Below are positions 1-64,000 of a stretch of DNA of 64,000 bases, piece by piece. Both the position numbers and the translations under genes were made by a program. Source of the stretch: Brachybacterium sillae (GTDB lineage Bacteria > Actinomycetota > Actinomycetes > Actinomycetales > Dermabacteraceae); NCBI RefSeq assembly GCF_025028335.1, contig NZ_JAFEUW010000001.1, positions 1,736,001 through 1,800,000 on the forward strand. Reading direction: 5' to 3'. Within the stretch, counting starts at the first letter, position 1. The number at the start of each line of letters is the position of its first letter. The notes beneath the pieces were generated by a model. It was not told the origin of the DNA and searched no databases. It was given only the letters and a program-made list of their open reading frames with translations.

Positions 1-1
1 C

Positions 2-877
2 CTCGCGATCGCCGAGGGCAAGGCCGACTTCTCCCGCGTGGTGCTCTTCGAGACCCAGGGGGACAAGTCCCTGCTCATGGCCGTCGTCGGCGCCACCGCG
101 CTGGCGTTCTTCTCCATGGTCGGGTTCGAGGACTCCGTGAACATGGCGGAGGAGACCGTCGACCCGGTACGGAACTTCCCGCGGATGCTGGTGGCCGGCC
201 TGTCGATCACCGGCTTGGTCTACGTGATCGTGTCGATCACCGCCGTGGCGATCGTGCCGATCGGTGAGCTCACCGAGGCCACCACGCCGCTCCTGACCGT
301 CGTGGAGAAGGGCGCCCCGAACCTCCCCATCGACACGATCTTCCCGATCATCTCGATCTTTGCGGTCGCCAATACCGTGCTGATCAACATGATGATGGCC
401 TCGCGTCTGCTGTTCGGCATGTCCCGCCAGGGTGTGCTGCCGGGCTTCATGCGGTACGTGCTGCCGGGCCGTCGCACGCCGTGGTCGGCCATCGTGTTCT
501 CGACCCTGCTCGGGGTGGCGCTGATCCTCACGGTCCGCTTCGTGCTGGGGCAGGAGACCATCGGCGCCCTCGGCGGCACCACCGCGATGCTGCTGCTGGG
601 TGTGTTCTGCCTGGTGAACATCGCGGTGCTGGTCCTGCGCAGGAAGGACCCGGTGGAGCGGGAGCACTTCCGGACTCCGTCGCTGCTGCCGTGGATCGGG
701 GCGCTGACCTCCTTCCTGCTGGTCACGCCGATCGCCCAGAAACCCATCAACTACGCGATCGGCGGCTCCCTGCTGCTGGTCGGCCTGGTGCTGTACGTGA
801 TCACCTGGATCTACAACGGCGCCGTCTACGCCCGCCGCACCCGTTTCCACCACGTCGACGAGATCGGCAAGGAGTGA
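2..877 (+). CDS. APC-family amino acid permease, C-terminal part
   Basis: Integral membrane amino acid transporter of the APC superfamily; the frame is open to the window edge, so only the C-terminal ~290 residues are seen. Visible are several long hydrophobic helices and the segment FFSMVGFEDSVNMAEE, which matches the conserved family motif (aromatic-GFE near TM6) that contributes to substrate binding. A hydrophilic tail follows the last helix (after WIYNGAVYARR). The universal stress protein gene starts only 6 bases after the stop, so the two are probably co-transcribed. The substrate cannot be told from the sequence. Confidence 0.85.
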   Translation, partial: LAIAEGKADFSRVVLFETQGDKSLLMAVVGATALAFFSMVGFEDSVNMAEETVDPVRNFPRMLVAGLSITGLVYVIVSITAVAIVPIGELTEATTPLLTVVEKGAPNLPIDTIFPIISIFAVANTVLINMMMASRLLFGMSRQGVLPGFMRYVLPGRRTPWSAIVFSTLLGVALILTVRFVLGQETIGALGGTTAMLLLGVFCLVNIAVLVLRRKDPVEREHFRTPSLLPWIGALTSFLLVTPIAQKPINYAIGGSLLLVGLVLYVITWIYNGAVYARRTRFHHVDEIGKE

Positions 878-882
878 CCGCT

Positions 883-1296
883 GTGAAGATCCTGCTCGCC
901 TATGTCCCCAGCGCCACCAGCGAGGCGGCCTTCGAGTACGCCGTGGCCGAGGCCCGCTCCAAGGGCGCCGAACTCGTGGTGCTCGCCTCCGAGAGCACCA
1001 CCTCCGGGGTGTCGAAGGCCCATGGGGTCACCGACACCCGTCCGCTCTCGGAGCGTCTCGCGGAGACGGGTGTGCCGCACGATCTGCGGATCGTCCCCCG
1101 GCGCGACGATCCGGCCGATGACATCATCGCCGTCGCCCAGGACGAGCACATGGACCTGCTGGTGCTGGGTATCCGCAAGCGCACCCCGATCGGGAAGATC
1201 TTGCTGGGCTCCACCTCCCAGCGGGTGGTGATGGAGGTGCCCTGCCCGGTCGTGCTGGTCAAGCCGAAGGACTTCGTGCCGCGGGCGCGCATCTGA
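883..1296 (+). CDS. Universal stress protein, UspA family (137 aa)
   Basis: Small cytosolic single-domain Usp protein. It begins with VKILLAYVPS (strand 1) and ends with the nucleotide-binding signature GIRKRTPIGKILLGSTSQ at about residues 96-113, the ATP-binding type of the family (G...G....GS/T). Start chosen at the GTG at 883 because AAGGAG lies 8 bases upstream; an in-frame GTG at 874 would place that Shine-Dalgarno inside the gene. Coupled to the preceding permease, which is common in Actinobacteria; a role in sensing ATP or energy status of the transporter is inference. Confidence 0.9.
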   Translation: MKILLAYVPSATSEAAFEYAVAEARSKGAELVVLASESTTSGVSKAHGVTDTRPLSERLAETGVPHDLRIVPRRDDPADDIIAVAQDEHMDLLVLGIRKRTPIGKILLGSTSQRVVMEVPCPVVLVKPKDFVPRARI

Positions 1297-1304
1297 GGCG
1301 ACCA

Positions 1305-1350
1305 CATGCGATGACGCCCCGGGGATCCGTCCCCGGGGCGTCATCGCATG
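1305..1350 (+). terminator. Perfect 21-bp hairpin terminator
   Basis: Two 21-base arms (1305-1325 and 1330-1350) are exact reverse complements around a TCCG loop, starting 8 bases after the usp stop. There is no U-tract, as is normal in high-GC Actinobacteria. It should separate the permease/usp unit from phoX. Confidence 0.85.
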
Positions 1351-1496
1351 TTCACCTGGGTGTGGGGCGCACGTTCGGTGCGGTGGGGAGGATGCACCGC
1401 ACGGCCGCGTCGCGCGACCGATCCTGCGGCACCCGTGGCCTGTGTCCTCCACAGACCCCCGCACGACTCCGTCCTCCGGATGACGAAGGGAACCCC

Positions 1497-4085
1497 ATGG
1501 CCCTCCAGCTCCCTCTCCTCATGGCCGGTCACACCAAGGGCAAGCGCTCTCCGGTGACCTGTGCTCTCAAGTGCGCCAACGCCTGCGCCGGCGAGGTGTG
1601 CAACACCTCCGGCAACGGCTACTTCCGTGACATCGCCACGGCCGCCCTGTCCCGCCGCGCCCTGATCGGCGGCGGCCTCGGCGCCATCGCCATCGGTCTG
1701 GCCGGCACCCAGGGGGCGGGCACTCCCGCCGCCTCCGCCGCCGGTGCGCCCGTCGCCCCGACGGTCACCCCGAACGGCACCCGCCTCGACTTCACCCCGA
1801 TCGCGCCGGTGGACGCCGCGGTCGACGAGTTCACCGTCCCGCAGAACTTCGACTGGCACCCGGTCATCCGGTGGGGCGACCCGCTGTTCGCCGACTCGCC
1901 GGAGTTCAACTGGAACCAGCAGAGCGCCGAGGCGCAGAAGCGCCAGTTCGGGTACAACAACGACTACACCGAGATCCAGGAGATCCCGGGCTCGCGCGGC
2001 AAGCGCGCCGTGATGTTCGTGAACCATGAGTACACGAACGCGAACATCATGCTCCCGACCGGGACCGACGCCACGACCGTCGCCGAGATCACCCAGGCCG
2101 CGCACGGGTTCTCGGTGGTGGAGCTGGAGCGCGAGGACGTCACCCGCCCGTACCGCTACGTGAAGGGTGCGACGCTGAACCGCCGCATCCTGGTGGAGGA
2201 CGAGTTCCGCCTGACCGGCCCGGCCGCGGGTTCGGACCTGCTGAAGACGAAGGACGATCCCTCCGGCCGCACCGTGCTGGGGACCGTCGGCAACTGCGCC
2301 GGTGGTCTCACCCCGTGGGGCACCCTGCTGTCGGGTGAGGAGAACTTCAACGGGTACTTCCGCACCGCCGGCACCTCCGCCGCCGACAAGCGCTACGGGC
2401 TGAAGGACGCCCCCTCGGTCTACGGCTGGGAGCGGATCGACGCTCGCTTCGATGCCCGCACCGCCGGCTACGAGAACGAGCCGAACCGCTTCGGATACAT
2501 CGTGGAGGTCGATCCGTGGGATCCCACCTCGACCCCGCGCAAGCACACCTCGCTGGGCCGTTTCAAGCATGAGGGCGCGAACGTCATCATCGCCGAGAAC
2601 GGCAAGGCCGTCGCGTACTCCGGCGACGACGAGCGTTTCGACTACCTGTACAAGTTCGTCTCCCGCGACACGTACCGCGAGGGCGACCGCGCGCACAACA
2701 TGACCCTGCTGGAGAACGGCGACCTGTACGTCGCGAAGTTCACCGGTGACTCCCCGGCCGCCGAGATCGACGGCACCGGCACGCTGCCCTCCGACGGTGC
2801 CTTCGACGGCTCCGGTGAGTGGCTGCCGCTGGTGGTCGACGGGCAGTCCCGCGTGCCCGGCTTCACCGTGGAGCAGGTGCTCGTCCACACCCGCCTGGCG
2901 GCCGACGCCGTCGGCCCCACCAAGATGGACCGCTGCGAGGACGTCGAGCCCTCGCTGCACTCCCGCAAGGTCTACGTGGCCTGCACCAACAACTCCCAGC
3001 GCGGCACCGCCGGCAGGGCCGGCGTCGACGAGGTGAACCCGCGGATCGAGAACCGTGACGGTCACGTGGTCGAGATCGACGAGCGTGGTGACCAGACCTC
3101 CACCACCTTCGCGTGGAACCTGCTGCTGGTGTGCGGTGACCCCAAGCAGGGTGACCAGACCTACTTCGGCGGCTTCCCCGTCGACAAGGTCTCGCCGATC
3201 TCCTGCCCGGACAACCTGGCCTTCGACTCCGTGGGCAACCTGTGGATCTCCACCGACGGCCAGCCCGGCGGCATCGGCTACAACGACGGCCTGTTCCGCG
3301 TCACCCTGGAGGGCGAGGCCCGCGGCCGCGTCGAGCAGTTCCTCTCCGTGCCGCGTGACGCCGAGACCTGCGGTCCGATCGTCCGCGACCGTGACCTGTC
3401 GGTCTTCGTCTCCGTGCAGCATCCGGGCGAGGAGGGCACCTTCGAGGCGCCGAACTCCTACTTCCCGGATTACGCCGGCACCGGCCCGAAGCCGACCGTG
3501 GTGCACGTGCTGCCCTCCCGCCCGCCGTTCACGGACATGCGGCCCGGGTACGAGCACTACGACGCGGTGCTGTGGGCCTGGCACCGGGGCATCGTCAAGG
3601 GCTTCCCGGATGGGACCTACCGTCCGCTGGCCCCGGTGAACCGTGACGCCATGTGCGCCTTCCTGCACCGTCTCGCCGGGTCCCCCGAGGTGGATCGCCC
3701 GCGCTCGGAGCCGTTCCGCGACGTGCGTCCGGGTGTGGAGCACTACGAGGCGATCATCTGGGCGTACCAGATGGGCATCGCCCGCGGCTGGCCAGACGGA
3801 ACCTTCCGCCCCACCCAGCCGATCAACCGCGACGCCATCGCCGCGTTCATCTACCGCTACGCCGGGTCCCCGTCGTTCCCCAAGCCCACCACCCCGCCGT
3901 TCCGTGACGTGCCGGTGACGATCCCCTTCGCGAAGGAGATCGCCTGGCTGAAGGCCGAGGGCATCACCAAGGGCTGGCCGGACGGCACCTACCGTCCGTG
4001 GACCACGGTGAAGCGCGACGCCATGGCGGCCTTCCTGTTCCGCATCAAGGAGGAGCAGCAGATCGCCTTCAAGGCGGCGGGCTGA
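1497..4085 (+). CDS. phoX: PhoX-type alkaline phosphatase with three C-terminal SLH repeats (862 aa)
   Basis: Secreted DUF839/PhoX phosphatase, a family that uses Ca and Fe cofactors to hydrolyse phosphate esters outside the cell. The N-terminus carries four cysteines (residues 22, 26, 30, 35), then LSRRALIGGG (RR at 53-54), the twin-arginine export signal usual for PhoX. The catalytic domain fills roughly residues 90-670. From about 677 come three S-layer homology repeats, each with an FxDxxPG-like opening, an (A/W)..GI(V/A/T)(K/R)G(F/W)PDGT core and a (V/I)(N/K)RDA(M/I) ending, near 677, 740 and 801. Known PhoX proteins usually end after the catalytic domain. Start chosen at the ATG after GAAGGG; further ATGs upstream lie in the terminator. 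Confidence 0.92.
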   Translation: MALQLPLLMAGHTKGKRSPVTCALKCANACAGEVCNTSGNGYFRDIATAALSRRALIGGGLGAIAIGLAGTQGAGTPAASAAGAPVAPTVTPNGTRLDFTPIAPVDAAVDEFTVPQNFDWHPVIRWGDPLFADSPEFNWNQQSAEAQKRQFGYNNDYTEIQEIPGSRGKRAVMFVNHEYTNANIMLPTGTDATTVAEITQAAHGFSVVELEREDVTRPYRYVKGATLNRRILVEDEFRLTGPAAGSDLLKTKDDPSGRTVLGTVGNCAGGLTPWGTLLSGEENFNGYFRTAGTSAADKRYGLKDAPSVYGWERIDARFDARTAGYENEPNRFGYIVEVDPWDPTSTPRKHTSLGRFKHEGANVIIAENGKAVAYSGDDERFDYLYKFVSRDTYREGDRAHNMTLLENGDLYVAKFTGDSPAAEIDGTGTLPSDGAFDGSGEWLPLVVDGQSRVPGFTVEQVLVHTRLAADAVGPTKMDRCEDVEPSLHSRKVYVACTNNSQRGTAGRAGVDEVNPRIENRDGHVVEIDERGDQTSTTFAWNLLLVCGDPKQGDQTYFGGFPVDKVSPISCPDNLAFDSVGNLWISTDGQPGGIGYNDGLFRVTLEGEARGRVEQFLSVPRDAETCGPIVRDRDLSVFVSVQHPGEEGTFEAPNSYFPDYAGTGPKPTVVHVLPSRPPFTDMRPGYEHYDAVLWAWHRGIVKGFPDGTYRPLAPVNRDAMCAFLHRLAGSPEVDRPRSEPFRDVRPGVEHYEAIIWAYQMGIARGWPDGTFRPTQPINRDAIAAFIYRYAGSPSFPKPTTPPFRDVPVTIPFAKEIAWLKAEGITKGWPDGTYRPWTTVKRDAMAAFLFRIKEEQQIAFKAAG

Positions 4086-4128
4086 TCGTCCCTCACGGCG
4101 CCACGGGACCGAGGCGCCGCTGACGCCC

Positions 4129-4177
4129 GACGGGGCGGGTCCCTCCGAGCCACGTGCTCGGCGGGGCCCGCCCCGTC
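4129..4177 (+). terminator. Hairpin terminator after phoX
   Basis: An 11-bp outer stem (GACGGGGCGGG paired with CCCGCCCCGTC) encloses an inner CCGAGC/GCTCGG stem with a CACGT loop. It lies 44 bases after the phoX stop and has no U-run. Confidence 0.7.
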
Positions 4178-4235
4178 GTCACCCCCACCCCCTTCTCGCC
4201 CCGCGGACTCTCTGGGCGCTGGGGGTGGGCCCTGG

Positions 4236-4390
4236 TATCGTCGCCCGCGGTGCGCCGGGAAGTCTGGTCGGCAACGCAGCCTCGGCTGCCGAGACCACGC
4301 GCGTGACGCCCCGAGCGAAGGAGCCCGAATGCCCGGACCGCCGATGGCCCCCACGTCGGCCCCCTCCACTCGCAGAGTCGAGCCCCGCGC
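4236..4390 (+). promoter_or_regulatory. Possible promoter and structured 5' leader of the mrp operon
   Basis: A TATCGT -10-like hexamer (4236-4241) is followed by about 140 untranslated bases. These contain a block CGCCGGGAAGTCTGGTCGGC (4254-4273) and a small hairpin CTCGG/CCGAG around 4281-4293. The GGGAAGTCTGGT stretch resembles the core of cobalamin-type leaders, but the other cobalamin boxes are not visible. The long leader before a cation antiporter operon makes a cis-acting RNA sensor plausible; this is inference. No good Shine-Dalgarno is visible before mrpA. Confidence 0.35.
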
Positions 4391-7300
4391 ATGATCGCCC
4401 TGCCCCTCACCCTCGGCATCCTGGCCCTCGCAGTCCTGCTCACCCCGCTGCTGGTGCGTCTGCTGGGCCGCAATGCCAACCTGGTCCTCGCCGCCCTCGA
4501 CCTGGCGGCGGCCGTCGCGTTCCTGCCCGCTGTGCAGGCGGTGCTGCCCGCCGAGCACGCCGGCGGGGGCGGGGCCCGTGCCCCCACCTGGTCGATGCCG
4601 TGGGCACCCGCCTGGGACGTGAACCTGGCGCTGCGAGCCGACGGGCTCGGCGTCGTGTTCACCCTGATCGCCCTGCTGATCGGCGCCGTGGTGCTGGCCT
4701 ATGCCGCCCGGTACCTGCCGCCGGGGCGCGACCTCAGCTTCCCGCTGCTCATGGCGGGTTTCACCCTGTCGATGGTGGCGCTGGTGCTCGCCGACGACCT
4801 GGTGGTCCTGTTCATCGCCTGGGAGCTGACGTCCATCGCCTCGTTCCTGCTGGTGGCCCGCTCCGGTGGGGCCGGGCACGGCGCTTCGATGCGCACCCTG
4901 TTCATCACCTTCGTCGGCGGGGTGTCGCTGCTGTCGGCGCTCGCGCTGATCATCGTGCGCACCGGCACCACCTCCCTCAGCGAGGCCCTCGCCCACCCGG
5001 TGTGGAGCAGCGACCCGCGTCTGGCCACGACGGTGGCGCTGCTGGTGGCGCTCGCGGCGATGACGAAGTCCGCGCAGTTCCCGTTCCACGTGTGGCTGCC
5101 CGACGCGATGGCCGCCATCACCCCGGTCTCGGCCTACTTGCATGCCGCCGCGGTGGTGAAGGCCGGCATCTTCCTGCTGCTGCGGTTTAGCCCGCTCGGC
5201 GCGCTGGTGCCCGCCTGGTCGGTGGTGCTGATCGCGGCGGGTCTGGTCACGGCGATGGTCGGCGGTGTGCTCGCGCTGCAGCAGCCCGACTTGAAGAAGC
5301 TCATGGCGTATTCGACGGTCTCGCAGCTGGGCCTGATCGTCACCCTCATCGGCGTGGGCACGGAGCTCGCGCTCACCGCCGCGGTGCTGCACACCATCGC
5401 CCACGCGCTGTTCAAGTCCGGCCTGTTCATGATGGTGGGGGTGATCGACCACGCCGTCGGCACCCGCGAGCTGCGGCGCATGCCGGCCCTCGGCCGCGTG
5501 ATGCCGGTGAGCTTCGCCGTGACGGTGCTGGGTGCCGCGTCGATGGCCGGGATCCCCCCGATGCTCGGCTTCGTCTCCAAGGAGTCGCTGCTCACCGGTG
5601 CCCTGTCGCTGGGCGGTGAGGGCGTGTGGGGTTGGGTGGTGGCCCTGGGCATCGCCGCCGCCTCCGTGCTGACCTTCGCCTACTGCGCGAAGATCGTGCT
5701 GGGCGTGTTCGTCGACGGTCGCGACCCGGCCCTGGACGAGCCGGTCGCGGCGCCGGCCACGGCGGATCCCGAGACCCCCCACCACGACAGCACCGGCGCC
5801 CTGCTCGACGCCCACCATGCGCACCGGCCCGGTGCGCTGTTCCTGGGGGCGGCCGCGCTGCCGATCCTGGTGAGCGTGCCGCTGGCCCTGGTCGTCGGCC
5901 TGCTGGATGCGCCGGTGGCTCGCGCCGTCGAGGCCGCCATGGCCCTGCCGGCGGGGGAGAGCCACGTGCATCTGGCGCTGTGGCACGGCCTCACCCCGGA
6001 GCTCGGTCTCACCGCCGCGGTGATCGCGCTGGGCACCGCCATCGCCCTGGGGCGGCGGCGCCTGTTCCCCGCCTGGGAGGCCCGGCCGTTCCCCGTCTCC
6101 GGGGCCGACGTGATCGGCGGGATCGAACGGATGGTCGCCCGCCTCGGCCACCTGGTGGATGACCCCTTCGATTACGACAGCCCCTCCCGGCACCTCGCCA
6201 CCATCGCCCTGGCGATGGTGACGGTGGTCGGCGCCGCCGCGGTGCTGCTGCGCGGCGACCTGCCGCCCGTCGTCGACGGGGTGAACCAGGGCATCGACCT
6301 GCTGGTGCTGCTCGCCACCCTGCCCGCCGTGGTGATCATGGTGCGCAGCGCGAGCCGCCTGGCGGCAGTGGTCGCCATGAGCGCCGTCGGCATCCTCGTG
6401 ACGGTGCAGATCATCGCCCTCGGTGGCGCGGATGTGGTGCTCACCCAGCTGTTGGTGGAGTCGCTGTCGATCATCGTGGTGATGCTGGTGCTGCAGAAGC
6501 TGCCGGATGCGTTCCCGCCGATCCCCGTGCGTCGCCAGGTCGCCACCGGTCTGATCGCCGCGGCCACCGGCCTCGCTTTCGGCGCGGCGACGTTCCTGTT
6601 CGCCGCGCGGCGCGGCCGCTCCGGCATCGCCGAGTACTTCATCGACAACACCTACGACATCTCCGGCTCCACCAACGTCGTCAACGTGATCCTGGTGGAG
6701 TTCCGTGCCTTCGACACCCTCGGCGAGCTGTCGGTGCTCGGGTTCGCGGGCGTCGCGATCGTCGCGGTGATCACCACCATCCGGCACCGCGACATGGACC
6801 CGCCGGACACCCGCGAGGACATCCCCGCCCCGGCGCTGCGGCCGCGCGGGTCGACGGCGCACACCGCGATCACCAGCGCCTGGTCGAACACCGCCGCTGC
6901 GAAACTGCTGCTGCAGGTGCTCACCCCGATCCTGCTGCTGATCTCCCTGGGCCTGTTCCTGCGCGGCCACAACGACTCCGGCGGTGGCTTCGTCGCGGCC
7001 CTCGTCGGCTCCGCCCTGGTGGCGCTGGCGTTCCTCTCCAGCGCCGACGACCGCCAGGTCGGCCCGCCGCGGCTGCCGGTGGTGCTGATCGGCGTGGGTG
7101 TGCTCGTCGGCGTCGGCACCGGCCTGCTCGGCTTCGTCGAGGGCAGCTTCCTGGAGCCGATCCACGGCTACCTGGCCGGGCAGCACCTCACCACCTCGAT
7201 GATCTTCGACGTCGGTGTCTACATGGCGGTGCTGGGCCTGTTCATGATCGCCGTGAACCTGCTGGGCACCTCCGCCACCACCGGTGATGAGACCGGCGGG

Positions 7301-7498
7301 GAGGGCGCCCGCGAGCGCGCCGACGAGACCATCGAGGGCGAGCTGCCGGGGCCCCTGCCCGGCACCCACGGGGAGCGTCCCGGGGAGCCGCTGCACGTGG
7401 AGCCGTTCCGTCTGCTGCGCCCGCGGCGGGTGGGCCTGGGTACCGCCCATCTGGCCTCCGGCACCCCGCCGAAGGAGCGAGGGGAGGACCGCCGATGA
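4391..7498 (+). CDS. mrpA: Mrp Na+/H+ antiporter subunit A fused to subunit B (1035 aa)
   Basis: Largest subunit of the Mrp (Mnh/Sha) multisubunit cation/proton antiporter, related to complex I NuoL. Visible are the proton-channel glutamate motif WELTSIASFLLV (about residue 140), the lysine helix LHAAAVVKAGIFLLLRF, the DUF4040 segment near 635-705 (LVESLSIIVVMLVLQ) and, from about residue 830, an MrpB domain beginning LLLQVLTPILLLISLG. Bacillus-type operons encode A and B separately, and no separate mrpB follows here, so this is a PhaAB-like fusion. A hydrophilic ~55-residue tail follows the last helix. The stop overlaps mrpC by ATGA. Confidence 0.95.
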   Translation: MIALPLTLGILALAVLLTPLLVRLLGRNANLVLAALDLAAAVAFLPAVQAVLPAEHAGGGGARAPTWSMPWAPAWDVNLALRADGLGVVFTLIALLIGAVVLAYAARYLPPGRDLSFPLLMAGFTLSMVALVLADDLVVLFIAWELTSIASFLLVARSGGAGHGASMRTLFITFVGGVSLLSALALIIVRTGTTSLSEALAHPVWSSDPRLATTVALLVALAAMTKSAQFPFHVWLPDAMAAITPVSAYLHAAAVVKAGIFLLLRFSPLGALVPAWSVVLIAAGLVTAMVGGVLALQQPDLKKLMAYSTVSQLGLIVTLIGVGTELALTAAVLHTIAHALFKSGLFMMVGVIDHAVGTRELRRMPALGRVMPVSFAVTVLGAASMAGIPPMLGFVSKESLLTGALSLGGEGVWGWVVALGIAAASVLTFAYCAKIVLGVFVDGRDPALDEPVAAPATADPETPHHDSTGALLDAHHAHRPGALFLGAAALPILVSVPLALVVGLLDAPVARAVEAAMALPAGESHVHLALWHGLTPELGLTAAVIALGTAIALGRRRLFPAWEARPFPVSGADVIGGIERMVARLGHLVDDPFDYDSPSRHLATIALAMVTVVGAAAVLLRGDLPPVVDGVNQGIDLLVLLATLPAVVIMVRSASRLAAVVAMSAVGILVTVQIIALGGADVVLTQLLVESLSIIVVMLVLQKLPDAFPPIPVRRQVATGLIAAATGLAFGAATFLFAARRGRSGIAEYFIDNTYDISGSTNVVNVILVEFRAFDTLGELSVLGFAGVAIVAVITTIRHRDMDPPDTREDIPAPALRPRGSTAHTAITSAWSNTAAAKLLLQVLTPILLLISLGLFLRGHNDSGGGFVAALVGSALVALAFLSSADDRQVGPPRLPVVLIGVGVLVGVGTGLLGFVEGSFLEPIHGYLAGQHLTTSMIFDVGVYMAVLGLFMIAVNLLGTSATTGDETGGEGARERADETIEGELPGPLPGTHGERPGEPLHVEPFRLLRPRRVGLGTAHLASGTPPKERGEDRR

Positions 7499-8016
7499 TG
7501 ATCCTGTCCCTGACGGTCGCCGTGCTGGTGGGCGGCGGCATGTACCTGCTGCTGCAGCGCTCCATGGTGCGCGCGGTCTTCGGCCTCACCCTCATCAGCC
7601 ACGGCGTGAACCTCGGCCTGCTGATCATCGGCGTGCCGGCGTGGCGCGGTGAGGCGATCGTCGAACCGTACGACGAGACGGGGCGCGCGGCTGCCCACAT
7701 GGCCGACCCGCTGCCGCAGGCGTTCGTGCTCACCGCGATCGTGATCTCCCTGGCCGCGACGATCTTCATGCTGGCCCTGGCGGTGATCGGCCGCAGCGAC
7801 GACATGTTCGTCCACCCCGCCACCGGTGATCCGCGGGATGACGCCGCCGCCCTGCATGACGACGACCCGGACCGGGCGCGTCGCGCGGTGCCGCGCCGGG
7901 ACGGCCGCACCGAGGACCCGCGCACCGGCGCCATCCCCGTCGTCGACCCCGGTGCCCTGGGGCCGGATCCCGACCCGGACACCACCGCCACCCGCCCGCG
8001 AGGAGAGGACGCCTGA
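7495..8016 (+). CDS. mrpC: Mrp antiporter subunit C (173 aa) with long acidic tail
   Basis: NuoK-like membrane subunit: three hydrophobic helices in the first ~105 residues with the conserved FGLTLISHGVNL stretch. The usual family length is about 110-125; here a further ~70 residues rich in Asp, Arg and Pro follow (from about SDDMFVHPATGD). GGGGAGGA lies just before the ATG. The stop overlaps the mrpD start as TGATG, indicating translational coupling. Confidence 0.93.
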   Translation: MMILSLTVAVLVGGGMYLLLQRSMVRAVFGLTLISHGVNLGLLIIGVPAWRGEAIVEPYDETGRAAAHMADPLPQAFVLTAIVISLAATIFMLALAVIGRSDDMFVHPATGDPRDDAAALHDDDPDRARRAVPRRDGRTEDPRTGAIPVVDPGALGPDPDPDTTATRPRGEDA

Positions 8017-9584
8017 TGCCCGCTCAGCTCCTGACGCTGTGGGTCGCGGTGCCGCTGCTGAGCGCCGGCCTGCTGGTCGCGGTCCGTGCCCGTCCCCTCC
8101 ACCGCACCCTGATGCTCGCGCTGCCGCTGGTGCAGATCCTCGGTTCCGTGCTGCTGCTGCGCACCACCGTCACCACCGGGGCGCTGTCGAACGTGGTCGG
8201 CGGATACGAGGGCTTCGTCGGCATCCCCTTCGTCGCGGACACCCTCACCGGGGTGATGCTGCTGGTCACGGCGCTGGCGACCTTCGCCGCCTGCGCGTTC
8301 CTGGCCCTCACCGGGGAGGATCGACGGCGCTTCACCGCCCCGCTGGTGCTGATGCTCACCACCGGTGTGAACGGTGCCCTGCTCACCGGCGACCTGTTCA
8401 ACCTGTTCGTGTGGGTGGAGGTCATGCTCATGCCCTCCTACGCGCTGCTGGCCCTCACGGGCACCTGGCGGCGCCTGGGTCTGGGCCGTGTGTTCGTGCT
8501 GGTGAACCTCATGACCTCCGCCGTGCTGGTGTTCGGCGTCGGCATGGTCTACGCCACCGCCGGGTCGGTGAACCTGGCGGTGCTGGCGGGCGCCGCCGCC
8601 GAGGACCCCCGCACCGCGGGCGCGCTGACCCTGGTGCTGCTGGCGCTGCTGGTCAAGGGCGGCCTGTTCCCGGTGCACTCCTGGCTGCCACGGGCCTACC
8701 CGGCGACGTCCGCCGGGGTGATGGCCCTGTTCTCCGCGCTGCACACGAAGGTGGCGCTGTACGCGGTGTACCGGGTGATGGCGGTGACCGGGGAGGGCAC
8801 CGGCATGCCGCTGAAGGAACTGTTCGTGGTGCTGGTGATCGCCACCATGCTGGTGGGGGCGTTCGCCACCGCCGTGGCGCGGGATCTGCGCACGATCCTC
8901 GCCCACCAGATGGTCGCCGGGGTCGGGCACATCCTGCTGGGCGCGGTGCTCGCCACCGAGGCCGCGGTGGCCGCCGGTCTGCTGTACATGGTCCACCACA
9001 TCGTCACCATGGGCGCTCTGATCCTCGTGGCCGGGGCCATCGAGTACGGCTGGGGCACCGGCTCGCTGGCGCGCCTGGGTGGGCTCGCACGCCGCGAGCC
9101 GTGGACGATGGGCATGCTGGCCCTGGGCCTGTTCTCCCTGGCGGGTCTGCCGCCGACCTCCGGCCTGTGGGGCAAGGTGGGGTTGATGATCGCTGCGGCC
9201 GACGCCACGGGGGAACAACCCGTGCTGGCGGGCCTGGTGCTGGCGGCGATCGTCCTGGCCTCCGTCGTGTCCCTGCTGGGTCTGCAGCGGCTGTGGTCGC
9301 AGGTGGCCTGGGGTGAGGAACCACCGGGCATGCTCGACGAGACGCCCGCGGAGGACGGCAGCATCGCCCTCGGGGCGACCACCGGGCAGACGGAGGCGGA
9401 TCGGGCGACCGATGAGCAGCGGGCGTGGGCGATCCCCGCCCCGATGCTGCTGCCCGGCCTGCTCCTGCTGCTGACCTCCCTGGCGATGTTCCTGCTGATC
9501 GGACAGATCCTGCCGTGGATCGACGCCGCCACCGCCGACCTCGCCGATGTCGAGAGCTACCGGAAGGCGGTGCTGGGCCGATGA
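8016..9584 (+). CDS. mrpD: Mrp antiporter subunit D (522 aa)
   Basis: NuoN/NuoM-like proton-translocating subunit. It shows the channel glutamate motif NLFVWVEVMLMPSY, the lysine helix LVKGGLFPVHSWLPRAYP and the histidine-rich stretch LYMVHHIVTMG typical of the family, with about 14 hydrophobic segments. The hydrophilic loop before the last helix (ETPAEDGSIALGATTGQTEA) is longer than usual. Stop and mrpE start overlap by 4 bases (ATGA). Confidence 0.95.
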   Translation: MPAQLLTLWVAVPLLSAGLLVAVRARPLHRTLMLALPLVQILGSVLLLRTTVTTGALSNVVGGYEGFVGIPFVADTLTGVMLLVTALATFAACAFLALTGEDRRRFTAPLVLMLTTGVNGALLTGDLFNLFVWVEVMLMPSYALLALTGTWRRLGLGRVFVLVNLMTSAVLVFGVGMVYATAGSVNLAVLAGAAAEDPRTAGALTLVLLALLVKGGLFPVHSWLPRAYPATSAGVMALFSALHTKVALYAVYRVMAVTGEGTGMPLKELFVVLVIATMLVGAFATAVARDLRTILAHQMVAGVGHILLGAVLATEAAVAAGLLYMVHHIVTMGALILVAGAIEYGWGTGSLARLGGLARREPWTMGMLALGLFSLAGLPPTSGLWGKVGLMIAAADATGEQPVLAGLVLAAIVLASVVSLLGLQRLWSQVAWGEEPPGMLDETPAEDGSIALGATTGQTEADRATDEQRAWAIPAPMLLPGLLLLLTSLAMFLLIGQILPWIDAATADLADVESYRKAVLGR

Positions 9585-10099
9585 TCCACCCCGGATACAC
9601 CCTCAGCTTCCTGACCTGGCTGTTCGGTGAGATCGTCAGCGGTTCCGTCGGCATCGCCAAGGTCGCGATCGGCGGGCGGGGTGACACGCATCCGGCGATC
9701 CTGGAACTTCCGCTGCGCTGCCGCACGGATTTCGAGATCATCGCCTTCGCCTCGTCGATCACCATCACCCCCGGCACGCTCGTGGTCGGCACCGCCCACG
9801 GCACCGCCACCAGCCCGCCCACCTTGTTCGTGCACGTGCTGCAGGCCGGGTCGCGGGAGGAGGCGATCGCGGACCTGCGCGTCATGGAGGACCGTCTGCT
9901 GCGCGCCACCCGCGGCCGCGGTGGCGCGGACGTCGCCCCGCGGATCCGCCAGGCGGCCGCCGAGCCCCGACGCCCCCGACGTCGCCCCGGGCGGGGCCGC
10001 ACCACGGCCGGCAGCACCCGCCGCGAGACACTCGCTGACCCCCGCACGCAGACCCCGTCCGAGACCCGCACCGACACCCCCCGGGAGGGCCAGCGATGA
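9581..10099 (+). CDS. mrpE: Mrp antiporter subunit E (172 aa)
   Basis: Short membrane subunit needed for assembly of the Mrp complex. The family signature LPLRCRTDFEIIAFASSITITPGT lies near residues 43-66, followed by the cytosolic domain with LFVHVLQAG. The last ~65 residues are very Arg/Thr/Pro-rich and low complexity. The start is the ATG overlapping the mrpD stop; the frame is open further upstream but that lies inside mrpD. Confidence 0.92.
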   Translation: MIHPGYTLSFLTWLFGEIVSGSVGIAKVAIGGRGDTHPAILELPLRCRTDFEIIAFASSITITPGTLVVGTAHGTATSPPTLFVHVLQAGSREEAIADLRVMEDRLLRATRGRGGADVAPRIRQAAAEPRRPRRRPGRGRTTAGSTRRETLADPRTQTPSETRTDTPREGQR

Positions 10100-10356
10100 T
10101 CGTGGTGCACTGGATCGTGATCGGCATCCTGGGGCTGTCGATCCTGCTGGGCCTGGTGCGGGTCGCCACCCTGCGGGATGACGCCAGCCGCGCCGTCGTC
10201 GGCGACCTGACGTTCTTCTCCGCCATCGGGATCCTGGCGATCGTCGGCCTGCAGCGGAACTCCGTCTCCAGTGCTGACGCCGTGCTGCTCGCGTCGATGC
10301 TGGGTGTCCTCGCCACCGTCGCGCTGGCGCGCATGCTGACCCGGGGCCAGAGGTAA
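10096..10356 (+). CDS. mrpF: Mrp antiporter subunit F (86 aa)
   Basis: Three-helix membrane subunit (multiple resistance and pH regulation protein F). Helix 2 carries the family stretch GDLTFFSAIGILAIVGL after a short polar turn (DDASRAVV), where the conserved Asp required for function lies. ATGA overlap with mrpE; ends 8 bases before mrpG. Confidence 0.9.
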   Translation: MIVVHWIVIGILGLSILLGLVRVATLRDDASRAVVGDLTFFSAIGILAIVGLQRNSVSSADAVLLASMLGVLATVALARMLTRGQR

Positions 10357-10364
10357 GGGGAGCG

Positions 10365-10778
10365 ATGAACGTGCTTGATCCGATCCTTGCGGTCCTCGCC
10401 GCCGTGCTCATGATCGGCGGAGCCGTGTGGGTGCTGGTCTCCGCCGTGGCGATGTTCCGGGTGGGCGATGCGCTCTCCCGCATCAACGTGTTCTCCCCGG
10501 CCACAGGCCTCGGCCTGCCGATGCTGGTGGCCGGGGTGTTCGTGGAGTTCGTGCGGGTCGACGGTTTCGACCCGGTGCGGCTGTTGAACACGCTGCTGAG
10601 CATCGTCGCGCTGATCGCGGTGGCGTCGGTGGCCTCCAACGTGCTGGCCCGGTCGGCGTACATGTCGGGCACCCCGGTGGACCCGCGCACCAGCCCGCAG
10701 GACCTCGCCGAGGAACCGCCCGCGGAGGCACCGGCGGGGGACTGGGCCGACGCGCCATCGGGGCAGGAGCAGGCCTAG
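10365..10778 (+). CDS. mrpG: Mrp antiporter subunit G (137 aa)
   Basis: Last subunit of the operon: three helices with RVGDALSRINVFSPATGLG matching the MnhG/PhaG family. AGGGGAG precedes the ATG. The C-terminal ~40 residues are acidic and Pro/Ala rich. The TAG stop lies in a CCTAGG sequence that forms the junction with the adjacent IS5-type remnant, so the native C-terminus could have been slightly longer. Confidence 0.92.
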   Translation: MNVLDPILAVLAAVLMIGGAVWVLVSAVAMFRVGDALSRINVFSPATGLGLPMLVAGVFVEFVRVDGFDPVRLLNTLLSIVALIAVASVASNVLARSAYMSGTPVDPRTSPQDLAEEPPAEAPAGDWADAPSGQEQA

Positions 10779-11440
10779 GCCGTGTTGCTAAATCCATTGC
10801 AAGGCGGCGGAGAGGAAGAGCCCTGCCGCGTATGACCGGGCGGTCTTGTCGTAGCGGGAAGCGAGTCCTCGCCACTGCTTCACGACGTTGAAGCACCGCT
10901 CGACGACGTTGCGGCCCTTGTAACGCTCCCGCTGCTCATCGCCGAAGTCGATCGGACGGCCCGGACGCTTGCGACGGTGAGCGATCTGGTCGCCCCGTTC
11001 GGGGATCGTGGCCTTGACGCCGCGCTCGCGCAGCCAGGCCCGGTTCTTCTTCGACGGGTAGCCCTTGTCCGCGAGCACCCGGTCCGGCCTCGTGCGCGCG
11101 GGCCCTCGGCCGGGGACGTGGATCTCGTCGAGTACGTCGGTGAACATGCTCGTGTCTGCGACCTGCCCGCCAGTGAGGACGAACGCCAGCGCCCGGGCCT
11201 TCCCGTCGCAGACGAGATGGATCTTCGTCGTCAAACCACCCCGTGACCGGCCGATCGCGTGGTCAGGAGGCTCTGGCCCGGACTTCTTGTCGTTCGATGG
11301 ATCCCCCTGTGACCCGGGACAGGGTCGCGCCATGCTGATGGACACGCGCGATCGAGGAATCCACCGACACGACCCAGTCGATCTCACCCTGAAGCGACGC
11401 CCGCTTCTGCACATGGGTGAGCAGGTCCTTCGGTCGGCGT
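10779..11440 (-). pseudogene. Truncated IS5-family transposase (IS427-like remnant)
   Basis: One IS end remains next to the mrpG stop (GCCGTGTTGCTAAATCC). Reading leftward from about 11440, one frame gives DWVVSVDSSIARVHQHGA (first catalytic Asp) and stops after ~45 residues. The other frame continues with GRSRGGLTTKIHLV, LADKGYPSKKNR and ERCFNVVKQWRGLASRYDK (second Asp and Glu) to 10788. The frames meet at a CAGGGGGATC run, the same slippery site as in the complete element at 56.6 kb. The first ~80 transposase codons and the second IS end are missing, so it is a dead copy. Confidence 0.85.
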
Positions 11441-11479
11441 CACTGCCAGTTGTCGCAGGTGATCCCTACGCTGGGGGTC

Positions 11480-12727
11480 ATGACTTTCACCGCTCTGCAT
11501 CGCGCCCTCGGGGTCGCTCCTGGACCGCTGACGGACGAACTGCTGGACGCCGCGGTGAGCAGCGGAGTCATGGAGACGACCGACCTGGACTGGAAGTCAG
11601 AGCTGCCGCCGGCGAAGGGACTACCGCAAACAGACTTCCCCAAGGACGTCGCAGCGATGGCGAACAGCGGCGGCGGCGTCATCGTATTCGGAGTACGCGA
11701 GTCGCAGAAGGCCGCGACAGAGCGAGTCGACGTCGGAGAGTTCGATGAAGCGTACGAGCGATCCCTGCGCTCCGCAGCGATCACCGCTATCTCCCCGCCC
11801 GTCTTCGACCTCAACGTGCACCGTCTCGGAACCGAGGGTGCCCGAGCTGTCGTCGTGGAAGTCCCGGCCAGTGTGGACGGGCCACACCTGATCTACCGCA
11901 ACGACTACTTCGGCGCTCCGGTGCGCAACGACTCCGACACCGTATGGATGAAGGAACGCCAGATCGAGGCGATGTACCGAGCACGCTTCGATGAACGCCG
12001 CCACGCCAGCGAAGCGCTCGACAACCTGTATGCCGAGACCGCGGGCGGGCGTAGCACGAGCGACCGCGCCTGGCTGATCACTGTCGCCCACCCGCGCGTC
12101 CCACGGCTCCACAACCGCTTGACGCGCGACGGCGCGCGCGAAGTACTGACCAAGGCCGAAGGTCTGGGCCGGCGCTATGCCGGGCGTGGCGGTGTGCACC
12201 CGCTGGAGAACGTCGACCGGCATAACCCACGACCGGGGTTGCGCCGCTGGGTCGCCGTCAACACCGCAACAGGCGACCGATCACTGTGGAAGGAAGCATG
12301 GGCGAGTCTCCACCACGACGGATCGGTCACGCTCGCAGCCGCAATCGGCGGCCACCGCATGAGTAGCGACGGGTACTTCGAGGGATCGCAGGTCCAGTCG
12401 GACGCGGTGGAGTGCGGCGTCGCAGACCTGATGGCTCTCATCCGGGTGACCGCCGACGCGACGGGCAACGACGAGTACGACGTGCGCGTCGGGATCGAGT
12501 GGACCGGTTCAGAGCCCCTAACGATCCGGACCGTGGACAACTTCGGTCACTCTTACGGTGATGTCTCCACACCGTTGCACCGCTACATACCTGTCGAGAG
12601 CACCGTGAACGCTACGGCTGCCGACCTTGACTTCCACTGGCGTGTTCACGACCTCGCTCAGGACTGCGTGAACCAGGGCGGCGTTTCGAACGTACGGATG
12701 ATCCAACCACCGGATCGGACCGAGTAG
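11480..12727 (+). CDS. AlbA_2/Schlafen-type putative DNA- or ATP-binding protein (415 aa)
   Basis: The N-terminal half (residues ~35-150) matches the AlbA_2 (Schlafen AAA_4) fold: ETTDLDWKSELPP, then FPKDVAAMANSGGGVIVFGV with the Gly-rich loop, and a later VEVPASVDGPHLIYRNDYFGAPVR. The C-terminal ~250 residues are not recognised. Start at the ATG at 11480: TACGCT (11467-11472) lies 7 bases upstream with no useful Shine-Dalgarno, which suggests a leaderless mRNA. It sits between two mobile-element remnants and has a less biased codon choice than the flanking core genes. AlbA_2 proteins serve as regulators or defence factors; which applies here is unknown. Confidence 0.75.
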   Translation: MTFTALHRALGVAPGPLTDELLDAAVSSGVMETTDLDWKSELPPAKGLPQTDFPKDVAAMANSGGGVIVFGVRESQKAATERVDVGEFDEAYERSLRSAAITAISPPVFDLNVHRLGTEGARAVVVEVPASVDGPHLIYRNDYFGAPVRNDSDTVWMKERQIEAMYRARFDERRHASEALDNLYAETAGGRSTSDRAWLITVAHPRVPRLHNRLTRDGAREVLTKAEGLGRRYAGRGGVHPLENVDRHNPRPGLRRWVAVNTATGDRSLWKEAWASLHHDGSVTLAAAIGGHRMSSDGYFEGSQVQSDAVECGVADLMALIRVTADATGNDEYDVRVGIEWTGSEPLTIRTVDNFGHSYGDVSTPLHRYIPVESTVNATAADLDFHWRVHDLAQDCVNQGGVSNVRMIQPPDRTE

Positions 12728-12735
12728 CCGAACCG

Positions 12736-13572
12736 CTACAGCGACGGCCTGACGCGCTGCGGCCCGGTGCGCCGGGCGTGTTCCTGCTCTGACTGCTCGG
12801 CCCGGGCGAGGTTCTGCGCCCGGTCGAGCGCGGCTCGGGCGCGGGCGGCGTCGAGCTTCTGCGACTCGGCCTCGGCAGGCGCTCCGAGGGGTGCAGGCCC
12901 AGTGATGCCGTAGCGGTCGCGGTAGGCGGCGATGGTGCGAGCAGCGTACCGCCATGCCTGGGCCGCTCGCGCCTGCTTCGGCTGGACGCCGAGCTTCGCG
13001 ATCCACTCGTGCTTCTCCGTGAGCGCGGTGTCGAGGAGGGCATCGGCCCGGGTCTCGATGAGGTCGCGTCGCTCGGTCAGCGCCTGCCGCATCTCGGACG
13101 GCACGGTGCCGGCGGCTTCGGGGATGAGGCCGGCGATCAAGCGTGGTCCCTTCCGCGCGCGGCCCGACCCTGATGGCCGCGCGGTCACCTTGGCGACACG
13201 GTAGTGCAGGACCGCGGCAATGTCGTCGGCGTCCCCGAACCCGCGCGCTCGCACGAGGCGCGGCAGCAGGCTCGCGACGTCGTGCTGGTTCGCCTCGGCC
13301 CGCCGTAGCTCTGCGGTCAGCGCTCCGAATGCGGGTGAGGCGATCGCGTCGTCTGCGTCCTCGTCGCTGAGCCCACAGGAGCGGATGAGTGCGGCCCAGC
13401 GATCGTGCTGTGCGGCGGCGGCCAGGGTCTCGTACTCGGCGGCGAGCTGCGCGATCGAGGCCCAGGCGTCCTGCTCGGCGGTGATCGTCTCATGCGCAGA
13501 GAGCTCGGCGCCGACGTGCTGCAGCACCCCGAACAACACACTCCTGGCGGTGGCGTCCGTGTTGTCGCCAGG
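12736..13572 (-). pseudogene. C-terminal remnant of a conjugative relaxase (MobF/TrwC-like)
   Basis: About 278 residues, starting NTDATARSVLFGVLQHVGAE and ending at RTGPQRVRPSL, resemble the C-terminal accessory region of actinobacterial MobF relaxase-helicases. The N-terminal relaxase and helicase domains are absent. Going upstream, the similarity ends abruptly near 13570, where the opposite strand becomes S9 peptidase sequence, so the junction is a recombination breakpoint. Its stop is 8 bases from the convergent AlbA_2 gene. Assignment rests on recognition of the family pattern. Confidence 0.6.
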
Positions 13573-15345
13573 GTGAGGGCCATCGTGGAACCGCAGGTGG
13601 TGGAGTTGCCGGACGGTCGGCGGGAGCTGTGGGCGGTGTGCGAGGACCACACGCGCCCCGCGCCCGCCGACCCCACCCCCGCTGCCGGGGCCGGGGTCGG
13701 GCCTGCCCCGGTCGTCGACCCGCACATCGAGCGATACCTGGTGGCGATCCCCCTCGACGGGTCCGCAGCGCAGGATCCCGCTCGGTTGCGACAGATCACC
13801 CCGTCGGCCCGGTTCACGGCCGCCGCGCGCCTGAGCCCGGACGGCCGCCTGCTCGCGTGGATCACCTGGGAGCATCCGCGGATGCCGTGGGATGGGACCG
13901 AGCTGCACGTCGCCCCGATGGAGGACCCCGACGGGGACGGGCCTGTCGCGGTCGCGGGCCAGGTGATCGCCGGGGGCGAGTCGGTGTCGGTGCTGCAGCC
14001 GGAATGGGTGGATGAGGACCGGCTGATCCTGGTGTCGGACGAGAGCGGCTGGTGGAACCCCTGGCTGTGGATGGACGGCATGGGTCTGCGGCCCGTGCTG
14101 CAGCAGGACGAGGAGTTCGCCGGGCCGCTGTGGTCCATCGGCACCACCTGGATGCACGTGCTGGACACGGACCGGGTGCTGGTGCAGCACGGTCGGGCGC
14201 AGCAGCGGCTCGGTGTGCTGGACCTGCGCACCGCCCGGATCGCCGACCTGGACCAGCCGCTCACCAGCCTGTCGGCGGTCGCCGTGGGGCCCCGCGGGAG
14301 CGGGAGTCACGGCGGCCCGGTCGGGTCCGTCGGCCCGGTCGGGCCCGGCGGCGCGGCGGGGAGTGGAGGGCGCGCGCTCGCCATCCTCGGGGCCTCCCCG
14401 ACCCGGTTCCCGGCGCTGTTGCGCGGCCGCCTCGTGACGGACGCGCAGGGGGCCCACTGGCGCGATGAGCGTGTGGTGCGATCGTCCCGCACGGACACGC
14501 CCGATCCCGCGGCCCTGCCGGTCGTCGAGGAGCTGCAGGTCACCACCGCCGACGGGCGGGTCATCCACGCCGTGCTGCACCGCCCGCGGCTGCAGGGCGT
14601 GGAAGGGCCCGCCGGGGAGCTGCCGCCCTTCGTCGCGTTCGTGCACGGCGGGCCGACGTCGCAGGCGCCTCTGGCGCTGAATCTCGCCGCCGCGCTGTAC
14701 ACGTCGCGCGGGATCGGGGTGGTGGACGTGAACTACGGCGGCTCCACCGGGTACGGCCGCGCCTACCGGGAGCGGCTCACGGGGCAGTGGGGTGTGGTGG
14801 ATGTGGCCGACACCGTCGCGGTGATGGAGCACCTGGTGGCCGAGGGCATCGCCGACGGTCGGCGGCTCGCGATCGAGGGTGGCTCGGCCGGTGGGTGGAC
14901 GACGCTCGCGTGTCTCACCCGCACCGACACCTTCGCCGCCGGCATCTCCCGTTACGGGGTGGCGGATCTCGAGGGGCTGCGGCGCGACACCCACGACTTC
15001 GAGTCCCGGTACCTGGAGGGCCTGGTGGGGCCGTGGCCCGAAGCGGCCGCGCTGTACGAGGAGCGGGCGCCGCTGCATCAGGTGGAGGGGCTGTCGGCCC
15101 CGGTGCTGCTGCTGCAGGGCGATGAGGATCGGGTGGTTCCGCCCGCGCAGTCCGAGGTGTTCCGTGACGCGCTCGCCGCGAAGGGCATCCCGCATGCGTA
15201 CGTGCTGTATGCCGGCGAACAGCACGGGTTCCGTCGCGCTGAGACGATCCACGCCGCCACCGAGGCGAGCCTGTCGTTCTACGGGCAGGTGCTCGGCTTC
15301 GAGGTGCCCGGGGTGCCGCGGCTGGAGCTGACGACGGGGCGCTGA
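13573..15345 (+). pseudogene. S9-family peptidase (prolyl oligopeptidase type), 5' truncated
   Basis: Beta-propeller plus alpha/beta-hydrolase serine peptidase. The catalytic triad is visible in the C-terminal third: the nucleophile in IEGGSAGGWT, Asp in LLLQGDEDRVVPPAQS and His in YAGEQHGFRR; the oxyanion segment is VAFVHGGPTSQ. Homologues are typically 620-700 aa; here recognisable sequence starts at VEPQVVELPDGRRELWAV, so roughly the first 100-150 residues of the propeller are missing, replaced by the relaxase remnant. The GTG at 13573 or 13585 might still be used, but a functional product is unlikely. A Gly/Pro/Val-rich low-complexity loop lies near 14280-14370. Confidence 0.8.
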
Positions 15346-15383
15346 CCGGGGTGCTGATCGGGGTGCTGACCGCGGTGCTGACG
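15341..15383. repeat. 12-bp tandem repeat, about 3.6 copies
   Basis: Units GCTGACCGGGGT, GCTGATCGGGGT, GCTGACCGCGGT and a partial GCTGACG follow each other. The peptidase stop codon lies inside the first unit. Confidence 0.8.
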
Positions 15384-15518
15384 TCGGCGTTCTGGCGATC
15401 GGGCGTCGACGGCGGGGTGCCGATCGCTGTCGACGCCAGCCGCGTCTGCCGCCAGCCGCTTCTGCCGCCAGGCGCGCCGGGTCGACTGGGCGATCAGGAG
15501 CCCGGTCAGGGGCCTCAC

Positions 15519-15541
15519 GAGTGGCGGACACCGGGTGTCCG
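15519..15541. repeat. Dispersed palindromic hairpin, copy 1
   Basis: GAGTGGCGGACA-CCGGG-TGTCCG: a 6-bp stem CGGACA/TGTCCG with a 5-base loop. Near-identical copies occur around 20079 and 43365. It lies between the convergent S9 peptidase and ABC exporter genes. The remainder of the 15384-15632 gap shows nothing else recognisable. Confidence 0.7.
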
Positions 15542-15632
15542 GGTTTCTGGGGCGGAGTCGGGGTCGCCCACACCCGGGAGCACCCCGCCCCTCGTTCGCT
15601 GCGTCAGGGCGCCCCGTGCGCCGTCCCTGGCG

Positions 15633-17531
15633 TCACAGGGAGTCCTGCCACGCCTGATACAGCGCGGCGAAACGGCCTCCGGCGGCGACCAGCTCCTGCG
15701 GGGAACCGTCCTCGACCACCCGGCCATCGTCGACCACCAGCACCCGGTCGGCGATCATCACGGTCGACAGGCGGTGCGCGATGATCAGCGCCGTCCGCTG
15801 CCCCAGCAGACTCGTCAGGCCCTCCTGCACGGCCCGCTCCGAGGGGATGTCGAGGGAGCTGGTGGCCTCATCGAGGATCAGCACCCGCGGATCGGCCAGG
15901 AATGCCCGCGCGAAGGAGATCAACTGCCGCTGACCTGCGCTGACGCGGACGCCACGGCGGTGCACATCGGTGTCGAAGCCGTCGGGCAGGGCCCGGATGA
16001 ACTCGCCGGCGCCGATCGCATCCGCGGCGGCCTCGATCTCCTCGCGGCTGGCCCCGGGGCGACCCAGCGCGATGTTGTCGGCCACCGTGCCGCTGAACAG
16101 GTACGCCTCCTGCGTCACCATCACCACCGCGCGCGTGAGGTCCTGCGTCGACAGCTCCCGCAGATCCACCCCGTCGAGGGTGACACGGCCGTCGCTGACG
16201 TCGTAGAACCGCGCCACGAGCTTCGCGATCGTCGACTTCCCCGCTCCCGTGCGGCCCACCAGTGCGACCGTCTGACCGGCGGGGATGTGCAGATCCAGGG
16301 GCTGAAGCACGATCGGGGTGTCGGGCCGGTAGCGGAACGACGCGTCATGGAACGCGATCTCCCCGCGCGCCCGCGGCAGCGGCGTCGGCCGCTCCGGCTC
16401 CACCACCCGCGGCTGCTCCGCCAGCAGCGTCGCGATCTTCTCCAGCGCCGCCACGGCCGACTGGAACGTGTTGTAGAAGTTCGCGATCTCATCGACCGGC
16501 TGGAAGAACCGTCGCGCATACAGCACCAGCGCCACCAGCACCCCGACCTGCAGGTCCCCGGCCACCACGCGGAACCCGCCGACCAGCAGCACCAGGGCGA
16601 TCGTCGCGTTCGCCAGCACGCGCAGCGCCGGCTGGTACACGCCGAACACACGGATCGCCGCCATCGACGAGTCGCGGTACTGCCCCGCCAGACGGTCGAA
16701 CTCCGCGTCGTTGTCACGCTCCCGCCGGAACGCCTTGACCGCCCGGATCCCGCCGAGCGCCTCCACGAAATGCACGATCAGTCGCGCCGAATGCGTGCGG
16801 TTCGCGCGGTACGCCTCCCGTGACCGGCGCTGGAACCAGATCGTCAGCAGCACGCACGGCACCAGCATCCCCAGCATCACCAGGCCGGTCGGGACGTCCA
16901 TGCCGACGATCAGCACGATCGTGAACACCATCGACAGGGAGGCGCCGACCATCACGTTCACACCCGAGTCGAGCAGCTCCCGCAGCGTCTCCATGTCACT
17001 GGTCTGACGCGAGACGATCCGGCCCGAGGTGTACCGCTCATGGAACTCCAGGTCCTGCTGCTGCATCGCCTGGAACACGCGGCGGCGAAGCGTCAGCAGC
17101 ATCCGCTGACCGACCACCACTGACTGGCGCACGTAGCCGAAGGTCAGCAACCCGCCGACGACCGCCGCGGTGATGTGCAGGGCGGCGGCGAGCAGCGCGG
17201 GTCGGCCGTCACCGGCGATCAGGGCGGGAAGGGCCTCGTCGATGCCCCAGGCGATGATCGCCGGGCCCGCCACCACTGCCAGCTGCGCCACGACCACCAT
17301 CAGGCCCATGAGCACGAACTGGCCCTTCACCGGGGCGATCAGCTCGCCGAGCAGCCGCAGGGAGCGGCGACGGGAGGCGCGGTTCTCCTCGACGCTGAGG
17401 GTGCGGCCCTCGTCGTCGGCCGGGCGCCCGTTCCGGGGCGCGGGCTGAGTACCGGGCGCCGCCGTGCCGGGTGTTGTCGTGCCGGGTGCTGTCGGGGAGC
17501 TGGTCGGGGCGTTGGTACGGGGCGTGCTCAT
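15633..17531 (-). CDS. ABC exporter half-transporter, canonical Walker B (632 aa)
   Basis: N-terminal six-helix type I exporter domain (about residues 60-350), C-terminal nucleotide-binding domain with Walker A GRTGAGKST, Walker B VLILDEATSSLD (catalytic Glu present) and switch AHRLST. The signature loop reads VSAGQ instead of LSGGQ. The first ~55 residues are a Pro/Thr-rich tail. The start overlaps the end of the partner gene by 4 bases (ATGA). With the partner it should form a heterodimer in which only one ATP site is fully catalytic. The exported substrate (lipid, drug or peptide) cannot be inferred. Confidence 0.9.
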   Translation of the reverse strand: MSTPRTNAPTSSPTAPGTTTPGTAAPGTQPAPRNGRPADDEGRTLSVEENRASRRRSLRLLGELIAPVKGQFVLMGLMVVVAQLAVVAGPAIIAWGIDEALPALIAGDGRPALLAAALHITAAVVGGLLTFGYVRQSVVVGQRMLLTLRRRVFQAMQQQDLEFHERYTSGRIVSRQTSDMETLRELLDSGVNVMVGASLSMVFTIVLIVGMDVPTGLVMLGMLVPCVLLTIWFQRRSREAYRANRTHSARLIVHFVEALGGIRAVKAFRRERDNDAEFDRLAGQYRDSSMAAIRVFGVYQPALRVLANATIALVLLVGGFRVVAGDLQVGVLVALVLYARRFFQPVDEIANFYNTFQSAVAALEKIATLLAEQPRVVEPERPTPLPRARGEIAFHDASFRYRPDTPIVLQPLDLHIPAGQTVALVGRTGAGKSTIAKLVARFYDVSDGRVTLDGVDLRELSTQDLTRAVVMVTQEAYLFSGTVADNIALGRPGASREEIEAAADAIGAGEFIRALPDGFDTDVHRRGVRVSAGQRQLISFARAFLADPRVLILDEATSSLDIPSERAVQEGLTSLLGQRTALIIAHRLSTVMIADRVLVVDDGRVVEDGSPQELVAAGGRFAALYQAWQDSL

Positions 17532-19423
17532 CGGCGGGCCTCCTCACCGGCGACCCCGCGCAGATCCATCTCCCCGGTGAGGGTCTCGATGGTGCGGGCC
17601 TCCCGGGCCTCCTGCTCCTGCGCGGCGATCACGAAGCGGTAGCGCGCGGAACTCGCCAGCAGCTCCTGGTGGGTACCGACGGCGACGATCCGGCCGTCGT
17701 CCAGCAGCGCCACCCGGTCGGCCAGGGCGACGGTGCTGGTGCGGTGCGCGACGATCAGGGTGGTGGTTCCCTCCAGCACCGCCCGCAGCCGTTCGGTCAC
17801 GCGCTCCTCCGTCTTCGTGTCGAGCGCCGACAGCGGGTCATCGAGCAGCAGCACCGCGGGCCGGGCGGCGATCGCCCGGGCCAGGGCGAGGCGCTGCCGC
17901 TGCCCGCCGGACAGCGACAGACCCTCCTCACCGATGCGGGTGTCGACACCATCGGGCAGGGTGTCGACGAAAGTGGCGTCGGCGGTCTCCAGGGCCTGCC
18001 GCAGCAGGGTCTCCGCCTGCTCCGGGGTGAGCGACGGGTCGGCGCCCAGCAGCACGTTCTCCCGCACCGAGTCGGAGAACAGGGTGGCGTCCTCGAAGGC
18101 GACGGCGGTGAGGGTGCGCAGGTCGGTGAGGGTCATGTCCCGCACGTCGACGCCGTCGATGGTGAGGCGGCCCCCGGTGACGTCGTACAGCCGCGGCACC
18201 AGCTGCAGCATCGTCGACTTCCCCGACCCTGTGACGCCGACCAGGGCCATCGTCTCGCCGGGCCGGATCTCGAGGTCGACGCCCGCCAGGAGATCGTCGA
18301 TGCGCTCGGGGGCGTCGGGGTAGCGGAAGCGGACGTGCTCGAACCGCACCAGCCCGCGGGCACCGTGTGCGTCGACCGGCGCCGGGTCGGCGGGATCGAC
18401 GATGGTGTCGGCGGTGTCCATCACCTCGTAGTGCCGGTCGAGCGCGGTGGTGGTGTTCACCGCCTGGCCGAACAGCATGCCGAGCATCCGCACCGGCCCG
18501 ATCACCATGGTCGCGGTGGCGAAGTACCCGGCGAGCTGGCCGACGGTCAGGCGGCCGTCGGCGACGAGATGCAGGCCGAGGAACAGGGCGATGCCGAGGG
18601 CGAGCTCCGGCAGCATGAACATGGCCATGTCGAAGCGGGCCATGGCGGAGGCCTTCGACACCTCGGTGCGGCGCAGCGTCTCGGCCTGGCGGGTGAATGC
18701 GTCGAGGGCCTGCGGGCCGCGACCGAAGGCCTTCAGCACCCGGATGCCCTGCACGGACTGTTCCACGGAGGTGGCGAGGTCACCGTTCTGGTCCTGCGAG
18801 CGGCGCGAGAGGATCGAATAGGTGCGGTTGAACCGGAAGGCGATGATCGCCACCGGGATCGCGGCCAGGAAGAACACCCCGGCCAGCAGGGCGCTGGAGC
18901 GGATCAGCAGCAGCATGCCGACGACGATGGTGACGCCGCTGGTGACCGCCATGATCATGCCGAAGGCGATCCAGCGGCGGATGAGGTTGATGTCGCCCAT
19001 CATGCGCGAGAGCAGCTGGCCGGAGCCCCAGGCGTCGTGGAAGGCGACGGGCATGCGCTGCACCTTGTGGTAGAAGGCGACGCGGATGCCCTTCTCGACG
19101 AGGGTGGAGGGCGCGACGGCGAACACGCGGCGCAGCCAGATCAGGCTGGCCTCGACCAGGCCGAGACCGAGGACGATCGCGGCCCCCGTCCACACCACGG
19201 TGGCGGCGGCACCGACGTCGAGGCGGTTGACGACGACCTCGAGGACCTGCGGGATCAGCAGCGCCACGATCGACGCGGTCAGGGCGGTGAGCAGGCCGAG
19301 GAACAGGCGGACGCGGATCGGTCGGACGGTCTGCCACAGACGGGACATGGTCGCGAACACGGGAGCTGTGCCTTCGTGCAGGGCATCGGGCGGCGGCACG
19401 GGCGCGACCGGGCGGGGTGGCAC
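17528..19423 (-). CDS. ABC exporter half-transporter, degenerate Walker B (about 631 aa)
   Basis: Partner subunit. Six-helix membrane domain, then Walker A GVTGSGKST, canonical signature LSGGQRQRLALARA, Walker B VLLLDDPLSALD (Asp replaces the catalytic Glu) and switch AHRTST. The Asp here and the altered signature in the partner fall in the same composite ATP site, the standard asymmetric pattern of heterodimeric exporters (TM287/288, BmrCD). The start is uncertain: a GTG at 19423 gives a Pro-rich leader, while the ATG at 19348 (MSRLWQTVRP) begins at conserved sequence; neither has a clear Shine-Dalgarno. Confidence 0.88.
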   Translation of the reverse strand: MPPRPVAPVPPPDALHEGTAPVFATMSRLWQTVRPIRVRLFLGLLTALTASIVALLIPQVLEVVVNRLDVGAAATVVWTGAAIVLGLGLVEASLIWLRRVFAVAPSTLVEKGIRVAFYHKVQRMPVAFHDAWGSGQLLSRMMGDINLIRRWIAFGMIMAVTSGVTIVVGMLLLIRSSALLAGVFFLAAIPVAIIAFRFNRTYSILSRRSQDQNGDLATSVEQSVQGIRVLKAFGRGPQALDAFTRQAETLRRTEVSKASAMARFDMAMFMLPELALGIALFLGLHLVADGRLTVGQLAGYFATATMVIGPVRMLGMLFGQAVNTTTALDRHYEVMDTADTIVDPADPAPVDAHGARGLVRFEHVRFRYPDAPERIDDLLAGVDLEIRPGETMALVGVTGSGKSTMLQLVPRLYDVTGGRLTIDGVDVRDMTLTDLRTLTAVAFEDATLFSDSVRENVLLGADPSLTPEQAETLLRQALETADATFVDTLPDGVDTRIGEEGLSLSGGQRQRLALARAIAARPAVLLLDDPLSALDTKTEERVTERLRAVLEGTTTLIVAHRTSTVALADRVALLDDGRIVAVGTHQELLASSARYRFVIAAQEQEAREARTIETLTGEMDLRGVAGEEARR

Positions 19424-19637
19424 CGGGTGGCGGTGTCGGGGGAGGGCGCGTGCTGGGCGATGCGGAACGGGTGGGCGGGACGACGGTCATCCAGCCTATC
19501 CAGGCGGCCGCGGGCGTGGGAGGGGGTCCGCCGGGGGAGGACGGCGAAGGGACCCGCGGCGGGTCAGACGCGAGGGCGTCGGCCCGGTCGACCGTGGGGA
19601 GCGTTGACCCGGTCCACCGCGGAGATGGTCGGTCCTG

Positions 19638-19979
19638 TCAGACGCGTGGTCGGTCGGCGACCAGGTGCGCGGCACCGGCCGCCGCGGCGGTGACGACGGA
19701 GACCGAGGGCCAGGCGCCGATCTTCTTCGCCAGCGGGTGCGACAGCCCGAACGCGGCCAGGTACCCGGCCGTGAGGGCTGCGGTCGTGGCGGGTCCGCGG
19801 CGTGCCAGCCAGCTGCGCGCCGCCCAGGCGCCGGCGGCGGCCAGCACCACGCCGCCGAGCGGTCGGACGCCGGTCTCGCGCGCTGTGACGTACCCGCCGA
19901 CCAGGCCCGTCGCGACCACCGGGGCCGTGGCGACGTCAGCGGCGATCTTCCAGGTGAATGGGCTGCGGTCGGTGCTCAT
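19638..19979 (-). CDS. Small putative membrane protein (113 aa)
   Basis: Not recognised. The protein begins MSTDRSPFTWKIAADVATAP and has three or four short hydrophobic Ala/Gly/Val-rich segments separated by basic turns (ARSWLARRGP, LAKKIG). The start was taken at the ATG giving this polar N-terminus rather than the longer Arg/Pro-rich extension upstream. It is a single gene between the exporter pair and dhaM, with a palindromic repeat 100 bases upstream. Confidence 0.55.
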   Translation of the reverse strand: MSTDRSPFTWKIAADVATAPVVATGLVGGYVTARETGVRPLGGVVLAAAGAWAARSWLARRGPATTAALTAGYLAAFGLSHPLAKKIGAWPSVSVVTAAAAGAAHLVADRPRV

Positions 19980-20072
19980 GGGCGCAGGGTAGGCCCGCGG
20001 TCTGGGAGCCGCGGGGGAGCCGCGACGGCCCGTCCCCTTCACCCTGGACGGGGTCGGGGTGGCCGACCTGGC

Positions 20073-20095
20073 GAGTGGCGGACAACGGGTGTCCG
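20073..20095. repeat. Dispersed palindromic hairpin, copy 2
   Basis: GAGTGGCGGACA-ACGGG-TGTCCG, with stem arms at 20079-20084 and 20090-20095. It differs from copy 1 only in the first loop base over this stretch. It lies in the gap after dhaM. Confidence 0.7.
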
Positions 20096-20135
20096 CATTG
20101 CGGGCCAGCGATGCCGCAGTGGCGCGCCCCGCGGG

Positions 20136-20552
20136 TCAGCCCCGGACGGTCGCCAGGTGCGTGCGCTTGGCGTCCACGCCGGTCTCGGCCTCGGCGATCA
20201 CGGCGGCCGGATCGGCTCCGGTGGACGCGAGGACCACCGCGCCGACCAGGCCCTCCACCAGCGGGGCCCACGTCGGATGCACCCGCTCGGCAAGGTCCGG
20301 GTCGAGCATCTCGATCGCCATCTCGGTGCTCATGATCGCGGAGCCCAGATCCATGAGGACCACCACGCCCTGGTCGTCCATCGCCTGCTCGATCGCCTCC
20401 TGGATGGCGGTGGCGTCGGTGCCGAGCGTCGTCTCGGACAGACCCGCGGCGATCTCGATGCGCGGGGCGTGGTCGCGGACCATCTCGCGGGCGAGGTCAA
20501 CCGCGGCGGTGGCGAGGGCATGGGAGTGGGACACCACGACGATGCCGGTCAT
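20136..20552 (-). CDS. dhaM: Dihydroxyacetone kinase phosphotransfer subunit DhaM (138 aa)
   Basis: EIIA-Man-type domain that passes phosphate from the PTS protein HPr to ADP bound on DhaL. The phospho-acceptor is His9 in VVVSHSHALA; MDLGSAIMSTEMA is also family-typical. Only the EIIA domain is present: the HPr and EI-like domains found in the E. coli protein are missing, so phosphate must come from general PTS proteins encoded elsewhere. It overlaps dhaL by 4 bases and is the last gene of dhaKLM. Confidence 0.93.
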   Translation of the reverse strand: MTGIVVVSHSHALATAAVDLAREMVRDHAPRIEIAAGLSETTLGTDATAIQEAIEQAMDDQGVVVLMDLGSAIMSTEMAIEMLDPDLAERVHPTWAPLVEGLVGAVVLASTGADPAAVIAEAETGVDAKRTHLATVRG

Positions 20553-21238
20553 GCGGCATCACCGCCCGTCGCGCCCGCCTCGACGGTCTCGGCGAGGGCC
20601 TGCCACAGCAGGGCGGTGGAGGCGGCGCCGGGGTCGATGTGTCCGCGGGAGCGTTCTCCCAGGTAGGAGGCGCGGCCCTTGGTGGCGACCATGTCGGCGG
20701 TGGCGTCACGGCCCGCCGCGGCGGCGTCGGCCCCGGCGCGCACGGCTGCCGCGAGGGAGTTCTCGGCCTGCTCCATGGCCTCCAGAGCCGGGGCCCAGGC
20801 GTCGAGCATCGTCTTCTCCCCCGGGGAGGACTTGCCACGCTGGGCGATGCCCTCCATCCCGGCGCGCAACGCGGCGGCGAGGGGGGCGGCGTCCGCCGTG
20901 TCGGCGTCCTTCAGCGCTCCGGCGGCCCGCAGGAAGAACGTGCCGTACAGGGGGCCGGAGGCACCACCGACGGTCGAGACCAGCGTCATGCCGACCTTCT
21001 TCAGCAGGGCCTCGGGGGTGCTGAGGGATCCGCCCGCGGCGGGCCCGTCGGCATCGAGCAGCTCCACGACGGCCTGCAGGCCGCGTTTCATGTTCTGGCC
21101 GTGGTCGGCGTCGCCGATCTCACCGTCCAGCGCCGTCAGCTCGGCGGCGTGCTCGGTGATGAGCTGGGCGCTCCGGCGCAGCCATCGCTCCAGGGCGGCG
21201 GCGTCGAGGGTCGAGAGGGGGTTCGCGTTCATGCTCAT
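20549..21238 (-). CDS. dhaL: Dihydroxyacetone kinase ADP-binding subunit DhaL (229 aa)
   Basis: All-helical nucleotide-binding subunit. The Mg-coordinating aspartates are visible in LDGEIGDADHGQNMKRG (Asp38, 43, 45), followed by GGASGPLYGTFF around residue 100 and the C-terminal GRASYLGERSRGHIDPGA loop that covers the nucleotide. The start ATG overlaps the dhaK stop as ATGA; a longer frame upstream lies inside dhaK. The length fits the family (~210). Confidence 0.94.
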   Translation of the reverse strand: MSMNANPLSTLDAAALERWLRRSAQLITEHAAELTALDGEIGDADHGQNMKRGLQAVVELLDADGPAAGGSLSTPEALLKKVGMTLVSTVGGASGPLYGTFFLRAAGALKDADTADAAPLAAALRAGMEGIAQRGKSSPGEKTMLDAWAPALEAMEQAENSLAAAVRAGADAAAAGRDATADMVATKGRASYLGERSRGHIDPGAASTALLWQALAETVEAGATGGDAA

Positions 21239-22242
21239 CGCCCCCACCGCAGCGCCGTGGTGTGCACGGGGGCATCCCACAGGCGCAGCATGTCGTCGTC
21301 GAGCCGGAGGATGGACAGCGAGGCCCCGGCCATCTCGAGGCTGGTGATGTAGTCGCCGACCAGGTGGCGGGCGACCCGGATCCCGGCGGCGTCGAGCAGC
21401 TTCTCCGCCTCGTCGAGCAGGATGTACTGCTCCAGCAGCGGGGTGCCGCCCATGCCGTTGACGAACAGCAGCACCGGGGCGTCACCGTCGCCGGAGGGCA
21501 GCTCGGCCAGGATCGGTTCGACCATCGCCCGGGCGATCTCGGAGGCGGGGGCGATCCTCTCGCGGCGCCGGCCGGGCTCGCCGTGGATGCCGATACCGAT
21601 CTCGATCTCGTCGTCCCCGAGCTCGAAGGACGGTTTGCCGTTGGCCGGGACGACGACGGAGGTGAGGGCCACGCCCATGGAGCGGACGTTGGCGTTGACC
21701 CGGGTGGCGATCTCCGCGACCTCGGCCAGGCCCAGGCCCTCCTCCGCGGCGGCGCCGGCGATCTTCTCCACCAGCACGGTGCCGCCCACGCCGCGGCGCC
21801 CCGCGGTGTACAGGGAGTCCTCGACGGCGACGTCGTCGTCGGTGACGACGGCCTGCACCTCGATGCCGGACTCGGCGGCGGCGAGCTCGGCCGCCATCTC
21901 GAAGTTCATGACATCACCGGTGTAGTTCTTGACGATGTGCAGCACCCCGGCGCCGCGATCGACGGCCTGCGTCGCGGCCTGGATCTGATCGGGCACAGGG
22001 GAGGTGAAGACCTCACCGGCCACGGCGGCGTCGAGCATGCCGTGGCCGACGAACCCGCCGTGGAGGGGCTCATGGCCGGAGCCGCCGCCGGAGACGATGG
22101 CGACCTTGCCCTGGTCCTTCGGGGTGGCGCGCAGGATCACGCGGTTGTCGTGGTCGACGGTCAGAAGGTCGCGGTGAGCGCGTTCGATGCCCCGCAGGGC
22201 GTCCGCGACGACGGTGTCGGGCGAGTTGATGATCTTCTTCAT
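21235..22242 (-). CDS. dhaK: Dihydroxyacetone kinase substrate-binding subunit DhaK (335 aa)
   Basis: Binds dihydroxyacetone covalently and transfers phosphate to give DHAP. Diagnostic features: IVSGGGSGHEPLHGGFVG (residues 49-66), NYTGDVMNF with Asp110, and the hemiaminal-forming histidine in GIGIHGEPG (His220). Full family length. It is the first gene of dhaKLM; brnQ lies 60 bases upstream in the same direction, with a GC hairpin between, so separate transcription is likely. No sugar-responsive operator is recognisable. Confidence 0.95.
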   Translation of the reverse strand: MKKIINSPDTVVADALRGIERAHRDLLTVDHDNRVILRATPKDQGKVAIVSGGGSGHEPLHGGFVGHGMLDAAVAGEVFTSPVPDQIQAATQAVDRGAGVLHIVKNYTGDVMNFEMAAELAAAESGIEVQAVVTDDDVAVEDSLYTAGRRGVGGTVLVEKIAGAAAEEGLGLAEVAEIATRVNANVRSMGVALTSVVVPANGKPSFELGDDEIEIGIGIHGEPGRRRERIAPASEIARAMVEPILAELPSGDGDAPVLLFVNGMGGTPLLEQYILLDEAEKLLDAAGIRVARHLVGDYITSLEMAGASLSILRLDDDMLRLWDAPVHTTALRWGR

Positions 22243-22281
22243 GCGGGCACGCTACCCGGGAGGCCCGGGAGATCCCAGGGG

Positions 22282-22299
22282 CGGGGGTCCCGACCCCCG
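22282..22299 (-). terminator. GC-rich hairpin between brnQ and dhaK
   Basis: CGGGGGTC and GACCCCCG arms are perfectly complementary and almost contiguous, placed just after the brnQ stop. There is no U-tract. A second palindrome, CCCGGG-AGG-CCCGGG, follows at 22255-22269. Confidence 0.4.
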
Positions 22300-22302
22300 A
22301 TC

Positions 22303-23673
22303 TCACGCAGCGGCCGTCGGCCGCCGTCCCGTCAGGTCCACCAGCAGGCCGACCGCGAGCGCGACCAGCGCCGGAACCACCCACGCCAGTTGCAGCTCGC
22401 CGAGCGGGAACGCATCGAGCAGCTGCCGCAGCGGTGCGAACACCGCCGCCTGGGTGGACCACAGTGCCTCCGGCACCGACAGCAGGCCCGCCACCCACGC
22501 GGGCAGACGGTAGGCCCAGTGCAGCCGCCCGGCCCCGTGCCCTGCGCGCACCCCGCGCAGCAGCACCTCCAGCAACGCCACCAGGATCAGGCAGATCACG
22601 ATCGGGTACAGCAGCTGATTGATCGGGGCCACCACCGCGAGGATCGCCTCGAGGCCCAGGTTCGACAGCAGGAACGACACCCCCAGTGTCAGCGTCAGCC
22701 ACGCGTGCTCGCTCAGGCGCGGCCACAGCTCATGGAAGAACTGCGCGCTCGCCGACGAGAGGCCGATCGTCGTCGTCAGACACGCCAGCACCACGATCGC
22801 GCCGAACAGCAGCTGACCGGCCGTGCCGAAGCGCTCCTGCGCCACACCGGCCAGCACCTCCGCACCGTTCGATCCGGCCCCCACCATGCCCACGCGCACC
22901 AGCCCCGCGTACACCGCGACCAGCAGCGCCGCCGCGATCACCGCCGAGATGACCGTGCCGCGTCGCACCGCCTGACGATCCAGCCCCGCCGCGGTGAACG
23001 ACCCGATCACCACGCCCGCGAACAGCAACGCCGCCAGGGCATCCATCGTGAAATAGCCCTGCACGAAGCCCGCCAGCTCAGGCGACCGCGCGTACGTGGC
23101 GGATGGCTGGGGATGCACCGGTGCCACCTGCAGCACCGACACCACCAGTGCCGCGAGCAACGCCAGCAGCAGCGGCGTCAGCCAGCCGCCCAGCACGGTG
23201 AGGATCCGCGACGGCCGACGCGTCAGCACATACGCCAGACCGAAGAACACCGCCGAATACGCCACCCGCGCCGCGATACCCCCGGCGCCGCCCGCATCGG
23301 CGGCCAGCACACCGTCGCCCCCACCGCCGAGCGCCGGCGCCAGCGACATCTCGTAACTGACCGCCCCCACGCGCGGGATCCCGTAGATCATGCCGCAGCC
23401 CAGGAAGATCGCCGCTGTCACCAGCAGCCCCAACCGTGGGCCGATGCGGTCGGCGAGGCGCCGCTCCTCGGGGCGCACCGTCGTCGCGGCAATTGTGGAC
23501 AGCGCGGGCAGCAGCACCCCGGTGAGGGCGAAGCCGAGCATCGCGCGGGAGGCCGCGGGCCCGGCCTCCACCCCGATCATCGTCGGGATGATCAGGTTCC
23601 CGGCGCCGAAGAACATGGCGAACAGTGCCAGGCCGGTGGCGGCGACCAGGCGCGCAGACAGGTGAGGACTCAC
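22303..23673 (-). CDS. brnQ: Branched-chain amino acid:cation symporter, BrnQ/LIVCS family (456 aa)
   Basis: Twelve-helix carrier that imports Leu, Ile and Val with Na+ or H+. It starts with the family hallmark GLALFAMFFGAGNLIIPTMIG (residues ~11-31) and contains FVQGYFTMDALAALLFAGVV and TTIGLSSASAQFF, both conserved in the family. The GTG start lies 4 bases after the stop of the upstream glucosidase gene and lacks a Shine-Dalgarno, so translation may depend on coupling. That is notable, because the glucosidase is frameshifted. Confidence 0.92.
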   Translation of the reverse strand: MSPHLSARLVAATGLALFAMFFGAGNLIIPTMIGVEAGPAASRAMLGFALTGVLLPALSTIAATTVRPEERRLADRIGPRLGLLVTAAIFLGCGMIYGIPRVGAVSYEMSLAPALGGGGDGVLAADAGGAGGIAARVAYSAVFFGLAYVLTRRPSRILTVLGGWLTPLLLALLAALVVSVLQVAPVHPQPSATYARSPELAGFVQGYFTMDALAALLFAGVVIGSFTAAGLDRQAVRRGTVISAVIAAALLVAVYAGLVRVGMVGAGSNGAEVLAGVAQERFGTAGQLLFGAIVVLACLTTTIGLSSASAQFFHELWPRLSEHAWLTLTLGVSFLLSNLGLEAILAVVAPINQLLYPIVICLILVALLEVLLRGVRAGHGAGRLHWAYRLPAWVAGLLSVPEALWSTQAAVFAPLRQLLDAFPLGELQLAWVVPALVALAVGLLVDLTGRRPTAAA

Positions 23674-23677
23674 CCGC

Positions 23678-25611
23678 TCAGACTCGCATCCACACGGTCG
23701 TGGCGCCGGGCAGACGGCCTGGGTCGGCCCCCGGATGCGACACATCCCCGCCCGGCCCGCTGGACGCACCCTCGAGGGGACCGCTGGACGCACCCTCGAG
23801 TGGGCCGCTGGCCAGCAGCACCTTGCCGTCGGGCAGGTCGACGGCCGCGTCGCCGAAGTTCGTGATGCTCAGCCAGCCGCCCGGTCGGCGGAACGGCAGC
23901 ACGTCCCCCGTCGTCAGGGTCTCGTCCCAGGTGAGCTCCTCGTCGGCCTGCAGGTCGCGACGCAGATGCAGCGCCGCCCGGTACAGCTCCAGGGTGGAGC
24001 CCTCGACCCCGTCCTCGGCCTCGACGGACAGCGGGCCGAACCATTCCGGCTGCGGCAGATGCGCCGGGGCCGGGTGCTCGGCCTCCGCGGGGGTGGCCAG
24101 GTCGGCGGGCTTCTCGACCGGCCGCGAGAACCCGAAGTTGGCGTCGGCCGCGCGTGTCCACGGGATCGGCACCCGGCAGCCGTCGCGGCCCTTGTCGACC
24201 CCCGGGGAGCGGAAGAACGTCGGATCCTGACGCGCCTCGTCGGGGATGTCCGCGACCTCCTGCAGGCCCAGTTCCTCCCCTGGTACAGGTACGCCGACCC
24301 GGGCAGCGCCAGCATCAGCAGTGTCGCCGCCCGTGCCCGGCGCAGACCCAGCTCGCGATCCACTCCGCTGTCGGGCCCGCCCTCGAGGATCCAGCGCACG
24401 CCCTGCTTCTCCCCGCTGCCGTCGAGCGGCGGCAGACCGAACCGTGTCGCGTGCCGCACCACGTCGTGGTTGGAGAACACCCAGGTGGAGCTGGAGCCGG
24501 CGGCCTGCGCCTCGGCCAGGTTCTCGCGGATGATCCGGTGGAACTGCGCGGCGTCGAAATCCGCCACCAGCAGGTCGAAGTTGAAGGCCTGCCCCAGCGA
24601 CGTCGGGCTCGCGAACCGCGCCCGCTGTGCCGCGGTGTCCACCCACGCCTCGGCGACGGCGATCCGCGGCGGGTCGTAGGAATCCATGAGTTGGCGCCAC
24701 TCGGCGTAGATCTCATGCACCTCGGGACGCTGCTCATACGGGTGCTCACCGGAGACCCGCGGGATCGCCTCCAGCTCCGCCGTGGCGCGCAGCTGTGCGG
24801 TGTCCTGCGGGATGTCCTTGGCGACCAGGTGCGGCACGTCCACGCGGAAACCGTCGACGCCGCGGTCGGCCCAGAACCGCAGGGTGGTCAGGAAGTCATC
24901 GCGCACCTCGCGGTTCGACCAGTCCAGGTCCGGTTGCTCCTTCGCGAACAGGTGCAGGTACCACTGGCCGTCGCCGACCGGCTCCCACGCCGACCCGCCG
25001 AAATAACTGGTCCAGTCCGACGGCGGCTCCTCGCCGTTCTGCCCCCGCCCGTCGCGGAAGATGTACCGCCGGCGCGCCGCCGACCCCTTCTCCGACGCGA
25101 GTGCCTCCTGGAACCATTCATGCTGGTCGGAGGTGTGGTTCGGGACGATGTCGACGATCACGCGGATGCCGGCCGCGTGCAGCGCCGCGAGCATCGCATC
25201 GAATTCCTCCAGGGTGCCGATGCGCGGGTCCACATCGCGGTAGTCCGCCACGTCATACCCGCCGTCGGCGAGGGCCGAGGGGTAGAACGGCGAGAGCCAC
25301 ACGGCGTCGACCCCGAGCCGCTGCAGATACGGGACGCGGTCGAGGACACCGGCGACGTCGCCGATGCCGTCCCCGTTCCCGTCGGCGAAGGAGCGCGGAT
25401 ACACCTGGTACACCACGGCCTGGCGCCACCACGTGGGGTCCGGGGTGAGGCCGGGGGTGGCGTCGGGGGTGGGCGCGGTCGCGTCCGTGCCGGCGCCGGC
25501 AGGGGCGGCGGTGTTCGTGGAGTCTCCGTGCGCGGCGTCTCCGTGCGCGGGGGCGCCGTGCGCGGGGGCGCCGGGGTGGTCAGCGGTGGGGCGGTCGGCG
25601 GGAGTCGTCAT
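23678..25611 (-). pseudogene. GH13 alpha-glucosidase, frameshifted
   Basis: Oligo-1,6-glucosidase/alpha-glucosidase type enzyme. A ~58-residue Ala/Gly/His/Thr-rich N-terminus precedes WWRQAVVYQVYPRSF. The four GH13 regions are visible: DIVPNHTS (154-161), GFRVDVPHL with nucleophile Asp258, AVAEAWVD with acid/base Glu321, and SNHDVVRHATRFG with Asp383. At codon ~445 the expected YLYQGEELGL is broken: one base is missing in the CAGGGGAGGAACTG stretch (near 24279), and the remaining ~200 residues (EELGLQEVADIPDEARQ to the end) lie in another frame. As read, the product would lose its C-terminal domain; sequencing error is possible. It is the last gene of the sugar operon. Confidence 0.85.
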
Positions 25612-25840
25612 AGGTGTCCGATCCTTCCGTGGCCGGTGGGGCGGGGCAAGTGGGGGCGGGGTGGGGGCATCGTTGCGCGGTCGCCGAGCCGGTGATGCGC
25701 GGTTTGCGCGCGTGGGACGCGGGGTGCGGCAAGGGGCGGGGTCCGGCGTGGGGTGGGCGGCGGCGAGGGGCGGGGTGCGGCGGGCCGGTCCGAGGCGGCG
25801 TGTGGGAGCGCGCTCGGCCCCGCCCCACCGCCTCACGCGC

Positions 25841-26758
25841 TCACTTGATCGCACCTTGCGTGAGCCCGGACAGCACCCACCGCTGCGCCACCAGGTACGC
25901 CAGGATCGCCGGGGCCATCGCCATCAGGTAGCTGGCGAAGGCCACGTTGTAGTTGTTGGAGAACTGGGTCTGGAACATCGACTGCAGCACCGGGATGGTC
26001 TGCAGTGACGGGTCGGAGATGATCAACGACGGCATCATGAAGTCGTTCCAGGTCTGGATGAACGCGAAGATACCGACCGTTGCGCACATCGGCCCCAGCA
26101 GCGGCAGGATGAGCCGCCAGAAGACGGTCCAAGTGTTGGCACCATCCACGCGCATGGACTCTTCCAGCTCCAGCGGCAGCGAGCGCAGGAACGCCGTGAA
26201 GAGCATCGTGTTGAAGGCCATGGCGAAGGCGATGTGCAGCAGCGTCACACCCACCGGGTTGTCGAGCCCCAGCACCCCGGTGATCCGGATCTGCGGCAGC
26301 GCCACCACGGGGAACGGGATGAACAGGGCCGCCAGCAGATAGAAGAACGCACCCCGGAACAGCGGACGGTCCCAGTTGCGCACGATCGCATACGCCGCAG
26401 CAGAGGAAATGAGGATCTCACCGGCCACGGCCACTGCGGTGATGCCCAGGGACACCAGGAACGCCCGGGGAAAGTCGGTGAGGGTCCAGGCCTCCGCGAA
26501 ACTCTGCAGGGTCGGTGGGGCGGGAAGGCTGAAGGCGTTGCCGTCGACGGCCTGCGACGTGGTCTTCAGGGACATGTTCACCGTGACGAACAGCGGGACC
26601 AGCACGGTGAGTGACCCGAGGGCCAGCAGGATCGTCAGCGGCCAGTTCGCGCGTTCTCGTCCTACGCGTCCGCGTCGCGAGGGGCTGTCGGCGCGGGTGG
26701 CACGCGGGTCGCGGTCGACGTGACGCAGGCCGGGATCGGTGGTGGCGACGGTGCTCAT
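25841..26758 (-). CDS. Sugar ABC transporter permease, MalG type (305 aa)
   Basis: Second permease of an importer, with six helices and the EAA loop RSLPLELEESMRVDGANTWTVFWRLILPLL that docks the ATPase. It ends WVLSGLTQGAIK, a typical C-terminus for the family. A basic N-terminal segment of ~35 residues precedes the first helix. It overlaps the MalF-type gene by 4 bases (ATGA). No ATPase gene is nearby, so a shared MsiK-type ATPase is likely, as in other Actinobacteria. The 230-base gap to the glucosidase is G-rich and holds nothing else recognisable. Confidence 0.92.
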   Translation of the reverse strand: MSTVATTDPGLRHVDRDPRATRADSPSRRGRVGRERANWPLTILLALGSLTVLVPLFVTVNMSLKTTSQAVDGNAFSLPAPPTLQSFAEAWTLTDFPRAFLVSLGITAVAVAGEILISSAAAYAIVRNWDRPLFRGAFFYLLAALFIPFPVVALPQIRITGVLGLDNPVGVTLLHIAFAMAFNTMLFTAFLRSLPLELEESMRVDGANTWTVFWRLILPLLGPMCATVGIFAFIQTWNDFMMPSLIISDPSLQTIPVLQSMFQTQFSNNYNVAFASYLMAMAPAILAYLVAQRWVLSGLTQGAIK

Positions 26759-27747
26759 GATCCGTACTGGGTCCTTCCGCGCGTGGCCAGCAACTGCAGG
26801 GCGGCGATGGCGATCGACAGCAGGAAGAAGATCATCGCGTTGGCCATCTGGTACGCGTAATCACCGCCCTCGAAGCCTTCGAAGATCGCCATGGCGACGG
26901 AGCGGGTGGCGATACCCGGCCCGCCGTCGGTCAGGCCGACGATGATGTCGTAGGCGTTGAGATAGTTCTTGAAGCACAGGATCATGTTGATCACGACGAA
27001 TCCCGAGACCAGCGGCAACGTGATGCGCCGCAGAGTCTGCCACCCGGTGGCGCCGTCCAGGGAACTCGCCTCGTACACCTCGTCGGGGATGGTGACCAGT
27101 CCGGCGATGTAGATCAGCATGGTGGAGGGGATCGACTGCCACGCCGTCACAAGCACCACTGCCACCCATGCCCATCGCTCACTGGCCAGGATCGACGTCG
27201 ACAGCCACGACGAACCGAGGGAGGTGCCGAGAGCAGGGAGGGTCTGGGCGAATAGGTACTGGAACACGAAGGCGATGACGATTCCGGAGATCACCATCGG
27301 GATCACGTAGATGGTCCGCAGTGCCGCCACGAAGCGGATCCGCGAGGTCAGCCCGAGGGCCAGCGCGAATGCGACGAGGTTCACCACCAGCGTCGTCACC
27401 AGAGCCACCAATAGGGTGAAGCCGTAGGAGCGGCGCACGTTCTCGTCGCCGAACAGGGCGACGTAGTTGCGCAGCCCGATGAACTCCCAGTCTCCGAAGC
27501 CGATGGAGTTGGTGAGGCTGTACCCGAAGCCCAGCAGGGCCGGGATCGTGATCGCCACGGTCAGCAGCAGCACCGCGGGGGCGAGGAACAGATAGTGCAG
27601 CGGGTCGACGCGACGACGAGGCGTGCGCAGCTGCGATCGGCCGGTGGCGTCGGGACGGCCGGGGTCATCGGCGCGGCCGGCCTGTCCGGGCCCGCGGCCG
27701 GAATCACCGGCATCGCGGCCGGCTTCGTGGGGGATGGCGATGCTCAC
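26755..27747 (-). CDS. Sugar ABC transporter permease, MalF type (330 aa)
   Basis: First permease: six helices with YLFLAPAVLLLTVAITIPAL at the start and the EAA loop TIPDEVYEASSLDGATGWQTLRRITLPL, then GLTDGGPGIATRSVAMAIFE, matching the MalF subfamily for oligosaccharides. The first ~45 residues are a Gly/Asp/Arg-rich cytosolic tail. It lies 13 bases downstream of the binding-protein gene, whose IS insertion probably also reduces transcription into this gene. Confidence 0.92.
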   Translation of the reverse strand: MSIAIPHEAGRDAGDSGRGPGQAGRADDPGRPDATGRSQLRTPRRRVDPLHYLFLAPAVLLLTVAITIPALLGFGYSLTNSIGFGDWEFIGLRNYVALFGDENVRRSYGFTLLVALVTTLVVNLVAFALALGLTSRIRFVAALRTIYVIPMVISGIVIAFVFQYLFAQTLPALGTSLGSSWLSTSILASERWAWVAVVLVTAWQSIPSTMLIYIAGLVTIPDEVYEASSLDGATGWQTLRRITLPLVSGFVVINMILCFKNYLNAYDIIVGLTDGGPGIATRSVAMAIFEGFEGGDYAYQMANAMIFFLLSIAIAALQLLATRGRTQYGS

Positions 27748-27760
27748 TGGGGACCTCCCG

Positions 27761-28754
27761 TCAGGACCGGTACGCGAGGCGCGCCCAGTCGGCGTCCATC
27801 TGGGCGAGGATCCGCTGCGGGTCAGACCCGTTCGCGATCGCCTGGACGTAGTTCTCGGTGGGAATGGACCGGGGGATGAACTGCGAGGCCCCCATGTAGA
27901 AGCGGCCCGCGTCGTAGTACTCGCGCATGCCGACGATCCGCTCGTCGGTCACGGGCGGGGCATCCTGCGTAGTGCCGAAGGCCAGGAATTCCTCGTTGTA
28001 CGGGTTCTGCACCTCGGGCCGCATGAGGTACTTCAGGAACGCGCGGCCGCCGTCACGGTTCTTCGCAGCTTCCGGCACCCAGAGCGACAGGTCGATGTTC
28101 ACCCGCACCTTGGTGTCGTCCGGGTTCTCCGTCATGGGCAGGGGGAAGGTGCCCAGCCGCACGTCGGTTCCGGCCTTCTCGATCTCCCCGAACGCCCACG
28201 GACCCTGGAAGTACATCGCCCCAGCCCCCTGCGCCATCGCCGTGTTGCCGTCGCCGTAGCCACGGTTCGGGGCGTCACGGTTCGTGAACGGCAGCAGTTG
28301 GACCATGCGCTGCATCGGCTCGGCGAAAGTGCGTTGGAACGACACCTCCGAGTCGGGCCCCACCTCCTCGCCGAGCTCCCGCATCCGCGTGTAGAACTCC
28401 CGCACATCGACCAAGCCGCCGATGGTGTAGTCGAACAGGCCCTGGGTGATCGTCCATGGATCGAGGAACGTGGAGTAGATCGGCGTGATGTCCGCGGATT
28501 GCAGCCGTTCGCAGATCTCCAGGAACTGCGACCAGGTGGTGGGTACCTCCAGGCCGTTGTCCTCGAAAATCTGCTGGTTGTAGATCACTGACGCGGCGGT
28601 GACGGAGTACGGGAGCACCGAGGTGCGGCCCTCATAGGTGGGGTACCAGTCGGCGAGCTCCGCGACATCGGGACGGATGCGGCCTGCCTCCGGCAGGTCG
28701 GCGAGGTCCGACAGGGCGCCGCGCTCCATGAAGCGCCCCATCTCCAGGTTGTAG
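27761..28754 (-). pseudogene. Sugar-binding lipoprotein, C-terminal part (split by IS1380)
   Basis: About 331 C-terminal residues of a family 1 extracellular solute-binding protein, beginning YNLEMGRFMERGALSDLADL. It contains GAGAMYFQGPWAFGEI and FLKYLMRPEVQNPYNE, typical of the second lobe and C-terminal helix of sugar-binding proteins. The N-terminal part lies beyond the IS. Joining 30672-30407 to 28754-27761 gives exactly 420 codons with no stop, showing that the gene was intact before insertion. Confidence 0.9.
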
Positions 28755-28759
28755 TTCAG

Positions 28760-30406
28760 CCTGGATCCGCCGAGCCGGTTTTCGTGGCGTCGTGAAGGCG
28801 TTTCGGGCGCGGGCTGAGTAGGCGTTTCGGAGAAGGGTGTGAAAGGTCTGCCGGTCTGCCCGGCTTTTCCACTTCGGGTTCCTTCTCGTCGGGACAGGGG
28901 CTGGCGGTCAAGCCGCTCTTGGTCGTGGACTGCTGGCGGCGTCGAATAGCGTTTCCCAGTCGGGTTGCCAGGGCCAGTTGCGTGGAAGGTGGAGCAGCCA
29001 GGAACGGGCGCGGTTGGCGATCCTGGCCGGCACGGCGATGAGGTGAGCGCGGATCGTGGCGGTCCTGGCTCGGGCGTGGAACTTCGAGGCGAGCACGCCG
29101 GCGGCCCGGGTGAGGTTGAACGCGATCGCCGCGAGCACGGCCCAGGCGCTGTTGGCGGTGAAGACCCCGGAGGGGCAGTGCGCCAGCGGCCCGTTCTTCA
29201 GGTCCGCGATGACCTGTTCGATGATGGCGTGGTCGCGGTGGGCGGCCTCTGCCTCGAGCATCGACAGCGGTGAGTCGGTGAAGACCGCGTGGTAGCGGTA
29301 GGCGGTGAACAGCCCGTCCTGCTCGCCGGTGGCGGTGGCGGGGTTGAGCCGCTTGACCCGGCGCACGATCAGCCGGGCGGTGACGTGGTCGGCCTTCTTC
29401 CGGGAGGTGAAGGCGGTGTAGGGGATCTCGGCGACTTCCGCATCGGAGATCCACCGCTGCTCGGCTTCGTCCCAGATCGACTCCGGGTACTTGATCCCCA
29501 CCCAGGCCTCCTCCGGGATCTGGGAGATGGCGGCGACCACGCCCGCGTCCATCCTGGCGGTGATGGAGAAGTAGGCCCCGGTCCGGCGCAATGCGGCGAT
29601 GACGTCGTGCTGGTAGAACGCGGAGTCGGCCCGCCCGGTGATCTGCCCGCCGGCCCCGGCCTTGCGGGCGGTGGCCATGGCCTCGGCGATCATCCGGTGA
29701 GCCCCGCGCGGTGACTTCACCGACCCCTTGCGCAGCCGGATGGCGGCGATCACTGGCGCCGCCAGTGGCGTGGACACCGTGGCCACCAGCGCGTTGAGCC
29801 CTTTGACCTTGTTGTAGCCATACCCCGCGCCCTGCTTGGCGTACCCGTGGGTCTGCCGGATGGTGTCGTCGATATCCAGGTAGGCCATCCCCTCAGCGCC
29901 GCGCACCAGTCCCGGCACCCGCGCGGTCAGCGCGATCAGCAGCCGGGAGTTGATCGCATCCAGCTGGCGCACGTGCCCGAACGTGTAACCGCGAAGGTGG
30001 GTGCCCAACGTCGTCGGCGCCCGGCGGGCGGTGAACGCCCGGCCCATCCCGCCGTGGCGCAGCAGGTCCATGTCGCTGATGCTGTCCGCCCCGGCGACCA
30101 TCCCCGCGACCAGCGCCGGCACCTTCACCGCCGCGTTCGCCCCGGCACTACCAGCCACCGTGACGAACTCCTCGACGAGATCCGACAGGCCGGCGGACTC
30201 GGCCAGCAACATCACCGGCACCAACCCCGCGGCCGCGATCAGGTTGTCGTCATCGAACTCGGCAGAGAAATTGTGGGAGACTCGCACTACCGGTGCTCCT
30301 GTTGCTCAACGGGTTTGGAACCTTCGCCAGTCCCATTCTCGCTGGTCACAGGAGCATCCGGCTGTTACGACTCACCTCCCGCACTCACCCGGCCGGCGGA
30401 TCCAGG
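28760..30406. mobile_element. IS1380-family insertion sequence (1647 bp)
   Basis: Terminal inverted repeats start CCTGGATCCGCCGAGCCGGT on one side and CCTGGATCCGCCGGCCGGGT on the other. A 5-bp target duplication TTCAG flanks the element at 28755-28759 and 30407-30411. One transposase gene fills most of it. Intact ends and duplication indicate recent insertion and possible mobility. Confidence 0.95.
28908..30287 (-). CDS. IS1380-family transposase (459 aa)
   Basis: DDE transposase with GADSISDMDLLRHGG near the N-terminus, catalytic residues in YLDIDDTIRQTHGYAKQG (first Asp), GRADSAFYQHDVI (second Asp) and HAIIEQVIADLKNGP (Glu), in the order and spacing of the IS1380 family. Full length and uninterrupted. 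Same orientation as the gene it disrupts. Confidence 0.93.
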   Translation of the reverse strand: MRVSHNFSAEFDDDNLIAAAGLVPVMLLAESAGLSDLVEEFVTVAGSAGANAAVKVPALVAGMVAGADSISDMDLLRHGGMGRAFTARRAPTTLGTHLRGYTFGHVRQLDAINSRLLIALTARVPGLVRGAEGMAYLDIDDTIRQTHGYAKQGAGYGYNKVKGLNALVATVSTPLAAPVIAAIRLRKGSVKSPRGAHRMIAEAMATARKAGAGGQITGRADSAFYQHDVIAALRRTGAYFSITARMDAGVVAAISQIPEEAWVGIKYPESIWDEAEQRWISDAEVAEIPYTAFTSRKKADHVTARLIVRRVKRLNPATATGEQDGLFTAYRYHAVFTDSPLSMLEAEAAHRDHAIIEQVIADLKNGPLAHCPSGVFTANSAWAVLAAIAFNLTRAAGVLASKFHARARTATIRAHLIAVPARIANRARSWLLHLPRNWPWQPDWETLFDAASSPRPRAA

Positions 30407-30672
30407 TTCAGACAGCCGAGGTCCGGCGGCGAGCTGCGCACGAAGCTGGCCGACAGATTCGTCGCGATGTCGTGCTGCACCCAGTAGTCCGACTGGGAGC
30501 GTGTGAAGGCTGCGGCGAGACGGGAGAAATAGGGGATCGCCTCGGGTTTCGACTCGTAGAACAGCACGTGCTCGGCGCCACCGCGGGCAGAGGTGCCGCA
30601 GGACGCGAGGGCGAGGGAGGCCAGGCCACCCCCCATCAGGGCCCGTCGGCTCAGCGTCGGATGCGTGGTCAT
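30407..30672 (-). pseudogene. Sugar-binding lipoprotein, N-terminal part (split by IS1380)
   Basis: First 88 codons: MTTHPTLSRRALMGGGLASLALASCGTSARG shows a Tat-like SRR motif and a lipobox LASC with Cys25 as the lipidated residue. Next comes ESKPEAIPYFSRLAAAFTRSQ, the first strand and helix of a sugar-binding protein. The IS end interrupts the codon after PPDLGCL. Without the second lobe no binding protein can form, so the importer is probably inactive. Confidence 0.88.
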
Positions 30673-30759
30673 GCGGCCTCCCGGGGTCGAAATGCGAAGG
30701 GCGCGGCACGGCGGATGGCCCACGGTGGTCGGCCGTCGCCGGGCGCCCCGGTGTGAGTG

Positions 30760-30788
30760 AACCTATGGGTGCCCCCGGGGGTCGTCAA
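30760..30788 (-). promoter_or_regulatory. Promoter of the sugar-binding-protein operon
   Basis: On the minus strand TTGACG (30788-30783) and TAGGTT (30765-30760) are separated by exactly 17 bases. The spacer contains the palindrome CCCCCGGGGG. It lies ~90 bases upstream of the lipoprotein start. Confidence 0.65.
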
Positions 30789-30870
30789 GGACGAGAGTCC
30801 CTGGCGGACCGTGTAGCTGTGGTGTCACGGCGGCACCAGGTCCGCCGCCCCGCCCCACCCCCGCCCCACC

Positions 30871-31173
30871 TCACGGCTGCAGCGCCAGGGCCTCCTCCAC
30901 GGCGGCGACGAACGCGTCCATCCCCACGGGCTCACGGTGGAACTCCCCGTCGTAGGCGACCACCATCCAGCGGACGATGTGGCTGCCGGGCGCCTGCGCC
31001 TTGCCGATGGCCACGTTGATCCCGCGGGGGTCACTGACCACCAGGAGCGGGCCGGGGCGGGAATCGTCGATCCAGTCCTCCCATTCGGGGTGCGCGGCCA
31101 CGAGGGCGTCCCGGATCTTCATCTTCTCGAGCTCGCGGCCGATGCCGTCGAGCATCTCTGAGGTGGGGAACAT
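30871..31173 (-). CDS. Small conserved-looking protein of unknown function (100 aa)
   Basis: Not recognised. Acidic soluble protein: an N-terminal helix (EMLDGIGRELEKMKIRDALVAAHPEWEDWI) and alternating strands (PLLVVSDPRGINVAIG, IVRWMVVAYDGEFHREPVG), ending in a helix AFVAAVEEALAL. The balanced composition and codon use support a real gene. The ATG is followed by FPTSEML and preceded on its strand by AGGAGGC. It marks the last core gene before the transfer-gene scar. Confidence 0.65.
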   Translation of the reverse strand: MFPTSEMLDGIGRELEKMKIRDALVAAHPEWEDWIDDSRPGPLLVVSDPRGINVAIGKAQAPGSHIVRWMVVAYDGEFHREPVGMDAFVAAVEEALALQP

Positions 31174-31229
31174 GGGGTGCCTCCTATCAGGTGGCGGATC
31201 GTGGGCGTGCGGGCGGTGAACCCTCGCGG

Positions 31230-32154
31230 AGAAGTGTCGCGGGAGCGACTGACATCTGAAGCCGCGTCACCTCTCGGCGGCATCGCTGCGGACCGGGTGG
31301 CGTCGCTGTGGATTCAAGGGCGCACTGGAGACCGGGCCCAGTCGGGCCCACTCATCGACCGCGCCGGCCCCGCCGGCGAACGCCACGCCACCACCCTCTC
31401 CCTTTCCCTCGACATGAGAAACGCGACGCGGCAGATCCGCACCGTCGGCGGCGGGATCCGCGGCGCCGCCGCCGTCCTGCGCCAAGAGATGAACACCCTC
31501 ACCGCCGCGCTCCGCTCAGCCGACCTCACTCCATCCGACTGGCTCGCCCCCGGACAGATCGCAGTGATCCTGCGCTCGGCCTACGACCCCGCCATCGCCG
31601 CCACCCTGGAACGCCACGGCCAGATCGGCCACGACCTCGCCACCGCCGGCCCGGTCGCGGTCAACGAAACCTGGAGTCGGATCCGCACCGACTCCGCCCA
31701 CCACGCCGTGCTGTGGATCAGCGAATGGCCCCGCTCCATGGTCTACCCAGGCTTCCTCTCACCCATCCTGCTCTCCAGCGGAATCCAACGGTCGTTCTCC
31801 CTGATCTGCACCCCTATGCGCTCCGACCAAGCCGCCCGCGACATCCGCAAGAAGAAAGTCGAGCACATCTCCGACCAAGCCCAACGCGCCAAAATCGGGC
31901 AAATCGAAGACGCTTCCCAGACGGCTGAGTACCACGATGTCCTCCAGCAAGAAGCCGACCTCACCGCCGGCCACGGCATCCTGCGCTACACCGGCCTCAT
32001 CACCATCACCGCCACCACGATCGAAGACCTCGACGCCCACGTCGCCGCCCTCGAACAGGCCGCCATCCAAGCCAACTGCGAAACCCGACTCTTCGCCGGG
32101 CAACAAGCCAAAGCCTTCACCGCTGCAGCCCTACCCCTGTGTCGGCAGGTCTGA
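31230..32154 (+). pseudogene. Fragment of an SCO6880-like conjugation-associated protein
   Basis: Around 300 residues resembling the N-terminal domain region of SCO6880-family proteins encoded beside VirB4/TraG-like ATPases in actinobacterial conjugative elements: ADRVASLWIQGRTG, a QEMNTLTAALRSADL segment, VILRSAYDPAIAATLERHG, IQRSFSLICTPMRSDQAARDIRKKK and FAGQQAKAFTAAALPL. The N-terminal membrane segment is missing and the protein ends just after AAALPL, where the family normally continues with a Gly-Leu turn. The open frame begins at 31177, but the first residues look unrelated. No other transfer genes are near. Confidence 0.6.
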
Positions 32155-32179
32155 GAGAGCTGTCGCCTGTCGAGTCGGG

Positions 32180-33010
32180 TCAGGAAGTGGTGATCGTGTT
32201 CAGACGGCTGGTGATCCCTCTGGACAGCGCGGCGCGTCCTTCATCGTTGTTCAGGTACTTGAGTGCCCGAATCCCTTGAAGGTCGAAGGGAATGTCACTC
32301 ATGGACTGGGCAACCAGGATGGTGTCGCGTCCAAGCGTGTGCGCGATACCGGTTTCGTAGAAGACGTTGGGATTCTTTTCGCTGAGATCGGCGATGACGA
32401 CGCGGGCGCGCCAGATGAGGCTGAGCACGTCGTCGAGGATGCGGTCTCGTTCCCAGATGTTGTCGGCACGCAGACAACGCATCCCTGCCGCTTCGATGCC
32501 TTCCTTCAGGGACTCATACACCGCCGAAAAGGCCGGGCTGAATGGCATCATCACCGCCACGAGGTCAGGTTCGAAAGGTTGTGAGGTTGGGAACTGGAAC
32601 ACCTTGGGCTTAACCCTGGCAGAGAGCTCTTGGTCGAGGACGCGGTACAAGTCAACATCCTTGACAGCCCAGTGCGTCCGATGGAACTCCCAATCAGTGA
32701 TGTCCAAAACGCCCGCTGCCGCCTCGATTCTGGGCGAGGGAATCGGTGCAATCGCGGGGTTAGGGACAAAGGAAAACGTGTAGCCATACCTGGACTTGTT
32801 CACATTTGTGACATGGCCGACGCGAGCGATTTGCGGCTCATCATCGAAACCAGTCTCCGGCATGAGCAGCGTCGGTAGGTTCAAGAGACGCTCGATCCTG
32901 ACCTGGCCTACCTCCGGAGCGAGGTACTCCCGGACATCATCGGCCGTGTGCTCAAGCAAGCGACCAGCTCCGACCTCGCCTCGCGTCAGGCCGATCAGCA
33001 GGTTGTACAT
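32180..33010 (-). CDS. TIR-like / nucleoside deoxyribosyltransferase-like protein (276 aa)
   Basis: The C-terminal ~130 residues match the deoxyribosyltransferase/TIR-like fold: VAVMMPFSPAFSAVYESLKE, a GMRCLRADNIWERDRILDDV stretch, RARVVIADLSEKNPNVFYETGIAH with a Glu in the position of the catalytic residue, and TILVAQSMSDIPFDLQG. The N-terminal ~140 residues are not recognised. The start at 33010 has AGAGGGGA upstream; a longer frame is less likely. Proteins of this kind act as NAD/nucleoside glycosidases in bacterial immunity or as signalling hydrolases; either is inference here. Codon use is less GC-biased than in neighbours, which fits transfer. Confidence 0.65.
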   Translation of the reverse strand: MYNLLIGLTRGEVGAGRLLEHTADDVREYLAPEVGQVRIERLLNLPTLLMPETGFDDEPQIARVGHVTNVNKSRYGYTFSFVPNPAIAPIPSPRIEAAAGVLDITDWEFHRTHWAVKDVDLYRVLDQELSARVKPKVFQFPTSQPFEPDLVAVMMPFSPAFSAVYESLKEGIEAAGMRCLRADNIWERDRILDDVLSLIWRARVVIADLSEKNPNVFYETGIAHTLGRDTILVAQSMSDIPFDLQGIRALKYLNNDEGRAALSRGITSRLNTITTS

Positions 33011-33134
33011 CCCAGCGTCCCCTCTAGCGCACTGACCTCGAACTTGTGTCGAAGTCTCGGGCACCCGTGGCAGCCACGAATGCTCAACCCAAGTATCGCG
33101 CACCCTCCCGACTGCCATGGGCCCACGGTCGATG

Positions 33135-33448
33135 ACGCACACCTCGTAGGCGTACCACCGCTAACCCTGACCCCGCTGCCGTCCGCGGCCGATGACCAGT
33201 GGCACTGCCGCGTGACCTACACCGGGGATGAGGACACGGTGCAGAGGTGGGCGCTGGCGTCGTTCCCGGTGGGCATTCAGCAACCCGCGGCCTCCGATGA
33301 CCTCCCCGGTGTGGTGGAGCTGATCGGGGCCGGGGTGCAGAAGCGGGGCGACCTGGTCGCGACGGGGGAGCGGGGTCCCGTGCGCTATGCCGTGGCGATC
33401 CGCCCCGGCCCGACCCGCACCGTGCAGGTGGGTATCGCCGCCGGGTGA
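33135..33448 (+). pseudogene. C-terminal fragment of an unrecognised protein
   Basis: From about VGVPPLTLTPLPSAADDQWH to the stop the frame has the composition of a real protein (VTYTGDEDTVQRWALASFPVG, VVELIGAGVQKRGDLV) and high third-position GC. Upstream the frame runs into low-GC island sequence with no likely start, so it is probably the 3' end of a core gene cut by the island. Elsewhere in the 33011-33511 gap nothing else is seen. Confidence 0.35.
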
Positions 33449-33511
33449 GCCGACGCGGTCTGTCCCGACGCCAGCGTGCCGCGGGACCGGCCGGACTCAC
33501 CCTCCCGCCGG

Positions 33512-36232
33512 TCAGAGCGCCGCCGACGCTGCGGCGTTCCCGCCCTCCGCCTCCAGCGACACCGCCAGCTGCAGGCGCCCGGTCGGCGCGGTCGTCAGCG
33601 GGACACGCACGGTGCGTCGACCTGCGCGGACCCGCTGGTCCTCAAGACGGCCGACGATCTGCTCGCCGTCCCACAGGTACACCCGCAGCACCCCGCCGAC
33701 GCGTGTGCGCACCCGCGCCGTGACGGCATCACCGCGGCGTCGCACCTGGTCCAGCTGCAGAGAACCGTCGGGCAGGGCCGGGAAGCCGCCCAGGCCCACA
33801 CCGTCGCGTGCGGACTGCAGGATCGACTGCGGCGACTCGACCGACCGGGCCGCCGTGTCCGGGATGATCGGCTCCTCCGGCTCCGACGGCGCCTGCTCCC
33901 GCTCCGGCAGCTCCAGCACACCCCAGCGGTACGGGTCGGCCTGCACACCGGGGAAGGTCGACCAGCCGATGCGTGACTGGCTCACCTTGTTCTGGGTGTC
34001 GGAGTCATAGACGACGACGTTGAACCCGATGTGTGTCGGGTCGACGGTGTCGGGCAGGTCCGCGAAGGGGATCGCGACCTCCAGGTCGTAGCCGCCGCCG
34101 TCGTTCACGTGCGCGTGCATCCGCACCCCGGGAGCGGTCTCCTCGAGCGGCCCCTGATGCTGGTCGTGGTCGCGCCCGCCGACGGCCGGGCCGAGGCCCC
34201 CGCCGTCAGCGGCCGTCGCGGGCAGCACCCCGAGGATGAACGTCGAGGCGGTGTTCTGGCTGGTCCCGCGCGGGTCGATCATGATCTCGACGCTGTCGGT
34301 GCGGAACCGCTGCTTGTTGTCCTCCACCGGCAGCACAGTGCCGAGCACGTCATCGACCACATGCACGAACACGTACAGCGTCTCGTCGTCATAGGTGACG
34401 TGCACCTGCCCGGAGGCATCAGCGGCCGTGACCGGCTCCCCCTCCCACAGGGTGGAGATGTCCAGCGCCTGGCCGGGGTACTCGTCGGCCGCGCGCTCGG
34501 CGTCGATCGTCGCCCCCTGCGTCGGGGACGCTACCAGGCGTGGCACGAGGTGCAGCCCCTGCGGTGTGGGCGCGGCGACACCGCTGGCGGTGGCGGTGAC
34601 CGTCACCGGGTAGACCCCACCGTTCGGTGCCCGGTTCGCCGTCGGCATCGACTCGTCGACACTGGTCAGACGCACCGGCACCCGGCGCTCCTCTCCGGCG
34701 CGCAGCCCCTGCACCGGGAACTGGGCGGGCTCGGCGGTGATCCCCTCGGGCAGCTGCAGCGTCACCACGGCGTTCTGGGGTTGGTCGGTGAGGTTCCGGA
34801 CGAGGACGTCGACGCTCTCGCTGCGGCCGAGCCCGAGGACGCGCCGCGTCGGCACCAGCGCGTCCAGACGCTGCATGCCCAGACGCTCGGTCCACTCCAG
34901 GAACGCCGCGATCTCGGGCCGGTCCTCCAGTCCCGCCTCCACCAGACCCGCGGTGCGCAGCGGCAGCACGTTCCAGCCGCTGCCGGCGCTGCTGGTCACC
35001 TGGGTGCGCAGACGCAGATGCACACCCGGCGCGATACCGCGGGGCACCTGCACCTCGAAGCGGGCGGTCCGGATCTGCCGCGCCGGAACGGTGCCGAGGT
35101 CGACCGCGCGGCTGACCGTCCACCCTTCCGGGGCCTCGAGGGCCACACGAGTGCGCGGCAGAGCCCGACCGGCACCGCCGACCTGCACCTCCACCTGGAC
35201 GGTGCCACCGGGCACCGCCGTGAACCGGTCGGAGGTGATGGCCAGGGTGGTGCCCAGGGGCAGGCCGCCGTCGATCGGCAGGGTGGCGCCGCGCAGCGCC
35301 GCCTCGTCACCGCCACGGGGATCGACCAGTGGGGTGCGCGAATCGATGAGGGTGAACCAGGCCGCGGGGATCTTCGCGGGATCCCCGGTGGTCGGCGGGA
35401 ACGTCGCCCAGCCCTGCGTCTCATAGGCGTGGACCGACAGGTCCCGCACCGCGCTCCAGCGCTTCCCGTGGCGTTCGCTGTAGGTGCCGTTCCACGCACC
35501 GAACACCACGTCGCTGGCGACCTGCGGGGTATATCCGGTGGCGACGGCGTCGGGGCCGGTCGGGGCCTTGCCGTTGGACCCGGAGCGCAGGAGACGCTTC
35601 ACAGTCCACGGCTCGAGGCCCTCGTCGACATGCTCGGGGAACACGTCGCGGCGACCGGCCGTCAGGTACGCCTCCACCGCGTACATCGCGGCCTGCTGGT
35701 GGTTGCCGTGGTTGCCCTCCACGGCCGACGGGTTCATCGTGACGATCACGTCGGGTCGGGTGGCGCGGATGATCCGCACGATCCGGCCCAGCACCTCCCG
35801 CTCACCCCACACCTGGCGGGTCAGCGGCGCCGACAGCGTGTAGAAGAAGTCCACCGCGTCGAGGTTGAACACGTGCTCCACACCGGCCCAGCCGACGGCC
35901 TCGCGCTCCTCCTCCTCGCGGATCAGCCCCAGCGCCGGGCCCTCCTCCAGGCCGACGGCGTTGCCGCCGCCCTCACCGCGGGTCACCGTGATCACCCCGG
36001 CGCGCTGACCCTGGTACTCGTTCCACTGGCCGAAGGCGGCGAGGGTCCAGGCCTCATCGTCGGGGTGGGCGCCGATGAACAGGATGTCGAGGTCCACGGG
36101 GTCGACCGCCAGAGCCCGCTCCGCCGGGGTGAGGCCGACGGCGGGGAGCGCACTGATCCCGGCGCCCAGGCCGAGGGCGGCGCCGCCCTGCAGCAGGTGG
36201 CGGCGGCTCGGACGGAGATCAGTGGCGGTCAT
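33512..36232 (-). CDS. Tat-exported PIG-L deacetylase with NEW3 and CBM9-like domains (906 aa)
   Basis: Secreted multidomain protein. PSRRHLLQGGAALGLGAG (RR at 9-10) is a twin-arginine signal. The PIG-L/LmbE N-acetyl-sugar deacetylase domain follows with the zinc motif IGAHPDDEAWT and NPSAVEGNHGNHQQAA supplying the other His ligands. Around residues 320-570 there are two beta-rich segments, the second of NEW3 type (SVDVLVRNLTDQPQNAVVTLQLPEG). Next comes a CBM9-like domain (TLWEGEPVTAADASGQVHVTYDDETLYVFVHV, RTDSVEIMIDPRG) near 590-760 and a C-terminal beta domain. A role in trimming acetylated glycans outside the cell is inference. Confidence 0.85.
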   Translation of the reverse strand: MTATDLRPSRRHLLQGGAALGLGAGISALPAVGLTPAERALAVDPVDLDILFIGAHPDDEAWTLAAFGQWNEYQGQRAGVITVTRGEGGGNAVGLEEGPALGLIREEEEREAVGWAGVEHVFNLDAVDFFYTLSAPLTRQVWGEREVLGRIVRIIRATRPDVIVTMNPSAVEGNHGNHQQAAMYAVEAYLTAGRRDVFPEHVDEGLEPWTVKRLLRSGSNGKAPTGPDAVATGYTPQVASDVVFGAWNGTYSERHGKRWSAVRDLSVHAYETQGWATFPPTTGDPAKIPAAWFTLIDSRTPLVDPRGGDEAALRGATLPIDGGLPLGTTLAITSDRFTAVPGGTVQVEVQVGGAGRALPRTRVALEAPEGWTVSRAVDLGTVPARQIRTARFEVQVPRGIAPGVHLRLRTQVTSSAGSGWNVLPLRTAGLVEAGLEDRPEIAAFLEWTERLGMQRLDALVPTRRVLGLGRSESVDVLVRNLTDQPQNAVVTLQLPEGITAEPAQFPVQGLRAGEERRVPVRLTSVDESMPTANRAPNGGVYPVTVTATASGVAAPTPQGLHLVPRLVASPTQGATIDAERAADEYPGQALDISTLWEGEPVTAADASGQVHVTYDDETLYVFVHVVDDVLGTVLPVEDNKQRFRTDSVEIMIDPRGTSQNTASTFILGVLPATAADGGGLGPAVGGRDHDQHQGPLEETAPGVRMHAHVNDGGGYDLEVAIPFADLPDTVDPTHIGFNVVVYDSDTQNKVSQSRIGWSTFPGVQADPYRWGVLELPEREQAPSEPEEPIIPDTAARSVESPQSILQSARDGVGLGGFPALPDGSLQLDQVRRRGDAVTARVRTRVGGVLRVYLWDGEQIVGRLEDQRVRAGRRTVRVPLTTAPTGRLQLAVSLEAEGGNAAASAAL

Positions 36233-36278
36233 GCGGGGCTCCTCGGGGTCGGGGGTGCGTGGTGTTGTCGCAGGTCAG

Positions 36279-36354
36279 GGGCGGGGTGCCCCGGTGTCGG
36301 GTCGTGGTCGGAGTGCGGGCGGGGTGCCCGGGTGCGGGGTCGTGGTCGGGGTGT
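36279..36354. repeat. 38-bp tandem repeat, two copies, in a non-coding gap
   Basis: Two imperfect 38-base units start GGGCGGGGTGCCC and contain GGGTCGTGGTCGG. They lie upstream of the deacetylase gene. The whole 36233-36638 gap is G-rich; it also holds an 8-bp inverted repeat CGCGTTTT/AAAACGCG (36554-36561 and 36599-36606). No gene is convincing there. Confidence 0.6.
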
Positions 36355-36638
36355 GGAGCGGGCGATGCGGTGCGGGCTCACCGGGCCACACCGCCCGGCC
36401 GATCCGCGGCGTGCGGCCGCTGTCACAGAACTCCAGGGTACCCCGGGGGCGGCGGGCGCGGGGGATGGCGGGGTGGAGTGTGGAGGGCAGGGCGCGGGAG
36501 GGCGCGGGCCCTGCACGGGGGTGGGGGACGCGGGCCCTTCGTGCCCGACCGTTCGCGTTTTGACGCGTTTGATTCCGCCAAGTGGAAGCAGGGACGGCAA
36601 AACGCGCACGGCACAGCGGGCGTCAGCGCCCCCGCCCC

Positions 36639-37877
36639 TCAGTGCTCCCCGGCGTCGGAGCGCATGGCGAAGGTGCCCTGGGCGCGGCGTCGTCCCTGCA
36701 CGGGCCGGCCGGGCAGCACGTCCGCGAGGAATCGGTACCGGTCGCGGGTATAGGCCGCGCGCAGGTCCCCGCCGTCCACGCGGCCGCTGATCGCGCGCCA
36801 CCAGTCGGAGATGTCGCCCCAGCCGGGCGCCGCCAGTGCACCGCCAAACTGCTGCACCGCGAGCCCCGCGCACAGGGAGGCGAATTTCAGCCGCTCCACC
36901 AGCGGCCACTGCGCCAGCGTGCCCATGACGATCGAGGCCGCGAACACGTCGCCGGCGCCGGTCGGGTCCAGGGCGGTCACCGGCACGGCGGGGCAGTAGG
37001 CCTCCTCCCCGGTGGAGGAGTCCACGGCATAGGCGCCCTCGGCACCGTCGGTCACCACCGCGAGCGGCACCCGCTCGGCGAGGGCCCGCACGGCCTGGTC
37101 GGGGGTGTCGGTGCGCGTGTACCGCACGGCCTCGAGGGCGTTGGGGGTGAACGCATGGCAGTGCACGAGCGGGGCGAGGTCGGCGGGGTCCCAGTGGCCG
37201 GTCTCGTCGTAGCCGATGTCGGCGAAGATCAGGGTGCCGCGGCGGGCGAGGTCGGCCCACCAGGTGGTCTCGCCGGCGAGGTCGACGATGGCGGTGCGCG
37301 CGGCGGGGGCGGTGCGCACCAGCTCGGTGAGGGATTCGGGAAGGTCATGGCCATGGGTCACCATGGCGCGGTCGTCCTGGGTGGCGACGGACACCGTGAT
37401 CGCGGAGTGGAAGTTGGTGAAACGGCGGGAGGCGCTGAGGTCGATGTGCTCGTCGTCGCGGAGCATCTGCCACATCCAGTCGCCGTAGGCGTCGTCGCCG
37501 AAGCCCGCGACCAGGCCGGTGCGCAGGCCCAGGCGTGCGGCGGCGGTGGCGAGATTGGCGATCCCGCCGGGGGAGGAGCCCATGCCGCGGCTCCATAGTT
37601 CCTCACCGGGCTGGGGGAGGTGGTCCATGCCGGTGAAGATGAGGTCGAAGAAGACGGTGCCGGACAGCAGCACGTCCAGCGGCGGGTCGTCGGGGGCGCG
37701 GGTGTCGGCCAGGGGGTCCCAGGTCTCGACGGGCGCGGGCGGGGCGACGGACGCGGGCGGGGCGACGGGCGCGGTGCGCGGGCTCGGGTCGATACCGCCG
37801 GGCGCGGGCGGGTGGACGGGGGTGGGCGTGCCACCCGCGGCGCCAGCCGGCGGGGTGTGCTCGGGGCTCGGGGTCAT
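36639..37877 (-). CDS. PfkB-family carbohydrate kinase (412 aa)
   Basis: ATP-dependent sugar or nucleoside kinase. The first ~65 residues are a Pro/Ala-rich tail; the domain starts at LDVLLSGTVFFDLIFTG. PGEELWSRGMGSSPGGIANLATAAARLG is the PfkB substrate-binding region, and ALDPTGAGDVFAASIVMG holds the anion hole and the catalytic base Asp310. GGGAGGA lies 5 bases before the ATG. It ends the operon binding protein - permease - permease - kinase, so it probably phosphorylates the imported sugar or its product; which sugar is unknown. Confidence 0.88.
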   Translation of the reverse strand: MTPSPEHTPPAGAAGGTPTPVHPPAPGGIDPSPRTAPVAPPASVAPPAPVETWDPLADTRAPDDPPLDVLLSGTVFFDLIFTGMDHLPQPGEELWSRGMGSSPGGIANLATAAARLGLRTGLVAGFGDDAYGDWMWQMLRDDEHIDLSASRRFTNFHSAITVSVATQDDRAMVTHGHDLPESLTELVRTAPAARTAIVDLAGETTWWADLARRGTLIFADIGYDETGHWDPADLAPLVHCHAFTPNALEAVRYTRTDTPDQAVRALAERVPLAVVTDGAEGAYAVDSSTGEEAYCPAVPVTALDPTGAGDVFAASIVMGTLAQWPLVERLKFASLCAGLAVQQFGGALAAPGWGDISDWWRAISGRVDGGDLRAAYTRDRYRFLADVLPGRPVQGRRRAQGTFAMRSDAGEH

Positions 37878-37912
37878 CGCGGTCCTCCCGGGGTCCGTGA
37901 CGGGGGTCGGGG

Positions 37913-38719
37913 TCAGTCCTTGATCGCGCCGTCCAGCATCCCGCGGATCACGTGCCGCTGCAGCACCAGGAACACCAGCAGCATCGGCAGCGCCACGATG
38001 ATCGCGCCGGCGGCCAGCAGCGCGTTCTCGGAGGTGTACTGGCCCTGGAAGTTCGCCAGGCCCAGCGGGGCGGTGCGCAGCTGTCCGGACGGCGCCATCA
38101 CCAGGGCGATCAGGAACTCGTTCCACGTCCACAGCAGCAGCAGGACCGCCAGGGTGATGATCGACGGCATCGCCGACGGCACCGCCACCCGGGCCAGGCC
38201 GCCGAGGGCCCCGGCGCCGTCGAGGGCCGCGGCCTCGAGCAGGCTCATCGGCATGGCGCGGAACTGGGCGCGCATCCAGAAGGTGCCGAAGGCGATCGAC
38301 TGGGCGATCTGCGGCAGGGCGATCGCCGCGTACGTGTCGGTGAGGCCGACGGTGCGCAGGTCGAAGAACAGCGGGATGACGATCGCCTCGGCGGGGATCA
38401 TCAGCCCCAGCAGGAACAGCGGGAACAGGATCCCGGCGCCGCGGAACCGCATGGTGCCGAAGGCGAACCCGGCCAGCACCGACGCCACCAGCGCCACACT
38501 GACCACGATCACCGCGACGACGGCGGAGTGCCAGAAGCTCTGACCGAAGCCACCGATACGCCAGGCCTCGAGGAAGTTCTCGGGGTGGAAGGCGCCGGTC
38601 TGGCCGACACGGGCCGACAGGGAGGTGACCAGGATGGTCAGCAGCGGCCCGGCCGCGAACAGGGCGAACAGGGCCAGCAGCACATAGTTCATGGTGCGCT
38701 CGGCGGCGGAGATCCTCAT
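37913..38719 (-). CDS. Sugar ABC transporter permease, MalG type (268 aa)
   Basis: Six-helix inner-membrane permease with EAA loop MSLLEAAALDGAGALGGLARVAVPSAMP and family C-terminus HVIRGMLDGAIKD. Very short N-terminal tail. It starts inside the last codons of the MalF-type gene (4-base overlap) and is followed by the kinase after 35 bases. No cognate ATPase is present, again suggesting a shared ATPase encoded elsewhere. Confidence 0.92.
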   Translation of the reverse strand: MRISAAERTMNYVLLALFALFAAGPLLTILVTSLSARVGQTGAFHPENFLEAWRIGGFGQSFWHSAVVAVIVVSVALVASVLAGFAFGTMRFRGAGILFPLFLLGLMIPAEAIVIPLFFDLRTVGLTDTYAAIALPQIAQSIAFGTFWMRAQFRAMPMSLLEAAALDGAGALGGLARVAVPSAMPSIITLAVLLLLWTWNEFLIALVMAPSGQLRTAPLGLANFQGQYTSENALLAAGAIIVALPMLLVFLVLQRHVIRGMLDGAIKD

Positions 38720-39816
38720 CGGGTCACCTCCTGCCCGGCAGCCGGCGCGGCCTGCCCGGCGGCCGGCACCGCCTGCCCCTGGGCCGGCGGGGCGGCGACA
38801 TCCCGGCGCGGGGTCGCTCGCGCCTCCGCGTCCGCTTCCTCCACCCGATCGCGTCCGCGGCGGTCCTCGCGGCTCTCACCGATGCGCAGCACGCCGAGGT
38901 TGATGGCGAACACGATCGCGGTGAGCACGATGGCGACGGCGCTGGCGGACCCGACGTCCTTGAGTTCGAAGGCTCGCCGGTACACCTCGTAGCTCGGCAC
39001 CACGGTGGCGGTGCCGGGGCCGCCGGAGGTCGTGAGGTACACCAGGTCGAAGGTCTTCAGCGCGGCGATGATCGTCAACACCAGGGCGGCCGCGATCTCC
39101 CCCCGCACCGCCGGGAGGGTGATCGCGAAGAACTCGCGCACCGGCCCGGCACCGTCCAGGCGGGCCGCCTCGTAGAGGTCGTCGGGGATGCGGCTCATGC
39201 CCGCCAGCAGCAGGAGCATCACCAGGCCCATCTCCAGCCAGGTGCCGATCAGGCCGACCGCGGGGAGGGCGCTGCCGGGTTCACCGAGCCAGCCGCGGGC
39301 CAGGGAGTCCAGGCCGACGGCCCCGAGCAGCTGGTTCAGCGGACCGTTCGGGGAGTAGATCTGCTTCCACGCCACCGCGATCACCACCAGGGCGATGACC
39401 TGTGGCAGGAAGATGATCGTGCGGAAGAACGCCATGCCGCGCACCTGCCCGCGGCGCAGGATCGCCGCGAGGATCAGGCCGATCACCAGCGGCAGCAGGG
39501 CATAGAAGATGATCAGCACCAGGGCGTGGCCGATGGCGGCGCGGAAGGTGTCGTCCCCGGCGAGGTCCACGTAGTTGTCGAGGCCGACGAAGGTCGCCGG
39601 GCCCAGGCCCGTCCAGTCGTACAGGGAGTATTGGACGGCCCGGGCCAGCGGGAACAGGGCGAAGCCGGCGTACAGCAGGAAGGCGGGCAGCAGCAACAGG
39701 TACGGCACCCACGGGGAGCGCACCAGGGCCGACGGGGCGGTGCGCCCCCGGCGCGGAGCGGCCGCACCGTCCCGGGACCCGCCGGCCACGGATCGCCTGC
39801 TGCTGGCGGACGTCAC
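38716..39816 (-). CDS. Sugar ABC transporter permease, MalF type (366 aa)
   Basis: Permease with WVPYLLLLPAFLLYAGFALFPL as first helix and EAA loop IPDDLYEAARLDGAGPVREFFAITLPA. The GTG start overlaps the binding-protein stop as GTGA. After the last helix there is an unusual hydrophilic extension of ~55 residues (ESREDRRGRDRVEEAD, then Pro/Ala/Gln-rich repeats of the type PAAGQAAPAAGQ). Such a tail is not needed for transport and may reflect slippage in a GC-rich repeat. Confidence 0.9.
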   Translation of the reverse strand: MTSASSRRSVAGGSRDGAAAPRRGRTAPSALVRSPWVPYLLLLPAFLLYAGFALFPLARAVQYSLYDWTGLGPATFVGLDNYVDLAGDDTFRAAIGHALVLIIFYALLPLVIGLILAAILRRGQVRGMAFFRTIIFLPQVIALVVIAVAWKQIYSPNGPLNQLLGAVGLDSLARGWLGEPGSALPAVGLIGTWLEMGLVMLLLLAGMSRIPDDLYEAARLDGAGPVREFFAITLPAVRGEIAAALVLTIIAALKTFDLVYLTTSGGPGTATVVPSYEVYRRAFELKDVGSASAVAIVLTAIVFAINLGVLRIGESREDRRGRDRVEEADAEARATPRRDVAAPPAQGQAVPAAGQAAPAAGQEVTR

Positions 39817-41177
39817 GAGGCGGCGCCCGTGAACTTGCCGTAGTCGTCCTGCAGCGCCTGGGCGGCCTCCTCCGCCGTCTTCTGCCCGCCGATCAGCTCC
39901 TGCAGGGTGTTGCCCGCGGTGTCGGAGAACGTCGGGGTGGCGTAGTCGAGGTACGGCAGCAGGGTGCCCTGCGTGGAGACCGCGTCGAAGGCCTCGTAGA
40001 TCTCCTTGTTGACCCCGGAGGCGGGGGCGAGCTTCGCGGTGTCGAGCACCGGCATGCCGCCCTTCTCGGCGATCAGCGCCATCGCCTCGGTGCTGGTGAT
40101 GTAGTCGAGGTACGCGGCTGCGGCCACCGGGTTCTTCGCCTTGGCGGGGATGGCGAACGGCACGCCGGTGCCGCCGGTGGTGGCGACGGTGCCGTCGGCA
40201 CCCTTCGGCGGGGCCATGAAGTGCAGGTCCTCGCCCATGGCCTTCTCCATGTCGGCGGCCAGCCAGGACCCGCCGATCAGCAGCACTCCGGTGCCCTTCG
40301 TGAACTCCGGCCAGGCGGCGTCGTAGGACAGACCGTTGGGGGAGGGACCCAGGTAGCCGTTCTTCGCCCAGTCGCCGAGGGTGGTCAGCGCCTGCACGTT
40401 CTGGTCGCTGGTCCAGTCGCCGCCCTCGTTGCCCATGCCGAGCGCCACGATCTGCTCCGACGGGACCACACTGGCCTGCAGCGGACCGAACACGTGCAGC
40501 GCCGGCCACTTCTCCTGGTTGCCCAGGACGATCGGCTGCTGGCCCTTGTCGGCGGCGGTCTTGAGGAGGGTCTGCAGCTCGTCCCAGCTCGTGGGGGCCG
40601 TCGCGCCGATCTCCTGCAGCTTCGTCGCGGAGTAGAAGATGCCGCAGATCTCACCGGTCTGTGGCAGGCCCCACAGCGAGCCCTCACCGAAGGTGGTGCC
40701 GTCGGTGGAGTAGCGGGCCTTGGAGAGCACGGAGTCGCTGAACCGCTCGGCCCAGCCGTAGGCGTCGGCGTACCCGGTGAGGTCGGTGAGCTGCCCGGCC
40801 TTGACGAACTCGCCCATGTCGGCGCGCGCGTTGTTGACCTGCAGGACATCCGGCACGTCGTTGCCGGACAGTGCCAGCGCGGTCTGCTTCTTCAGGTCGT
40901 CGAAGGACTGCGAGGTGCGCTTGACGGTGACGTTCGGGTACTTCTCCTGAAAGCCCTTGATGAGTTCGGTGATGGCGTCGTTCTGGGCGCCGCGGACCTC
41001 CTGGTCCCACACGGTGAGGGTGACGTCACCCAGGCCCGCGACGTCGGTGGAGATGTCCTCGGCCTTCGGGGCGGGGGCGGTGGCGGCGTCACCGGGGCCA
41101 CTTCCCGGGGCGCAGGCCGCCAGCAGGGCGAGCCCGCCGAGGGCGGCGGAGCCGGTGAGGATCGTGCGTCGCTGCAT
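39813..41177 (-). CDS. Sugar ABC transporter substrate-binding lipoprotein (454 aa)
   Basis: Family 1 extracellular binding protein. The signal MQRRTILTGSAALGGLALLAACAPG has lipobox LAAC with Cys22. The mature part shows LTVWDQEVRGAQNDAITELIKGFQ, PDVLQVNNARADMGEFVKAG and, in lobe two, GTGVLLIGGSWLAADMEKAMG. First gene of the importer/kinase operon. The 170 bases upstream, shared with the divergent YciI-like gene, must hold both promoters, but no clear operator is seen. Confidence 0.92.
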   Translation of the reverse strand: MQRRTILTGSAALGGLALLAACAPGSGPGDAATAPAPKAEDISTDVAGLGDVTLTVWDQEVRGAQNDAITELIKGFQEKYPNVTVKRTSQSFDDLKKQTALALSGNDVPDVLQVNNARADMGEFVKAGQLTDLTGYADAYGWAERFSDSVLSKARYSTDGTTFGEGSLWGLPQTGEICGIFYSATKLQEIGATAPTSWDELQTLLKTAADKGQQPIVLGNQEKWPALHVFGPLQASVVPSEQIVALGMGNEGGDWTSDQNVQALTTLGDWAKNGYLGPSPNGLSYDAAWPEFTKGTGVLLIGGSWLAADMEKAMGEDLHFMAPPKGADGTVATTGGTGVPFAIPAKAKNPVAAAAYLDYITSTEAMALIAEKGGMPVLDTAKLAPASGVNKEIYEAFDAVSTQGTLLPYLDYATPTFSDTAGNTLQELIGGQKTAEEAAQALQDDYGKFTGAAS

Positions 41178-41347
41178 CTATGCCTCCTGGGTCGACGGGC
41201 CGCGCAGGGTGCGGGCCGGGAGCGCCCGACCGGTCGCAGCGCGCCACGGCGCTGCAGGATCCGGCCGGTGCGGCGGATGGTGGGGTCAATCTTGCCACCG
41301 GGGGCCGACAGACGAGCCGACCGGGCGTCGTGCGGGACAATGCCGTC

Positions 41348-41626
41348 ATGGATCTTGTCGCTGTCCAGTACCTGTATGCCGATGCCGCCGACCGACTGGC
41401 CCAGCATCGCCCGGAGCATCGCGCGTTCCTCGGCGGCCTGCTGGAGCGCGGGGTGCTGGTCGCCTCCGGGCCGCTGGGGGATCCCGCCGGGGCGCTGATC
41501 CTGGTGCGGGCCGACGGGGCCGAGGAGGCGCTGCAGCTGCTGGACGACGACCCGTTCCGGCGCGAGGGGCTGATCGTCGAACGGACGGCGCGGCCCTGGA
41601 CGGTGGTGCTCGGATCGGTCGGCTGA
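41348..41626 (+). CDS. YciI-like protein (92 aa)
   Basis: Small ferredoxin-like-fold protein of the YciI/YCII family: VAVQYLYADAADRLAQHRPEHRAFLGGLLERG, then VASGPLGDPAGALILVRADGAEEALQLLDDDPF and GLIVERTARPW. The His and the following GP match the family core that forms the putative active pocket. The ATG has no Shine-Dalgarno; the gene is alone and divergent from the sugar operon. Biochemical role unknown. Confidence 0.82.
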   Translation: MDLVAVQYLYADAADRLAQHRPEHRAFLGGLLERGVLVASGPLGDPAGALILVRADGAEEALQLLDDDPFRREGLIVERTARPWTVVLGSVG

Positions 41627-41738
41627 CGGCGGACAGCGACACGCACCATCCGGTGCCGCGGCGGGAGTCGTGGCGGTATCAGTTGAGGCCGCGTGAGTTG
41701 TGGCGGCGTGAGTCGTTGCGGCGTGGGTTGTGGCTGCG

Positions 41739-42206
41739 TCAGTCGTGGGGGCGGGCGCGGTGCATGCCGGCAGCGCGGGCGTCGAGGTACGCGCCGGTGG
41801 TCGCGTGGCGCAGCACCTCCTCCCCGACGATCACCAGCGGCAGCGCGGAGCGGCCACCGTGCGCGGCGAGGAACTCGGCGGCCTCCGGATCCTGCAGCAC
41901 GTTCACCCAGGTCACGTCGGGGCGGTTCCCGCGCACGGCGGTCTGCAGGCGCGCACTGAAGGTGTCCCCGGGGGCCCACAGGATCACGGCGTGATCGTCG
42001 GCGACGCGGGGCAGTGCCTCCGCGAGCGGGGTGTGGGGGCCGCGGCGCAGCGGGGCGGTCCAGTACGCCAGGAGGAGCGCGAGCAACACCAGGCCGATGG
42101 CGGCGATCCGCTGACCGATCAGCCACAGCACGACGGCGACGGCGAGCCCACCCAGCAGCAGGAACAGTGGGCGGACCCAGGCGCTCGGGGGCACGGTCGG
42201 CGACAT
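41739..42206 (-). CDS. Membrane protein with glutaredoxin-like domain lacking the Cys motif (155 aa)
   Basis: Two N-terminal helices (LFLLLGGLAVAVVLWLIGQRI, AAIGLVLLALLLAYW) are followed by a soluble domain: HAVILWAPGDTFSARLQTAV, VTWVNVLQDPEAAEFL and LPLVIVGEEVLRHATTGAY. The order of elements (strand, turn, helix, WVNV-D-P-A-E, PLV-VG) is that of actinobacterial glutaredoxin-like proteins, but the position of the CPYC/CxxC motif reads APGDTF and there is no cysteine in the protein, so it cannot be a thiol oxidoreductase. Assignment to the fold is tentative. Confidence 0.6.
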   Translation of the reverse strand: MSPTVPPSAWVRPLFLLLGGLAVAVVLWLIGQRIAAIGLVLLALLLAYWTAPLRRGPHTPLAEALPRVADDHAVILWAPGDTFSARLQTAVRGNRPDVTWVNVLQDPEAAEFLAAHGGRSALPLVIVGEEVLRHATTGAYLDARAAGMHRARPHD

Positions 42207-42254
42207 CCTCCGAGCGTAGCGCGACGGCTCCGCGCGCCTCAGATCAGTCGCGCC

Positions 42255-43169
42255 TCAGATCAGGGCGGCGGTGACGGAGCGCTGGTCGGCCTCGGCGGCG
42301 AGAGCGTCGCGCAGGGCCGCGACGGCGGGGATCGACAGGGCACCGCGGCGGTTGACCAGCCCGATGGTGCGGTCGTGCAATCCGGGGAGGGCGCGGACCG
42401 TCACGTTCTCGGACGGGGAGGCCTCGAGGGCGATCTCCGGCAGCAGGGCGGCGCCACTTCCGTGTTCGACCAGCCGCTGCACCACGGTGGCGTCGTCGGT
42501 GGAGTGCTTGATCCGGGGAGTGAATCCTGCCGCCTGGGCGCTGCTGAGGAGGTTCGCGCGGCACCGTTCACAGCCCGCGACCCAGGACTCGTCGGCGAGG
42601 TCGGCGAGCGTCAGGTCGGGATCTTCGGCGCGGGGGTGGTCCAGTGGCAGCACGGCGAGCACCCGGTCTTCCGTCAGGGGTGTCCATTCGAGGGCGCCCT
42701 CGGCGTCCACGTCGGTGCCGGCGTAGCGGAACACGAGCGCGAGATCGAGCTCGTTGTCGAGCAGGGCGGGGATGACGTCCGGCGGTTCGAGTTCGTCGAA
42801 GGTCACCTCGACCTGCGGTGCGGTGCGGGCCATGCGGGCCAGTGCCGGCGGCAGCAGCACGGCAGCGGCCGACGGGAAGGTCGCGAACCGCACGCGGCCG
42901 CGGCGCAGTGCGGTGATGTCGGCGAGCTCCTCCTCGGCGGCGGCGAGCTGCGCGGCGATGGCCTCGGCGTGCTGGAAGAGGCGGGCACCGGCCTCGGTGG
43001 GCGTCACACCCGAGGAGCTGCGCAACAGCAGGGAGGTGCCGACCTCCTTCTCGAGCGCGGAGAGGTGCTGACTCACGGCGGGCTGCGTCCAGCCGAGTTC
43101 ACGGGCCCCAGCACCGATCGACCCGTTGCGTACCACCGTGCGGAAGATGAGCAGACGACGCGGATCCAT
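42255..43169 (-). CDS. LysR-family transcriptional regulator (304 aa)
   Basis: N-terminal winged helix-turn-helix LLIFRTVVRNGSIGAGARELGWTQPAVSQHLSALEKEVG (residues 6-45), linker helix to ~90, then a periplasmic-binding-like effector domain (RVRFATFPSAAAVLLPPALARM, DLALVFRYAG, GSGAALLPEIAL). The start was set at MDPRRLLIFR, the usual N-terminus of LysR proteins. No obvious target gene lies divergent now; the sequence beyond 43425 is an IS, so the original neighbour may have been displaced. Confidence 0.92.
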   Translation of the reverse strand: MDPRRLLIFRTVVRNGSIGAGARELGWTQPAVSQHLSALEKEVGTSLLLRSSSGVTPTEAGARLFQHAEAIAAQLAAAEEELADITALRRGRVRFATFPSAAAVLLPPALARMARTAPQVEVTFDELEPPDVIPALLDNELDLALVFRYAGTDVDAEGALEWTPLTEDRVLAVLPLDHPRAEDPDLTLADLADESWVAGCERCRANLLSSAQAAGFTPRIKHSTDDATVVQRLVEHGSGAALLPEIALEASPSENVTVRALPGLHDRTIGLVNRRGALSIPAVAALRDALAAEADQRSVTAALI

Positions 43170-43358
43170 GCGCCCATCGTAACGCGGTACAAAGTCCTGC
43201 TTATGCTGCTGTGCTCCCGTACCTGACGTGCCTCCAGCACCTGAGATGCATTGTCGCGACCCCCTCGGGGGATGCCCCCGCACTCACGAGCCGGCCAGCG
43301 CTCTCGCCGACACCGCCGCGTCCTGGGCGGCGTTCGGGTGGCCCTCCGCGAGACTCAG

Positions 43359-43381
43359 GAATGGCGGACAGCGGGTGTCCG
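43359..43381. repeat. Dispersed palindromic hairpin, copy 3
   Basis: GAATGGCGGACA-GCGGG-TGTCCG, with arms 43365-43370 and 43376-43381. It sits upstream of the LysR gene and 40-odd bases before the IS. The rest of the 43170-43481 gap shows only the IS left end. Confidence 0.7.
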
Positions 43382-43424
43382 GGATCGACCGAGGCGGCGT
43401 CGATGGTGTCGGTTGGCACCGGGT

Positions 43425-44641
43425 GTCGCGCGTCAGACTTAGTGGCAGGGCCGTTATGTAGGTCCTGAAGGAGAGTCAGACATGGGTAGACCACCCTCGA
43501 TTCCGGCGGAGAAGAAGACCCGGATAGTGCTGAGCGTGCTGGCCGGCGAGATGTCCATCGCCGAAGCGGCACGCAAGGAGAAAGTCAGTGAGCAGTCCAT
43601 CGGACGGTGGAAGGCCGAGTTCCTGGAAGCCGGCAAGACCGCCCTGGTGGCCGGCAGGTCCGGACCATCCTCCCGAGAGGAACAGCTGGAGGCCGAGGTC
43701 GCCGAGCTGACCCAGGCCTTGGGCGAGGCACACCTGGAGGCCAGGGTGTGGAAGAAGTCCTTGGAGGGTCGGCTGGGCCCTTCGAGGACCTCGAGGTGAT
43801 CCGCGTGGAAGCGGGCATGTCGACCGCGAGGTTCTGCCAGCTCTTCGACATGCCCGAGCGGACCTGGCGCCGCTGGCAGGCCAAGGCCCGCACCGGGACG
43901 GCGGTGAAGGGACCGTGGCCGCAACCGGCACGGCAGGCCGCCAGGGAACTGGTGGTCAAGCACGCGCTGGCCCATCCGGCGTGGGGGCATCGGAAGATCT
44001 GGGCGATGGTCCGCCACGACGGGCATGTGGTTTCCGAGGCCGTGCTGCGGATCCTGCGCGACGAGGGGCTGATTCTGCCCGCGCAGTACCAACGGGAGCG
44101 ACGGAAGCTGGCCGAGCGGCGCAAGGCCGCGTTCGCCACCGAGCCCTCAGGCCCGAACCAAGTCTGGCAGCTGGACTTCAGCGAGTTCGAGACCACCACC
44201 GGAGGGACCTGGCGGCTGGCCGGGTGCCGGGACTACTGGTCCAAGTACGAGTACCCCTTCCACGTTTCGCCCACCGGGTACCAGCACGACGCGATCGACG
44301 CGATCGAGTTGGCACTGGCCGACTACGAGGCCATGGTCGGTCACCCGCTGGTCGAGGCCTGCCCGGTCGATCCCGAGACCGGTGAGCTGTTGCCCGTGGT
44401 GACCATCGTGACGGACAACGGCGGGCCGTTCCGGTCCTTCCGCTTCGAGTCCTTCATCGCCGCCCACCCCGAGCTACACCACGTGCGCACCCGAGTGAAG
44501 ACCCCGGGGCAGAACGGGTCCCGTGAACGCGGCTTCGGGACGCTGAAGTACGAACGGCTCTACCTGGACGAGATCGACGACGCGATCGTGCTCGCCGAGC
44601 GGGCCGAGGACTACCGGATCGAGTACAACGAGCTCCGGCCC
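43425..44641 (+). mobile_element. IS3-like insertion sequence, 3' end lost
   Basis: Two-gene element. The left end is about 43425, at GTGTCGCGCGTCAGACTTAG, inferred from the sequence before orfA; no matching right end exists because the element is cut by another IS at 44642. Joining across that IS (using the 4-base duplication) does not give further transposase sequence, so the 3' end had probably been lost already. Confidence 0.65.
43482..43799 (+). CDS. IS transposase orfA, helix-turn-helix (105 aa)
   Basis: DNA-binding subunit: KKTRIVLSVLAGEMSIAEAARKEKVSEQSIGRWKAEFLEAG is a homeodomain-like HTH, followed by a short leucine-heptad helix (EEQLEAEVAELTQALGEAHLE). Shine-Dalgarno GAAGGAGA precedes the ATG. 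It overlaps orfB by GTGA. Confidence 0.85.
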   Translation: MGRPPSIPAEKKTRIVLSVLAGEMSIAEAARKEKVSEQSIGRWKAEFLEAGKTALVAGRSGPSSREEQLEAEVAELTQALGEAHLEARVWKKSLEGRLGPSRTSR

Positions 44642-44644
44642 TGA
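43796..44644 (+). pseudogene. IS transposase orfB (integrase core), C-terminally truncated
   Basis: RNase H-fold transposase with catalytic residues in VWQLDFSEFETT (Asp), VTIVTDNGGPFRS (Asp) and GQNGSRERGFGTLKYERLY (Glu). It ends YNELRP followed by a TGA that belongs to the inverted repeat of the next IS; homologues normally continue ~25-30 residues. All three acidic residues survive, but the element lacks its right end and cannot move by itself. Confidence 0.8.
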
Positions 44645-44654
44645 GCCGCCCCCT

Positions 44655-45476
44655 TCATTCGGTCCGGACGTTTTGTGAGTCGTCGGTTTCCATTTGATGG
44701 GTGCACTGCCGAGCGTACTCGGCTGGGGTTAGGTAGCCGAGCGAGGAGTGCCGGCGGCGGTGGTTGTACTCGTCCTTCCAGTCGCCGATGATGACCTGTG
44801 CGTGCAGCAGCGAGTAGAAGCTGTTGATGTTGAGGCACTCGTCGCGGATCCGGCTGTTGAACGACTCGACGTACCCGTTGCGCCACGGCGAGCCCGGAGG
44901 GATGTAGGACAGGCCGGTGCGGGTGCCAGCCCAGTCGGCCATCGCCTCGCTGATGAACTCCGGCCCGTTGTCCGACCTGAGCACCGCCGGGGCGCCCCGG
45001 GCGGCGACGAGGTCCTCGAGGTGGCCGGTGAGTCGCTCGGCGGTAATCGACCGCTCCACGAGGCCACCGATGCACTCCCGGGTGTGTTCGTCGACGATCG
45101 AGCAGATCTTGATCAATCGTCCGTGCTCGTCGGCGTCGAACTGGAAGTCCACCGCCCACACCACGTTCGGCGCGTCCGCCGTCGGCGCGTCGACGGTCGA
45201 GGACCCGACGCGCTTGCGTCGACGCCGCTGCGGGACCCGGAGCCCTTCGTCACGCCACAGGCGTTGGATCTTCTTGTGGTTCACCACCCACCCCTCGGCG
45301 CGGGCGTCGTGATACGCCCGCCGATACCCGTAGCGGGGATGGTCCTTCGCCCAGGCACGCAGCCACTCCCCGAGCGCCCGATCCGGGTCCGTGACCGTGT
45401 CGCCCTTGAGCGGTCGCCGGTACGCGCAGCGGCTCAGCCCGACCAGACGGCACGCCATCCGTTCGCTCACCCGCAC
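44655..45476 (-). CDS. IS3-family transposase orfB (273 aa from its first ATG; extends upstream by frameshift)
   Basis: Integrase-type catalytic subunit with HTH_21 region (HPRYGYRRAYHDARAEGWVVN) and DDE residues in NVVWAVDFQFDADEH, VLRSDNGPEFIS and RNGYVESFNSRIRDECLN. The frame is open upstream to about 45525 (continuing from orfA ...ELAEGNF into SPDRRRAAVDHLKR), so the active fusion OrfAB is expected from programmed frameshifting in the overlap. Confidence 0.9.
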   Translation of the reverse strand: MRVSERMACRLVGLSRCAYRRPLKGDTVTDPDRALGEWLRAWAKDHPRYGYRRAYHDARAEGWVVNHKKIQRLWRDEGLRVPQRRRRKRVGSSTVDAPTADAPNVVWAVDFQFDADEHGRLIKICSIVDEHTRECIGGLVERSITAERLTGHLEDLVAARGAPAVLRSDNGPEFISEAMADWAGTRTGLSYIPPGSPWRNGYVESFNSRIRDECLNINSFYSLLHAQVIIGDWKDEYNHRRRHSSLGYLTPAEYARQCTHQMETDDSQNVRTE

Positions 45477-45805
45477 CTTGCGCTTGAGGTGATCGACGGC
45501 GGCGCGGCGCCTGTCCGGGCTGAGAAGTTTCCCTCAGCCAGCTCCTTGAGCGCGGCCTTCTCCAGCTCCGCTTCAGCGAGCAGACGCTTCAGGGTCGCGT
45601 TCTGCTTCTCCAACTCCTTCAGGCGCTTTGCGTCGTCGGCCTTGAGGCCGCCGTACTGGTTCCGCCACCGGTAGTACGTCTGCTCGGACACCCCCAGCTC
45701 CCGGCACACCGCCGCGACGTCCTGACCATCGGTGAGCATCCTGTCGGCCTGCCCGAGCTTACGGACGACCTGCTCCGGGGTGTGACGCTTCCTGCTGTTC
45801 GTCAT
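45467..45805 (-). CDS. IS3-family transposase orfA (112 aa)
   Basis: HTH protein MTNSRKRHTPEQVVRKLGQADRMLTDGQDVAAVCRELGVSEQTYYRWRNQYGGL with a leucine zipper after it (LKELEKQNATLKRLLAEAELEKAALK), the standard OrfA of the IS407/IS3 group. Start at the ATG giving MTNSRK; a longer frame extends into the IS end. Confidence 0.88.
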   Translation of the reverse strand: MTNSRKRHTPEQVVRKLGQADRMLTDGQDVAAVCRELGVSEQTYYRWRNQYGGLKADDAKRLKELEKQNATLKRLLAEAELEKAALKELAEGNFSARTGAAPPSITSSARCG

Positions 45806-45896
45806 GATCTGACCAGTCTCCCTGCCCGCGACCGCGGGCAACAGGACGACTCCCATAACGACTGGACCTACGAAACGGGGTCAGCCCACGGGGCCG

Positions 45897-46468
45897 TCAC
45901 GGTGCCATTGCCAGCTTCTGGAGCGCTCGGCGGACCTCTTCAGCGAATGCTGGGCAGTCAGCCTTGATGAGCTGATCGTCGAGCTGCCCTTCGCCTCGGG
46001 GGCCCAGTACGCAAGTTGATTCTTCGTGCAGGAAACCAGGCAACGAGGGTTGGACTGGACGACGAGTATGAAGAAGTCGTCGGCGGAATAGACCTCGTAG
46101 GGCTCGTCATCCGGATTCTGTGTGATGTCTCGGGGCTTGTTCTGCGTGAGAATAATGTCTGCCCGAGAAGCAATGGCTGCCGCGTGAACGTGATAGTCAC
46201 CTTCATCAGACCCCGTGAAGGAAAGGTTGCCGGGGAAGGTTGGCACCACCTCGTCCACGCATTCGCGGATCTTGTTCATCCGATCTTCTAGGAGGCTCCC
46301 GGGTGCTCGCGGGTTTCGGTCCCTCGTGGCGGCGAGTGCTTCGGCGAAAACATCGTTCGTTGAGTGAAGCTGGAACATGCCTTCGTTGGCGCGGCGGAGG
46401 TGGAACAGCCAGTCCATGATCGTCCGGCTGACGAAGATGTTGGCATCCACGAACACTCTCTGCACCAT
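45897..46468 (-). pseudogene. PIN-domain toxin, frameshifted near the C-terminus
   Basis: VapC-like (PF13470 type) ribonuclease toxin. VQRVFVDANIFVSRTIMDWLF gives the first catalytic Asp; SNDVFAE-like region holds the Glu, and DEGDYHVHAAAIASRADIILTQNKPRD the second acidic cluster. After YWAPEAKG the frame changes: one G is missing in GCGAAGGGCAGCTC (near 45985); the adjacent frame continues with QLDDQLIKADCPAFAEEVRRALQKLAMAP, exactly the expected C-terminus, ending at 45897. As read, the last ~30 residues are scrambled. The catalytic part is intact, so residual activity is possible. Confidence 0.75.
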
Positions 46469-46547
46469 GCCAGAAGTATATGCATGGGGACCACCGGAAG
46501 GGTGGTGTCCTTGTGTCCTTTGGACACCACCCATCCGAGGTCTGCGA

Positions 46548-46988
46548 TCAGTCGTCGAAGAGGCTCTCGTGCTCCTCGTCGAAGGCCCGCAGAGCGTTGT
46601 GTGCAGCGGCACGCTGCTGCGCACGCACCGTGCGCAGGTGGAGCACGTCATCTCGTCGGAAGCGGGTGTGGCTTCCAACCTTGAACGAGTCGATCGTTCC
46701 GTCGTGGGCCCATTTCATGAGGGTGGGGCGGGAGACCCCGAGCAGATCTGCGGCCACGGTGCTGGTGAGTTCCGGGGGCATCCTTCCGATGGTCACCTCT
46801 CCGCTCTCTGCGATCGATGCGAGAGCGCGAAGCAGAACCTGCTGCAGCTCCTCGGGGAGGGGGGTGTCCTGGCCGTCTGCAGAGCGCAGCACGAGAGTGG
46901 ACGTCCTGGAGAGAGGTGCCTCTCGAGCTTCGTGGATGATGTGGTCGTTGATCGTGATTCGGTCAATGGCCAGTGCGGTCGCTGCCAT
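46548..46988 (-). CDS. HTH antitoxin of the PIN module (146 aa)
   Basis: Excisionase/MerR-type HTH_17 domain in the centre (TSTVAADLLGVSRPTLMKWAHDGTIDSFKVGSHTRFRRDDVL, ~74-115) with a C-terminal acidic helix (RAFDEEHESLFDD) suited to bind the toxin. AAGGGA lies 6 bases before the ATG. First gene of the antitoxin-toxin pair (79-base gap) and preceded by a promoter with a 20-bp palindrome, its probable binding site for autoregulation. Confidence 0.85.
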   Translation of the reverse strand: MAATALAIDRITINDHIIHEAREAPLSRTSTLVLRSADGQDTPLPEELQQVLLRALASIAESGEVTIGRMPPELTSTVAADLLGVSRPTLMKWAHDGTIDSFKVGSHTRFRRDDVLHLRTVRAQQRAAAHNALRAFDEEHESLFDD

Positions 46989-47041
46989 GATCGGTCCCTT
47001 CGTGGCGCCGAGTCCCGGCGCCAGGTCGTGCTTGGACCACC

Positions 47042-47072
47042 ACAGTACGCCGCTTGCACTTGTAAGTGCAAG
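47042..47072 (-). promoter_or_regulatory. Promoter and palindromic operator of the PIN toxin-antitoxin operon
   Basis: CTTGCACTT-GT-AAGTGCAAG (47053-47072) is a perfect 9-bp palindrome with a 2-base centre. It covers the -35 box TTGCAC (minus strand, 47071-47066); an 18-base spacer leads to TACTGT (47047-47042). A dimeric repressor bound here would block RNA polymerase. Confidence 0.75.
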
Positions 47073-47264
47073 ACCTTATGGGTCGTCGTGCTGGCGACGT
47101 CGGGCACACGGGGCCTTGCGAGAGTTGCCCGACGATGCCGCTGGGGTGATCCCGCCGGCTGGGCCGTCGGCTCCTATTGGCGGCTGGGTCGTCGGCTCCG
47201 ATCGTCGGCACGGCCGGCCGGTGCCCCCGGGCTGAGAGCGACGGTGCAGCGGTATAAAGGGGCG

Positions 47265-47615
47265 ATGAACATCATCGTGAAGCGCATCCAGGACGACGCG
47301 GCTCAGAACGATGGGACGCGGGTGCTGGTCGATCGTATCTGGCCGCGCGGCATCAGCAAGGAGGATGCCCAACTGGATGACTGGAACAAGGACGTCGCCC
47401 CGTCGGACGAGCTTCGGAAGTGGTACGGGCACGATCCTGAGAAGTTCGAGGAGTTCGCCGAGCGGTATCGCGAAGAGCTGGACAGCGAAGAGGGCGGGGC
47501 CGCGCTGGATGCGCTCCGCGGGAGCGTCACGGGCAAGCGGCTCACCCTTCTGACCGCCACCAAGGACGTGGACCACAGCCATGCGGCAGTCCTGAAGGGC
47601 CTGCTCTCCGACTGA
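47265..47615 (+). CDS. DUF488 family protein (116 aa)
   Basis: Small cytosolic protein: IIVKRIQDDAAQNDGTRVLVDRIWPRGISKEDAQLDDWNKDVAPSDELRKWYGHDPEKFEEFAERYREEL is the DUF488 core, with RVLVDRIWPRG and the W-hydrophobic-P-S motif as hallmarks; the end LLTATKDVDHSHAAVLKGLL is also typical. Start at the ATG after AAAGGGG; a TATAAA hexamer just upstream could even give a leaderless message. Biochemical function unknown. Confidence 0.88.
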   Translation: MNIIVKRIQDDAAQNDGTRVLVDRIWPRGISKEDAQLDDWNKDVAPSDELRKWYGHDPEKFEEFAERYREELDSEEGGAALDALRGSVTGKRLTLLTATKDVDHSHAAVLKGLLSD

Positions 47616-48027
47616 CCGGCGCACGCATAGTACCCGGGTCCAACTACGCCGCCCGGCAGGATCGGGAAGAAGCCACACCGGTTGCAGTTCGCGCAGATTC
47701 TTCTGGCTGAACAGGACACGGGAATTCGTCCTTGCATGCACTGGTGGCGAGGAGCTCTCTGGAGCCTGTTGTAACGAGGTCGGGTCTACGGTTGTTGAGC
47801 GCGAGGGCGACATTTTCGCCCGTCAAGGGAGGGAGCGGGGGCGGAATCGAAGCCAGCTGCTCACCGTGGCTCGTCGCGGTGCCGATGACCGACGTCAACT
47901 TGACCAGGAATCGGATGGAGCCGCCTGGTTTGTCGTACCCCCCGGTATACTGTGGCGCTATCACGGTCACCTCCGGCGAAGAGGCACGAACGTCCGTGAG
48001 CCATCCAGCGGTAGCAAGGGAGCCCCC

Positions 48028-49025
48028 ATGACTCAGCATGACGAAGCCGTACGCATCGCAAGGTTGTTCACCGCCGCAGTCGAGAAATCGATGGTGACCA
48101 GCAAGCTGGGGAGCGGTGATGATTCGCTCCACAGGAATCACGCGCGTCACGAGGCTGTGGCTCAGTACTTACTTGACCACATCCTTCGAATCGAAGGCGA
48201 GCTCGATCGCCTCCTCCGCATGCTGGAGATCCGTATAGAGCACTACCCCGAGCTGTACTCGGAGTGGAAGGACCCAGCCTCCGGTCGCAGGTTCGACCAC
48301 GTCGTGGATGACAGATATGACGAGACCGAATGGACGTCGGTCCTGCTCATCGAGGACAAGATCGATGCTCCCCTCGGGGTGGGCCAGCTCCACAACTACT
48401 GCAAGTATCTGTCGAACATGGGGCGGGAGACGACGCTCCTCGTTCTGCATCCGATGCGAAACCCACTGTCCGCAGGTAAGGCAGAAGCCGAGACGCTCCG
48501 AAAGGAGTTCCCGTCTGTCGCGATTGAGTTCCGCACCTGGTCAGAGCTGGTGCAGGAGATGATCGAGGTCGCCCCAGATCGGCCCGAAGCAGTCCTGTGG
48601 CGAGCGCTGAAGGAGTACACCGAGTCGGTCGGAACGGGTGATCTCGAGCTGCTTCCAGACGCGAGCGTTCTCCTGGACCCTGCGGTATCCGGTGAGATCC
48701 GGGATGCCTTCCTCAGTGCTCAGGGTGTTGCGGCAATGCTCAAGGGCGGTAAGTCCGGTCAGCTTCGCTTTTCGCTGCACGGCGGCAATGCAGTGCCCTG
48801 GCTGCAGATGGGGATGAGCGACACGAAGAGCGACAGCGTGGGACTCGAGTTCGACCTCGTAGGGAGTGCTGAGCCGCTCCTGGTAGGTGTGAGAGGGCCG
48901 AGCGAACCTGGGAGCTACCTGACCTCGGCCAAGATCGGCGTGTTCCGGGACGGGAGGCTCAGTGCTCCCGCGCAGGAGAGAGCCGCAGCTCTGAAGGAAC
49001 TCGACCGGGGGGTCAGGAGCGGGAC
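48028..49025 (+). pseudogene. PD-(D/E)XK nuclease-like protein, N-terminal part (split by IS1634-type element)
   Basis: First 332 codons. Residues ~103-125 read SVLLIEDKIDAPLGVGQLHNYCKYL: Glu109 and Lys111 of the E-x-K core, followed by the QL..Y motif of the PDDEXK_4 type family; the preceding strand with DHVVDDRYDETEW supplies further acidic residues. AAGGGA precedes the ATG. After removal of the IS and one direct repeat the frame continues into the distal part for a 463-residue protein. In the present allele a TGA inside the IS end stops translation after 333 residues; the nuclease fold itself is complete. 412 bases upstream (47616-48027) show no convincing gene; TATACT at 47946 may be its -10 box. 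Confidence 0.8.
48959..49025. repeat. 67-bp direct repeat, left copy
   Basis: Identical over 67 bases to 52418-52484; it encodes SAPAQERAAALKELDRGVRSG in the interrupted gene. Interpreted as the target-site duplication of the IS1634-family element. Confidence 0.95.
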
Positions 49026-49044
49026 CTGAGTTGGACCTCTTTAG

Positions 49045-50748
49045 CCTCGAGATTTCACGGGGGTGTGGTCTCGACCGGCGGAATGAATGGCGAAAGGTGC
49101 TCCTGGCCTGGGATGATACGAGGTGTTGAGACCCGTACCCATCCGCTGGAAGGAGCACCTTTCAGGTGTCCCACCCTACCTTGTTCTTCTACCCCCGCCC
49201 GCGCGTGGACATCGCTGAGGTCCCCGCGGTCTCACACGCCGGCGCGGTGCTGCTGACCGACACGATCCACGCCACCGGCCTCGCCTCTTCGCTGCGGGAA
49301 GCACTGGCTCCTTGGACGAAACCGCTGGCCGAGCACCACGCGGCGAAGGTCCTGCTGGACCTCGCACTCACTCTCGCAATCGGCGGCGAGCACGCTTCGG
49401 ATACTGATCTGCTGCGATGCGAACCGGACCTGTTCGGAGACGTCGCCTCGACCCCCACGATCTCCCGCACGCTCACCACCCTCGCCCAGGACGCGCCCAC
49501 CGTGATCGAGGCGATCTCCCAGGCCCGCCGGGCCGCGCGGGAAAGAGCCTGGACCCTCGCCGGAGCGCATTCCCCGGCTGCGGGGGTCAGTGCGAAGAAC
49601 CCGCTGGTCGTCGACCTCGATGCCACCCTGATCAACGTCCACAGTGAGAAGGAGCAGGCCGCACCGACGTTCAAACGCGGCTTCGGATACCACCCTCTGT
49701 GCGCGTTCCTGGACCACGGCAGCGAAGGGACCGGGGAACCACTGGCGATCCACCTGCGCCCCGGCAACGCCGGCTCGAACACCGCCGCTGATCACATCAC
49801 CGTCACCCGGCAGGCCCTCGCGCAGCTGCCTGCGGGCCTGCTGGCCCGGGGCGGGCGGGGGTCGAAGAAGATCCTGATCCGCACCGACGGAGCCGGCGGC
49901 ACCAAGGACTTCCTGGCCTGGCTCCAGCGGCAGCGTCTGGCCTACTCAGTCGGGTTCACCCTCCCCGCGAACACCCCTGACCTGCTGGAACGTATCGATG
50001 AGGCGCAGGCGTGGACTCCCGCCTATGACACCGATACCGACGGGATCCGCGAGGGGGCGTGGGTGGCGGAGCTGACCGGACTGCTGGACCTGTCCGGGTG
50101 GCCTGCCGGGATGCGGGTGATCGTGCGGAAGGAACGTCCTCATCCTGGGGCGCAGCTGCGGATCACCGATCACGAGGGGATGCGCATCACCGCGTTCGCG
50201 ACCAACTCCCCGCGCGGCCAGCTCCCGGTCTTGGAGCTGCGGCACCGTCGCCGTGCACGCTGCGAGGACCGGATCCGTAACGCCAAGGACATGGGCCTTG
50301 AGAAGTTCCCGTTGCAGGGCTTCGCGCAGAACCAGGTCTGGTGCCAGATCGTCCAGCTCGCCAGCGAGCTCGTCGCCTGGATGCAGACCATCGCGCTGAC
50401 CGGCCATGATGCACGGAAGTGGGAGCCCAAACGGCTCCGCGCACGGCTGTTCGAGATCCCCGCGACCCTCGTGCGCCGCGCCCGGCACAAGGTCCTCCAC
50501 CTCGCCGAACATGCACCCGAAGCCGTGAGGGTCCTGACCGGCGTCAACCGGCTCCGCACCACCGTCGCACAGACCTAACCCGGCGAGACCACCCGCCCCA
50601 CCGACCAGCATCAACCTCTCGGGAGTGGAACCCGACCGCCCGCAACGGACACTGCGACGATCTGTCATACCCGAATGCCACAATCAGCAGCTCAACACCG
50701 GCAACGACGCCGACCGTCCCCGCTCACCAGCCCCATGAAACATCGAGG
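49045..50748 (+). mobile_element. Nested IS1380-family insertion sequence (1704 bp)
   Basis: Ends CCTCGAGATTTCACGGGG and, on the other side inward, CCTCGATGTTTCATGGGG. A 4-bp duplication TTAG lies at 49041-49044 and 50749-50752. It sits 19 bases inside the left end of the IS1634-type element. Before its transposase there is an inverted repeat AAGGTGCTCC/GGAGCACCTT (about 49095-49165). Confidence 0.92.
49166..50578 (+). CDS. IS1380-family transposase (470 aa)
   Basis: DDE transposase of a different IS1380 subgroup from the one at 28.9 kb. Markers: IGGEHASDTDLLRCEPDLFG, LVVDLDATLINVHSEKEQ (first Asp), ILIRTDGAGGTKDFLAWL (second Asp), and RCEDRIRNAKDMGLEKFP (Glu). GTG start with AAGGAG ~14 bases upstream. 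Complete. Confidence 0.92.
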   Translation: MSHPTLFFYPRPRVDIAEVPAVSHAGAVLLTDTIHATGLASSLREALAPWTKPLAEHHAAKVLLDLALTLAIGGEHASDTDLLRCEPDLFGDVASTPTISRTLTTLAQDAPTVIEAISQARRAARERAWTLAGAHSPAAGVSAKNPLVVDLDATLINVHSEKEQAAPTFKRGFGYHPLCAFLDHGSEGTGEPLAIHLRPGNAGSNTAADHITVTRQALAQLPAGLLARGGRGSKKILIRTDGAGGTKDFLAWLQRQRLAYSVGFTLPANTPDLLERIDEAQAWTPAYDTDTDGIREGAWVAELTGLLDLSGWPAGMRVIVRKERPHPGAQLRITDHEGMRITAFATNSPRGQLPVLELRHRRRARCEDRIRNAKDMGLEKFPLQGFAQNQVWCQIVQLASELVAWMQTIALTGHDARKWEPKRLRARLFEIPATLVRRARHKVLHLAEHAPEAVRVLTGVNRLRTTVAQT

Positions 50749-50763
50749 TTAGTGACCCATGCG

Positions 50764-52305
50764 TCAAGTCATCTTGAGGGCCTTGAGGATGGTGCGGGCA
50801 TCGTCGGTGAGCTCGGCCTTGGCCGTGATGTCCTGGCCGGCCAGGGTGATGGTCACGTCCTGCAACGGCCGTAGGGTCCGGATGATCTTGCGGATGCTGA
50901 ACCCCGTCTGGGCCTGCAGGAGACGGGCCATTGCCAGGGCGGTGAACACGATCGTGAGGTGAGCTTCGATCGCGTCCCGCTGCCGATGAAACATGGGCCT
51001 GGCCTGTAGGTCCGTCTTGCTCATCCGGAAGGACTGCTCGACCTGCCACAGGTCGTGATAGCTGGAGAGCACCTCCGCCGCGGACATCACCGTCGCGGGG
51101 ATGTTGGTGACGTAGCCCTTCAGCCCCACGAGGCTCCGTGCCCGCTTGAGGGAGGCTTCGTCGAGGCTGCGACCGGCCGCTGTGGTCTTCACGAACCGCG
51201 TCGACTTCACGGTCACGTCCCCGTCGATCACAGCGCGGGCTCGGTTCTCCTGCGCGGTCAGCGTGTGCCCATCCCGGATGGCGCGTTTCTTCGAGAACGC
51301 CCAGACCGCCCGCCAGTGCCCGGGATGCTCCGTCGGGTCCCAGACCGGCTCCCAGCGGTGCTGCTTCGTGTCGGTTTTCGTGTTGCCGTGACGTGGGGTG
51401 ATGGTGTCGATCAGCTGCCCGTCGGTGAACGCGTCACCGTTCCAGTGGAAGTGATGTGCAAGGTCACCAGGGGCTTTGACCTGCCGCGACCCGACGATGA
51501 ACCGCAGTCCCGCTTCGTTAAGGGCGGTCAGGTTCGCGGTGGAGAGCATCCCGGCGTCAGCGACGACGACCATGTCCGCTAGGCCGTGGCGGGCCTGGAA
51601 CTGCTGGATGATCGGCACGATCGTCGTGGTCTCGGCCTTGTTGCCCTCGAAGCAGCCGATCTCGAGCGGGAACCCGCCCCGATCCACCAGCAGCCCGACC
51701 ACGATCTGCGGATCCACTCGGCGCTCCTTCGAGTAGCCGACCTTCCGCAGTTCGTCCTCGTGCTCGGCCTCGAAGTAGAGCGTGGTGACGTCATAGAGCA
51801 CCAGAGAGATATCGCCGCTGGTCGAGGCATGTTCAAAGCAGTTCTTCGCTATCTGGTCGCGGTACTTGCACTGCTGGATCCGGGTCAGGCAGCGCTTCAT
51901 CGTTGAACGATGCACCGGATCGATCCCCACCTCGCTCAGCACGCGAGCGGAGTCGAGCATCGAGGTCGGGAAGATCAAACGCGCGGCGACGAGCTGGAAG
52001 AACGCCTCGTCCTCGAGCGCATCGAAACCAAGCCCTCTCCAGGTCGCCTGGAGCACGTCCAGCAGCAAGCGCGACCGCATGGACCGCACCACAGCTGCCT
52101 GGGGATCCTGCTCCAAGCCGAGGTCGAGAGTCTCCTGACCAGCATTGAGCTTGTCCCGGCCGGCCCTCATCAAAACAGCGAGCTCAGCCTCGGTATGCGC
52201 GGACCCGAGGTGCTCAAGGATCTTGTTCCGCCGACCCTCCTTAACGACCACCTGCACGGCAGTCGCGCCAGACGCCGTGGTCACCTTCCTCAAAAACGGG
52301 CTCAC
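50764..52305 (-). CDS. IS1634-family transposase (513 aa)
   Basis: IS1634/IS1549-type DDE transposase: LVLYDVTTLYFEAEHEDELRKVGYSKERR (first Asp in the conserved YD-T--YFE motif), MVVVADAGMLSTANL (second Asp), LWQVEQSFRMSKTDLQARPMFH (Glu). Start taken at the GTG giving VSPFLRKVTTASGA; the frame is open 7 codons further to a TTG. Complete, so the element may once have been mobile; the nested IS left the gene itself untouched. Confidence 0.9.
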   Translation of the reverse strand: MSPFLRKVTTASGATAVQVVVKEGRRNKILEHLGSAHTEAELAVLMRAGRDKLNAGQETLDLGLEQDPQAAVVRSMRSRLLLDVLQATWRGLGFDALEDEAFFQLVAARLIFPTSMLDSARVLSEVGIDPVHRSTMKRCLTRIQQCKYRDQIAKNCFEHASTSGDISLVLYDVTTLYFEAEHEDELRKVGYSKERRVDPQIVVGLLVDRGGFPLEIGCFEGNKAETTTIVPIIQQFQARHGLADMVVVADAGMLSTANLTALNEAGLRFIVGSRQVKAPGDLAHHFHWNGDAFTDGQLIDTITPRHGNTKTDTKQHRWEPVWDPTEHPGHWRAVWAFSKKRAIRDGHTLTAQENRARAVIDGDVTVKSTRFVKTTAAGRSLDEASLKRARSLVGLKGYVTNIPATVMSAAEVLSSYHDLWQVEQSFRMSKTDLQARPMFHRQRDAIEAHLTIVFTALAMARLLQAQTGFSIRKIIRTLRPLQDVTITLAGQDITAKAELTDDARTILKALKMT

Positions 52306-52417
52306 AACCCCCGACCCTACCCCCAATTAGTGACCCATCCAGCCACCCTGGAAACCCCACGACCAGCAGAAACGCTACTGAAATCTCTCAAACCAGGCCC
52401 GAGAGGTCCAACTCAGG

Positions 52418-52484
52418 TCAGTGCTCCCGCGCAGGAGAGAGCCGCAGCTCTGAAGGAACTCGACCGGGGGGTCAGGAGCGGGAC
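52418..52484. repeat. 67-bp direct repeat, right copy
   Basis: Exact copy of the left repeat, separated from the IS right end by a single extra G (52417). Confidence 0.95.
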
Positions 52485-52878
52485 GATGGAGTTCCCTGAT
52501 CGCCTGAGCGGGAGACGGGCCGGAGAGCTTCTGAGCCCGGGTGCGCAGGAGGCGCTCTTCCTCCTGGGATCGATCTTCCAGGCGCAGGCACTCAAGAATC
52601 CGTACCGCGGTGGGGCACCTGGACGCGGTACCACTGGCTTCAACGAGGGCGCCGGCAACGAACGGATCGGAGCCGTCCTCGCCGCGGGGAACGACAAGGA
52701 CGCACGCTCCATCCATCTGTTCATAGGCCCGCCGGACGGTGCGCCGTGGGAACGATGCACGGTGTGGATCCGCGAAGACGGCGTCGAACGAGAGATCGAG
52801 GTAAGACCGGGCGAGCCGGGTCGCGACTATGTGCTTCGCGTCTGGAGTGCGACACGCGAAGCGCTGCAGGGGCGCTGA
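52485..52878 (+). pseudogene. PD-(D/E)XK nuclease-like protein, C-terminal part
   Basis: Distal 131 codons (MEFPDRLSGRRAGELLSPGAQ to ATREALQGR) of the interrupted gene, unrecognised as a domain: SIHLFIGPPDGAPWERCTVWIRE and EIEVRPGEPGRDYVLRVWSA look like a small beta-rich C-terminal domain. An in-frame ATG follows the repeat directly, but no Shine-Dalgarno is visible, so separate expression is doubtful. Confidence 0.7.
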
Positions 52879-53062
52879 CTGGGGCCGCGCTCGAGGCAGA
52901 AATGCCTGCAACGCTCTGAGCCCCGGACGCGGCCAACGACGGCTTGACGGACCATTCTGCGGGCGCCGTGGGCTCTGCCTCGGCTCAGGGTCACCTTTCG
53001 TGCCCCGCGTCTAGCATGTGGGTCGCGACAACTGCGACGGAACCGGATGAGGAGGGCGTGCC

Positions 53063-54223
53063 GTGAGTGTCCACGTGGATGTCGCTCCCACCTTGCTGGA
53101 CTGGGCCGTGGGGCGTGCAGGCTGGGACGAGGAGACGGCGGAGCGAAGGTTCCCGCACCTCGCCGAGTGGAGGGCCGGAACCCGCAGGCCCACCGTGAAG
53201 CAGCTCGAGAAGTTCGCACAAGCCACGCATGCGCCGTTCGGGCAGCTTTTCCTTCCAGCCCCACCGGAGGAACCACTCCCGGTGCCCGACATGCGCACGC
53301 TGCGCGACGCGGCGATCAGTAGGCCATCCGCTGACCTCCTCGACACGATCTACCTGTGCCAGTTGCGCCAGGACTGGTTCCGGGACTACCTACTCGAGAA
53401 CAGCCTGGACCCGGTGCCGTATGTCGGATCCGCGACGACGATGGATGAGCCCGCGATCATCGCGCAGAGGATGTGGGACGTCCTCGGCATCAGTCCTGAT
53501 GCAGGACCACTCGCTCCGAACTGGGGCAGCGCCTTCAGCCTCCTGTCCGACCGCATCGAGGACAGTGGAACCCTCGTGATGGTCAGCGGCGTGGTCGGAT
53601 CGAACACCCGCCGCGTGCTGCAGCCTGAAGAGTTCCGCGGCTTCACCTTGGCTGACGACCTGGCTCCCCTGGTCTTCGTCAACGGCGCGGATAGCAAGGC
53701 CGCGCAGATCTTCACGCTCGTTCACGAGTTCGCCCATGTGTGGCTAGGAGGAAGCGCACTCTCCGATGCCGTGCCCGGTGCGACGAGTGCGCCTCCGGAC
53801 GAGCAATGGTGCAACGCCGTCGCCGCAGAGGTGCTGATGCCGGGCGAGACCGTCCGTGCCGAGTACATCGGTGACCAATCCGCAGAAGGACTGGATGCCC
53901 TCGCTCAGCGATTCACCGTGAGCACTCTCGTCGTGCTGCGTCGACTTGCCGACCTCAGCCTCATCACGAAGGAGCTGTACTACGAGCGATATGAGGAGGA
54001 GAAGGCGCGTGTTCTCGCACTTCTTGCCGAAGCGAAGGAGCAGAAGACAGACGGCGGAAGCTTCTACAACGTCCAGCCGCGACGGCTCAGCAGACAGTTC
54101 GCTCGAGCCGTGATCGCCAGCGCACGCGAGGGCAGGACGAGTTACCGGGACGCGTTCAAGCTGCTCGGCGTGAAGAAGCACAGCACCTTCGAGCAACTCG
54201 CTGAGCGGGTCGGGGTCAGCTGA
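53063..54223 (+). CDS. ImmA/IrrE-type metallopeptidase (386 aa)
   Basis: Zinc peptidase with the HEXXH motif in LVHEFAHVWLGG (His221, Glu222, His225) and the distal Asn/Glu-rich helix EQWCNAVAAEVLMPGE supplying the third ligand. The N-terminal ~60 residues resemble the XRE-linked segment that precedes this domain in proteins paired with DUF4411 (WRAGTRRPTVKQLEKFAQATHAPFGQLFL). GTG start after AGGAGGG. The stop overlaps the DUF4411 start (TGATG), so the two form a translationally coupled pair, commonly regarded as a toxin-antitoxin-like module. Confidence 0.9.
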   Translation: MSVHVDVAPTLLDWAVGRAGWDEETAERRFPHLAEWRAGTRRPTVKQLEKFAQATHAPFGQLFLPAPPEEPLPVPDMRTLRDAAISRPSADLLDTIYLCQLRQDWFRDYLLENSLDPVPYVGSATTMDEPAIIAQRMWDVLGISPDAGPLAPNWGSAFSLLSDRIEDSGTLVMVSGVVGSNTRRVLQPEEFRGFTLADDLAPLVFVNGADSKAAQIFTLVHEFAHVWLGGSALSDAVPGATSAPPDEQWCNAVAAEVLMPGETVRAEYIGDQSAEGLDALAQRFTVSTLVVLRRLADLSLITKELYYERYEEEKARVLALLAEAKEQKTDGGSFYNVQPRRLSRQFARAVIASAREGRTSYRDAFKLLGVKKHSTFEQLAERVGVS

Positions 54224-54768
54224 TGTACCTCGTTGACGCGAGCATCCTGATCGAAGCGAAGAACAGGTACTACGCGTTCGACATCGCGCCAGGGTTCTGG
54301 ACCTGGCTCGAACAGGGCCACCAGGCAGGAGAGCTGATCAGTATTGATGCCGTTCGCGATGAGCTCCTTAGCGGTGATGACGAGCTCGCGGACTGGGCGC
54401 GGGATCACCCGGGCTTCTTCCTACCGGTCGATCAGCGAACCGTCCAGAACTTCGCTCCGCTCAGCACGTGGGCAGCGAGGCAGGACTATCGGCAGGATGC
54501 GTTGAACGCGTTCTCGAGTGACCAAGCTGATTTCCTCCTCATCGCCCATGCCGCCGGGCATGGCGACACCGTCGTCACCAACGAACTGCCCAGTCCGAAC
54601 GCACGCAAGCGGGTGAAGATCCCGGACGCCTGTGCCGCGATGGGAGTCGAGTATGTCGATGTCTTCACGGTGATGCGGACTACAGGAGCGAAGCTCCACT
54701 TGCATGGGGCGGATGGAAGCACGCCCGCGCCTGCGCCCCTGGCGCCGACCATTCCAGGGCTCGACTGA
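54223..54768 (+). CDS. DUF4411 family PIN-like protein (181 aa)
   Basis: PIN-fold nuclease-like protein: MYLVDASILIEAKNRYYAFDIAPGFW (Asp5), DAVRDELLSGDDELADWA (acidic pair), SSDQADFLLIAHAAGHGDTVVTNE (second Asp cluster) and KRVKIPDACAAMGVEYVDVF, all matching DUF4411. A ~20-residue Pro/Ala tail follows. Expected toxin or effector of the ImmA/IrrE pair. No frameshift is seen, so it may be active. Confidence 0.88.
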   Translation: MYLVDASILIEAKNRYYAFDIAPGFWTWLEQGHQAGELISIDAVRDELLSGDDELADWARDHPGFFLPVDQRTVQNFAPLSTWAARQDYRQDALNAFSSDQADFLLIAHAAGHGDTVVTNELPSPNARKRVKIPDACAAMGVEYVDVFTVMRTTGAKLHLHGADGSTPAPAPLAPTIPGLD

Positions 54769-54989
54769 CCTGTGCTCCGGTGGCGAGCAATGAGCCTGCC
54801 GCCTCAAGACCGGGTCAGCCCCAAGACGCCGGCGAGACCACGACGCCACCGGCACGGCGTGGGCCACGCGGGGCACTGAACGCCGGCCAGACCGAACGCG
54901 ATCACGCCGCAGCCAGCCGGAGCGGTCCCTGACCAGCCCATGGGGCGCATAGCCTTTTCGCTGATGTCCGCATGCGGCACGATGGTCAG

Positions 54990-56513
54990 ATGCCGAAGAA
55001 GAAGCACCGCCGCGGCACCCAGCGCTCTTGCCCGCAGCGCGGCCCGTCCCACGCGTTCGAGCGATCCGACAGGCGGATGGAGCGAGATCTGCATGCGCTG
55101 CTGGCCCAGTTCGTTCTCTGGCGCCGTGAGGCGGTCTCCACGGATCAGGCCGACGAGGAGGCCGCACATGTGGAGCTGCTGCTGAGGCTGAAGGCCGAGC
55201 AGCTCGACAGTGCGGACCCGACCTACTGGACCGAAGAACTGATAGAGGTCCTGCTGACCGAGGTGGTTCCACGCAAGGTGATCCAGCCGCGCGAGATGGT
55301 CATGGCGCAGGTGCCTGCCCTGGGCCAGTTCTTCGCGTTCCTCGACGAGCACCAGCGCTGGCATCCCGACGGCATCGACGTGGATCGGGCCCGCAGCGTG
55401 CTGGAGGGGCTCGAGTTCTCGGCCCTGGAAGCCGCCGATGACCCCACTGCCCGCTCCTTCACCGGCAACATCCTCGTCCACGCGAGCACGCTGGGGGTCG
55501 ACCTGAGCACGCCCGAGCTGTTCGACGCCTACATGCAGTGGTACAACACCGCGCTGACCAACACCGAGCGCCACGAGATCTCCGACACCGGGCGCCTGGC
55601 GAACCCGTCGATGCCCTTCGAGGCTTCGCACTGGACGGGCTCGGGCAGTGTTTTCGGCGGCGGCCCCGATCCTGCCGACGTCCCCGACAAGGAGCCCGGG
55701 TTGCCCTGGTTCCTGCCCGACAACTCCACTCTGGAGGAGCCCCTGCTCGCGCTGGAGAGGGCCGAGGACGACATGGAGGAGCTCACGGCAGCGCACGGTG
55801 ACGTGAGGCTGGTGCAGCGGGCGGCGCGCCTGCTGGAGTTCCTGGGCAAGGGGCGTCAGGTGACTTCGACGGGAGCGCTGCGCCTGGCCGACGTACGCAC
55901 CCTCGTCGAGGAGTGGGAGATCGACACCGGCCCCTTCGCGGTCACCTCCATGTGGCAGGTCGACGAGATCGCAGGCCCGTGGAGCGCCCTGATCGCGGGT
56001 GGGTGGGTCACGCTGACCAGCACCCGGGCCTACCCCGAGCAGCACGACCATGCGCCGTACGTCCCGGCGTCGGAGGACCCGGAGGCGTTCACGACCTTCG
56101 CGCGCGCGGTGATGCTGGTGCTGTTGATCACCCTTGTGCAGAACGATCCGGACGAGGGTGGTTTCCGCGGCGGACCGGACACCTTCGCGGCCCTTCTGTT
56201 CGCCGCCAGCCCCGACGGGCTGACCCTCCCCGACGCGAACAGCATCCTGGCCGACCTGGCCAGCCACGACCGTGGAGAGCATTCCGCACGCACGGCGGGC
56301 TTTCCGGCAGGCAGCGGTCAGATGTGGCAGATGTGGAGGGTCCAGGCCGACCTGATGCACCTGTCGCGATGCGGGCTGCTGCGACAGGACCCGGCGGCGG
56401 GTGCTGAGCAGGAGGAGGTCCCGGATCCGGAGGGGTCGACGTTCCGCGGCAACCTCGCGGTGTTCGCGGCGGTGATTACCGCCGTCGACGCCACGCGTCT
56501 GGGCGGGGTCTGA
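54990..56513 (+). CDS. Large hypothetical protein (507 aa)
   Basis: Function not recognised. A basic N-terminus MPKKKHRRGTQRSCPQRG is followed by an all-helical, acidic, Leu/Glu-rich body (LHALLAQFVLWRREAVSTDQADEEAAHVELLLRLKAEQL); the middle has a ~150-residue stretch with a GTGSGSVFGGGPDP-like linker, and FAVTSMWQVDEIAGPWSALIAGGWVTLTS suggests a compact domain in the second half. No signal or membrane helix. Start at MPKKKH rather than at the ATG 18 bases upstream. It resembles large unannotated actinobacterial proteins of accessory regions; what it does is unknown. Confidence 0.7.
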   Translation: MPKKKHRRGTQRSCPQRGPSHAFERSDRRMERDLHALLAQFVLWRREAVSTDQADEEAAHVELLLRLKAEQLDSADPTYWTEELIEVLLTEVVPRKVIQPREMVMAQVPALGQFFAFLDEHQRWHPDGIDVDRARSVLEGLEFSALEAADDPTARSFTGNILVHASTLGVDLSTPELFDAYMQWYNTALTNTERHEISDTGRLANPSMPFEASHWTGSGSVFGGGPDPADVPDKEPGLPWFLPDNSTLEEPLLALERAEDDMEELTAAHGDVRLVQRAARLLEFLGKGRQVTSTGALRLADVRTLVEEWEIDTGPFAVTSMWQVDEIAGPWSALIAGGWVTLTSTRAYPEQHDHAPYVPASEDPEAFTTFARAVMLVLLITLVQNDPDEGGFRGGPDTFAALLFAASPDGLTLPDANSILADLASHDRGEHSARTAGFPAGSGQMWQMWRVQADLMHLSRCGLLRQDPAAGAEQEEVPDPEGSTFRGNLAVFAAVITAVDATRLGGV

Positions 56514-56643
56514 CGGGAGATAGCCCGTCGCGTGGCTCCACTGATGGGGGTGCGATGCGAGGATGTGGACAATCGACATGCTTCCGTTGTCGCCTAGGGC
56601 GTGTCTGAGAATAGATGCACGAGTCAGCTGAGACCCTGGGGAC

Positions 56644-57027
56644 ATGTCCCGGTTCCAGATGCTCTCCGACGCCCAATGGGAGTTGATCGCCCCGATGCTC
56701 CCGACCCGGACCGGCCGCGCCGGCAGGCCGTTCGCCGACGCCCGCACCATGGTGGAGGCGATCATCTACCGGTACCGGTGCGGAATCGCTTGGAGGGATC
56801 TGCCCGAGGTCTACGGGCCCTGGCAGACCGTGTGGACCTGGCATCGGCGCTTGGCCGAGAAAGGCACCTGGGACACGGTGCTGGCCACGCTGACCGCCGC
56901 CGCTGACGCCGAAGGCCTGATCGATTGGTCGGTCTCGGTGGACTCCACGATCGCCCGCGCCCACCAGCACGCGACGAACATCACCCGCCACACAGGGGGA
57001 TGGATCGAACTACAAGAATCCGCGTGA
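56644..57027 (+). CDS. IS5-family transposase, first frame (127 aa)
   Basis: N-terminal half: MSRFQMLSDAQWELIAPMLP with DUF4096 region (IYRYRCGIAWRDLPEVYGPWQTVWTWHRRLAEKG) and the first catalytic Asp in SVDSTIARAHQHATN. It ends 8 codons after a CAGGGGGAT run where ribosomes are expected to slip into the second frame. Confidence 0.9.
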   Translation: MSRFQMLSDAQWELIAPMLPTRTGRAGRPFADARTMVEAIIYRYRCGIAWRDLPEVYGPWQTVWTWHRRLAEKGTWDTVLATLTAAADAEGLIDWSVSVDSTIARAHQHATNITRHTGGWIELQESA

Positions 57028-57511
57028 GGAGCCGGCCGATCACGGCATCGGGCGCTCCCGTGGCGGGCTGAGCACGAAGATCCATCAGCTCGTCGATGGG
57101 ACCGGGCTGCCGCTGGTCAGCCTGATCACCCCCGGCCAGGCAGGGGACTCCCCGATGCTGCTTCCTCTTCTGGAGCAGCTGCGCGTGACCCGGCCAGTAG
57201 GGCGGCCCCGGACCCGCCCCGAGGCCGTGCTGGGCGATAAGGCGTACTCCTCCCGGGCGATCCGCACCCACCTACGCGCCCGCGGGATCAAAGCGGTCAT
57301 CCCCGAACCGGCCGACCAGCAGGGCCACCGCAGACGGCGCGGTGCCCGAGGCGGGCGCCCCGTCAGCCTCGACGCGGACGCCTACAAGGGCCGCAACGTC
57401 ATCGAGCGTCAGTACGCTCACCTGAAGCAGTGGCGGGGTCTGGCGACCCGGTATGACAAGTACGCGATCATCTACAGGGCCGCTGTGGTCCTGAATGCTG
57501 TGCTCGCATAG
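57000..57511 (+). CDS. IS5-family transposase, second frame (about 170 aa)
   Basis: C-terminal half reached by frameshifting near 56995-57000: GIGRSRGGLSTKIHQLVDG, LGDKAYSSRAIRTHLR (second Asp) and ERQYAHLKQWRGLATRYDK (Glu). The first in-frame ATG is only at 57155, after conserved sequence, so separate initiation would not make an active enzyme. Confidence 0.85.
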
Positions 57512-57600
57512 TCAAAACGATTGTCAGACATGCCCTAGGCAGGCACGTTGCCGCGAGTCCGGTCCGGCGTCGTCCCCGGTCAGCGCGTAGCCTGGCTGCC

Positions 57601-58305
57601 GTGATGACCCTGATGTGGGGCGCAGTCGCCGCGTCCTCCCTGCTCGTGGGCGCCGTCCTGGCGACCCTGCGCCGCTGGCACATGGGCACGATCGGTCTCG
57701 TGCTCGCCTTCGGCGCCGGCGCCCTGATCGCGTCCGTGTCCTTCGAGCTCGCGGAGGCGGGCGTGCAGGCGGCCGGGCCCACCGCCGTCGGCATCGGGCT
57801 GACGCTCGGCGCGGCCGCCTACTTCCTCGGCGACCGTGCGGTGGAGCGCTCCGCCGCGAGGTCCGGCGGCTCGTCCTCGGGCGCCGCGCTGACCGTGGGC
57901 GCGCTGCTGGACGGCATCCCGGAGCAGATCGTGCTGGGCATCGGGCTGGCCGCGGGCGAGGGCGTGTCTCTCGCGCTGCTCGTGGCGATCTTCATGTCCA
58001 ACCTGCCCGAGTCCATCGCCGCCACGGCCGACTCCCTCGACGGCGGCAAGACGCGTCGCCACCTGCTGATCCAGTGGTCGCTCGTGGCGGTGCTCTGCGC
58101 CCTGGCGACGTGGGGCGGCGGGCTGATCGCCGACGTCGCCTCCCCCGCCCTGACTGGCGGCATCCAGGGCTTCGCGGCCGGCGCCCTGCTGGTCATGCTG
58201 ATCGACACGATGATCCCCGAGGCCCGAGAGAAGGGCGGGGAGAAGGCCGGGCTGCTCACCGTGGTCGGCTTCGCGCTCGGCGCGTTCCTGTCCCTGGTGG
58301 TGTGA
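57601..58305 (+). CDS. ZIP-family metal transporter (234 aa)
   Basis: Membrane transporter for divalent metals (Zn, Fe or Mn): eight hydrophobic helices with the metal-site segments GALIASVSFELAEAG, VGALLDGIPEQIVLGIGLA and VAIFMSNLPESIAATADS. These carry the polar E/H-like positions in TM4 and TM5 (here Asp-Gly-Ile-Pro-Glu and Asn-Leu-Pro-Glu). Start at the GTG at 57601: TAGCCT (57588-57593) is exactly 7 bases upstream and there is no Shine-Dalgarno, suggesting a leaderless message. First gene after the IS5 element. Confidence 0.88.
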   Translation: MMTLMWGAVAASSLLVGAVLATLRRWHMGTIGLVLAFGAGALIASVSFELAEAGVQAAGPTAVGIGLTLGAAAYFLGDRAVERSAARSGGSSSGAALTVGALLDGIPEQIVLGIGLAAGEGVSLALLVAIFMSNLPESIAATADSLDGGKTRRHLLIQWSLVAVLCALATWGGGLIADVASPALTGGIQGFAAGALLVMLIDTMIPEAREKGGEKAGLLTVVGFALGAFLSLVV

Positions 58306-58325
58306 CCGCCCAGGGACAGGAACGC
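58282..58325. terminator. Bidirectional terminator between ZIP and SDR genes
   Basis: Sixteen-base perfectly complementary arms GCGTTCCTGTCCCTGG (58282-58297) and CCAGGGACAGGAACGC (58310-58325) with a 12-base loop that holds the ZIP stop codon. It lies between convergent genes. Confidence 0.85.
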
Positions 58326-58335
58326 CCGGCTCCGG

Positions 58336-59256
58336 TCACGGCGTCGGCATGCCGCCGGTGACCGGGATGGTCGCACCCACCACATAGGAGGACTCCGGCG
58401 AGGCCAGGAACACGTACGCCGGGGCGAGCTCGGTGGGCTGCCCGGCGCGGCCCAGCGGGGTGGACTGGCCGAACTCCGGCAGGGCCTCCGGCTTCTGGCC
58501 GCCGGAGGGCTGCAGCGGGGTCCAGATCGGGCCGGGCGCCACGGCGTTCACGCGGATGCCCTTCGGGGCCAGCTGCTGGCCCAGGGCCTTCGTGAAGGTG
58601 TTGATGGCGGCCTTCGTGGCGGAGTAGTCCACCAGCTGCTCCGGGGCCATGTAGGCGACAACGGAGGTGGTGTTGATGATCGTGGAGCCCGGCTTCAGGT
58701 GCGGCAGGGCGGCCTTGACCAGGCGGAACTGGGCCAGGATGTTGATGTCGAAGGTGGCCTCGAGCTGCTCGTTGTCGATGTCCTCGATCGAGTCCTGCGC
58801 CACCTGCTTGCCGCCGTTGTTCACCAGCACGTCCAGCCCGCCGAGCTTCTCGACCGCCTGGGCGACGAGATCGGCGCAGAACGCCTTGTCGCGGAGGTCG
58901 CCGGGGATCCCGACGGCGGTGCGCCCCTCCGCCTGCAGGACCTCGAGGACGTGCTGGGCGTCCTTCTCCTCCTCGGGCAGGTAGGTGATCACGACGTCGG
59001 CGCCCTCGCGCGCGAACGCGATCGCGGTGGCCGCGCCGATGCCGGAGTCGCCGCCGGTGATGAGTGCCTTGCGGCCCTCGAGACGGCCGGTGCCGCGGTA
59101 GGACTTCTCACCCAGGTCGGCCTTCGGCGTCATCTCCGCGTCCAGGCCGGTGCCGGGCAGCGTCTCCTCCGGCGGGCTGATCACGGGGTAGCGCTTCGTG
59201 GGGTCCTGCAGGGTGAGCTGGTCGGTGGTGGTGGTGTTCGCGTCGTCGTGCGCCAC
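58336..59256 (-). CDS. SDR-family oxidoreductase (306 aa)
   Basis: NAD(P)-dependent short-chain dehydrogenase of the stress-related YhdG/GsiB-neighbour type with ~60-residue N-terminal extension (PGTGLDAEMTPKADLGEKSYRGTGRLEGR). Cofactor motif ITGGDSGIG (66-74), NNGG, and the catalytic YSATK with upstream Ser in INTTSVVAY; RVNAVAPGPIWTPLQPSGG is typical of this subgroup. GGAG lies close before the ATG. Substrate unknown. Confidence 0.9.
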   Translation of the reverse strand: MAHDDANTTTTDQLTLQDPTKRYPVISPPEETLPGTGLDAEMTPKADLGEKSYRGTGRLEGRKALITGGDSGIGAATAIAFAREGADVVITYLPEEEKDAQHVLEVLQAEGRTAVGIPGDLRDKAFCADLVAQAVEKLGGLDVLVNNGGKQVAQDSIEDIDNEQLEATFDINILAQFRLVKAALPHLKPGSTIINTTSVVAYMAPEQLVDYSATKAAINTFTKALGQQLAPKGIRVNAVAPGPIWTPLQPSGGQKPEALPEFGQSTPLGRAGQPTELAPAYVFLASPESSYVVGATIPVTGGMPTP

Positions 59257-59380
59257 GGGGTGCTCCTCATGGTCTCGGGGCGACGCGCGGTCTGCGCGCC
59301 GTCCTCCGAGCGTAGGGAGCAGCCCCCCGGCAGAGCCACGGCTGACCGCCGGGGTCCCCGGGGGGTGCCGGGGCCGGGCG

Positions 59381-61012
59381 TCACAGCCCGCCGTGCACGA
59401 ACTCCCCGCCCACGGCGGTGGCGACGACGTCGATCGCCGCGATCTGGTCGCTCGGCACCGCGCGCGGGTCCTCGCTGAGCACCGTGAAGTCCGCGAGCTG
59501 GCCTGCGACGAGCCGTCCCTTGCGGCCGCCCCAGCCGGTCGCCTCCGCGGAGCCGACCGTATAGGCGTGCAAGGCCTCGGCCACCGTGAGCCGCTCCGCG
59601 TCCGGGCCGTACTGCTCGCCGGTCTCGGTGCGGCGCAGCACGAAGTCCTGGATGACCTCCAGCGGGCGGCCGCCGGCCACGGGACGGTCCGAGCTGCCGG
59701 GCAGCACCAGGCCCGCGCGCAGCAGCCGGCCGGCCGGGTACGAGAGCGCGGCCCGCTCCGGCCCGATCCGCTCCCGCACCGACCCGCCGAACGCGCTGAT
59801 GAAGTTCGGCTGGGTGGCCATCACGACTTCCAGCTCGGCCATGCGGGCCACCTGGTCGTCGCGGACCACCCCACCGTGCTCCACGCGGTGCGGCATCACG
59901 GGGCGCCCGAACCGGCCCCGCGCCTCGGCGATCACGTCGAGGGCGAAGTCGAGGGCGGCGTCGCCGATCGCGTGCAGGGCCAGCGCCCAGCCGGCGGCCG
60001 CCGCACCGAGGCACGCCCGGCGCATCTCCCCCGCGTCCTGCTGCAGGTAGCCGCGGCCGTGGCCGTGGCCGCAGTAGTCCTCGGTCATCGCGGCGGTCTG
60101 TCCGAGCATCGACCCGTCTGTGAACACCTTCGCCGGCCCGATCTGCAGCCACTCATCGCCCACCCCCGTGCGCACGCCGGCGTCGAGGGTGAGGTGCGTG
60201 CCGTCGTCGGGATGGCCGTCCACCGAGTGCAGCGCGTCCAGGGTGACCATCGTCTGGAAGCGGGTGCGCAGCAGCCCCGCGTCCCGGGCGCGCTGATACG
60301 CGCCGAACTCGAGCGGGCTGTGCCCGATCCACCCGCCGGCCACCCCCGCATCGGTCACCGAGGTGATGCCCTCGGCCGCGTACTCCTGCGAGGCCCGTGC
60401 CAGGCACGCGCCGATGTGCTCGTGGGACTCCGGCTGCAGCAGCCGGGTCACCAGGCTCATGGCGGTCTCCTCCAACAGACCGGTGGGCCGGCCGGCGGCG
60501 TCTGTGAGGATCCGCCCGCCCTCGGGCTGCTGCAGCACCTGCTCCCCCACGCCGGCCAGGACCAGCACCGCCCCGGACACCGTGACGGCGTGGCCCGTGT
60601 TGTGGCGGATGAGCACGGGGCGCCCGGAGGCGGCGGCGTCGAGGCTGTCCCGGTCGGGCTGGGGGCCGGTGAGGTGGCCGGGGTCGAAGCCGGTGCACGT
60701 CACCCAGGCGCCGGGGTCGAGCTCGGCGGCGCGGGCGCGGACCCGGCGGCGGACCTCCTCCGCGGTACGCGCACCCTCGAGGTCCACGTCCAGCCGGGAC
60801 TGGCCGAACCAGACGCTGTGCGCGTGGGCGTCGTTGAACCCGGCGAGGACGGTGCGCCCCCGCACGTCGAGGCGTTCGCGTGCTGCGAGGCCGTCCAGCT
60901 CCTCGTCCACCCCGACGACGACGCCCCGCCACACCCCCAGCCGCGAGGCCGACGGGCGGGCGGGGTCGCCGGTGATGAGGCGGGCGTTCTCCACGATCAG
61001 GTCGAGCTGCAT
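59381..61012 (-). CDS. Metal-dependent amidohydrolase, YtcJ-like (543 aa)
   Basis: Amidohydrolase family 3 enzyme of the TIM-barrel superfamily: metal-binding FNDAHAHSVWFG (His63, His65), IGPAKVFTDGSMLGQTA, LHAIGDAALD (His), HRVEHGGVV (His) and SSDRPVAGGRPLE (Asp). The substrate may be an N-acyl or N-formyl compound, but that is inference. It forms a minus-strand cluster with the PLP enzyme, consistent with use of amino-acid derivatives. Confidence 0.9.
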   Translation of the reverse strand: MQLDLIVENARLITGDPARPSASRLGVWRGVVVGVDEELDGLAARERLDVRGRTVLAGFNDAHAHSVWFGQSRLDVDLEGARTAEEVRRRVRARAAELDPGAWVTCTGFDPGHLTGPQPDRDSLDAAASGRPVLIRHNTGHAVTVSGAVLVLAGVGEQVLQQPEGGRILTDAAGRPTGLLEETAMSLVTRLLQPESHEHIGACLARASQEYAAEGITSVTDAGVAGGWIGHSPLEFGAYQRARDAGLLRTRFQTMVTLDALHSVDGHPDDGTHLTLDAGVRTGVGDEWLQIGPAKVFTDGSMLGQTAAMTEDYCGHGHGRGYLQQDAGEMRRACLGAAAAGWALALHAIGDAALDFALDVIAEARGRFGRPVMPHRVEHGGVVRDDQVARMAELEVVMATQPNFISAFGGSVRERIGPERAALSYPAGRLLRAGLVLPGSSDRPVAGGRPLEVIQDFVLRRTETGEQYGPDAERLTVAEALHAYTVGSAEATGWGGRKGRLVAGQLADFTVLSEDPRAVPSDQIAAIDVVATAVGGEFVHGGL

Positions 61013-61093
61013 GGGGGCGGGTCTCCTGGGGTGGGGCGGCGGGGACTGGTTCGCGAGCGTAGCCGGGCCCGGCTCAACCGGGCAGGGCCGGGC

Positions 61094-62263
61094 TCAGGCG
61101 GGTTCGGCCGCGGCGTCCATGGCCCGGGCCAGGTCGGCGAGCAGCTCCGCCGTCGGCTCGACGCCCACGGACAGGCGCACGAAGCCGGCCGGGACGTCGT
61201 CGCCCCAGCGGGCGCGGCGCTCCGCCGCGGTGTGGGTGCCGCCGAAGCTCGTCTGCGCCACCACGTACGCGGCCGCCCCGATGAACCGCTCCGCCGCGGC
61301 CGCGTCCGCGAACTCCAGCCCGACGACGCCGCCCGCCGCCGTCATCTGGCGCGCGACGATCTCCGCGTCCGGGTGGTCCGGCAGCCCCGGGTAGGCCACC
61401 GCGCGCACGGCCGGGTGCCCGGCCGCGAGCTCGGCGACCGCGAGCGCCGACGCGCACATGCGGGCGAAGCGGACCTCGAGGGTCTCCAGACCGCGATGGA
61501 TCAGCCAGGCCTCGTGGGTGCCGAGGATCCCGCCGGCCAGGGTGCGCCAGCCGCGCACCCGCGCCATCAGCTCGGGGTCGCGGGACGCGACGTGCCCGCC
61601 GAGGGCGTCGGTGTGCCCGTTGACGGCCTTCGTGTCCGAGGCGACGACGACGTCCGCCCCCAGGTCCAGCGGCCGCTGTCCCAGCGGGGTCAGGGAGGTG
61701 TTGTCCACGACGACGAGCGCCCCCTTCCCGTCCCGCCGCCCGTTCGCGTGGGCGCGGGCGGCGACGTCGGCCAGGTCCGCGACGCGCAGCCCGGGGTTGG
61801 AGGGGGTCTCGACGAACACGAGGTCGTAGGCGGAGAGGTCGGCGTCCGCGAGGCCCGGCGTGGACACGAAGTCCACGTGGACGCCGGTGGGCACGAGGTG
61901 CTCGGCGGCGAGGGCGCGGGTGGCGCCGTAGCCGTCCGAGGGCAGCAGGGCGCGGTCACCGGGGCGGAGCACGGGCAGCAGGGCGGCGGCGATGGCCGCC
62001 ATGCCGGAGGGGACGACGGCGACGTCCGCGTCCTCGAGCACGCCGAGGGCGGCCTCGAGCGCGGCCCAGGTGGGCGTGCCCCAGCGGGCGTACTGGAAGG
62101 CGACGTCCGCACCGGGGGCGACGGGGGCGCCGTCGGGACCGGACCCGGGCAGGTGGAACGCGGAGGCGTGCACCAGCGGCGGGGAGATGGCGTCGCCGGG
62201 GGCCATGCCGTGGGCGCGGTGGTGGAGGACGGGGCCGAAAGCGGGGGGCTGCTGGGATGCCAT
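61094..62263 (-). CDS. Cys/Met metabolism PLP-dependent enzyme (389 aa)
   Basis: Fold type I gamma-family enzyme (cystathionine gamma-lyase/synthase or methionine gamma-lyase type). YARWGTPTWAALEAAL matches the Y-x-R..NPT motif (Arg60), VVVDNTS has the PLP-binding Asp187, and SDTKAVNGHTD holds the Schiff-base Lys212; SFGGTHTAAERRARWG and FVRLSVGVEPTAELL are the C-terminal substrate-binding parts. Start at MASQQPPAFGPVLHHRAHG. Which reaction is catalysed cannot be decided. Confidence 0.9.
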   Translation of the reverse strand: MASQQPPAFGPVLHHRAHGMAPGDAISPPLVHASAFHLPGSGPDGAPVAPGADVAFQYARWGTPTWAALEAALGVLEDADVAVVPSGMAAIAAALLPVLRPGDRALLPSDGYGATRALAAEHLVPTGVHVDFVSTPGLADADLSAYDLVFVETPSNPGLRVADLADVAARAHANGRRDGKGALVVVDNTSLTPLGQRPLDLGADVVVASDTKAVNGHTDALGGHVASRDPELMARVRGWRTLAGGILGTHEAWLIHRGLETLEVRFARMCASALAVAELAAGHPAVRAVAYPGLPDHPDAEIVARQMTAAGGVVGLEFADAAAAERFIGAAAYVVAQTSFGGTHTAAERRARWGDDVPAGFVRLSVGVEPTAELLADLARAMDAAAEPA

Positions 62264-62295
62264 CAGGCCATTCTGCCGGGGCGCCGGGCGTGGAT

Positions 62296-62823
62296 TCACC
62301 AGAGGAGCTGGCGGCCCCGGATCTGGGCCTGCAATTCGTCGATGCGACCGAGGACGGAGACCTGCAGCAGCGCCGGCCACGCGTGGACGAGGGCGCCCAA
62401 CGCGAGGGCGATCACGCCCCAGACCGGGTGGCCGACGACGGCGAGCGCGGCCCCGGCGGCCACGTGCAGGCCCGCCGAGGCGGCATGGCTGACGAGCGCT
62501 CCCACGGCGACCGTGCGGATGCGCCGCAGGTCGTCGCGGCCGGTGATGCGGCGGCGGATGGCCGCGTTCCAGCCGGCGGCGCCGAGCTGCCGGGAGAGCC
62601 AGTCCACGCGGACCCGGCGAGCGAGCGCGCGGGTGCGCCGGTCGCGCCGCCACGGCCGGTCCACGAGTTGCCGCGAGGGCTCCCCGTAGAACGGGCCGAA
62701 CCCGAAGGTCCCCACCGTGAGCACACCGACGAACAGCCCCGGCGCCGTCGGCGCCATCAGCATGAAGGCGGACGTCAGGGCGGCGACCGTGAGGGCCAGG
62801 CCGGCGAGCGAGCGGGGAGTCAT
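62296..62823 (-). CDS. Small membrane protein, perhaps CrtO-like (175 aa)
   Basis: Starts MTPRSLAGLALTVAALTSAFMLM; four hydrophobic segments. The middle FGPFYGEPSRQLVDRPWRRDRRTRALARRVRVDWLSRQLG and the ending HAWPALLQVSVLGRIDELQ recall the glycosyl-diaponeurosporenoate acyltransferase family (its -YP-LLQ-Y-R- end), a weak similarity. No carotenoid genes are nearby, so function remains open. Confidence 0.55.
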   Translation of the reverse strand: MTPRSLAGLALTVAALTSAFMLMAPTAPGLFVGVLTVGTFGFGPFYGEPSRQLVDRPWRRDRRTRALARRVRVDWLSRQLGAAGWNAAIRRRITGRDDLRRIRTVAVGALVSHAASAGLHVAAGAALAVVGHPVWGVIALALGALVHAWPALLQVSVLGRIDELQAQIRGRQLLW

Positions 62824-63067
62824 CACCGCGGACGCTAGCACACCGGGCCCGCGCCCCGGGCGATCCCCTCGAGCCGCCGCACGTGCGCGGCCCACCGCTC
62901 GGCGTCCCAGCCGGGCAGGTTGTCCCCGGGGCCGCGCAGGCCGGCCTGCCCGTCGATCCCCTCGCGCGGGATGTCGGCGTGGACGGCATGGCGGGCCGCG
63001 CGGACAGCCCTGGCCCGTGGCCCGACGTCGTCGCGGCGTCCGGCGCCCCGGGCTGCGTCGTCGGGCC

Positions 63068-64000
63068 TCAGCCCTCCCGGCGCGGGACCACGGTGATCGC
63101 GCGGGTGTCCGGGGCGGTGTCGGCGACGTGCTCCATGGCGCGGTCGAGGTCGCCGGTCTGCTGGTACGCCGCGTGGATCTGCTCCCACAGGCGGGCGTTC
63201 CGGACGCCGATCGCCGCCGGGTCCAGCACGGGGTCCTGGCCGGCACGGCGCTGGCGGTCGTAGTCCTTGAGCAGCCGGATGGCCACGGGGCTCAGCAGGA
63301 TGAGCGCCACGATGTTCACCCACGTGTAGAGGCCGACGCCGAAGTCGGCGAACGCCCACACGAGGGCCGAGCTCTGCACGGACCCGAACACCATGGAGCC
63401 GGCCAGCAGCAGCCGGGCGATCGCGATGACCGCGCGCTGCGCCGTCTTGTTCGGGATGAGGTAGGCGACGTTCGTCTCCGCGTAGAACGCGAAGGAGAGC
63501 AGGGTGGTGAAGGAGAAGAGGAAGACGGCGATCGCCACGAAGGACGGGCCGAAGGCGGGCAGTGCCTCGTCGATGGCGATCTGGACCCACGCCGGGCCCT
63601 CCTCGACGCCGGGCACGTGCTCCGCGAGCAGACTCTCCCCGTCCGGGCCCAGCACGTTGAAGCTGTTCGTGGCGAGGATCATCAGGCCGGTCATGGTGCA
63701 GACGAACAGGGTGTCCACGTAGGCGGAGAACGCCTGGGCCAGGCCCTGCTTCACGGGGTGGGAGACGTGGGCGGCCGCCGAGGCTTGGGCGCCCGAACCG
63801 GTGCCGATCTCGGTGGAGTACACGGCACGGCGCACGCCCCACGCGACGGCGGCGCCGAGGATGCCGCCGTAGACCGAGTCCAGGGCCAGCGCGCTGGAGA
63901 AGATCAGGCCGAACATCGCGGGGACCTGCTGCCACATCAGCCCGACGACGAGCAGCCCCACCAGGATGTACGCGCCGGCCATGAACGGGACCACGAGGCC
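63068..64000 (-). CDS. Alanine or glycine:cation symporter (AGCS family), C-terminal part
   Basis: Sodium/proton-coupled amino acid carrier cut by the window end; about 310 residues are present. Family motifs: TEIGTGSGAQASAAAHVSHPVKQGLAQAF and DTLFVCTMTGLMILATNSFN, followed by SFAFYAETNVAYLIPNK and a long helix set. A ~65-residue hydrophilic C-terminus (DYDRQRRAGQDPVLDPAAIGV) follows. The 240 bases after its stop contain no gene that can be supported. Confidence 0.9.
   Translation of the reverse strand, partial: GLVVPFMAGAYILVGLLVVGLMWQQVPAMFGLIFSSALALDSVYGGILGAAVAWGVRRAVYSTEIGTGSGAQASAAAHVSHPVKQGLAQAFSAYVDTLFVCTMTGLMILATNSFNVLGPDGESLLAEHVPGVEEGPAWVQIAIDEALPAFGPSFVAIAVFLFSFTTLLSFAFYAETNVAYLIPNKTAQRAVIAIARLLLAGSMVFGSVQSSALVWAFADFGVGLYTWVNIVALILLSPVAIRLLKDYDRQRRAGQDPVLDPAAIGVRNARLWEQIHAAYQQTGDLDRAMEHVADTAPDTRAITVVPRREG

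Follow-up and report, generated by a model that had tools for sequence, protein, structure and literature searches.

The IS1634 family of insertion sequences is characterised by a DDE transposase with the signature Y-(2)-x-(3)-E-(6)-K, in which the R of the YREK motif has been lost from most members, by lengths of 1500-2000 bp, and by ends of the form C-----YT (PMC2266710, including its Table 1). Most members are described there as making AT-rich direct repeats of 5-6 bp, and the exceptions are IS1549 of Mycobacterium smegmatis and IS1634 of Mycoplasma mycoides SC, whose direct repeats are long and variable and together range from 8 to 514 bp. According to that 2008 review, no one had yet put forward a mechanistic model for the variable length. 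Our literature search, whose coverage mostly excluded subscription papers, also found no recognisable model for it. Thus, the element family and its long, variable duplications are known already; what we add is a new and testable regularity for the length.

The window, by which we mean the whole stretch of 64,000 nucleotides of Brachybacterium sillae that was analysed, contains an element of the same family with the same kind of long direct repeat. Direct repeats of both reported kinds, short and long, occur among the six copies in its genome, but AT-richness was not seen, and the 5-bp repeats instead resemble YCNGR. Because the review treats long repeats as exceptions inside the family, we do not take these differences to exclude the element from it.

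Two nested elements and a 66-bp target duplication

The same bases occur at 48959-49025 and at 52418-52484, directly outside an element that is bounded by inverted repeats. From this, an earlier note made from the sequence alone had described 67-base direct repeats, inverted repeats of 15 bp, and a one-base G (52417) left over between the element and the right repeat. The repeat is real and does flank the inverted repeats, but its length and the ends of the element needed correction. Five other full-length copies in the genome (L001, L002, L004, L005, and L006) share the same 16 bp at both ends and have different flanks, so the element itself ends with G52417, as in those five copies, and the duplication is 66 bp long (Table 1). 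The match extends to a 67th base because the element begins with C and the target has a C at the corresponding position. An exact repeat of 66 bases is no chance match.

The earlier note had interpreted the repeat as a target duplication and had proposed comparison with a relative that lacks the element, and this comparison bore it out. The closest relative that we compared (G006, locus L044) has no insertion and carries the 66 bases once, with one mismatch and with the same outer bases; its open reading frame (ORF) is open for 504 amino acids. Thus, transposition of the outer element into this ORF created the 66-bp target duplication. The 5' part of the interrupted ORF had no match in Pfam or NCBIfam at E ≤ 0.001. 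Just downstream of the interrupted ORF, at 53063-54768, there is a gene for an IrrE/M78-type peptidase followed directly by a DUF4411 gene, a pair that may be toxin-antitoxin-like or part of a mobile island.

TABLE 1 Features of the interrupted locus, with positions in the window
Feature	Position	Strand	Evidence
Interrupted ORF, 5' part	47866..49029	+	ORF list; 99% identical uninterrupted ORF in G006
Target duplication, left copy, 66 bp	48959..49024	.	Exact repeat; single copy in empty site of G006 (L044)
IS1634-family insertion sequence as it stands, 3393 bp (1685 bp own)	49025..52417	-	Ends from copy comparison; length without inner IS
Terminal inverted repeat, 16 bp, CCTGAGTTGGACCTCT	49025..49040	+	Comparison of genome copies
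TTAG, inner-IS duplication, left copy	49041..49044	.	Sequence comparison
Nested IS1380-family insertion sequence, 1704 bp	49045..50748	+	Ends CCTCGA.../...TCGAGG, 4-bp duplication
IS1380-family transposase, 470 aa	49166..50578	+	NF033539 328.7 bits, cut-off 180; PF13701
TTAG, inner-IS duplication, right copy	50749..50752	.	Sequence comparison
IS1634-family DDE transposase, 520 aa	50764..52326	-	NF033559 416.5 bits; PF01609 59.5 bits
Terminal inverted repeat, 16 bp	52402..52417	-	Comparison of genome copies
Target duplication, right copy, 66 bp	52418..52483	.	Exact repeat

The assignment of the outer element to the IS1634 family, also made in the earlier note, is confirmed by NCBIfam: its transposase matches the family model transpos_IS1634 (E = 1.7e-124; cut-off, 100 bits). 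Without the inner element, the outer one has four mismatches to copy L001, and both its length and its ends (CCTGAGTT) are those of the family. In alignments of 11 and of 30 relatives, D179, D257, and E430 are invariant, as are Y423 and L426 (which replaces R), and K437 is at least 90% conserved; the catalytic and other roles of these residues are assigned by motif. A search of solved structures returned none of relevance. The copies in this genome differ by just 1-9 mismatches over 1685 bp, which suggests only that transposition was recent.

Where the earlier note saw one element there are two, one nested in the other; the inner, IS1380-family element had been overlooked. It resembles other IS1380-family elements both in matching the family model (NF033539) and in its 4-bp duplication, which is typical of that family, and nothing about it is unusual.

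Two length classes from one element

We gathered further copies from whole genomes, from named genome contigs (88 relatives, with 79 loci kept), and from plasmids (33 records, of which 15 were taken). In the order search, the class search, and one family search, only 3 or 4 candidates were scored per genome, which makes the sample incomplete; nearly all of it comes from Actinomycetota. (Among viral contigs, three stretches fit a pattern, and none had an encoded relative.) Ends were called by their inverted repeats, with CCTGA-like heads required, and copies that shared their 30-bp flanks were treated as one. Chains of hits without paired ends under this rule were left out: 43 in the first round and 6 in a later round, some of which repeat one locus.

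The six copies in this genome have duplications of 5, 5, 39, 66, 72, and 96 bp, where the value of 39 bp, for L004, was measured beyond a 228-bp partial repeat of the element's end. The earlier note would have counted short, constant duplications at the other copies as a refutation, and the other copies are not all of that kind; however, two of the six are exactly 5 bp, so the rule is two modes rather than merely long and variable.

The same two modes appear in the larger sample. Among 157 copies with callable ends, 30 have duplications of exactly 5 bp, and 72 have exact duplications of 24-629 bp (median, 75), which we call long by a 20-bp cut that was chosen after the first lengths had been seen. 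Another 48 have 0-3 bp; these include four with too little flank and also L004, which was classified at its inner end although 39 bp lie outside its partial repeat. The remaining seven fall outside all classes: L105 (4 bp), L039 (6 bp), L088 (8 bp), L161 (11 bp), and three with inexact repeats (L115, L203, and L234). Just three copies have exact lengths between 6 and 23 bp (6, 8, and 11), and the range of 12-23 bp was empty in the later-collected copies too, as had been predicted before they were examined. Five-base matches at shifted ends are rare (21 of 3,876 trials), so the 5-bp class is not due to chance. Furthermore, there are three sets in which copies with identical transposases show both modes: L001 (72 bp), L002 (5 bp), and the window copy (66 bp); L030 (5 bp) and L034 (322 bp); and L198 (5 bp) and L214 (72 bp).

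Named Rhodococcus plasmids also supplied single-copy empty sites for three plasmid insertions with long repeats: for L201 (102 bp), L284 with no mismatches, as well as L286 by BLAST overlap; for L203 (93 bp), L287 with two mismatches; and for L210 (147 bp), L285 with a BLAST overlap of 143 and small indels. With the window copy, this makes four long repeats with single-copy empty sites, so the repeat is made by the insertion. These three are from a search of nine plasmid insertions, in which L202, L204, L206, L209, and the zero-repeat copy L207 gave self-matches only, and L205 and the 5-bp copy L212 gave partial or repetitive matches. For L006, a 5-bp copy in this genome, both flanks are collinear in 6 of 9 relative loci, and the alignments break off short of the junction, by 38 bp on one side and at least 116 bp on the other.

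The spacing between the second D and the E of the transposase splits the survey into two groups, with 156-157 or 173-180 residues. The 5-bp copies have 17 members with the shorter spacing and 10 with the longer, and the long copies have 3 and 65 (the spacing was not measurable for 3 and 4 copies, respectively). However, the spacing follows a single deep split in the tree, with 24 rows (12 five, 3 long) on one side and 91 rows (9 five, 51 long) on the other, so ancestry alone may explain its link with the duplication mode. As another candidate marker of the long mode, we considered a tryptophan-rich insert, but a text pattern for it failed to separate the classes.

Several sites have additional pieces of the element. 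In L004 (positions 1182-1409), a perfect 228-bp repeat of the element's own end precedes the full copy, inside the 39-bp duplication and with no N; a second insertion with later recombination could have produced this structure, as could an error of assembly. In G035, the loci L030, L036, L039, and L042 have 138-bp repeats of the element's end, with N in the repeats of L030 and L042 and beside the element in L036; these are probably scaffold joins. The second contig of the B. sillae genome (C2, 5,195 bp) contains several broken matches to IS1634-type transposases.

Junction motifs and a proposed mechanism

The 5-bp duplications match the palindrome YCNGR in 22 of 30 cases. In the first 54 long copies, the junctions score above the local background for this motif at either end, yet the scores of the two ends of a copy are anticorrelated (r = -0.61; 0 of 20,000 permutations were as low): scores above 2 were found at both ends in no copies, at one end in 20, and at neither in 34. 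The same test, fixed beforehand, was applied to 18 later long copies and gave r = -0.65 (P = 0.0021), with high scores at both ends in none, at one in 11, and at neither in 7. The anticorrelation persists when each distinct transposase is represented by a single copy (r = -0.65, n = 55). Across all 72 long copies, YCNNR is present at exactly one end in 41 and at both ends in 1, as compared to 6.1 expected if the ends were independent (Fisher's exact test, P = 0.002). Since neither end fits YCNNR in the other 30, the use of a half-site in long copies is a tendency. The window copy is no clean example, as its junctions, |TCAGT and |TCCCG, both start with TC.

The end that resembles the 5-bp motif often lacks part of it. 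Among ends that start with YC, G at +4 is found in 25 of 27 for the 5-bp copies but in just 19 of 50 for the long copies (P = 2.3e-6), which is near the local background of 302/1,024; this drop had also been predicted beforehand, and its test used the pooled set. In contrast, A at +5 is retained in the long copies (31/50, versus a local background of 163/1,024). The partner ends of the 41 long copies with one YCNNR end have a different preference: 30 of them carry G at +2, and 25 carry G at -1, the base adjoining the cut on the attacked strand. With one partner end per transposase, G at +2 is found in 22 of 30 (P = 1.9e-5). The earlier note had suspected that the odd G at the right end might reflect how ends are processed. 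Although that base is no leftover, there is some ground for the suspicion: G at -1 is found in 17 of 60 ends of 5-bp copies, compared with 25 of the 41 partner ends in long copies.

A two-motif model fitted by expectation maximization, in which each kind of end has its own motif, recovered S|TCNNA and G|WG. Its likelihood exceeded that of all 300 re-pairings of the ends, and when trained on the first 54 copies, it described the 18 later copies better than a model with independent ends. The TCNNA end may be either end of the element (the right end in 41 copies and the left end in 31). The G|WG preference of the partner was noticed after looking at the data and is post hoc.

YCNGR resembles two TCNNA footprints superposed on opposite strands, 5 bp apart, and the long duplications look like cases in which the second footprint has been lost. 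On balance, we lean toward a transposase with two outcomes, which acts in concert at two half-sites and makes separate joins if one is missing. If the target has two facing half-sites, so that YCNGR is formed by overlapping TCNNA on opposite strands, then both ends of the element would be joined in a single concerted step with a 5-bp offset, leaving a duplication of that length. If the second half-site is missing, S|TCNNA would receive one end, and the other end would join the opposite strand at a distance of 24-629 bp, where the sequence fits the different and weaker preference G|WG; gap filling by the host would then copy everything between the joins, which would leave a long and variable direct repeat. 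Three parts of this scheme are inferences: the joins are made one after the other, both are the work of the transposase, and the gap is filled by the host. The partner motif could reflect either a relaxed choice by the transposase or a join made by the host. More tentatively, the target itself may set the duplication length, with two half-sites leading to concerted joining and a single one to uncoupled joining, where a different recognition event, perhaps one by the replication machinery, would position the second end 24-629 bp off; we would not be surprised if this broader proposal were wrong.

One consideration argues against uncoupled joining: if the two joins were fully uncoupled, short deletions should arise as often as duplications. 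Two copies without duplications (L033 and L200) have rearranged neighbourhoods and no short deletions. For L033, all 11 relative loci contain the right flank, from a point 15-33 bp beyond the junction onward, and none of the 11 contains the left flank; for L200, the left flank is found up to the junction in all three relatives, and the right flank in none of the three within 8 kb. In Pfam scans of 20 flank fragments from 10 copies without repeats, made to look for deletions, the same family was found on both sides in none. The 48 of 157 copies with 0-3 bp fall outside the two-mode account.

Alternative explanations and comparison with known systems

First, the second junction might be made by the host: the transposase would join one end, and the other would be fixed during replication or repair, perhaps where the sliding clamp gives access to a fork or gap, which would set the length. 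We consider this unlikely, but it deserves weight because the transposase of an IS1634-family element from Acidiphilium binds the sliding clamp, and transposition increases when the clamp motif is strengthened, according to the accessible part of PMC4549789. It would also account for the different preferences of the two junctions, and a distance of up to 629 bp is hard to imagine as a simple stagger. However, both ends of the element are intact to the last base in the called copies, as if the transposase cuts both (although the calling rule requires CCTGA-like heads), and microhomology at the second ends amounts to one base at most (the frequency of G is 0.63 at -1 and 0.29 at -2).

Second, the long repeats might arise in two steps, with an ordinary 5-bp insertion followed later by recutting of one end and its rejoining nearby. 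The final structure would be identical, and one good end and one poor end would be accounted for, but the good end should then retain the full palindrome, and instead its +4 G drops to near background. This makes the two-step route improbable.

Third, a single complex might act at one site with a staggered cut whose spacing is helix-phased and otherwise random. The long direct repeats at all sites speak for it, but it is already disfavoured and, in our judgement, very improbable: among the copies of up to 110 bp in the first 54, no clear helical periodicity was found (Rayleigh P of 0.08 to 0.86 for periods of 10.0-11), the two junctions are not equivalent, and there are almost no lengths between 6 and 23 bp.

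Finally, it is scarcely credible that the long repeats come from faulty assembly or were already duplicated before the insertion: ends of the element are repeated for 138 bp beside N in G035 (B. timonense) and N is nearby in 5 of the 72 long copies, but four sites have single-copy empty counterparts, 33 of the 72 are in closed or near-closed records by contig counts, and without the copies near N, the end scores are still anticorrelated (r = -0.57, n = 67).

The reading that we favour, with concerted joining at two half-sites and separate joining if one is missing, combines two modes in one element, a palindrome in the short mode, and a half-site with a different partner in the long mode, and it leads to a prediction that a single plasmid-target experiment could test. 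If the broader, more tentative proposal is correct, the transposase would switch between concerted and sequential strand transfer according to the target sequence. The regularity would also be a caution for programs that find insertion sequences by seeking short, constant repeats.

Other members of the family have been reported with short duplications: ISPfe2 (PMC3281130) and ISGka5 (PMC8024623) each make 6-bp duplications, and a figure legend for IS1634-1 of Acidiphilium gives 6-base repeats, worded as inverted (PMC4549789). The accessible parts of these three papers make no mention of the long mode that we see here. The closest likeness is to IS1549 and IS1634, but unlike those elements as described in the accessible portion of PMC2266710, one element here gives either exactly 5 bp or at least 24 bp, and in the long cases the motifs at its two junctions differ.
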